27,082 nucleotides of DNA, taken from positions 1 to 27,082 of IMG/VR virus record IMGVR_UViG_3300045051_000239. The stretch is one strand, 5' to 3'. The notes under the pieces are model-generated. The model saw only the letters and a program-made list of their open reading frames with translations. It was not told the origin of the DNA and made no database searches. A program made the translations under genes and the position numbers. The stretch comes from a virus. Shown piece after piece: positions 1 to 27,082 of the stretch. The stretch's first letter is position 1, and each line of letters starts with the position of its first letter.

Positions 1-218
1 AGCAGGTCATCCTTCGTCAGCCCAAGCTGGTCCGCAAGCCTATCGACCTCATCCTGCACTCCACCGATCTGCGAGCCGAGCTCGCTGCCTTGAGCCGCAA
101 TCTGACCCTTCAGCTCGTCTTCAGTGACTCCCAGCTCCTTAAGCAGGTCATCCTTCGTCAGCCCAAGCTGGTCCGCAAGCCTATCGACCTCATCCTGCAC
201 TCCACCGATCTGCGAGCC
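1..218 (-). repeat. 141-bp (47-codon) tandem repeat in the giant protein
   Basis: Bases 1-77 are identical to bases 142-218, giving a period of 141 bp, exactly 47 codons. The encoded unit is heptad-like (VQDEVDRLADQLGLTKDDLL, then a variable part). Inside it there is a smaller quasi-repeat of the form LG-[LV]-T-[KE]-D-[DE]-L. The second copy is cut by the window edge, so the copy number is unknown. Confidence 0.9.
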
Positions 219-2336
219 CAGCGCGTCTTTTGTTTCCCCAAGCCCCGCGAGAAGCTCTTCTTGCGTAACAGTATCGGGCGCAGGCTCAACAGGCGTAGGC
301 TCAACAGGCGTAGGCTCAACAGGCGCAGGCTCAACAGGCGCAGGCTCAACAGGCGTAGGCTCAGGTTGCGGAGGCGTGACTTCCCGGATGATGTCTTCAA
401 TCGACGGCACCTCGGGTTCGGGCTCCGGCAAGATAACCGGCGGCACCTCTGTGTCTTCAGGGGTAGTTACCGGCTGTTCGGGGCTTTGCGGGGTTACGTT
501 CCCCGGGTTCCAGCCACCACCAGCATCAATATTGTCGGGGGTCGTGTCAGGTTCTTCCCCTGCGCCGCCCGCTGCGCCTCCGGCATCCGTGGCGGTTTCA
601 GCCATGCGGTACGTGCCAATGCTGCCATCGGCCGCAACGTACGATGGATCGAAGTACATCCCGGCAAACTCACCGGCGTAATTGCTCTTGGCAGTTTGGG
701 TACCCGCCTTGTCGTAGTTCAGAATCTTCTCAAGCTCGCTGACTCCGGGCACTTCCACGGGGGGCTGCTTTTGCGCTTCAAGGGAGGCAAGGTAATCCTG
801 CACCCGAGTTCTGGCCGCGCCTTCGTTAAAAGTTCCCGCAAACTGAGACACTTCGTCGTCGGTAGGATCGGCGTACCCAAGGTCTCGCATGAGGCTCTTT
901 GCCTCATCAAACGACGTTTCCTTGTAGTCCGCCAAGAACCCCAGTGCGTCCTCTGCACTGTTGTCGAGCTTGGTCAGGACAGTAGACTTTGCGTTTTCGT
1001 CCGCGCCTTCCAGAGAGTCCGAGATCGCCCGGATAGACCCAGCGATGTCCCCCGTGCGGGTCAGCGAATCCAGCGCCTCTTTTGACATCTTCTTGCCAAA
1101 GAGAGATTCGTACTCGTCTTCGGCGTCGGCGACCACTTTCTGCTGGTACTTGGCAATGTCTTGCGACAAACTCTGAAACTCTTGAGAGTCAACCGGCAGG
1201 GTGGCCAGCTTTTGCGCGTGATCCTCAGAAAGCGTCACCCCAAAACTCTTGGAAATCGACTGGAGCGTAGGGGAGCCAAGATCGGCTTGCCGTGCAAAAC
1301 CGAGAGCGGAGGAGAAGATTGCCCCGGGGTTGCCGCTCTTGACGGCATTGATCACATTGGTAGCGTTCTCGGCAAGCTTGAAATCTTGCCGCATGGCGGG
1401 ATTGTCCACCAAAGTCCCAGCAGCGGCCATTGCTGCGGACCAGTCCCCCCTACTGATTGCCGAAGCGGTTGCAGCGGCAGAGATGGGTTTGATAAGGTCC
1501 GAAGGGATAGTGACGCCAACTTGCGGGGCAAGGTTTGTGAGGCTGCCGATAATCCCCGCAAGGTCTCCTTGCTTGAGCGCGTTAAGCGCAGCGACGCTTT
1601 GCTGCGCGGTCTTGATGGCCCCGGCGTTACGCGCAAAGAAGTCCGCAACGGATTGAAATCCAGAAGCGCTCCCGGCCGCAGCATCAGCCGAGCCGTATTG
1701 CGAACCAAAACTGCCAGCGGCGGCCAGCGCGGACAATACCGCGCCAGTCGTGTTCCCTTGGTATGCGTTACCCACGGCATTTAGCGCCGCAGCAAACGGC
1801 GCAATCCCGGGGATGAACGATGCAAAGCTCAGAATAGATGAGATCGCGCCCCAGTCGCTGCTTGACCCGCCGTACTGGGAGTAGAACACGGGCATGCCCA
1901 TGTCGTTAAACTTCACGTTGAACGTAGTCGAACCGTCTCCGGCCCATGTCTTGTTGAACGTGTTGTCGGTTTGGGCGTCTCCACGAACTGCTTGGCCAGT
2001 TTTCTTGTTGTAGAACTCGGGTTTTTGTACTGTGTTGTACCCGCTACCGTACTCGTCAGCGTAAAACTCCTGCACTTCTACGGTTCGCCTTCCAAAGTCC
2101 TCCAGCCGTTCAATACCAGAGCTGGCCAAACTTTGGGCCATAGACCGGGCGTTTTCATAGATAGAGCCAAAGCCCTCCCCGGTCCACTTGTCGTAGGTCT
2201 TCTGCGACAGAATCTGGGCGGTGAGCAGATCAACGCCAGAGCCGTTTTTAAGCTGGTTATTTACCCACTCATCGGAAAACCCAAGCGGCGGAGCGCTGTC
2301 GGTGTAGTCGTCCCTACCCCCTCCAAAGAAACTCAT
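1..2336 (-). CDS. Giant virion/fibre-like protein, partial (C-terminus beyond left edge)
   Basis: An open frame runs from ATG at 2336 to the window edge (778 codons, no stop), so the protein is longer than 778 residues. A strong GGAGGAA site sits 4-5 bases before the ATG. The N-terminal 150 residues are polar. Residues ~163-208 are Ala/Gly-rich and hydrophobic, as in membrane-penetrating ejection proteins. Residues ~560-690 are proline-rich, ending in five-residue PVEP(A/T) repeats. From ~707 a 47-residue coiled-coil-like repeat begins and continues off the edge. It lies next to the tail-hub gene, where phages of this kind encode ejection (internal virion) or long fibre proteins. I recognise no catalytic domain. 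An ejection protein or a tail fibre stalk are the main alternatives; the class as a virion protein is inferred from position and composition. Confidence 0.75.
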   Translation of the reverse strand, partial: MSFFGGGRDDYTDSAPPLGFSDEWVNNQLKNGSGVDLLTAQILSQKTYDKWTGEGFGSIYENARSMAQSLASSGIERLEDFGRRTVEVQEFYADEYGSGYNTVQKPEFYNKKTGQAVRGDAQTDNTFNKTWAGDGSTTFNVKFNDMGMPVFYSQYGGSSSDWGAISSILSFASFIPGIAPFAAALNAVGNAYQGNTTGAVLSALAAAGSFGSQYGSADAAAGSASGFQSVADFFARNAGAIKTAQQSVAALNALKQGDLAGIIGSLTNLAPQVGVTIPSDLIKPISAAATASAISRGDWSAAMAAAGTLVDNPAMRQDFKLAENATNVINAVKSGNPGAIFSSALGFARQADLGSPTLQSISKSFGVTLSEDHAQKLATLPVDSQEFQSLSQDIAKYQQKVVADAEDEYESLFGKKMSKEALDSLTRTGDIAGSIRAISDSLEGADENAKSTVLTKLDNSAEDALGFLADYKETSFDEAKSLMRDLGYADPTDDEVSQFAGTFNEGAARTRVQDYLASLEAQKQPPVEVPGVSELEKILNYDKAGTQTAKSNYAGEFAGMYFDPSYVAADGSIGTYRMAETATDAGGAAGGAGEEPDTTPDNIDAGGGWNPGNVTPQSPEQPVTTPEDTEVPPVILPEPEPEVPSIEDIIREVTPPQPEPTPVEPAPVEPAPVEPTPVEPTPVEPAPDTVTQEELLAGLGETKDALGSQIGGVQDEVDRLADQLGLTKDDLLKELGVTEDELKGQIAAQGSELGSQIGGVQDEVDRLADQLGLTKDDL
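283..363 (-). repeat. 15-bp proline repeat tract (PVEPA/PVEPT)
   Basis: Five full copies of a 15-bp unit, ggctcaacaggcg followed by ta or ca, and a partial sixth lie head to tail. On the coding strand they give Pro-Val-Glu-Pro-Ala/Thr repeated. The only base change among the full copies is the Ala/Thr switch. Such a tract normally forms an extended, stiff linker, here between the globular N-terminal part and the coiled-coil repeat. Confidence 0.9.
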
Positions 2337-2337
2337 A

Positions 2338-2709
2338 TTATTCCTCCGCCATCCACGCAAATTTGGGTTTATCCGACTTCAAAACATTTAACCCGGCAAT
2401 ACGCAACATGCGTTGTACTTGTGGGTCGTCTGAGGTGCCGTATATGCGTTTGAGTCCGGGCGTACCAAAGATTTGCTGGCGAAACTTTTGCACGCTGCGA
2501 ACAACCCCATTTGGGTTGTCGGTGGTTGCCAAATGGACAGCGTACTCCGTGCGCGCTTTGTCGATCGGATCAAGAAAAACCACGCTGTTGTTGTCGTGCA
2601 AAAGGAACGCCCCTCGCGTCTTTTCTGCAACGGCCAACCCATGCAGGAGAGCCCCGGGCCGCTTTCCGTGCCGCCTTGCCTCTTCTGCCAATATCTCTTG
2701 TGGGCTCAC
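2338..2709 (-). CDS. Small GNAT-like phage protein of unknown role
   Basis: A 123-residue protein with a GTG start at 2709, preceded by AAGGA; ATG would require a much shorter product. Its stop is one base before the ATG of the giant protein, so the two are probably co-translated. The N-terminal ~35 residues are helical and basic. The rest alternates strand and helix and ends with a conserved-looking segment on 'bumping' a residue index (DDPQVQRMLRIAGLNVLKSD) that resembles the end of GNAT acyltransferase folds. I recall similar small proteins next to internal virion genes in T7-like and freshwater podoviruses, where gp13 has a comparable place. No acetyl-CoA motif is evident. Function is unknown; the fold assignment is tentative. 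Confidence 0.8.
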   Translation of the reverse strand: MSPQEILAEEARRHGKRPGALLHGLAVAEKTRGAFLLHDNNSVVFLDPIDKARTEYAVHLATTDNPNGVVRSVQKFRQQIFGTPGLKRIYGTSDDPQVQRMLRIAGLNVLKSDKPKFAWMAEE

Positions 2710-2713
2710 GCGC

Positions 2714-3352
2714 TTATCCTTTCTGGCTCACAAACGTGAGTGTAGCCACCACTGACGGGATGGCAGGCATCGGGAACGGGCTGGTCTGCGCAGGGGCAGC
2801 CTCAAAACTGACGTTCGTGTTGTCAACAGCCGCCCACATTTCCACAGTGTCGCCGGTGTTCAGAGAGACGTAGAAATTGCACGCCGCAATGATATACCCC
2901 GGAGTGCCCCCGTGGCTAGAGATAACGTCAAATTTGCTGCCGGTACCCTCAACATCGACCCCGTTGACCCGCAGCCATATCCACGCCGAGTGAATCTGGG
3001 TGTTGGTGTTCTTCAGTTGCACACTGAACTGGTAGTTGTATATCCCAGTGTGCGCCACGCTGATCCCGTCCGTGCCATCGTTGGTGCAGCCGTTCAGGAA
3101 GTCGTTCTGGTCGAACGTGATCTGCGTGGCCGTGTTGGCGGTAAATGTGACGTTGGTTGTTCGCTGGATGGCCGCATAGGGGAAGTCCAGATACTGCCCG
3201 CCAAGCGACCCGAGCGCCGCCCCGATCGCGTTGTCCAACTGGTTGAAGTAGATACGCAGGACGTTGTTGAACAGGTCGAACCGCTCGCGGGTGTACGTTT
3301 CTCCCGGTAGGGGAAGTGCCGGGGCGCGGAATGGGCGAAGCAGGCCGCTCAT
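2714..3352 (-). CDS. C1q/TNF-like jelly-roll structural protein, possible tail needle or fibre tip
   Basis: 212 residues. ATG at 3352 overlaps the stop of the upstream gp10-like gene (ATGA). Residues ~20-50 form one helix (RERFDLFNNVLRIYFNQLDN), which could trimerise. From residue ~65 to the end the pattern is beta-rich and matches C1q-like domains: an aromatic-rich strand (IYNYQFSVQLKN), a W-I-W-L-R-V-N-G strand, a long loop with GTPGY, then 'SLNTGDTVEMWAAVDN' and a final hydrophobic strand. C1q/TNF-like knobs occur at the tip of some P22-like tail needles and on head fibres. Its position directly after the gp10-like hub favours the tail, as gp26 follows gp10 in P22. The coiled coil is far shorter than in gp26, so a needle role is inference. 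Confidence 0.75.
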   Translation of the reverse strand: MSGLLRPFRAPALPLPGETYTRERFDLFNNVLRIYFNQLDNAIGAALGSLGGQYLDFPYAAIQRTTNVTFTANTATQITFDQNDFLNGCTNDGTDGISVAHTGIYNYQFSVQLKNTNTQIHSAWIWLRVNGVDVEGTGSKFDVISSHGGTPGYIIAACNFYVSLNTGDTVEMWAAVDNTNVSFEAAPAQTSPFPMPAIPSVVATLTFVSQKG

Positions 3353-5391
3353 CGGCGACCGTCCGTACGCATGTCAAGGCGCGGGGAGCCAAGCTGCCAC
3401 GCAACCCCGATAGTGTCTGAGGACACCTTGATCATGAGCTGGCGCGCCCGGATGCGGGTGTAGACCTGCCCGGTGAACTCTTCGATCGTGTATGTGGTTT
3501 CCGGGGCCGTCTGGACAATCTGCGCCTCGTTGTCCCCGCCGACCGAAGCCGGGTTGGTCACGCCAGAGCCAGAGTTCTTCATGGGCAGCAGGGTGTACTG
3601 CACAGACGGGACCGGGATAGGCGGTGTGGCCTCCGGGTCAGGGGTATCCGAGCCGGCAAAGGTCATGTCAGGCAGCATGCGCCACGCAAACATGAACTGA
3701 TGCCCGTCATCAAGGTCGAATTCTGCACTGATGATGTACGCAGGGATGGCGGTAACGTTTCCGGCGCCGTACTCGAACCAGTCGTTTCGGTACTCCATCT
3801 GGTAGATGATTGTGCTCGCAGTGGGCGAAGGTACTTCACTCATGGTTGCGCGCGCCTTAAGTGGGCCAGTGGAATACCCCAGCCGGGTGTCAAATTGCGC
3901 CGAAGCGTCGTCGCTGCCGTAGTACCAGATGTCTTCCACGTAGTTGTAGACGACGTACTTATTGGGCTGCAGCGTGGTTGCCGCATCTTTGGACACATAC
4001 CGCCACCACACCTCGTTGAACTGCTCGTTGGTGCCCGCAGTCACTTGCCAGTTTTGGGTGGGGTCAATATCCTCAAACACGTACCGGCGCAGGTCGCAGC
4101 GCAGCGTTTCAACCGTACCGCGATACCGATAGAACTTGCCGTCGCCCATCCAATAGGCCGTGCCACCAGCGTACGCAGCAGCGTTCTGGCTGATGATGGT
4201 GATGTTGTCGCCGACGATCTGAGCCCCCCACACGACTGGCGCACCCACAAATTGCAAGGTGTAAAGCGCCGTGTCAGTCCAGACCAGAATTTCCTGTCGG
4301 GCCTGAATCGCCGTGATGATCTCGGAACCTCTGGAAAGCCGGAGCTCGCCTGCTTGATTGGTGGCCGCCGGAGCCCATTCAGCGTAGTCTTCTTGGTCCG
4401 ACCAGCGGATCAGCAAGGGGTCTACGGGTTGAATAAGCGGGTATGTTCCACCGACTGGCGTCGTGTAGTAAGGCTGCGTGCCGAACGCAAACACAAACCG
4501 GCTGACGTCTGAGACGAGCACAAAGTTGGTATTGATCGGCGGCGCCGACGCCGGCGCGAGAGATGGCGATGGGGGCAAGCCCAACGCGTTCAAAGAATAC
4601 CCGTCCACATAAATCGGGCCGCCGCGTCGGTTAAAAATGACAGAGTTGCCGAACAGGCTCTGGCTCCAGAGCGTCACCTCGTTTAAGGTTGTTGCAATGT
4701 CAGGCCGGGCTTCAAAATATACGGACACCTTTCCGGTGTTGACAGTAGCTGGCGACGGCATCGTGCCGACCGGGGTATATTTCACCCGAACATCAAAAAA
4801 GCTGGACCCTGCAACGCCAGCGTAATACACGGTGTACAAATCATTAGGCGGTCCAAACACGATCCCGATGTTCGTGATTTTGACTTGCTGCCCAATATAA
4901 AACACCGAGTTTGAGACAACGCCAGTAGTGGTTGAGTTGAACGTAAGCCGCACCTCTGCCTCGGATGCAGTCGGGGAGTTCGGGATAATTTGGCAGGTAA
5001 CATTTTCAATGTAGTAGTCGACGGTACCCGTCGCGCTAGACGGGTTAAGCGGAAATACAAGTGGCGTGCGTAAATCCTCCCCGGTGGGGTAAAGGCGCCG
5101 AGTGGAAAATGCCCCTTGATTGGTCGCTACAAAAAGTCGAGTCGGGATAGTCGATGTATTTGCAAAAGTTGCGAAATCGTACGAGTTTGTGTAGGGCAGA
5201 ACGCTGCGGGCCACGCCATCAAACGGGGTGGAGAAGCCGTCGGGGCTGATATAAGGAGCAAACCCGCCGATTTTTTCAGGCGTGCCTTGGCGAAAACGGA
5301 CCCACTGGCTTTCGTACCAGCCGTTCTCGTTGGTGTACCGAGTATTCTCACGGTTCACACCGGGCTTGAGGCTAAGTTTTTTGAGTGCCAT
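3349..5391 (-). CDS. P22 gp10-like tail hub ('stabilisation') protein
   Basis: 680 residues, ATG at 5391 with AGGTG six bases upstream. The N-terminus (MALKKLSLKPGVNRENTRY, then WYESQWVRFRQGTPEKIGGF) is the hallmark of the phage stabilisation family that includes P22 gp10. In P22 this protein forms a ring below the gp4 adaptor, closes the portal and receives the tail needle. The family is built largely of beta-propeller-like strands, and the strand-rich sequence with recurrent W, Y and T residues fits. The family usually runs from about 470 to 700 residues, so this is a long member. Neighbours agree: a C1q-like candidate needle follows directly, and a gp4-like adaptor is present at 13928-14626. 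Identification is from memory of the N-terminal motif. Confidence 0.8.
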   Translation of the reverse strand: MALKKLSLKPGVNRENTRYTNENGWYESQWVRFRQGTPEKIGGFAPYISPDGFSTPFDGVARSVLPYTNSYDFATFANTSTIPTRLFVATNQGAFSTRRLYPTGEDLRTPLVFPLNPSSATGTVDYYIENVTCQIIPNSPTASEAEVRLTFNSTTTGVVSNSVFYIGQQVKITNIGIVFGPPNDLYTVYYAGVAGSSFFDVRVKYTPVGTMPSPATVNTGKVSVYFEARPDIATTLNEVTLWSQSLFGNSVIFNRRGGPIYVDGYSLNALGLPPSPSLAPASAPPINTNFVLVSDVSRFVFAFGTQPYYTTPVGGTYPLIQPVDPLLIRWSDQEDYAEWAPAATNQAGELRLSRGSEIITAIQARQEILVWTDTALYTLQFVGAPVVWGAQIVGDNITIISQNAAAYAGGTAYWMGDGKFYRYRGTVETLRCDLRRYVFEDIDPTQNWQVTAGTNEQFNEVWWRYVSKDAATTLQPNKYVVYNYVEDIWYYGSDDASAQFDTRLGYSTGPLKARATMSEVPSPTASTIIYQMEYRNDWFEYGAGNVTAIPAYIISAEFDLDDGHQFMFAWRMLPDMTFAGSDTPDPEATPPIPVPSVQYTLLPMKNSGSGVTNPASVGGDNEAQIVQTAPETTYTIEEFTGQVYTRIRARQLMIKVSSDTIGVAWQLGSPRLDMRTDGRR

Positions 5392-5400
5392 CTAACACCT

Positions 5401-6000
5401 TCATGTGGTCAGGACAGCCAACGCATGGTTGGTGTGCTTGATGCGATCGTCTAACCCGATTGTCCCACCGTTGATGCGCTTTGTCAGCAGTGTCCAGTCC
5501 CGGGCATCTGCGAACCGGTTGAGCTTCTGGGTCTGCCAAAACCACCCAGCACTGTGGGCCGCATACAGCGGAGTGCGTACCAAATCGGGTTTCATGACGA
5601 AATCCTCGCCCATCGCTTGGCTGAAATGGTAGAAATTGTCATGCCCGGTGAGCTGAATCCAGCCGGAGCCGCGAAACCGCCACCCATCGTCAGAAGCCTC
5701 ATCCCGGTTGCCCATCCGGTTGGCATAGACCTTGTTGGCGATTTTGCGCGGATTGCGATGGTACGGCTGGGCCGCCTCCAGCGTGGGGAACCGTTTGGGC
5801 CAAATCTTCATCAAGCGATCGGCAGCGTAGTTCAGGTTCTCCTCAAGGATTCTGAAGTTGCCCGACTCGTGCCCGCACTGGCCAATGAACGCCGCCTGCT
5901 GCACGGGCGTGGAGATGCCCCAACGGTCAAACGTCTGGTTGAAGGCGTCCGCAAGCTCTGGGTTGATGTGCAGAAGCTTGAGCTGCTCAGCGCTGACCAT
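5401..6000 (-). CDS. GH19 chitinase-type endolysin
   Basis: 199 residues. The ATG at 6000 overlaps the end of Rz by 14 bases. This is a glycoside hydrolase family 19 (lysozyme-like fold) lysin that cuts peptidoglycan glycan strands at host lysis. The catalytic signature is QQAAFIGQCGHESGNF at residues ~34-49, with Glu45 in HESG as the proton donor. Further family marks are YANRMGNRDE (~92-101), RGSGWIQLTGHDNF (~110-123) and KRINGG (~174-179). Length is typical for a single-domain phage GH19 lysin and no cell-wall-binding domain is attached. No signal peptide or SAR segment is visible, so release should need a holin. It ends the lysis block with Rz, Rz1 and a two-helix membrane protein immediately upstream. 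Confidence 0.93.
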   Translation of the reverse strand: MVSAEQLKLLHINPELADAFNQTFDRWGISTPVQQAAFIGQCGHESGNFRILEENLNYAADRLMKIWPKRFPTLEAAQPYHRNPRKIANKVYANRMGNRDEASDDGWRFRGSGWIQLTGHDNFYHFSQAMGEDFVMKPDLVRTPLYAAHSAGWFWQTQKLNRFADARDWTLLTKRINGGTIGLDDRIKHTNHALAVLTT

Positions 6001-6478
6001 TGATCTGCTCCCTCACTTGGTTGTAGGCGTCGACGCAGGCGTTGAGCTGGTTGATGGCCCGGTCCCCGTCTGCTGCGATCTGGGCGATGAGTCGGAGGGT
6101 TTCTCGCTCGGCATCAGAAGGTTGGTCAGCCGGTCGGTCAGGTTGGGCTGCTGCTTGCTGATTGACGGCGGCAGGGGCGGCACTTGCGGGGGCTTGTACA
6201 CAACTGGGGGCGGGGAAGCGCACCCTGCCAGCAGCAATAGCGCGGTTAAGGTCAGACTGTTTTTTGTCGATGACATTGTTGGCCTCCTGAAGTTTGGCAG
6301 TGGTGGAATTGAGCTTCTCGTTCATGGTCCGCTCGAGCAGGCGAGCTTCCTCGTTGGCCTTGGCGATTTCGGCCTGCATCTCGGCGTCACGCGTGGACCA
6401 GCCATTGTGATAGCCCCAACGGTACAAGCCAAGCACGATCAGCAGCGTAACGGCTGCAGCGATCAGGTATCTGGTCAT
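5987..6478 (-). CDS. Rz: Rz-like inner-membrane spanin
   Basis: 163 residues with ATG at 6478, overlapping the previous stop (ATGA). One N-terminal transmembrane helix (residues ~4-20) is followed by a long periplasmic coiled coil (~25-90), an alanine/proline linker (~105-145) and a C-terminal helix (~150 to the end) containing a single Cys. This is the i-spanin plan: it bridges to the outer-membrane lipoprotein Rz1 and fuses the two membranes in the last step of Gram-negative lysis. Rz1 is encoded entirely inside it in another frame, the arrangement known from phage lambda and many others. The endolysin gene overlaps its 3' end. Assignment rests on topology and nested partner rather than on strong sequence similarity. 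Confidence 0.88.
   Translation of the reverse strand: MTRYLIAAAVTLLIVLGLYRWGYHNGWSTRDAEMQAEIAKANEEARLLERTMNEKLNSTTAKLQEANNVIDKKQSDLNRAIAAGRVRFPAPSCVQAPASAAPAAVNQQAAAQPDRPADQPSDAERETLRLIAQIAADGDRAINQLNACVDAYNQVREQINGQR
6013..6276 (-). CDS. Rz1: Rz1-like outer-membrane spanin lipoprotein nested in Rz
   Basis: 87 residues, ATG at 6276, wholly inside Rz in a shifted frame. Residues 1-18 are a lipoprotein signal peptide with lipobox LLAGC, so Cys19 would be acylated after signal peptidase II cleavage. The mature part starts with a dense proline stretch (SPPPVVYKPPQVPPLPPS), the classic o-spanin composition, and is then rich in Ser/Thr/Pro. The nested lipobox protein inside a one-helix coiled-coil protein is the diagnostic arrangement for Rz/Rz1 pairs. 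It is longer than lambda Rz1 (60 residues before processing). Confidence 0.87.
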   Translation of the reverse strand: MSSTKNSLTLTALLLLAGCASPPPVVYKPPQVPPLPPSISKQQPNLTDRLTNLLMPSEKPSDSSPRSQQTGTGPSTSSTPASTPTTK

Positions 6479-6984
6479 TGGTCGCTCCTTGCGGCGGCAC
6501 GCTCGTGCGCGATCTCTTCAAACTCCGGATGAACGTGGTCGGCCGGGGTGGACGGCGGAGGTGGGGGTGTCCAGCTCTCGTCGAGGTCTGGGTTCTTGTA
6601 GCCCATCCAGTTCCAGTCAGGCACTACCGGATGGGCCGGGGGCTTTGGGGGCTCACCTCCGGGCACGGGAGCAGGGGCAGGGGATGCTGGGGGCTTGGGT
6701 GCAATCGCTTCTGCCACCGCCCGGGTGGCCCGCTTGGACATGACCCCGCCGATACCGCCCACGATGAGCAGCACGATGTCATTGAGCATCTTGGTAAATG
6801 CTTGGTCGATCGGCGCCATCGACTTGATGGGCTGCACCACGAAGATCACCGAATACAGCATGGCGGCCACGATGAAGCACAGGATCAGCGTGACCACCAC
6901 GACCACGAAGCCCCAGATGCGGACCTCGATGTCGTCAGCGGTTAGCTGCTGCTTCGGATGCGGGTTGAGGATTTTGAACGGCAT
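6475..6984 (-). CDS. Two-helix membrane protein with Pro-rich tail, candidate holin
   Basis: 169 residues, ATG at 6984, overlapping the lipoprotein gene upstream by 50 bases in another frame. Two hydrophobic segments are visible, at ~25-50 (WGFVVVVVTLILCFIVAAML) and ~68-83 (LNDIVLLIVGGIGGVM), followed by a basic patch and then a proline-rich cytoplasmic or periplasmic tail (~93-150) that ends acidic. It sits between a lipoprotein and the Rz/Rz1/endolysin genes, where a holin is expected. Two-helix, class II holins fit the topology, but the tail is long for the class. A second holin candidate lies at 15921-16118. Role is inferred from topology and position only. Confidence 0.82.
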   Translation of the reverse strand: MPFKILNPHPKQQLTADDIEVRIWGFVVVVVTLILCFIVAAMLYSVIFVVQPIKSMAPIDQAFTKMLNDIVLLIVGGIGGVMSKRATRAVAEAIAPKPPASPAPAPVPGGEPPKPPAHPVVPDWNWMGYKNPDLDESWTPPPPPSTPADHVHPEFEEIAHERAAARSDQ

Positions 6985-7159
6985 TGACTTGCTTCTCCAG
7001 AATGGGGGCTACAAGGTACTCGGGGCACATCTGCGTGAACAGGCACTTGGGTTTCTGGCACTCGGCCTTGGCAAAGTTGTCCGGGTTTTGGCACGGATAC
7101 CGATAGTGGTCTTGGCAACCAACCAAGGCCAGCAGCATCACAACGAAAAGGTACTTCAT
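6935..7159 (-). CDS. Small cysteine-rich phage lipoprotein
   Basis: 74 residues, ATG at 7159 overlapping the previous stop (ATGA). The signal peptide ends in the lipobox LVGC (acylated Cys15). The mature part has four more cysteines within ~40 residues (YPCQNP, ECQKP, KCLF, MCPEY), probably disulphide-bonded in the periplasm. I recall this YRYPCQ-x-P type lipoprotein as a widespread phage family of unknown function found near lysis genes. It is not an o-spanin by composition, as the mature part is not proline-dense. It could act in lysis or in superinfection exclusion at the envelope; neither can be chosen from sequence. Confidence 0.85.
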   Translation of the reverse strand: MKYLFVVMLLALVGCQDHYRYPCQNPDNFAKAECQKPKCLFTQMCPEYLVAPILEKQVNAVQNPQPASEAAANR

Positions 7160-7341
7160 TCACCAAGTCCCAACATGTTCATCACCTTGTCCGCAATCTT
7201 CTTGGCCACCGGGTCAGGCAGCCGAGGCAGGATGTCGCACAAAAAGTAGAGCGCAAGAATGGCATGGATTTTGGGGTTCTTCACAAAGCGCTGAAGCCTT
7301 GAGTCGAACTCCTTGATGCCCGCCTTCCAGTTCCAGCTCAC
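7156..7341 (-). CDS. Small membrane-associated protein
   Basis: 61 residues. The start is GTG at 7341, overlapping the stop of the gene before it (GTGA); no ATG is available near. The N-terminal third is basic and amphipathic. Residues ~28-42 are hydrophobic (AILALYFLCDILPRL) and may insert in the membrane. The C-terminal part is an amphipathic helix. It is part of the tightly overlapped membrane-protein chain leading into the lysis genes. Function is not recognised. Confidence 0.7.
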   Translation of the reverse strand: MSWNWKAGIKEFDSRLQRFVKNPKIHAILALYFLCDILPRLPDPVAKKIADKVMNMLGLGE

Positions 7342-7835
7342 CCACAGCCCGTCTTTTTGCAGTACATCAGCAGTTGAAAGCCGCCCCAGACCATCACGCC
7401 CAGCAGCACCAACGCAATCACGACCGCAATCGTGATCTCAATCATCTCTTCCTGCTCTTTTTTCTTCTTGGCCGCAGCCCGCTTGGCAGCACCCGCCGCC
7501 TTGGCGGCTTCGACATTCATCGCAGCCTCACGGGCTTTGATGCGCTGCCAGACGTCCATCTTGTTGGCGGCCCAGAACAGGTCTTTGAGCTGGTTTTCGA
7601 AGTCCTTTTGCGCCTCGATGGCCAGCTCGATCTCCATGGCTTTGCCCATGGACGAACCCGATGCCTTGGCCGCCTGCGCGGATGCAACAGCCTGAGCCTT
7701 GGCGTCGAAGTATTTGCCCAGCAGGGGGCCAAGGGACTCAACGTTGTCAGCCGTCTTCGCCGCCTTTTTGACCAGCGCAACAGCCTTGTTTACCGCATCA
7801 AGCGCCTTGTCTGGATCAAGCAACACGTCAAGCAT
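7338..7835 (-). CDS. Helical protein with C-terminal membrane anchor
   Basis: 165 residues, ATG at 7835. Residues ~1-110 are alanine- and lysine-rich amphipathic helix. Residues ~108-128 form a highly basic stretch (KRAAAKKKKEQEE) and residues ~130-157 a single transmembrane helix (IEITIAVVIALVLLGVMVWGGF). A short tail carries two cysteines (YCKKTGCG). By the positive-inside rule the long helical domain is cytoplasmic. It begins the chain of membrane proteins ahead of Rz and endolysin and follows the 20-residue-repeat protein. Similar tail-anchored helical proteins occur in many aquatic podoviruses without known function. It could be a virion ejection component or a lysis regulator; I have no basis to decide. 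Confidence 0.8.
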   Translation of the reverse strand: MLDVLLDPDKALDAVNKAVALVKKAAKTADNVESLGPLLGKYFDAKAQAVASAQAAKASGSSMGKAMEIELAIEAQKDFENQLKDLFWAANKMDVWQRIKAREAAMNVEAAKAAGAAKRAAAKKKKEQEEMIEITIAVVIALVLLGVMVWGGFQLLMYCKKTGCG

Positions 7836-7845
7836 GTCAGCACCC

Positions 7846-9231
7846 TCAATAAATCGGCGTCCAAACCTGCGAATCGTAGTCGTTCACGACAACCCAACCA
7901 GAGGACTGCGCGGAGTTGATATTACCCCACGATGTTGTTTCAGAATCGTTAATGATTTCCCACTGAAGCACGCCGACCACAGAGTCTTGGGCGGTCAGAA
8001 GTTCAATCACTGTCACGTTGTACGTGCTGCCCGCAGCGGAATAGTCGTCCAGAGCCGATACGGACTCAGAAACATCCACGGGCATTATCTGCGTCACGTC
8101 GTACGCATCGCCCGCAGTGCCAGTCTCCTCTATTGCAGCGGCAAAATCTACCGAAGCAACGACTTGATCCGACGCAGTAACCGTTTCAGCCACGTCCGCA
8201 GAAAACTCAACGCCAGCATCAACGGTATCGGCCGCCGTGACAGTCTCAGTCAGGTCAGCAACAAAATCAGCGCTGGAAGAGACTTCATCCGTGGCCGTAA
8301 CCGTCTCGGACACCGATGTGGGTATCGTCAGAACACCATCCACTGAGTCTGCGGCAGAGACCGTCTCCGCCACGTCAGTGTTCATCGTGTTCACGGCGTC
8401 TACGGTGTCCGTGGCCGTAACCGTCTCTTCGACGACCTCAACAATACCGTGCGTGGACTCGACCGTATCTACAGCGACAACAGACTCGTCAACAAACCCG
8501 ACGGCATCAAGCCCTGCGTCAACAGCGTCGGCCGCCGTAACGATCTCCGTCAGGTCGGCAACGAAGTCTCCAGAAGCATCCTGCGTGTCTGTGGCGGTTA
8601 CGCTCTCAGCAACGTCAACCCCGATCGTTGTGACGCCATCAACAGAGTCGGAAGCGGATACCGTTTCGGTCAAGTCTGCCACGGCGTCTTGCGTCGTGCT
8701 TACAGAGTCGGTTGCGGCGGCAATTTCGGTCAGCGATTCCGAAAAATCTTGCTGTGCGCTCACAGCGTCCGTGGCAGATGCGGTTTCTGTCAGGTCGCTT
8801 ACAAAGTCCGCCCCCGCACTGACGGTATCTGCCGCAGACACCGTTTCGGTCAGAGCGGCAGAAATGACCAATGTCGCGTCCGTGGCGTCTGCGGCCGAGA
8901 CTGTCTCTGTTAGGCTGGAGGCAAGATCAACCCCGCCGGTAACAGTGTCGGCGGCAGTTGCGGATTCGGTAAGCGCCGCGCCCAGTGCAGTGGTCTCAGA
9001 TACGGAATCAGCCGCTGTGACGGATTCAGTCAGGGCGGAAGCAAAAACCGCAGCAGCCGCCACTGAATCCGTGGCAGTAACCGATTCGGTGAGTGCCGCG
9101 ACAAGGCCAACCGTTGCCGCGAGAGAATCCGCAGCAGAAGCCGTTTCTGTCAGACTGACAGAGTAGGTCTGGGAGGTGACTGGCTCTTCCGCAAATGCCA
9201 GTTCACTGAACGCGGAATCGCCAAACAGCAT
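7846..9231 (-). CDS. Acidic 20-residue-repeat protein, probable fibre or adhesin
   Basis: 461 residues, ATG at 9231 with GGAGG upstream. After a 26-residue leader the protein consists of twenty consecutive 20-residue units (residues 27-426; the last is degenerate) and a 35-residue end piece. Consensus of a unit is [LV]-x-E-[ST]-[VA]-[ST]-A-x-D-x-V followed by nine variable residues. There is no insertion or deletion in any unit. The end piece has spaced tryptophans (SWGN, SGWVV, VWTPIY) like C-termini of some phage fibres. Basic residues are almost absent. It lies between the fibre/chaperone genes and the membrane block. A regular beta-solenoid or stacked beta-hairpin stalk for surface contact is the likely design; this is inferred, and no named family was recognised. 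Confidence 0.88.
   Translation of the reverse strand: MLFGDSAFSELAFAEEPVTSQTYSVSLTETASAADSLAATVGLVAALTESVTATDSVAAAAVFASALTESVTAADSVSETTALGAALTESATAADTVTGGVDLASSLTETVSAADATDATLVISAALTETVSAADTVSAGADFVSDLTETASATDAVSAQQDFSESLTEIAAATDSVSTTQDAVADLTETVSASDSVDGVTTIGVDVAESVTATDTQDASGDFVADLTEIVTAADAVDAGLDAVGFVDESVVAVDTVESTHGIVEVVEETVTATDTVDAVNTMNTDVAETVSAADSVDGVLTIPTSVSETVTATDEVSSSADFVADLTETVTAADTVDAGVEFSADVAETVTASDQVVASVDFAAAIEETGTAGDAYDVTQIMPVDVSESVSALDDYSAAGSTYNVTVIELLTAQDSVVGVLQWEIINDSETTSWGNINSAQSSGWVVVNDYDSQVWTPIY
7954..9153 (-). repeat. Twenty tandem 60-bp units coding 20-residue repeats
   Basis: The stretch divides exactly into twenty 60-bp units that encode the 20-residue repeat. Units differ at the DNA level (third positions and variable residues), so the array is old or under selection and is not a recent slippage product. 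The invariant Glu at unit position 3, Ala at 7 and Asp at 9 are kept in almost all units. Confidence 0.9.
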
Positions 9232-9243
9232 TCCTACCTCCGC

Positions 9244-9675
9244 TTATGGCGCGTAGACCGGCCAGTCAATCACCCAAGGAAATCCATCCTGTTCGGTCAC
9301 ATCGGCAAGCGCCTGAACATACTCGTCCATTTTGGCAAGGTCATCCTGCTGCGGCAGGCCCAGCCGGGCGTTGCGATCGTAGCGGGCATACCGCCACTCA
9401 AACGCTTTGATGCGGGCATCACGATTGCTGCGTTCATTGCGGGCGCGGATGGCGGTGCGAACCTCGTACGTTGGGTCTTCAATCTCGACCCAGCTGGCAA
9501 CCAACACGCCCTCTTCAAAGCGCGGGCTGCCCGGCACGTACTTGCGTCCGTCCTGCGGATAAGCGGGAATGGCCACCACTTGGTATCCGGTGGCACCAGA
9601 TGGCACTAGACCCTCCGGCAAAACTTCCCCAGAAGGCACACCGTCAGCAACGAGGACAAAGAATTTGTGTGCCAT
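9244..9675 (-). CDS. Phage tail-fibre assembly chaperone-like protein
   Basis: 143 residues. The chosen ATG at 9675 overlaps the fibre stop (TGATG); a longer in-frame start upstream lies inside the fibre gene. The C-terminal half matches the phage tail assembly chaperone pattern: a run of Arg-rich helix (AIRARNERSNRDARIKAFEW), a linker with L-PQQDDLAK, an aromatic helix (MDEYVQALADVTEQ), then GFPWVIDWPVYAP, the typical G-F-P-x-x-x-x-W-P end. The family helps fold or trimerise the fibre coded immediately upstream, and that adjacency supports the call. The N-terminal ~60 residues (FFVLVADGVPSGEVLPEGL) resemble the fibre-binding part of such proteins. Confidence 0.8.
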   Translation of the reverse strand: MAHKFFVLVADGVPSGEVLPEGLVPSGATGYQVVAIPAYPQDGRKYVPGSPRFEEGVLVASWVEIEDPTYEVRTAIRARNERSNRDARIKAFEWRYARYDRNARLGLPQQDDLAKMDEYVQALADVTEQDGFPWVIDWPVYAP

Positions 9676-11237
9676 CAGTAGTTGTACCAAAAAATGACGG
9701 CGTAGCTTGTGAAGCCGCCGATCGAGCCAATACCGCCCCCACTGCTCATGGAAGAAACACCGGCGGCATCAACATCAATGAAAATGAACGTGGTATTTGA
9801 GTACGAATCGTAGACTGTATCCAATACAGAGAAGCTACCGCTGGCCGGAGTGAATCCAGTTGTGTAGTTTCCGGAAAGCATGACGATTGCGTGCCCGTAC
9901 TGAGTGGTGCCAAACACCGAAAAGCCTGGCACCACCATCGTAGAACCCGAGCTTTGGAACGTGCTGGGCCCGTAATAAAGCTGCACTGTGTTGGTTGCGC
10001 CTGTATCTGCCTCGTACCCCATGTAGTAAGAGATGGCGAGGCCGTAAGCCGTAGGACTGGTGACTGTTGGGTCTGCCAGAGGGTAGGAGGGGCCTCCATA
10101 CGCCTGAGCGTAGGTGTACCCATTAAAAAAGTACCCGCTTGAGCTGAACCAACCAGACGGAGTTGACCAAGTGCCGATTGACTGCAGCCAGTTGTATGAT
10201 CCAGCTGGCATAGTAGACGGCGTAGCAGCAGGAAGCGCCAAAGAAATTGCCGCACCAAAACCGTTGTCCTGATACATGTACCAGTTGGGGACAACAGGGC
10301 CTGACGACGCGGCATACACCTCTTTGGTGGAATCATCCCAAGTCAGCGTCCATGCCGTTCCAACGGGCGTCACACCCGTGCGGAATTTGTTCATGTACGT
10401 GGCATCGTCTTCAAGCGGGGTGATGCCGTGCCCAATGATGATTGCGCCGTTCTTCAGGTTGCCGGGGGAGTTGCTGCCGATCGTAATGCCGCCAGTTGTG
10501 CTGGAGTTGTATCCAGCCACAACACAGTTATCGTATGGGGCAGACAAGCCCGTAACAGAACTGCTGGCACCAACAACGACACTGTTTGCAGCAGATGCCG
10601 AAGATGACGTGCCTACCGCAACGGCGTAAGCACCGCTGGCTTGGGCAGTGTTGCCGACGGCAACGGCATTGCTGCCGCCCGCATTTGCGTACACCCCAAA
10701 CGCCGAAGCCCCGCCACCACCTGCGTTTGCCTGCTGGCCAACGGCGGTAGCGCTCATTGCCGACGCCGCCGTTCCGCCACCTACTGCGACAGCATTACTG
10801 CCAGACGCCGTGGCGTACTGGCCTACGGCGGTAGCGTAGTCGCTCGTGACGGATGCTCCATACCCAAGAACCGTGGTGAACTGGTACGAATCGGGCGAAA
10901 ACCCGGCGTCCGTGCCAAGAATGGTGTTGCTGTTCTTCGGGGCGGCGGACATCGACACAAATACGCTCTTTGTGCCTGCCGAGAAGTTGACCGCGCTGCC
11001 CGAGTTCGAGCTGGAGAAAACCTGCGTGCGGACCAGTGTGGTTGATCCACTAAGAGTGCCGAGACCGACTTCCCATTCGGAGCCGGTGGAGTTGGTAATG
11101 ACGTACGTTGTGGTGTTGCCTGTACCGACAGTCGAGCTGAAGGTGCGGAAACCCGTGGCCGCGCCAGCAAGGGTGAAGTTACCCGTGCCTGTGGTCGTCG
11201 AGGTTTCCTTGACGCGATCAGCTACAACGTACGCCAT
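9675..11237 (-). CDS. Tail fibre with YadA-like head repeats
   Basis: 520 residues, ATG at 11237. No clear Shine-Dalgarno site; the start is three bases after the previous stop, suggesting coupling. Residues ~1-105 are beta-rich and resemble fibre attachment domains. Residues ~120-235 hold repeated YadA/Hia head motifs (A-x-A-V-G, e.g. YATAVGQYATASGSNAVAVG, SATAVGQ, GASAFG, SNAVAVG, AYAVAVG, NSVVVG) that form a left-handed trimeric beta-roll. Residues ~240-310 contain GGITIGSN and AIIIGHG motifs that continue the pattern, and 'TWDDSTKEVY' which marks the end of many fibre shafts. The C-terminal ~200 residues are Tyr/Gly/Ser-rich and have no recognised fold; they are probably the receptor-binding tip. 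The downstream chaperone-like gene supports a fibre role. Confidence 0.85.
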   Translation of the reverse strand: MAYVVADRVKETSTTTGTGNFTLAGAATGFRTFSSTVGTGNTTTYVITNSTGSEWEVGLGTLSGSTTLVRTQVFSSSNSGSAVNFSAGTKSVFVSMSAAPKNSNTILGTDAGFSPDSYQFTTVLGYGASVTSDYATAVGQYATASGSNAVAVGGGTAASAMSATAVGQQANAGGGGASAFGVYANAGGSNAVAVGNTAQASGAYAVAVGTSSSASAANSVVVGASSSVTGLSAPYDNCVVAGYNSSTTGGITIGSNSPGNLKNGAIIIGHGITPLEDDATYMNKFRTGVTPVGTAWTLTWDDSTKEVYAASSGPVVPNWYMYQDNGFGAAISLALPAATPSTMPAGSYNWLQSIGTWSTPSGWFSSSGYFFNGYTYAQAYGGPSYPLADPTVTSPTAYGLAISYYMGYEADTGATNTVQLYYGPSTFQSSGSTMVVPGFSVFGTTQYGHAIVMLSGNYTTGFTPASGSFSVLDTVYDSYSNTTFIFIDVDAAGVSSMSSGGGIGSIGGFTSYAVIFWYNY

Positions 11238-11240
11238 TTA

Positions 11241-11420
11241 TCAGGCCCCGATCAGCTCGTCTTCTTTGAACCAACGCTGGTGGGTGTCACCAGCGGCATC
11301 GGTGTACTCAACGAGGTACTGGATGTCTCCGTCTTGGTTGACGTCCAGCTGCTTGACCTCGCCTTGCGGCAGGGCCACGTTCAGCTTGACTTGAGCGCCG
11401 GGTTTGAAATTTGCAGCCAT
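11241..11420 (-). CDS. Small acidic conserved phage protein
   Basis: 59 residues, ATG at 11420, stop TGA 11241-11243. Upstream AAGGAG (11425-11430) gives good ribosome binding. The sequence begins MAANFKPGAQVKLNVALPQG and ends with a strand-turn-strand motif of the type 'YLVEYTDAAGDTHQRWFKEDELIGA'. This layout (G-x-x-V, then a five-strand small barrel with a W-F-x-E-x-E-L end) is like SH3/KOW-type small barrels found as accessory proteins in phage structural regions. It fills the gap between two structural genes. Function is unknown. Confidence 0.8.
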   Translation of the reverse strand: MAANFKPGAQVKLNVALPQGEVKQLDVNQDGDIQYLVEYTDAAGDTHQRWFKEDELIGA

Positions 11421-11430
11421 GTCGATCTCC

Positions 11431-11979
11431 TTAGACGGAAGCGGTGTAGGTGACGTTCAGCGTGTCGCCAGAGACCACAGAACGGTTGCCGCCAGTGAAG
11501 TTGCCAGCGGAGTACAGGATGCCCGTAGTGCCGCCCTTGGTGTTGCTGGTAGTCATGAACGCGCCGCCAATGGTGCCGGTTGCGTTGATGCTGAAAGAGG
11601 TGGCCGTCGTGGCTTTGGAACCAGAAGAAGCCGAACCCCAAGTGGGAGCGGGGCGAGTCGAGTTCGAGTAGCCGGTGTTCTCGGTCCAGCCAGCGTGCGA
11701 AGACATGGTGTCGCCAGCGGCGTAGGTAGCGCCCGAGTTGACCAAGCCAAGATACCATGCGGCGGTGTAAGCCGAGCCGCTGAAATACTTGTCGAGCAGG
11801 TCGTTCTTGCCAACGGTCACCACGAGGTTCTTGATCTGCTCGGACCATTTCAGGTTGCCGTCAGCGTCGAAGCACTCGACGGTGTAAGCGCCGGTGATGG
11901 AAACTTGTTCAAACTGGCCAGCGCCTTGCGCAACAGCGACAGCGGCGGAGTCCACGGGGTTGATTTTTTCGGATTGCAT
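11431..11979 (-). CDS. Phage structural protein, Ig/beta-rich
   Basis: 182 residues, ATG at 11979, with AGGAGCAATC before it. Residues ~28-60 (GAYTVECFDADGNLKWSEQI, then KNLVVTVGKNDLLDKYFSG) and the following 'WYLGLVNSGATYAAGDTMSSH..W.E' pattern are typical of a common small virion protein in phages with Burkholderiales hosts. The rest is a Ser/Thr/Gly-rich beta domain ending with GDTLNVTYT, an Ig-like final strand. It neighbours a related-looking protein at 11988-12401, which shares the 'ALYAASANL' and 'AGG/GG' style, so the two may be paralogous virion components. The exact location in the virion is not known. Confidence 0.75.
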   Translation of the reverse strand: MQSEKINPVDSAAVAVAQGAGQFEQVSITGAYTVECFDADGNLKWSEQIKNLVVTVGKNDLLDKYFSGSAYTAAWYLGLVNSGATYAAGDTMSSHAGWTENTGYSNSTRPAPTWGSASSGSKATTATSFSINATGTIGGAFMTTSNTKGGTTGILYSAGNFTGGNRSVVSGDTLNVTYTASV

Positions 11980-11987
11980 GATTGCTC

Positions 11988-12401
11988 CTATGCGATGCGC
12001 AGGATTGCGCTGTTTGCGGTTGCTGGTGGGAACTCCACCGTGAAGTTGGACATGGTTTTGTCAGCCCCAAAATCCAAAACGATAACCGCCGCGTTGCTCT
12101 TTGAAGAATTGTAGATGAGCGCTCCGCGAGCGGTCAACGCGGCATTGAAAACAGCGGTGTTGAATGACACAAGCGCTGTGGTTCCAGAGGTTGTCGGAGT
12201 GGGGTTGACGGTGAGAGCGATGCCCCCAGCGGTGTACCCAGTGCCGCTGACTTCTCCCGAAGCCGTGTAGGCAGTGGTGTCCGCGCCCAGATTGGCCGAT
12301 GCGGCGTACAGGGCGATTTTGAATGTGTCAGTGCTGAAGTCGTGAACGGCATTGAGCAGCTCACGCTTGAAACTCGTACACATTCCTTGGATGATAGCCA
12401 T
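11988..12401 (-). CDS. Conserved small virion protein (MAIIQGMCTSFK family)
   Basis: 137 residues, ATG at 12401 overlapping the stop of the preceding gene (TGATG). The N-terminus MAIIQGMCTSFKRELL and the motifs FKIALYAASANLG, GTGYTAGG, ARGALIYN and VLDFGADKTMS are shared, as I recall, by many phage and prophage proteins of beta- and gammaproteobacteria that are annotated only as hypothetical or structural. The sequence is beta-rich with one N-terminal helix. It lies between the tail adaptor-like gene and a second beta-rich protein. A tail or decoration role is inferred from context. Confidence 0.8.
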   Translation of the reverse strand: MAIIQGMCTSFKRELLNAVHDFSTDTFKIALYAASANLGADTTAYTASGEVSGTGYTAGGIALTVNPTPTTSGTTALVSFNTAVFNAALTARGALIYNSSKSNAAVIVLDFGADKTMSNFTVEFPPATANSAILRIA

Positions 12402-13069
12402 CAGTTCACCTTGATCCGAACTTGCCCATCACGGTAGGCATCCATGCGCTGCTTGCCATCACCCAGATTCTTGAGCAGAGTGATCGACTGAACGTACATC
12501 TCTTGGTAGAGCTTGACCAGATCAGCGTCGCCCTTCATGTACCGAATGGCCTCAACCAATGCGCCGTTGAGCAGGGCGCTGTCAAAGTTATCGCCAAGCC
12601 ACGACGTTCCAGCAGTGACGATGGACTCGGGGTAGTAGTAATAATGCAGCTCCACCGTGTATGCGTCATCCGGCGTCGGGCCAAGAATGAACGACAACTC
12701 GGTAGTGATCACCGGCGGGACAGAATTGGTTGTCGTCGGGCCGAAGATGGCGTAGAACTTCGGCAGCCCCTCATACCCGCTCTGCGGGTACGCTTCACGA
12801 ATGAAGTTCACATCCTTGTTGAGCAAGTAGTGGTAGTTGCCGTCAGTGTCCACAACAGCCAACGAGTACGAAGACAGGAAGTCGCTCGGGGCAGAGAGAT
12901 ACTTGTTACCCCCAGACAGCGTACCCGTGACGTTCTTGCGCAGGTTGGCCAACTGCACTGAGTTGTAAATGCGCTGCTCCGCCTGTTGCGTGAACATGGC
13001 GTATTCAGCATCTGTGAAAGTGTTTTCACAGATTCGCGCAATGTTAGCTTTCAGGTCGGTGTAGTTCAT
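12401..13069 (-). CDS. Putative head-tail adaptor / tail tube-type protein
   Basis: 222 residues, ATG at 13069 with GAGG upstream. It opens with two helices (YTDLKANIARICEN, DAEYAMFTQQAEQRIYN) followed by strands with the motif LSAPSDFLSSYSLAVVD, then 'FYAIFGP', 'ELSFILGPTPDDAYTVELHYYYYPE' and a C-terminal helical part (NGALVEAIRYMKGDADLVKLYQ). This helix-strand-helix plan resembles the T7 gp11-type tail tubular / connector proteins. The phage also has a gp4-like protein at 13928-14626, so one of the two may attach to the portal and the other below it. The assignment is by pattern and position only. Confidence 0.72.
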   Translation of the reverse strand: MNYTDLKANIARICENTFTDAEYAMFTQQAEQRIYNSVQLANLRKNVTGTLSGGNKYLSAPSDFLSSYSLAVVDTDGNYHYLLNKDVNFIREAYPQSGYEGLPKFYAIFGPTTTNSVPPVITTELSFILGPTPDDAYTVELHYYYYPESIVTAGTSWLGDNFDSALLNGALVEAIRYMKGDADLVKLYQEMYVQSITLLKNLGDGKQRMDAYRDGQVRIKVN

Positions 13070-13076
13070 TTACGCC

Positions 13077-13340
13077 TCAAGCCATCGGGCCACGAGCCAT
13101 CACGCCTTTGGTCGCTGCGCCAGTACCGCGGATTTTGATGCCGCTGGTCTTAGGGGCAGGAGCCGAACCCTTGCGCACGTTGCCGACGCTCAGGTCATAC
13201 GACTCCAGCGAAGCTTCGTTTTTGCCCTTGCCAATCTCACCGGCAGCAGTGACTTTCTTGCCGGTCATGGTGTGGGGCTCAGCGTAAACGCTGGCAGGGC
13301 CGACTTCTTTGCCGCCCTTTTTCATGCTGTACTTTGCCAT
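13077..13340 (-). CDS. Small basic protein with GTGAATKG end motif
   Basis: 87 residues, ATG at 13340. Lysine- and glycine-rich throughout, with a serine-rich middle. The C-terminus KIRGTGAATKGVMARGPMA is a recurring end in small phage proteins in my memory and looks like a degenerate relative of the GKT-x-G motif seen in three neighbours. No structured core or membrane segment is evident, and a lysine-rich, low-complexity protein suggests nucleic acid or virion-interior binding. Function is unknown. Confidence 0.75.
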   Translation of the reverse strand: MAKYSMKKGGKEVGPASVYAEPHTMTGKKVTAAGEIGKGKNEASLESYDLSVGNVRKGSAPAPKTSGIKIRGTGAATKGVMARGPMA

Positions 13341-13342
13341 GA

Positions 13343-13528
13343 TTAGCCTCGCTTCTGTGCAGCAACTTTGGCCAGACCGCGACCCATCGTCTTCATGTCG
13401 ATGTTGCGCTTGCCGCCTTTGCCTTTGACCTCGCGCTGAATACCAACGGTAGGGCCAGAATTGCCAAGATTTTTACCCTCGGTCTTGCCTTTTTTGGCGA
13501 CGCCATCAGCAGAACGTGTGTAAGCCAT
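13343..13528 (-). CDS. Small basic protein with ADG/GKT motif (1)
   Basis: 61 residues. The start is ATG at 13528 with AGGAG seven bases upstream; an in-frame extension to 13669 lies inside the zinc-ribbon gene and is unlikely. The motif RSADGVAKKGKTEGKNL is at residues 5-21. The rest is Lys/Arg/Gly-rich (VKGKGGKRN, MKTMGRGLAKVAAQKRG), strongly basic. The same ADG-x-A-x-x-GKT-x-G core occurs at the C-termini of the genes at 15146-15502 and 15512-15937. Function is unknown; a role in the virion interior is a guess from charge and location. Confidence 0.75.
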   Translation of the reverse strand: MAYTRSADGVAKKGKTEGKNLGNSGPTVGIQREVKGKGGKRNIDMKTMGRGLAKVAAQKRG

Positions 13529-13538
13529 AATCGACTCC

Positions 13539-13928
13539 TTATGTCGTAGTGACCGTAACTGTACCAACAAAACCCAGCGCCACCAAGTTGTTTGGTGTGA
13601 GCTGAGCGTCAAAATTCTCAGACATCCCAACAGGGTTCCAGCCCCACTGGATGTTACGACTACCTTCACCGATCGTGCCGCCAGAGGTCAGGCCAGAAGT
13701 GACGTAGGTCGTATCCCTGCGCGGGTTACGCAATGCCTGCGGGTCGTCAACCGGGAACGTACCCAGCATCAACTGCGGGTGATCTGGGTCCCAGCATTCG
13801 GGGCACACCAGCAGCTCGTAGCGACGCTGCTTGATGATCTCGGTCTTGAGCTTTTTGAGCCGAAACTGCTGCCCACAGCGGTCGCATTCTGCAATCGCCT
13901 TTTTGCCGTCCGCAAAGCGGTTTCCCAT
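13539..13928 (-). CDS. Zinc-ribbon phage structural-region protein
   Basis: 129 residues. The ATG at 13928 overlaps the stop of the gp4-like gene (TAATG). Two CxxC pairs, ECDRCGQ (~15-20) and VCPECWDPDHPQ (~41-52), form a zinc ribbon separated by a basic helix (RLKKLKTEIIKQRRY). A proline-rich hinge with DDPQALRNPRRD follows, then a Thr/Gly/Asn-rich beta part to the C-terminus that includes WGWNPVGM. I recall the CxxC-DPDHPQ-DDPQALRNPR arrangement as a frequent neighbour of gp4-like genes in phages. It could bind DNA or stabilise the neck; no experiment-backed role is known to me. Confidence 0.82.
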   Translation of the reverse strand: MGNRFADGKKAIAECDRCGQQFRLKKLKTEIIKQRRYELLVCPECWDPDHPQLMLGTFPVDDPQALRNPRRDTTYVTSGLTSGGTIGEGSRNIQWGWNPVGMSENFDAQLTPNNLVALGFVGTVTVTTT

Positions 13929-14626
13929 TACAGGCCGCCCCCAATGAACATCTGACGCGGCACCAGCCTGACAGCGGCCTTCTCGCGGTCTTCGCCAGCG
14001 GCCAGCTCCCAAGCCTCATCGTACTGCTGCTTGAGCACCTGAAGACGTTCCATCGCGCCGGGGACCTTCATCCCGAGGTAGTAGGCCAAGCCAGCCACCA
14101 TGGCGTTGTAGAACCGGAACGGCATATCCATCGTGTTCACACCGTTGCCCGCGTCGTCAATCCTACGCAGGCGCCAGTACACAAGGATGTACTGCTGGGT
14201 GTTGTCCGGCACAGGCCAGACCGTGAAGCGGGGGGTGTTCAGGCGCTCAATCCAAATCTGGATCGGCCGGGCCTGAGTCAGTTTGTTGGGGATCGTGGCG
14301 TAGGTCGGCTCGCTGATCCGGGTGATGGTCAGGTCCGCCTGCGTCGAAACACTGCCTGCGCCCGTGCGAATCACATGGTCAAGCAGGTCAACGGTGTCTT
14401 CTGGAAGGTTGTACGTGGCCGTACCGGGGGTCAGAATCTGCTGCCCCTGCTCCATCGTCCACATGTTGATGCCGCGGTTGGCCCAGTCCGTGAACATCAG
14501 GTTCATCGAACGACGTGCCGTACGCAGGTCGTAGCCGGTCCGAAGCTCACCCCCGCAGCGCTCAAACGCCTCCTCGACGATCTCGGTGAGGTCAGGATTA
14601 AAGAGGGTGGTGCCTGAAGTCGTCAT
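13928..14626 (-). CDS. P22 gp4-like head-tail adaptor
   Basis: 232 residues, ATG at 14626 sharing a base with the upstream stop (TAATG). The N-terminal helical region (LTEIVEEAFERCGGEL, then LRTARRSMNLMFTDWANRGINMW) and the strand block 'PGTATYNLPEDTVDLLDHVI' are typical for the P22 tail accessory factor family that plugs onto the portal after packaging. Residues ~115-155 continue with the family's IWIERL and FTVWPVPDNTQQYILVYWRLRRIDD strands; the C-terminal helices (~165-225) would contact the portal. It is longer than P22 gp4 (166 residues). Presence of a gp10-like partner supports a P22-like neck. Confidence 0.8.
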   Translation of the reverse strand: MTTSGTTLFNPDLTEIVEEAFERCGGELRTGYDLRTARRSMNLMFTDWANRGINMWTMEQGQQILTPGTATYNLPEDTVDLLDHVIRTGAGSVSTQADLTITRISEPTYATIPNKLTQARPIQIWIERLNTPRFTVWPVPDNTQQYILVYWRLRRIDDAGNGVNTMDMPFRFYNAMVAGLAYYLGMKVPGAMERLQVLKQQYDEAWELAAGEDREKAAVRLVPRQMFIGGGL

Positions 14627-14859
14627 TATCGGAACCTTGCTGTTTTCTTTGCGACCGTTTTGGGCTGCGCCACAAATTGCTTGCCAGCAGCCTTGCCTGC
14701 GCGTTTCGCGCGCGTGGTAGCCGCATATTCAGCCGGGGAAAGAGATTTTATGGCTGCCTCGGGCAGATACCGCTCCCCCGTCTTCGACGACGGCTTGCCG
14801 GACTTGGTACGCCATTTCTGGTCTGTCCAGTCCTTGAGCGATTTCTGCGGCTGCTTCAA
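14626..14859 (-). CDS. Small basic phage protein, DUF5872-like
   Basis: 77 residues. No suitable ATG exists; I chose TTG at 14859, which overlaps the stop of the upstream gene (GATTGA) and follows a G-rich ribosome-binding segment. An upstream ATG in frame lies within that gene and would give a nonsensical extension. The body, KSLKDWTDQKWRTKSGKPSS followed by TGERYLP, EYAATTRAKRAGKAAGKQF and QPKTVAKKTARFR, is in my memory a widespread basic phage family, probably the one named DUF5872. It is extremely Lys/Arg-rich and lacks hydrophobic segments. Function unknown; nucleic acid or capsid-interior binding is plausible from charge. Confidence 0.75.
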   Translation of the reverse strand: MKQPQKSLKDWTDQKWRTKSGKPSSKTGERYLPEAAIKSLSPAEYAATTRAKRAGKAAGKQFVAQPKTVAKKTARFR

Positions 14860-15143
14860 TCCTTGTATCCCCCGCCCTTGGCCTTGTACTGCTTGGCCAG
14901 CAGCTGCGCCTTGCGGGCAGACCACTGACCTGCGCCGGTACCCTGCACAGATTGGCCCTTGATCTTCTCGAACAGCGACTTGCGCATGCCCGGCTTGGTG
15001 TAGTTGCCAGCCTCGTTGACCTTGGACTTGACGGCTCCGCCTTCGGCGTACTGCGTGAAGTCAGTGTCGTCCCGGCGGGCTTTCCGCACGCCTTTGGGCA
15101 TTTTAGAGGGGGCGATCGCCCCCATTCCGCGACTGGCGCGCAT
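14856..15143 (-). CDS. Small basic phage protein (YTKPGMRK/GQWSARKAQ family)
   Basis: 95 residues, ATG at 15143, two bases after the previous stop. Motifs are MRASRGMGAIAPSKMPKG (N-terminus), GGAVKSKVNEAGNYTKPGMRKSL (~45-65 in parts) and GQWSARKAQLLAKQYKAKGGGY at the end. I recall this unit in many phages next to DUF5872- and DUF6321-like genes. It is basic with short amphipathic helices. Function unknown. The 3' end overlaps the TTG start of the next gene. Confidence 0.78.
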   Translation of the reverse strand: MRASRGMGAIAPSKMPKGVRKARRDDTDFTQYAEGGAVKSKVNEAGNYTKPGMRKSLFEKIKGQSVQGTGAGQWSARKAQLLAKQYKAKGGGYKD

Positions 15144-15145
15144 GG

Positions 15146-15502
15146 TTACACCATCTTTCCGCGGGTCTTGCCCCGCGTGGCGCAGCCGTCAGCGCGCTTG
15201 GAGGCAGAGCCAACAGAGCCGCCTTTTTTGAAGCCCATGGCCTCAACCTTTTTACGGTCCTTGGCGTCTTGCATTTCTTGGATCGCCTGCTCAACTGCCG
15301 CGGACCGTCTTGGCTTCACCATAGGCGGGTTTACGCGACCGCGACCGGCGCCAACAGCTTCATCGACCTCTTTGCCAAAATACTCAGAACCTTGGCCCGG
15401 GAACGGCTTATCACTGACCTCACGGTCGGTGTACCGATAACCGTCACGGTCGACGCCCTCTGTTGCCGTATTGGACATGTAACGAGGAGTTTTTTTAGCC
15501 AT
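15146..15502 (-). CDS. Small basic protein with ADG/GKT motif (2)
   Basis: 118 residues, ATG at 15502 with AGGAG nine bases upstream. The N-terminal half is polar with DRDGYRYTDREV and a glycine/proline stretch. A helix of mixed charge (AAVEQAIQEMQDAKDRKKVEAM) follows, then FKKGGSV and the C-terminal motif KRADGCATRGKTRGKMV (102-118). The motif ends the protein exactly, so it looks like a modular tail that can be attached to different bodies. Function unknown. Confidence 0.8.
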   Translation of the reverse strand: MAKKTPRYMSNTATEGVDRDGYRYTDREVSDKPFPGQGSEYFGKEVDEAVGAGRGRVNPPMVKPRRSAAVEQAIQEMQDAKDRKKVEAMGFKKGGSVGSASKRADGCATRGKTRGKMV

Positions 15503-15511
15503 GATTGCTCC

Positions 15512-15937
15512 TTACTTGCAGCTGCCGCCGTAGGCCATCTTGACCATGGCGCCCTTGGTCTTGCCCTTTTTGGCAATGCCATCAGCGGCTTTGACGAAGC
15601 CGCCGGCCTTCATGCCAGCGTGAGCCTTGGAAGCGGGTGCAGCAGCGTGGGCCTTCAGGGACGTAGCGATACCGCCGCCCTTCTTGTAGCCCTTGGCTTC
15701 AGCTTCTTCGTGCTTGATCATCGACTTGGGGGCACCCTTCTTTTTCATGAAGGCCACTTCCTTCTTCATCATCTCTTTGGACTCTTTCATATCGCCACCT
15801 TCTTTGAACTTGCGGCCCTTGTCCGCGTTGATGAATTCCTTGCCCACAGACGCAGGCACTCCAGCTTTCTTGGCGAACTCGGGGTTGTTGGCCACCGCCG
15901 CCATGAAGTTGTGTTGCTTTTTACTCGTCGACGGCAT
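15512..15937 (-). CDS. Small basic protein with ADG/GKT motif (3)
   Basis: 141 residues. The chosen ATG at 15937 gives MPSTSKKQHNFMAAVANNPEF, which I recall as a common conserved start; a longer in-frame start at 16006 would extend into the holin-like gene. The core has KKAGVPASVGKEFINADKG and KESKEMMKKEVAFMKKKGAP, strongly basic helices. The C-terminus has KAADGIAKKGKTKGAMV (116-132), followed by KMAYGGSCK. It overlaps the candidate holin gene by 17 bases. The ADG motif is the same as in genes 13343-13528 and 15146-15502. Function unknown. Confidence 0.8.
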   Translation of the reverse strand: MPSTSKKQHNFMAAVANNPEFAKKAGVPASVGKEFINADKGRKFKEGGDMKESKEMMKKEVAFMKKKGAPKSMIKHEEAEAKGYKKGGGIATSLKAHAAAPASKAHAGMKAGGFVKAADGIAKKGKTKGAMVKMAYGGSCK

Positions 15938-16118
15938 TTTTCTTACCCCGGCCAAGCAGCCCCTGCACCGTACTGGTTTCCCAGATACGGATGCTGGTCC
16001 AAACAATCGTGAATACAGCGGCGATCGAAGGAAGCATTTCTACAAGGGTCCCCAACACCGTGGCCACCGACAAGGCGTCCACGATATGCTTAGAAGATTC
16101 AGAGAGTTCGTGTTTCAT
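15921..16118 (-). CDS. Small membrane protein, candidate holin
   Basis: 65 residues, ATG at 16118 one base after the previous stop, with no ribosome site, so translation is likely coupled. A polar N-terminus (MKHELSESSKHI) is followed by two short hydrophobic stretches, VDALSVATVLGTLVEML (~13-29) and PSIAAVFTIVWTSIRIW (~30-46), and a polar/basic tail (ETSTVQGLLGRGKK). The charged tail and the 'W-T-x-I-R-I-x-E-T-x-T-V-Q' end resemble small holins of T7-like and related podoviruses (holin superfamily II). It lies in the structural block, 10 kb from the endolysin, which is unusual. A virion membrane protein is the alternative. Confidence 0.72.
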   Translation of the reverse strand: MKHELSESSKHIVDALSVATVLGTLVEMLPSIAAVFTIVWTSIRIWETSTVQGLLGRGKKNAVDE

Positions 16119-16119
16119 A

Positions 16120-16380
16120 TCAGCAGTTCCAAGCCCGCAGGCTCTTGTTGATACGGCTATCCGGGTCTTTCTTCGTCTTTTCGGACGTGAGCTTCTCTTT
16201 CATCCCACTCATCCGCGCGCAGAAAGAGGCGCGCCGGCCGGCGTCGGCCTTTGTCTTCGGCTTTGGAGCGGGCGGTTTCAAGTTCATGCCCTGCTTTTTG
16301 GCAGAGGCTCGCCCCTTGGCGTTCAAGCCGCCCTCGGGGTTCTTGCCTTCCTTGCGCTGCCATGCTGGAGACTTAGCCAT
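16120..16380 (-). CDS. Small basic phage protein, DUF6321-like
   Basis: 86 residues, ATG at 16380, overlapping the end of the previous gene. The pattern is W-Q-R-K-E-G-K-N-P-x-G-G-L-N-A-K-G-R-A-S at the N-terminus, then KPPAPKPKTKAD, RRASFCARMSGMKEKLTS, and DPDSRINKSLRAWNC at the end. I recall this combination as the DUF6321-type family found in many phages, function unknown. It is strongly basic and has two conserved cysteines. The name is from memory and should be checked. Confidence 0.82.
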   Translation of the reverse strand: MAKSPAWQRKEGKNPEGGLNAKGRASAKKQGMNLKPPAPKPKTKADAGRRASFCARMSGMKEKLTSEKTKKDPDSRINKSLRAWNC

Positions 16381-16657
16381 AGAACACCGTCACCTTGGCC
16401 GCCGTGGGCAGCGTCACATGAACGTCGGTATTGAACAGGATGCCCTCACCGGGGATCAGGTTCGCAAACGGGTTGTTCGTGTTGGCGGGGATGTTGAACT
16501 GCAGCCGGATGGTGCCCGACGCTCCGCCGTCCCGGAAGATGATGTCCCCGGCGGTTCCGCCGGAAAGGCATTGGTAGCCCTTCACCCGGATGCGACCGGA
16601 CACAGCCGTGCCCGTCGCTTCCACATGGGACGCTTTAACGTCGGTTTGCATACCCAT
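16373..16657 (-). CDS. Small beta-rich virion protein
   Basis: 94 residues, ATG at 16657 with AGGAG six bases upstream. A strand-dominated sequence (AVSGRIRVKGYQCLSGG, IIFRDGGASGTIRLQFNIPA, GEGILFNTDVHVTLPTAAKVTVFYG) with glycine turns. This layout is a common short accessory protein next to coat genes in aquatic podoviruses and may form trimers on the capsid. It follows another beta-rich protein. Location in the virion is inferred. Confidence 0.78.
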   Translation of the reverse strand: MGMQTDVKASHVEATGTAVSGRIRVKGYQCLSGGTAGDIIFRDGGASGTIRLQFNIPANTNNPFANLIPGEGILFNTDVHVTLPTAAKVTVFYG

Positions 16658-16669
16658 GTCGGGCTCCTA

Positions 16670-17071
16670 TCAGGCAGCAACAGCGCCGTTGAGGGCAACG
16701 ATGTCCCAGCCAGCAGACGTGTAGACCAGCATGGCCGAGTCACCCACGTTGGTGAAGGTGATGGTCGAGAAGCCGATCTTGGTGGTGGGCGTCAGAACAG
16801 CAGAACCGCCGTCAACGACGTGGCTGATGATCTTGATCTCGCCCACAGTGCCGTCAGCCAGCGTCAGAGCTTGCGCAGAGCCAGTGGTGGTCAGTTGGGT
16901 GAAAGCGTTGGTGACATCGACAGCGCCAGCGCCAGACAGCGATTGGGTGCCCAGAATCACGTCGTTACCGATAGAAGAGGTGACGGTGACGGTGCCAGTG
17001 GTGGCGTTGACAGAAACAGTTTGGAAGCCGTTCTGGGAACGAACTGGACCGGAGAAGGTCGTATTAGACAT
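16670..17071 (-). CDS. Beta-rich virion protein, possible capsid decoration
   Basis: 133 residues, ATG at 17071 with GAGG eight bases upstream. The sequence alternates hydrophobic and Thr/Ser/Gly residues (TVSVNATTGTVTVTSSIG, LTTTGSAQALTLADGTVGEI, FSTITFTNVGDSAMLVYTSAGW), the mark of repeated beta-strands or a short solenoid; G-W-x-I-V-x-L-N at the end is a common closing strand of decoration-type domains. First gene after the coat-gene terminator, preceded by a long leader with an inverted repeat. A decoration or fibre base protein is the likely class; not certain. Confidence 0.8.
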   Translation of the reverse strand: MSNTTFSGPVRSQNGFQTVSVNATTGTVTVTSSIGNDVILGTQSLSGAGAVDVTNAFTQLTTTGSAQALTLADGTVGEIKIISHVVDGGSAVLTPTTKIGFSTITFTNVGDSAMLVYTSAGWDIVALNGAVAA

Positions 17072-17096
17072 TGCAGTGTCCTCACTTGCGAGATCA

Positions 17097-17139
17097 GCGC
17101 ATCAATCGGCAAGTCGTCTGCTGGGTCAGTTTGATGCGC
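17097..17139 (-). other. Inverted repeat in the leader of gene 16670-17071
   Basis: GCGCATCAA (17097-17105) and TTGATGCGC (17131-17139) are perfect 9-base complements around a 25-base loop. They lie in the untranslated stretch between the coat-gene terminator and the ribosome-binding site of the next gene. No T-run follows, so this is not a simple terminator. It may mark an RNA processing or regulatory structure. Confidence 0.5.
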
Positions 17140-17162
17140 GAGAAAATCCCAGACGTATGTGC

Positions 17163-17192
17163 AATATACCCCAAAAGAAAAAGGGGCACAAG
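17163..17192 (-). promoter_or_regulatory. Weak candidate promoter after the coat-gene terminator
   Basis: On the minus strand TATATT (17163-17168) could be a -10 element and TTGTGC (17187-17192) a poor -35 at 17 bases spacing. The candidate -35 lies inside the terminator hairpin. It would restart transcription for the small-gene block. The -10 is good and the -35 weak, so this is only a candidate. Confidence 0.25.
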
Positions 17193-17202
17193 GCCCCTTT
17201 TT
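17178..17202 (-). terminator. Intrinsic terminator after the coat gene
   Basis: AAAAAGGGGC (17178-17187) and GCCCCTTTTT (17193-17202) pair perfectly over 10 bp around a 5-base loop. On the minus strand the stem ends in a T5 tract followed by CTTTT. It lies ~20 bases after the coat stop codon. Being symmetrical it could also act on the plus strand. It is the only clear break in the long late transcription unit. Confidence 0.85.
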
Positions 17203-17222
17203 CTACTTTTCCACCGAAGTGA

Positions 17223-18131
17223 TTAGGCGCCGGGGCTGCCGTACACACCCAGAGGATCAGAGACGCCGAAGCTGTAACGCTCGCGGGCCTTGTAACGGAC
17301 GTTGCCGGTGTCAAAGTCACCATCCATGGAATTCTGGAGGGGAGTACGAACGAAGTGCTTCAGACCGTTGGGCACGTCAGTGGTCAGGAACCAAGCGTTG
17401 GTGTCGGTCAACCAGTGGTTGATCGTGTAGCCTTCGGGGATCGAGCCGTTGTTCTTCAGGGCGTTGATGTCGTTGTCAGCGGTACCGACGCGGAGTTCGG
17501 TTTCCAGCAGACGAGTAGCAACGAACTGGAGGGCCGGGGGCACGATCAGTTTCTTGGGCTTGGCAGCGATCAGCAGGCCGCGTTCATCGGTCCAACCAGC
17601 GATCTGAATCACGGCGTTTTCAAGCGACGTTTCGTTCAGGTCGGCAGCGGTCGAGGGACGGTTGCTGTTCACGCCACCAGAGATCAGGGGGTGCTGGGTG
17701 CTGAACAGGGAAACACCGTCGCCGTAGGTCACGGAGCTGTTGAAACCTTGGTTCAGAACGTAAGCGGCCTTGACCTGCTTGGTGTATGCCATGGCACGAG
17801 CCAGAGCCTTGGTGTAGCGGCTGGACAAGCTGTCGTACAGGTTGTCTTCCACTGCTTCCTCGGTAATCGAGAAGCCCATGGCGATGGTTTCGTGGTTGTA
17901 ACGAGCAGTCCAAGCTTCCTGCGCATTGTCATAAGCAATGGCAGAGCCTTCGTTCTTCACCGGAGCGGCGGAGAAGCCAGACAGCTTGGTTTCTTCTTCG
18001 AAGCTACGCTCCGAAGTTTCGGTCTCGTAGATTTCCTTGTGCTCTTCGCCGTAGCGAGCGTACTCCAGACCGAACAGAGCGTTCAGGCCGGGGAGCAGTT
18101 CTTTGAGCAGTTGTGCGCGACTAATTGCCAT
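17223..18131 (-). CDS. Major capsid (coat) protein, HK97 fold, Mu gpT-like
   Basis: 302 residues, ATG at 18131 with GGAG and a good spacing. The sequence matches the Mu gpT-like major head subunit group: an N-terminal helical arm (ISRAQLLKELLPGLNALFGLEY), YGEEHKEIYETETSERSFEEE, then 'NETIAMGFSITEEAVEDNLYD', a spine helix (SSRYTKALARAMAYTKQVKAAYVLN), 'STQHPLISGGVNSN', 'LIVPPALQFVATRLLET' and a C-terminal strand 'HFVRTPLQNSMDGDFDTGNVRYKARERYSFGVSDP'. Length fits an HK97-type shell without accessory domain. Location right after scaffold and before a strong terminator also fits the coat gene, which usually is the most highly expressed structural gene. (Motifs here are shown as short fragments.). 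Confidence 0.88.
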   Translation of the reverse strand: MAISRAQLLKELLPGLNALFGLEYARYGEEHKEIYETETSERSFEEETKLSGFSAAPVKNEGSAIAYDNAQEAWTARYNHETIAMGFSITEEAVEDNLYDSLSSRYTKALARAMAYTKQVKAAYVLNQGFNSSVTYGDGVSLFSTQHPLISGGVNSNRPSTAADLNETSLENAVIQIAGWTDERGLLIAAKPKKLIVPPALQFVATRLLETELRVGTADNDINALKNNGSIPEGYTINHWLTDTNAWFLTTDVPNGLKHFVRTPLQNSMDGDFDTGNVRYKARERYSFGVSDPLGVYGSPGA

Positions 18132-18141
18132 GATCTACTCC

Positions 18142-18735
18142 TTAGACGCCAGTGGTGTTGTTGTAGGTGTGGGTGTTGATCTTGACGATCAGTTCCACGA
18201 AAGCATCGGCACCGGTAGCGGTCTCAGGAACCACGTCGATGATGCGGATGGGCAGGGTGTTGGTGGTAGCAGTGGTGGTGCTGATAGCCTGTGCAGAGTC
18301 ACCGGTGGTGGCGCTGCCAGAGTTCAGAACAACCGAGCTGTTTTGACCCACAGCGGTACGGCCCAGAGCGGCAACGGTAGTGCCCGAAGACACAGCCACC
18401 ACTTTGAACAGAGCGTACGGATCATCCACAACGTAGGCCACGGCGTTGGAAGCGCCAGCGGGAGCGTACTGAGCTTGCACGGTTTGACCCATGCTGTTGA
18501 CGTACTGAACGCCAACGCAAACACCCAGAGCTTGGGGGGCGGCCGAACCACTCGAGATCGTCTGGCAGGTGCCAGCAGAAGTCAGTTCAACCAGATCACC
18601 GTCATACATGGCGGCCGAAGTGAGGCCAGCCGAAGAGACGATGGGGACGAGTCGGGTAGACCCGGCGTACGGAGTACCACCGATACGATTGATCGGTTGG
18701 AAACCATACGGCTTATCGACGGTAGGATATGCCAT
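18142..18735 (-). CDS. Head-associated beta-rich protein, possible decoration
   Basis: 197 residues, ATG at 18735 with GGAG eight bases upstream. Conserved-looking N-terminus (YPTVDKPYGFQPINRIGG, PYAGSTRLVPI) followed by a small-barrel sequence (AAMYDGDLVELTSAGTCQTI, GVCVGVQYVNSMGQTVQAQYAP, AYVVDDPYALFKV). I recall such proteins just upstream of coat genes in many aquatic phages, with no function assigned. It could be a capsid decoration protein that fits the head surface. Two cysteines are present. Beta-barrel type is inferred from strand pattern. Confidence 0.8.
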   Translation of the reverse strand: MAYPTVDKPYGFQPINRIGGTPYAGSTRLVPIVSSAGLTSAAMYDGDLVELTSAGTCQTISSGSAAPQALGVCVGVQYVNSMGQTVQAQYAPAGASNAVAYVVDDPYALFKVVAVSSGTTVAALGRTAVGQNSSVVLNSGSATTGDSAQAISTTTATTNTLPIRIIDVVPETATGADAFVELIVKINTHTYNNTTGV

Positions 18736-18755
18736 TTGTTGACTCCAAAAAAGTG

Positions 18756-19220
18756 TCAGATACCTTTACCGAAGGAGACGGTGGACTTCCGTTCTTTGAA
18801 CAGAGGCATCCGCGCATCACCCTCGCGCATGAAGCTGTTATCGACGGACTGCAACTGCGACTCGGTTTGTTGGCCGTAGTACGAGTTGCGCTGTTCGACG
18901 AATTCAGCAGGTGTTTTGCAAAGCATCAGACCACCCACGATCACGGCGTCCGGGAAGCGAGCGTTCTCTTCACCAAACAACTTGATCTCGGGATGGGCAG
19001 ACGCCTTAACGGGTTCCCAGCCTTCGCGGAGTTTGCCGGAAATGTTACGTGGATCGGACTGATTCATCGTGCTGATACGAATCCAGCGGTACGCATAGCC
19101 CGGTTCCGGGGTCGGATCAGGCAGAAGCTGGGGCGGCATCCATTGTTTAGGACGCTCGTCGGCATCACGAGTTTTCAGGGAGCGCGGAGCGCGGGGGTTT
19201 TCAGTCTGGTCCATTTTCAT
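18756..19220 (-). CDS. Conserved phage head-region protein
   Basis: 154 residues, ATG at 19220 overlapping the scaffold stop (ATGA). N-terminal half is polar and Pro/Arg-rich (PRSLKTRDADERPKQWMPPQ, then PGYAYRWIRISTMNQSDPRN); middle motif GWEPVKASAHPEI; then 'VIVGGLMLCKTPAEFVEQRNSYY' and a C-terminal tail 'ESQLQSVDNSFMREGDARM' ending in basic residues. I remember homologues between scaffold and coat in several aquatic podoviruses; no function known to me. Probably a minor head or assembly protein by position. Confidence 0.78.
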   Translation of the reverse strand: MKMDQTENPRAPRSLKTRDADERPKQWMPPQLLPDPTPEPGYAYRWIRISTMNQSDPRNISGKLREGWEPVKASAHPEIKLFGEENARFPDAVIVGGLMLCKTPAEFVEQRNSYYGQQTESQLQSVDNSFMREGDARMPLFKERKSTVSFGKGI

Positions 19221-20209
19221 TTCCTCATTTCTTCCGCAACCTTACGAGCATAGAGTTCCAGAGGAACACCCAGCCGCTTGGCGAGTTCGACCTGCGTCTT
19301 CGTCAGCACGATTTTCTTGGGCGCTGTGCTGCGAGTCGCTGGTGCGACGACGTTCGACTTTTTTGGAGGAGTACGCGCATCCTCAGATTTCTCGGGTTTT
19401 CCGGACTCGAACACATCGGGAAACCGAGCCCGCATTTCCGTGTCGATTGCCTTGTAGTAATCTTCACTTCCAGCGGAAATCCCGTCAGCCACCAGCTCCT
19501 CATGCAGTCCCAATGCGTACGCAGTCATACGTTTATTGGGCCCAAACCACGGATTTTCGTCCTGCCATGCTCGTAGTTGTGGGTCTACTTGAGGCGCCTG
19601 CGGCGTCTGTTGGGGGATTTGTACCTCAGATCGTTCTTCTTGTACAGGGGCGGGCTTAAATTTATTTACCCGGTCTGATTTGATCTTGGCGGCGGTCAGT
19701 TCTTCCTGAGCTGCAACCAAGGCATCGGCATCACCGGATTCATAAGCCTCCTTGTACTTGCGCTTGGCCTGTTCGACCTCGTTGGCGACGACCTTTTTGG
19801 CCTGTTCCAGCAGCGCATTTTGCCCTTGCGAAAGGGACCCTTTGAGTTTCTTGTTTTCCTCAACGAGCTGCTGAGCCAGACGCAGCGCCTCTTCCCGCTC
19901 ACGCTGGGCCGCCTCTTTGGCGCGGCGCTCCTCGTGGTAGCCCTTGGTGAAGTGCTTGATGCGGCTTTGCACGCTCTCGTCGTACTTGGCCAGCTCATCG
20001 TCCGTCACCTCTTTGGGAGGCTCCGTCATGGGCTTGCGGCCGCGGTCTTTCTCAGGAGTGTCGTCTACGACTTCGATCTCGGGCTTGTCATCTTCGACTT
20101 TGACCTCGAGTTTGTCTTCGACGTCCACGACAGAACCACCCTTGCGGGCATTCTGCTTTTCCTCTTTCTCGTCGGGAAACTCAAATTCGACTTTTTCAAA
20201 TTCAGCCAT
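19217..20209 (-). CDS. Scaffolding protein
   Basis: 330 residues, ATG at 20209 with AAGGAG eight bases upstream. Composition and layout fit a phage scaffold: acidic disordered N-terminus (~1-70), long coiled coil (~85-180, with KEAAQREREEALRLAQQLVE and ANEVEQAKRKYKEAYESGD), Gln/Pro linker (~195-225), a small folded patch (WQDENPWFGPNKRMTAYALG), and a C-terminal basic helix-turn-helix (TQVELAKRLGVPLELYARKV). The last resembles the coat-binding hook used by P22 gp8. It directs procapsid assembly and leaves before packaging. Sits between the portal/GroES genes and coat gene, exactly as expected. Confidence 0.88.
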   Translation of the reverse strand: MAEFEKVEFEFPDEKEEKQNARKGGSVVDVEDKLEVKVEDDKPEIEVVDDTPEKDRGRKPMTEPPKEVTDDELAKYDESVQSRIKHFTKGYHEERRAKEAAQREREEALRLAQQLVEENKKLKGSLSQGQNALLEQAKKVVANEVEQAKRKYKEAYESGDADALVAAQEELTAAKIKSDRVNKFKPAPVQEERSEVQIPQQTPQAPQVDPQLRAWQDENPWFGPNKRMTAYALGLHEELVADGISAGSEDYYKAIDTEMRARFPDVFESGKPEKSEDARTPPKKSNVVAPATRSTAPKKIVLTKTQVELAKRLGVPLELYARKVAEEMRK

Positions 20210-20220
20210 GATGAATCTCC

Positions 20221-20622
20221 TTACGCAGCACGCGTGATGCCGCGCGGGTCTTGGACAACAGCCTCCACGGAGTCGTCGTTAATCAGACGGAACTCTTTGC
20301 CGTGGATTTTGATGCGCGTGCCGGTATTCGGCCGCACCAAGACGAAATCACCTACCTTGCAGCTTGGGCCGCTGGGGAAGCGCTTTTCGTCTCTGTAAGC
20401 GTCCGGGCCCATCTTCACGACAAACAGTACGGGCGAAAGCACTTCTTCGAAATGCATCGTCTGGCCGGCCTTAATCAGACCGCTTTCATACTCTTCGTCA
20501 ATCTCCGGGAGAACGCACAGGAGGTGGTAGGTTGCAGGATCGGGAATCTGCTTGGCTTTCTCTTCGGCGGGTTTGTTGAGAATGCCAGACAGGTCCACGG
20601 CCTGCACATCAAATGGAGTCAT
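20221..20622 (-). CDS. Phage-encoded GroES-like co-chaperonin
   Basis: 133 residues; ATG at 20622 overlaps the previous gene by 14 bases. Residues ~30-125 fit the GroES fold: strand TYHLLCVLPE, a mobile-loop-like segment (~41-58) with hydrophobic GLI at 48-50 where GroES has GIV, a strand block SPVLFVVKMGPDAY, KVGDFVLVRPNTGTRIKIHG (~89-108) and FRLINDDSVEAVVQD (~111-125). GroES-like proteins cap the host GroEL; phage versions such as T4 gp31 fit large coat proteins into the chamber. A ~30-residue N-terminal extension (FDVQAVDLSGILNKPAEEK) is additional. Position between portal and scaffold, close to the coat gene, fits a role in head folding. No phage GroEL is seen, so the host's would be used. 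Confidence 0.87.
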   Translation of the reverse strand: MTPFDVQAVDLSGILNKPAEEKAKQIPDPATYHLLCVLPEIDEEYESGLIKAGQTMHFEEVLSPVLFVVKMGPDAYRDEKRFPSGPSCKVGDFVLVRPNTGTRIKIHGKEFRLINDDSVEAVVQDPRGITRAA

Positions 20623-20809
20623 CGTAGTCCTTTACTTTGCGCAAGAGGTCGTTTATTTCGCGCTGTGCGGTCAACAGACCCCGGATAACGCCGCACAGGT
20701 TTTGGTACTCGGCGTAGTCTTTAGCTGCGCCTCGTGCCAAATTTTCTTCAACCGCCTTGACTTCTTCAGTCAGTTTGCCATTCAGGTACTCAAGAACTTG
20801 TGTGTCCAT
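20609..20809 (-). CDS. Small helical protein between portal and co-chaperonin
   Basis: 66 residues. The ATG at 20809 shares a base with the portal stop (TGATG); a GTG one codon earlier is the alternative. Two amphipathic helices (TQVLEYLNGKLTEEVKAVEENLARG and AEYQNLCGVIRGLLTAQREINDLLRKVKDY, shown in parts), no membrane segment. I recall such short coiled-coil proteins next to portals in aquatic phages, function unknown. Confidence 0.78.
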   Translation of the reverse strand: MDTQVLEYLNGKLTEEVKAVEENLARGAAKDYAEYQNLCGVIRGLLTAQREINDLLRKVKDYDDSI

Positions 20810-23349
20810 CACTCATCCTTTGTGGGCTTGGGCTGCATCATCTGGGACATCTTCATGGCGTGAATCTGCCCGCCGTGAGCCATCTTCTGCTGCGCCATGG
20901 CCTGCTGCTGGGCCATCTGCTGTTGCTGCGCCGCCTGAGCCTGCTGCAGCTCCATGGCCTTGGCCGCCATCTCCATGCCGTGCAGTTCTTGGGCTTGGAT
21001 GAGTTCCTGCTGCATGGCCAGAGCCGCCATCACCGGGTCTTCGCCAGTCTTGGCCGCGGCTTCCTTGGCCTTGAGTGCGAGCTCCTCGGCCTTGAGCTGC
21101 AGATCGCCCTTGACCTTGAGTGCCTTGATCTCGGCTTCCTTGGCCTTGAGCTGGAGCTCAGCCTGTTGCATTTGCACAACAGGGTCTTGCGCGGCGGCCT
21201 GTGCCTGCTGCTGAGCGGCCTTGCCTTGGTTCATGGTGAGCAGCTGCGCCGCGGCCTGCGCCACGAGCTTGGACAGTTGAACCTCGACTTCCTCGGGCAT
21301 CTCGACGTTCGGAGCCGGGAGGGTGGCGCCCAGTCGCTTCTCGACTTCTGCGCGGTACTTGAACGCGAGGTGTTCGGCGATGTGGGCCATGATGGACGCC
21401 TGCATCTGCTGGGCCATCGGGCTCTGGCCGAGCTGGGCCATGATCGTGGGGTCCTGCATCATCGCGGTGTGCACCGCAATGTGGGCGTCGTGGTCTTGGT
21501 AGATGAACGCCTTGGTCGGCTTGCCCGTGAGGAACGCCATGTTCTCGCTGATGGGGTCACGCGGCGTCATGTCGTCCTCGACCGGCACGAGCTTTTCGGC
21601 GTTCTTGACGCCCAGCACTTCGATCATCTGGCGGTGCAGCTGCGGCAGGTCATAAATCTGCGGGGCGCTCTGGCTGAGCTGGATCACAGCTTGGTACTGC
21701 ATGATCCGCTGGGCCATGGTCGAGCTGTTGGGGTCAGACACGGGGATCACGTCCACCATGTCGTAGTCCGCCTTCAGGGCCATGCGGCTGCCGGCCACGG
21801 GGGTGAACGGATACTCTTCGGGAGCGTGGTCACGGATGATCTGCTTGAGGAGCTTGAACTCCTGCTTCATCGAGTAGTGCACCCGGGCCTGAACGGCGCT
21901 CATGGTCTTGAGCTGGCGCTCGAGCAGAGCCAGCGTGGTACCCACCGGAGCATTGGCGCTCATGTCGCTGACGTTCATGTCGGCGATCGAGCCCAGCCGG
22001 CGTGCTTCGTTGGTGATCTTCTCGAGCAGCCCTGCCAGAACCTGACTCGGCTCCTTGTACGGCAGCGGCATGATGTTGTCACGCACGGCCCCGCTGGGGA
22101 CGTCCACGTCACGGAACTCGCCGGGGGCGATCGGCGTGTCGTCGCCCTTGATCCTCAGACCACGAGACTTGAGACCGCCCGGTAGATTGCTGAGAGTACC
22201 GGCATCAACCAGCTGCCGGATGATAGAAGTGCCAGCCCGAGCGTAACCCCCAATGAGGTGGATATAACCGATGCCATACGCGCCAAACCCTGTGATGTAG
22301 TCGTACTGTACGAAGTGATCGCGCTTGAGATGCGTGCTGTCATCTTCCTCCCAGTTGCGGTAGATGGCAAGCACTTTGTTCGTGCCGCGGTCGATCGTGA
22401 CCACGTACGGCATCGCCAGCCCATCCTCGTTCTCGAACCCGGGCAGGTCGTACTCGATGTGCACTTCGAACAACTGGTACCGGTTGTCGTCCGTCAGGGT
22501 ATACCCTTGGTCTTCGGCCTTTTTCTTCTCGATGTCCGAGTGGAACGTGAGAGGCTCGCCGAGGTCGACGTCGCGGTAGAACCCAGCCACCTGCAGGCGC
22601 TTCAAGTCATTCTCGCTCTTGCGCAGCACATGGGTGGCGCGCTCGGCGTCCCGGACGCCACTGCAGCCCCACGGCAGGATGATGTCTTCGGCCGGGATGA
22701 ACATGGAGACTTGCCGGCGCTTGGAGGTGTCGTAATACACCTTCTTGAACGCACAGCCTGCCAAACCGAGGTTGAACAGCATGCGCTCGTGCTCGGTGCG
22801 GTACTCGGGCATCTGCTCGGTCAGGCGCCAGTTCATGTCGTCGCGCACGCGCTCCGCGGCTTCTTCCTTCAAGCGGTCGATCGCGCCCACGATTTCTGTC
22901 TTGACCGGGCCGGCGGCCGGGAACGTCTCGATGATCGTCTCGCTCTGGAACCTGACAGCCGCTTCGGTCAGCAGCGTGCTGAATACGCCGCATGCGCCGT
23001 TCCACGGCTCGGTGCGCTCCTCGTAGCGCATGCCCAGCACCTCGAGACCCTTGACGTAGGTCTCTACCCAGTCTCTGCGTGACGTGATGTCGGCTTCGAC
23101 CAGCTCAACGATGTCGCCGGCGATTTTCTGCAGCTCGCCCTCGTTCATGAAGTCCGCCAAGTTGGCGTCGAACGGGATGTCATCCGAAGTTTCCGCCTCG
23201 GGCATCAGGTCAATCTCGAGCCCATCCACGCCGATCGTGACGCCCTCGGGGTTCTCAATTTCGATCTCGATGGCCGGGGAGTCATCCACCGCCACATCCT
23301 CCAGACCCAACCCAACGGGCGCGCCGCCAATTCCGGGAACCATGTTCAT
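20809..23349 (-). CDS. P22-type portal protein
   Basis: 846 residues, ATG at 23349 with AAGGAT upstream. Dodecameric ring at one head vertex, the channel for DNA entry and exit and docking site for terminase and tail adaptor. The P22-portal region starts at ~70 with RRDWVETYVKGLEVLGMRYE, EPWNGACGVFSTLLTEAAV and FQSETIIETFPAAGPVKTEI, typical of the family. The middle has 'YYDTSKRRQVSMFIPAEDI' and 'GYIHLIGGYARAGTSIIRQLVDAG' clip/wing segments. The last ~200 residues are long Ala/Gln-rich helices (e.g. QLKAKEAEIKALKVKGDLQL, KAMELQQAQAAQQQQMAQQ), matching the helical barrel that P22 portal carries. A low-complexity acidic N-terminus (1-60) is additional. Slightly longer than P22 gp1 (725). Confidence 0.9.
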   Translation of the reverse strand: MNMVPGIGGAPVGLGLEDVAVDDSPAIEIEIENPEGVTIGVDGLEIDLMPEAETSDDIPFDANLADFMNEGELQKIAGDIVELVEADITSRRDWVETYVKGLEVLGMRYEERTEPWNGACGVFSTLLTEAAVRFQSETIIETFPAAGPVKTEIVGAIDRLKEEAAERVRDDMNWRLTEQMPEYRTEHERMLFNLGLAGCAFKKVYYDTSKRRQVSMFIPAEDIILPWGCSGVRDAERATHVLRKSENDLKRLQVAGFYRDVDLGEPLTFHSDIEKKKAEDQGYTLTDDNRYQLFEVHIEYDLPGFENEDGLAMPYVVTIDRGTNKVLAIYRNWEEDDSTHLKRDHFVQYDYITGFGAYGIGYIHLIGGYARAGTSIIRQLVDAGTLSNLPGGLKSRGLRIKGDDTPIAPGEFRDVDVPSGAVRDNIMPLPYKEPSQVLAGLLEKITNEARRLGSIADMNVSDMSANAPVGTTLALLERQLKTMSAVQARVHYSMKQEFKLLKQIIRDHAPEEYPFTPVAGSRMALKADYDMVDVIPVSDPNSSTMAQRIMQYQAVIQLSQSAPQIYDLPQLHRQMIEVLGVKNAEKLVPVEDDMTPRDPISENMAFLTGKPTKAFIYQDHDAHIAVHTAMMQDPTIMAQLGQSPMAQQMQASIMAHIAEHLAFKYRAEVEKRLGATLPAPNVEMPEEVEVQLSKLVAQAAAQLLTMNQGKAAQQQAQAAAQDPVVQMQQAELQLKAKEAEIKALKVKGDLQLKAEELALKAKEAAAKTGEDPVMAALAMQQELIQAQELHGMEMAAKAMELQQAQAAQQQQMAQQQAMAQQKMAHGGQIHAMKMSQMMQPKPTKDE

Positions 23350-23358
23350 ATCGAATCC

Positions 23359-24912
23359 TTAATAATATGCCGCCCCACGACGGGCCCTTACGAAGACCTC
23401 ATTATCTTCCTTGTCGGTGTGCAGGCGCAACAGGCCTCCCTTGCGCACGCGCGCCAGAGCCAGCGTCATGGCATCCACCTCGTCGTCGTGTTCGCCGGCC
23501 GGGAACGCAAGAATCTCCTCCACCGTGGAGCTGGCCCATGCCGTTTCGGGGAACCACACCTGCCCAGAGGCAAACATATCGGCCACGGCGTTGAGCCGGG
23601 CGATCTTGTCCTGCCCCTTACCCGGGCTGAAGTCCTGCACAAAGATACCCGATCGGCGCATCTCGTCAATGAGCGGCTGGCCGCTGGCCTTGGCTTCCAC
23701 GATCACGCTGTCAGGCTGCCATTCTTCGTACTGCTCGTGGGCCATGACCTTGAGCTCGGGGAACTCGTACTTGCCCTTGACCTTGTTGAGCAGGATCACG
23801 TTGGTGGAGTTGTTGTCCTCCTCGTTCACCCACACACCCCATGTATGGCACACAGAGAAGTCCGATCGTTCCTTGGTCGTGAGCGCCGTATCGAACGCCT
23901 GCACAATGAAGTCGCACGGGGGCGGGTCCTCGTGAGGCCACCACCTGATCCAATCGCGTTTGATGATGGCAGCTTCGGCAGCCGTGGGGTTCTGCTGGTA
24001 CTGGGCATACCACTGCCACATGATGTGGTGCATCGACGCCCGGGTTTTCTGCAGCGCCTCGAGCGTCCACTGCTCGGGCCAGATCGACTTCTCGTTCTCG
24101 GTGCCCTCGTTCAAGATGGCCGGGAATTCGAACGCCTCGTACTTGTCGCCGCCCTCGTTGACGGCCGAATCCTTGAGCAAGCGCCCAATCAGGTCTCGCT
24201 GGTGCCACCGGGTGTGCAGCACGCATATCTTGCCTTCGGGCATCAGACGAGTGCGCAGACCGGCACTGAACCATTCGTACGTTGTGTCGAGGCTGGAGGT
24301 GTTCCCCGCCTTGATGTCCTGTTCGGACAGCGGATCGTCGGCAATGATGAGGTGTGCACCCCGGCCGGCCAACGCGCCGCCCACACCGATCGCAAAATAC
24401 TCACCGCCTTGGGTCGTGTTCCACTGGGCAGCCGCCTTGGCGTCGCTGGCAATCTTGGTCTGGGGAAAAATCCGGGCGTATTCGGCACTGGCAATGAGGT
24501 TTCGCACCTTGCGCGCCATGACCACGGCAAGGTCTGCCGTGTGGGAGGCCACAATCACCTTGTGGTCGGGGTGCCGGCCCAAATACCACGCTGGGTAGTA
24601 GATGGAAATCATCTGGGACTTGCCCATACGAGGCGCCATGCTGACGGCAATCCGGTCTTTGGTCCCGTCTTCGACGTCCATCAGCAGGTTTCCCAGCCGC
24701 CGCAGGTGTGTGCCGAACTTGTAGTTGCGGTCGATGGCCGCAATGAACGCCAAAAAGTCATCCTGCGCCGCTTTGACTGCTTTTCGCTCCTCGAGCTCCT
24801 CCATCATGGCCAAAAGCTCCGCCGCCTCGTTGTGCGGCAGGCTTTTTATGACCTTTTCCAGCAATTCTGGGGTCAAAGAGGTCTCACTGAGCAGGGCCAT
24901 CGTCCGTTTCAA
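23359..24912 (-). CDS. terL: Terminase large subunit (packaging ATPase-nuclease)
   Basis: 517 residues from ATG at 24912; a second ATG at 24900 (MALLSETSL) is possible. Drives DNA into the head and cuts the concatemer. Walker A-like APRMGKSQ is at 93-100, Walker B LIIADD at 188-193, coupling motif VLHTRW at ~231-236. The RNase H-like nuclease has Asp341 (AFDTALT), Glu406 (VIVEAKASG) and Asp476/Asp480 (HDDEVDAM). The N-terminal ~55 residues form a helical extension. The gene overlaps the small subunit end by 29 bases, and the portal follows after a 9-base gap. Catalytic residues all appear present. Confidence 0.95.
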   Translation of the reverse strand: MKRTMALLSETSLTPELLEKVIKSLPHNEAAELLAMMEELEERKAVKAAQDDFLAFIAAIDRNYKFGTHLRRLGNLLMDVEDGTKDRIAVSMAPRMGKSQMISIYYPAWYLGRHPDHKVIVASHTADLAVVMARKVRNLIASAEYARIFPQTKIASDAKAAAQWNTTQGGEYFAIGVGGALAGRGAHLIIADDPLSEQDIKAGNTSSLDTTYEWFSAGLRTRLMPEGKICVLHTRWHQRDLIGRLLKDSAVNEGGDKYEAFEFPAILNEGTENEKSIWPEQWTLEALQKTRASMHHIMWQWYAQYQQNPTAAEAAIIKRDWIRWWPHEDPPPCDFIVQAFDTALTTKERSDFSVCHTWGVWVNEEDNNSTNVILLNKVKGKYEFPELKVMAHEQYEEWQPDSVIVEAKASGQPLIDEMRRSGIFVQDFSPGKGQDKIARLNAVADMFASGQVWFPETAWASSTVEEILAFPAGEHDDEVDAMTLALARVRKGGLLRLHTDKEDNEVFVRARRGAAYY

Positions 24913-25453
24913 GCTCTGAGAAGTCGATCGGAGTGGATTTTTGGGTCTCGGCAGGGGCCGGCGCGACCACTTCGGCTTCGATTACCCGTGTCAGGCGCTC
25001 GCGCAGCAGCTGCTCGAGCTCTTCTGTCGGCCTATGGCGCATCGTGATCTCGGTTTTGTCCGTGAACAGGCCCACATCGGAGACTTTACCCAGCATCTCG
25101 AGGGCTCTGAGGCGCACCCGCGGGTCGGCATTGTCCGTTTCGAGGATCAGCCGGTTGGTTATGTAGGTCCGCAGCTGTGCAGCAGACTTCACCACGGTCC
25201 TGTCGTACTCGGTCAGCAGGGCGCCGATGTGCGCAATCACCCCCGGCTGGGACAAATCGTTGTCCGACGCCATCCGATCGCCCACAAAAATGGAGCGCGA
25301 GAGCGCCTGATCCATCACGTCGATGGCATCGGGGAGGGAATCTGTGTCTGTGAGGGTGGCAAGTGCGGCAGCCACCCGATCCTCGAGCGATTCGAAGGTA
25401 GGGCTGTAGTCCGCAAGGGGGACGTCGTAGTCGACAGTGACTTGGTATGCCAT
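24884..25453 (-). CDS. terS: Terminase small subunit
   Basis: 189 residues from ATG at 25453 (MAYQVTVDYDVP). A longer frame starts at 25507, but that ATG lies between the -35 and -10 of the promoter at 25486-25514, so it would not be in the message. AGGAGT is 12 bases upstream of 25453, somewhat far. The sequence is mostly helical: N-terminal acidic segment, helices ~35-75, a central IGALLTEYDRTVVKSAAQLRTYI helix (in parts), 'DPRVRLRALEMLGKVSDVGLF' (in parts), and a C-terminal variable tail. It recognises the packaging start site and activates the large subunit. No strong similarity is used; the call rests on size, helical pattern and immediate position before terL. Confidence 0.8.
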   Translation of the reverse strand: MAYQVTVDYDVPLADYSPTFESLEDRVAAALATLTDTDSLPDAIDVMDQALSRSIFVGDRMASDNDLSQPGVIAHIGALLTEYDRTVVKSAAQLRTYITNRLILETDNADPRVRLRALEMLGKVSDVGLFTDKTEITMRHRPTEELEQLLRERLTRVIEAEVVAPAPAETQKSTPIDFSELETDDGPAQ

Positions 25454-25485
25454 GGAGGGGTTCGCACTCCTGAAGATGGGCGCAT

Positions 25486-25514
25486 TGTATATGTTATTTT
25501 TTCGCATGGGTCAA
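25486..25514 (-). promoter_or_regulatory. Sigma70-type promoter for the terminase/late genes
   Basis: On the minus strand TTGACC (25509-25514) is followed after exactly 17 bases by TATACA (25486-25491). Five of six positions match the consensus in each box. Transcription would start near 25479, upstream of the terS ATG at 25453. Confidence 0.7.
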
Positions 25515-25525
25515 ATTTTTTGCAC

Positions 25526-25598
25526 GGGGGGTGTTTCCTATATAGAGGGGGTGGGGGTCGGTAGTTGTATTATTTTTGTTGTGGGGTGGTGTTGGGGG
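25526..25598 (+). other. Cluster of five G-runs upstream of the late promoter
   Basis: Runs of 6, 5, 5, 4 and 5 G occur at 25526-25531, 25547-25551, 25553-25557, 25583-25586 and 25594-25598. They could in principle form a G-quadruplex or a protein-bound site; the loops of 15 and 25 bases are long for the former. It lies within 12 bases of the -35 box. Confidence 0.45.
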
Positions 25599-25687
25599 AT
25601 ACGGAGCTCAGCGTAAAGCGGACGCGTGGAGTCCCAGAACCAGTTGTGGGCCCCGGGGTACGGTGGGGTCGTCGCTGGCCGGATTCG

Positions 25688-25701
25688 GTCTACGCTTAGA
25701 C
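25688..25701. promoter_or_regulatory. Palindromic site, copy 1 (one mismatch)
   Basis: GTCTACGCTTAGAC, one mismatch from the perfect 14-bp palindrome GTCTAAGCTTAGAC. Its end is 12 bases upstream of the -35 box of the plus-strand promoter, a position used by activators or repressors. Confidence 0.6.
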
Positions 25702-25713
25702 TTACCCAAGGGA

Positions 25714-25742
25714 TTGACAAGGCGCGCCGCTTATGATGTAAT
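25714..25742 (+). promoter_or_regulatory. Sigma70-type promoter for the plus-strand genes
   Basis: Perfect -35 TTGACA (25714-25719), 17-base spacer, -10 TGTAAT (25737-25742), five of six. Start of transcription would be near 25750, immediately at the inverted repeat. The nearest gene starts at 25792. Confidence 0.75.
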
Positions 25743-25749
25743 ACATATA

Positions 25750-25769
25750 CCGAATCAATACCGATTCGG
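25750..25769 (+). promoter_or_regulatory. Inverted repeat at the plus-strand transcription start
   Basis: CCGAATC (25750-25756) and GATTCGG (25763-25769) pair perfectly over a 6-base spacer. It covers the expected transcription start, so it may be an operator or a 5' hairpin of the mRNA. A further GATTCGG half-site is at 25682-25688, next to palindrome copy 1. Confidence 0.55.
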
Positions 25770-25791
25770 GCAAACCTTAAAGGAAAACACC

Positions 25792-26331
25792 ATGACTGCA
25801 AACACCATTACCCCCGTGTCTTTTGACAATGCCGCGCTCGCCATTGTGCGCACCATGGACAAGGCCGATAAAGCCTATGTCAAAGCCACGGCCGAAGTCG
25901 CCCGAATCATGCAACAGTTTATTGACCAATGGTTTATTACCAACGGCAAGGCCGAAGCATCGGTGAAGGCCATGGGCAAGGCCATCCGCGAATCGCAAAC
26001 CGTGGTCGACCTTGCTGCGCAAGGCGCGTGCGAGAAAAAGACGTTTACCGAATATGCTCAAGGCGCCATGCGCGCACTGCATTACGGCGTGCCGTTTTCC
26101 GCTGACCTGAAAAACAATCCGGAAATGGGTTTGCCATGGGGCAAGGCCGGCAAGACCAGCACCGCGAAGGCCGGCAAGGTCACCAGCACCAGCCGCACCG
26201 ACTTGGACAAAACCCTCAGTAAAGCACTGGCGCAAGCCCGCGCCCTTGGACTGACTGACTTTGCCGCCGATGTGCTGGACTTGTGCCTGGACTCGCTGGA
26301 CGGTTTCAAGGAAACCGTGCTCGACAAGTAA
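25792..26331 (+). CDS. Plus-strand early protein of unknown function
   Basis: 179 residues; ATG at 25792 with AAGGAAA seven bases upstream. Residues ~1-110 are helical (NAALAIVRTMDKADKAYVK, KATAEVARIMQQFIDQWFI, VKAMGKAIRESQTVVDLAAQ), with 'YAQGAMRALHYGVPFSADLK' at ~85-105. A Lys/Ser/Thr linker (~117-135, KAGKTSTAKAGKVTSTSR) leads to a C-terminal helical domain (DKTLSKALAQARALGLTDFA, ADVLDLCLDSLDGFKE). No domain recognised. Single gene between a strong promoter and a hairpin terminator, suggesting a high-dose early product. A DNA-binding or host-takeover protein is plausible but unsupported. Confidence 0.88.
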   Translation: MTANTITPVSFDNAALAIVRTMDKADKAYVKATAEVARIMQQFIDQWFITNGKAEASVKAMGKAIRESQTVVDLAAQGACEKKTFTEYAQGAMRALHYGVPFSADLKNNPEMGLPWGKAGKTSTAKAGKVTSTSRTDLDKTLSKALAQARALGLTDFAADVLDLCLDSLDGFKETVLDK

Positions 26332-26338
26332 TCAACCC

Positions 26339-26362
26339 GCCCGGGCGCAAGCCCGGGCTTTT
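26339..26362 (+). terminator. Intrinsic terminator with GCAA loop
   Basis: GCCCGGGC (26339-26346), loop GCAA, GCCCGGGC (26351-26358), then TTTT (26359-26362). The 8-bp all-GC stem with a GNRA tetraloop starts 8 bases after the stop of the 179-residue gene. The T-run is only four bases, so some read-through to the two small genes is likely. Confidence 0.88.
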
Positions 26363-26379
26363 CATTAGGATTAAACATC

Positions 26380-26526
26380 ATGACCGAAGCATTAACCGAA
26401 TTAGCCGCCCGATATGGCAAAGACAACCGGGGTTATCTGGTGACCTTTGACGATAACGGGGATTGGTACATTGTCGTGCTGGATATGGACACCGGGGACA
26501 TTCTGGCCCGTGCCCCGAAGGAATGA
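26380..26526 (+). CDS. Small acidic protein, 48 residues
   Basis: ATG at 26380, TGA at 26524-26526, with AGGA nine bases upstream. The product starts MTEALTELAARYGKDNRGY, continues with a beta-hairpin-like 'LVTFDDNGDWYIVVLDMDTG' and ends in DILARAPKE. It is acidic and probably a small alpha/beta or beta-hairpin fold. It follows a terminator, so it depends on read-through or its own weak promoter. Small phage inhibitors of host enzymes have this size; function unknown. Confidence 0.65.
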   Translation: MTEALTELAARYGKDNRGYLVTFDDNGDWYIVVLDMDTGDILARAPKE

Positions 26527-26531
26527 CCGCC

Positions 26532-26636
26532 ATGTTCTATACCATGCACGTCCGCGTCGGCCGCGATGTCCGAATCGGGTATTTCCTTTTCGGGCGGCTG
26601 GTCTACACCGGCAAGCGCACGATGTTCCGCATCTAA
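26532..26636 (+). CDS. Small basic protein, 34 residues
   Basis: ATG at 26532, TAA at 26634-26636. AAGGA lies nine bases upstream, inside the end of the previous gene. The product, MFYTMHVRVGRDVRIGYFLF followed by GRLVYTGKRTMFRI, is basic and aromatic with alternating strand pattern. It ends 17 bases before a hairpin terminator, so the pair with the 48-residue gene looks like a tiny operon. Very short, so it could be spurious, but the ribosome site and terminator support it. Confidence 0.55.
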   Translation: MFYTMHVRVGRDVRIGYFLFGRLVYTGKRTMFRI

Positions 26637-26653
26637 TCTGAGACCCCCACGAT

Positions 26654-26677
26654 GCCCGGCTTCGGCCGGGCTTTTTT
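26654..26677 (+). terminator. Intrinsic terminator with TTCG loop
   Basis: GCCCGGC (26654-26660), loop TTCG, GCCGGGC (26665-26671), then six T (26672-26677). A 7-bp GC stem, UUCG tetraloop and T6 tail make this a textbook factor-independent terminator. It ends the plus-strand transcription unit. Confidence 0.93.
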
Positions 26678-26706
26678 GCGTCCGCAGTTTGGCCGCCGTT
26701 CCCACG

Positions 26707-26725
26707 TCTGTACCATGCGTACAGA
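26707..26725. promoter_or_regulatory. Inverted repeat TCTGTAC-N5-GTACAGA
   Basis: Perfect 7-base arms (26707-26713 and 26719-26725) around CATGC. Arms and spacing resemble an operator for a dimeric helix-turn-helix protein. No T-run follows, so it is not a terminator. Confidence 0.45.
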
Positions 26726-26816
26726 AAGCGTCATAGTAGTCTGACCGTGCGGGAGAGTGAGCCAGTGAGCGCGTGCGTACGTGAGTGAGGGAGGGCCGGG
26801 GCCACGGCAGCCGCCC

Positions 26817-26830
26817 GTCTAAGCTTAGAC
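26817..26830. promoter_or_regulatory. Palindromic site, copy 2 (perfect)
   Basis: GTCTAAGCTTAGAC is a perfect 14-bp palindrome without spacer. It begins 140 bases after the last terminator and ends 19 bases before the first TGTAACGCA box. Same sequence as copies 1 and 3. Confidence 0.7.
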
Positions 26831-26849
26831 GCTATGGCTATTATGAGGT

Positions 26850-27026
26850 TGTAACGCATGTAACGCAAATCGCAGGTTTGTAACGCAAATTGCAGCGCCG
26901 AGCGTTACATCAACCCGTAATACACATAGCTCGAAAAAACCGTTACAAATCAACAACTTACATAAATAAATAAAAAAAAAAAAAAAAAAATTATTATTAT
27001 TAGGAGTTTGTAACGCATGTAACGCA
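26850..27026. repeat. TGTAACGCA box array around an A/T-rich core
   Basis: Five exact copies of TGTAACGCA lie at 26850, 26859, 26879, 27009 and 27018. Reverse partners are GCGTTACA (26902-26909) and CGTTACA (26941-26947). The tandem pair TGTAACGCATGTAACGCA occurs twice, 26850-26867 and 27009-27026. A 17-base direct repeat with one mismatch occurs at 26859-26875 and 26879-26895, 20 bases apart. Between the arms is A/T-rich DNA with 19 A (26972-26990) and TTATTATTATTA (26991-27002). Regular boxes plus an easily melted segment are typical of iteron-type origins; a repressor-operator cluster is the alternative. Confidence 0.7.
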
Positions 27027-27055
27027 CTTTTTTATGTGTCGGTCAAAATTTTCCC

Positions 27056-27069
27056 ATCTAAGCTTAGAC
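27056..27069. promoter_or_regulatory. Palindromic site, copy 3 (one mismatch)
   Basis: ATCTAAGCTTAGAC: the inner 12 bases TCTAAGCTTAGA are a perfect palindrome and 13 of 14 bases match the full site. It ends 13 bases before the window edge. If it works like copy 1, a promoter -35 box should follow just outside the window. Confidence 0.6.
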
Positions 27070-27082
27070 TCTCCATAAATTG

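Follow-up and report, generated by a model that had tools for sequence, protein, structure and literature searches.

What does the segment at positions 26,817–27,069 of the window do for its phage? The window, which is the whole stretch of DNA analyzed, comprises the entire IMG/VR record IMGVR_UViG_3300045051_000239, complete at 27,082 bases. The first-pass annotation offered the segment as either a replication origin or a cooperative operator for the early genes to its right. Our analysis revealed that "origin" and "operator region" are each partly right because the palindromes at this site are dispersed control sites, probably bound by a different protein, and are separate from the repeated boxes with which they had been grouped. 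We put at roughly two in three the probability that this segment forms the left half of a replication origin compounded with an early control region, whose boxes are read by a PrimPol-DUF927 protein and whose palindromes are read by the product of the first early gene (gene 1).

The end of the window truncates the element, and a second contig, G009 (also L009; 38,097 bp), which starts inside the box array, carries the remainder up to the first early gene. Window positions 26864–27082 are identical to the start of G009, save that the A run has 20 residues in G009 and 19 in the window, and the far end of G009 overlaps the left end of the window exactly over 127 bp. From both end overlaps, we infer a circle of 64,832 bp (~64.8 kb). 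The assembly break at the left end falls in repeats within a tail-fibre-like gene (window 1–400). The late genes of the window point leftward, and the early genes of G009 point rightward and include DNA polymerase A, an exonuclease, an SNF2-type helicase, and the PrimPol-DUF927 protein (~945 aa). The minus strand of the window also encodes, at 7846–9231, a 461-aa protein of ~23-residue repeats (ESVTAADSV...), which is probably a repetitive structural protein. No integrase was recognized in the gene list, which is incomplete, and no tRNA or known RNA family was found near the array.

The window phage is an uncultured, ~65-kb tailed relative of the HTVC023P/DSL-LC04-type podoviruses. In a terminase comparison, DSL-LC04 and HTVC023P were the nearest of the isolated or named phages (~45% identity), and DNA similarity to isolated phages was confined to a terminase fragment. 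A host search in bacterial genomes matched a single MAG contig, L373 (CAIRTT010000433.1, binned as Armatimonadetes), which has an 85%-identical terminase and is probably a mis-binned piece of phage. The genome G001 (67.5 kb) has 97% terminase identity to the window phage, and its one contig spans the entire array region unbroken. This bears on whether the array could be a packaging or partition site (pac/parS-like), as might be suspected from its position ~2 kb upstream of the large terminase gene, from the contigs that end near it (the window, G009, G010, and G003), and from the small terminase gene often found near TGTAAC arrays elsewhere (described below). We consider such a site very improbable, since G001 crosses the array without a break, the break between the window and G009 is an assembly overlap with differing A-run length, and a fixed A/T-rich unwinding-type stretch is unexpected at a pac site.

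The array and its palindromes comprise the following features (window coordinates unless stated).

26817..26830, palindromic putative operator O1, GTCTAAGCTTAGAC, at the left edge of the array; one of 17 genome copies
26850..26867, plus strand, tandem pair of TGTAACGCA boxes, start of the left quartet
26879..26887, plus strand, third TGTAACGCA box of the left quartet
26901..26909, minus strand, inverted box (TGTAACGCT in minus-strand reading), fourth of the left quartet
26942..26946, minus strand, isolated inverted GTTAC box, only in the window phage and G001
26953..27002, A/T-rich stretch and candidate unwinding element, 94% A/T over 50 bp, including the 19-A run and TTA repeats
27009..27026, plus strand, tandem pair of TGTAACGCA boxes, the first inner pair
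27056..27069, palindromic putative operator O2, ATCTAAGCTTAGAC, close to the middle of the complete element
G009 426–437, palindromic putative operator O3

Most of the parts described by the first-pass annotation were recovered: the five exact TGTAACGCA boxes (starts 26850, 26859, 26879, 27009, and 27018), the two inverted partial boxes (AGCGTTACA at 26901–26909 and GTTAC at 26942–26946), the tandem pair duplicated 159 bp apart, which is a 29-bp repeat with 93% identity, and the 19-A run (26972–26990), which is followed by the TTA repeats TTATTATTATTA. All exact TGTAACGCA boxes of the closed genome lie within the array region and none outside, and 0.3 were expected on both strands of a simulated 64.8-kb closed genome. 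The palindromes said to bracket the array are present on both outer sides, but only the left one is exactly GTCTAAGCTTAGAC; the right copy, ATCTAAGCTTAGAC, has an identical 12-bp core and differs in the outermost base. Nor are these brackets specific to the site, as the palindrome recurs across the early half of the genome. The remainder of the element in G009 contributes two inverted tandem pairs (276–293 and 372–389), two more GTTAC boxes, and the third palindrome.

The complete element spans ~470 bp and contains 12–13 GTWAC boxes arranged 4+2|2+4 about a near-dyad. The window phage has 13 boxes over 400 bp (offsets 0, 9, 29, 53, 91, 159, 168, 290, 299, 351, 366, 386, and 395), G001 also has 13, and most relatives have 8–13; the common plan has offsets 0, 8, 28, 42, 138, 146 | 270, 278, 364, 378, 399, and 407. 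The same boxes were sought in related phages and found, so that the lack of conservation named beforehand as grounds against the proposal was not seen. Array geometry is kept almost to the base in 20-odd (~25) relatives while the spacers diverge, and in an alignment of 22 arrays the top-base frequency is 92% in box columns vs 61% in other columns. Box positions are constant and orientations variable; orientation switches freely because GTAAC and GTTAC differ in the central base only. The A/T peak (richest 50 bp, mostly 76%–94%) keeps a constant offset in nearly all relatives, after the first quartet and ahead of the first inner pair, L062 being the exception, and one genome within the clade, G026, has only degenerate boxes. 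The relatives thus share with iteron origins both multiple spaced short boxes and, judged on composition (80%–94% A/T in nearly all), an adjacent A/T-rich stretch.

The genome also encodes a replicative helicase of a suitable kind. A search for a replication gene, as the first-pass annotation had advised, found PrimPol-DUF927 at G009 24130–26964; its DUF927 domain scored E = 8e-22, and phmmer matched this region to 8tch, a solved pathogenicity-island protein. A DUF927 or D5-type self-loading helicase is a hallmark of SaPI Rep/Cch-type replicons; by contrast, the array is not directly downstream of the helicase gene, which sits at the opposite end of the early block, ~24 kb away. The expectation of a replication gene near the array therefore failed for this initiator candidate, and so did that of a GC-skew turning point, the skew across the closed genome being flat and uninformative. 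The predicted PrimPol structure (pLDDT 35) was set aside.

Arrays of the word TGTAAC in unrelated phages also speak for an origin. A scan with the pattern TGTAACN3TGTAACN3TGTAAC gave 121 loci for analysis and a TGATAC control pattern gave 120; the match lay outside ORFs of ≥120 aa at 79 of the 121 test loci vs 27 of the 120 controls, and one primase-helicase family occurred near 19 arrays vs 1 control (Fisher P = 2e-5), in a comparison limited by the control word often lying within coding sequence and by the 19 loci including L003, L006, and L015, near copies of one virus. The distance from array to gene was mostly ≤260 bp, and the array was on the 3′ side of the gene in 17 of the 19. Family scans showed that arrays also adjoin VapE, PriCT_2, D5_N, and DUF5906 proteins and that two adjoin DUF927+Cch-HTH proteins. 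Loci with tandem TGTAAC arrays just 3′ of primase-helicase genes include L189, L242, L162, and L240. This recurrence suggests that such arrays may be a general origin signature; a literature search on TGTAAC/GTAACG origins returned nothing relevant.

TGTAAC arrays were not found in distant PrimPol homologs, a seeming contradiction that is resolved by TGTTC boxes at the same place. Three cousins, G020 (L459), G021 (L462), and G022 (L466), with ~46% terminase and 40% PrimPol identity to the window phage, carry TGTTC/GAACA arrays 1.7–2.1 kb upstream of terL. G020 and G022 have the quartet–pair–pair order of the window clade, and G020 has its A/T-rich peak between the first quartet and the first pair. 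Divergence in PrimPol is thus accompanied by divergence in the box sequence. DSL-LC04 lacks both PrimPol and the array, and G022 additionally carries 11 dispersed copies of TTAACNNNNGTTAA.

Taken with the conserved box geometry, the fixed A/T-rich element, and PrimPol-DUF927 in the genome, the association of TGTAAC arrays with primase-helicase genes makes it quite probable that the box array is a replication origin. PrimPol-DUF927 is the candidate binder of its boxes, and a 90-aa protein with a confident helix-turn-helix (HTH), encoded directly before PrimPol, is the alternative. An origin whose initiator is this HTH protein, an unrecognized phage protein, or a host factor seems rather doubtful to us: a shared host factor may bind TGTAAC and could explain arrays beside several helicase families, but in unrelated phages the arrays stand beside the primase-helicase gene itself, and the boxes of the cousins change along with PrimPol divergence.

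If PrimPol-DUF927, whose helicase domain is related to those of the self-loading SaPI Rep/SCCmec Cch initiators, reads the boxes, its iterons would be twelve GTWAC-type boxes, divided equally between the two halves in near-mirror order (six each), with possibly one hexamer bound per half. The protein would melt the A/T-rich stretch that separates the first quartet from the first inner pair, and replication would start at the element and proceed bidirectionally. This pairing, the melting, and the loading of two hexamers are predictions.

The palindromes behave differently from the boxes. The word TCTAANNTTAGA has 17 copies in the closed genome (0.0 expected), all at 26.8–43.2 kb in the early half and none in the late half, located immediately ahead of start codons, at the ends of genes, or inside them; no shared motif was found around them other than the palindrome itself. 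The word switches in concert by lineage, with TCTAAGCTTAGA, TCTAATATTAGA, TTCTAANNTTAGAA, TTATAANNTTATAA, TTTTAANNTTAAAA, TCTTAANNTTAAGA, TTATATNNATATAA, TATACNNGTATA, CGTAANNTTACG, and TAGCANNNTGCTA in different lineages, the last few having 4–8 copies each in single contigs; in G003, all 15 of 15 palindromes are TCTAATATTAGA. Palindrome copies frame the array in the lineages with both edges checked.

On the late side of the array, a variant of the palindrome is paired with a promoter.

25689..25700, palindrome variant TCTACGCTTAGA (1 mismatch), 25 bp upstream of the gene P promoter
25714–25742, sigma-70-like promoter (11/12 match) in front of gene P
25792..26331, plus strand, gene P (179 aa), conserved and flanking the array on its late side; start codon picked by eye
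26654..26677, plus strand, intrinsic terminator (consensus match) between gene P and the array; another at 26339–26362

G001 has the palindrome variant and the gene P promoter paired likewise (65814/65838). Judged from its consensus match, the terminator at 26654..26677 is predicted to insulate the array from rightward gene P transcription.

Gene 1, encoded just to the right of the array, is present in every palindrome-bearing genome that covers the region, and its product is the likely binder of the palindromes. The protein (model pLDDT 87) has a C-terminal HTH and an N-terminal RHH-like part, so called from the strand-helix-helix pattern of the predicted model without a family match. The HTH superimposes on operator-bound KorA (5clv_A and 2w7n_B) with probability 0.99 and an RMSD of 1.4 Å over 51 columns (Foldseek E = 0.5–0.8); Mor and sigma region 4 are matches comparable to KorA, so that the similarity is one of fold only. 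The KORA profile gave E = 0.003, under the gathering score and in two relatives only, which falls short of assigning gene 1 to the KorA family by sequence. One residue of the recognition helix varies with operator class, being N with TCTAATATTAGA, G with TTTTAA, and H with the TTCTAA/TTATAA group, but this association is confounded with phylogeny (operator class takes 10 changes on the gene 1 tree vs 11 on the terminase tree, which is not decisive). Two genomes (L049 and L062) have two copies of gene 1, and two others (L053 and L119) have a second HTH within one gene 1 protein; these duplications may relate to changes in operator specificity.

A TTGACA-17-TATAAT promoter lies 3′ of gene 1, perfect in five genomes and with one mismatch in G003. 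A palindrome lies 111–147 bp from the start of this early promoter, downstream each time and with conserved spacing, which points to a roadblock and not to occlusion of the promoter. The distal early region of G003 (43738), G007 (15164), and G008 (25269) has a second conserved promoter, perfect or nearly so (TTGAC...TAAATTT.ACAGTGTATAAT), with no palindrome nearby. We infer that the palindromes at both edges and in the middle of the array are operators of the gene 1 protein, which would also occupy another 14 sites among the early genes, one of them downstream of the strong early promoter, and would thereby dampen or stop transcription of the early genes and possibly use of the origin.

These operators, together with the location of the array where the early block begins, the insulating terminator before it, and the perfect sigma-70 promoter and gene 1 downstream, might instead make the entire region a transcriptional switch, with the GTWAC boxes as a cooperative operator or enhancer for early promoters, to which a phage or host regulator would bind, and replication starting elsewhere. 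We regard this as unlikely: the A/T-rich stretch fixed inside the array and the TGTAAC arrays 3′ of primase-helicase genes in unrelated phages fit an origin better, and the near-dyad 4+2|2+4 plan extends over ~400 bp with only weak promoter-like matches (9/12).

If the compound origin and control region is correct, an uncultured phage group recurring across many metagenomes gains both an origin and a global regulator that can be tested. Self-loading initiation of the DUF927/SaPI type would then extend to the large genome of a tailed phage, in which box layout predicts initiator stoichiometry, and the phages would provide a natural series of operator words with matching regulators for studying how a many-site repressor changes specificity. 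TGTAAC arrays are a possible search handle for origins beside primase-helicases across phages. More tentatively, and at somewhat less than even odds, these apparently lytic phages may use a rapidly diversifying regulator and about ten operator words, each changing jointly at as many as ~17 places per genome and framing the origin, to form operator-specificity ("immunity" or incompatibility) groups, with the 2 × 6 boxes templating two opposed initiator hexamers.

Several known systems resemble parts of this arrangement. Origins of the phage P4 and lambda O type have iterons in both orientations and an A/T-rich part, and in P4 a primase-helicase-initiator fusion reads the iterons; the window phage differs from them in box sequence, layout, and helicase family. 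Mycobacteriophage L5 and its Cluster A relatives have up to ~30 dispersed stoperators per genome, most of them not associated with promoters, whose sequence is particular to the lineage and diverges along with the repressor (PMC6550527). The palindromes of the window phage are likewise many dispersed copies of one lineage-specific site; unlike the asymmetric, one-orientation stoperators, they are palindromic, are confined to the early half, and also frame an origin-like array. KorA, a global replicon regulator of IncP-1 plasmids, binds the operator OA, GTTTAGCTAAAC, a 12-bp palindrome (PMC2680271). The window phage operator is also a 12-bp palindrome of similar make-up with a putative KorA-like HTH, but gene 1 has an RHH-like N-terminal part and lacks confident sequence homology to KorA, and the number of operator sites and the host replicon differ. 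SaPI Rep reads iterons directly downstream of its own gene, and SCCmec Cch is a DUF927 protein related to SaPIbov1 Rep (PMC7581432). These origins share with the window phage short repeated boxes, a DUF927-type AAA+ initiator helicase, and a two-hexamer model (PMC7581432); TGTAAC arrays elsewhere likewise lie 3′ of genes for such helicases. In the window phage, by contrast, the helicase is fused to a primase-polymerase and encoded ~24 kb away from the array, which also includes operators that probably belong to a second protein.
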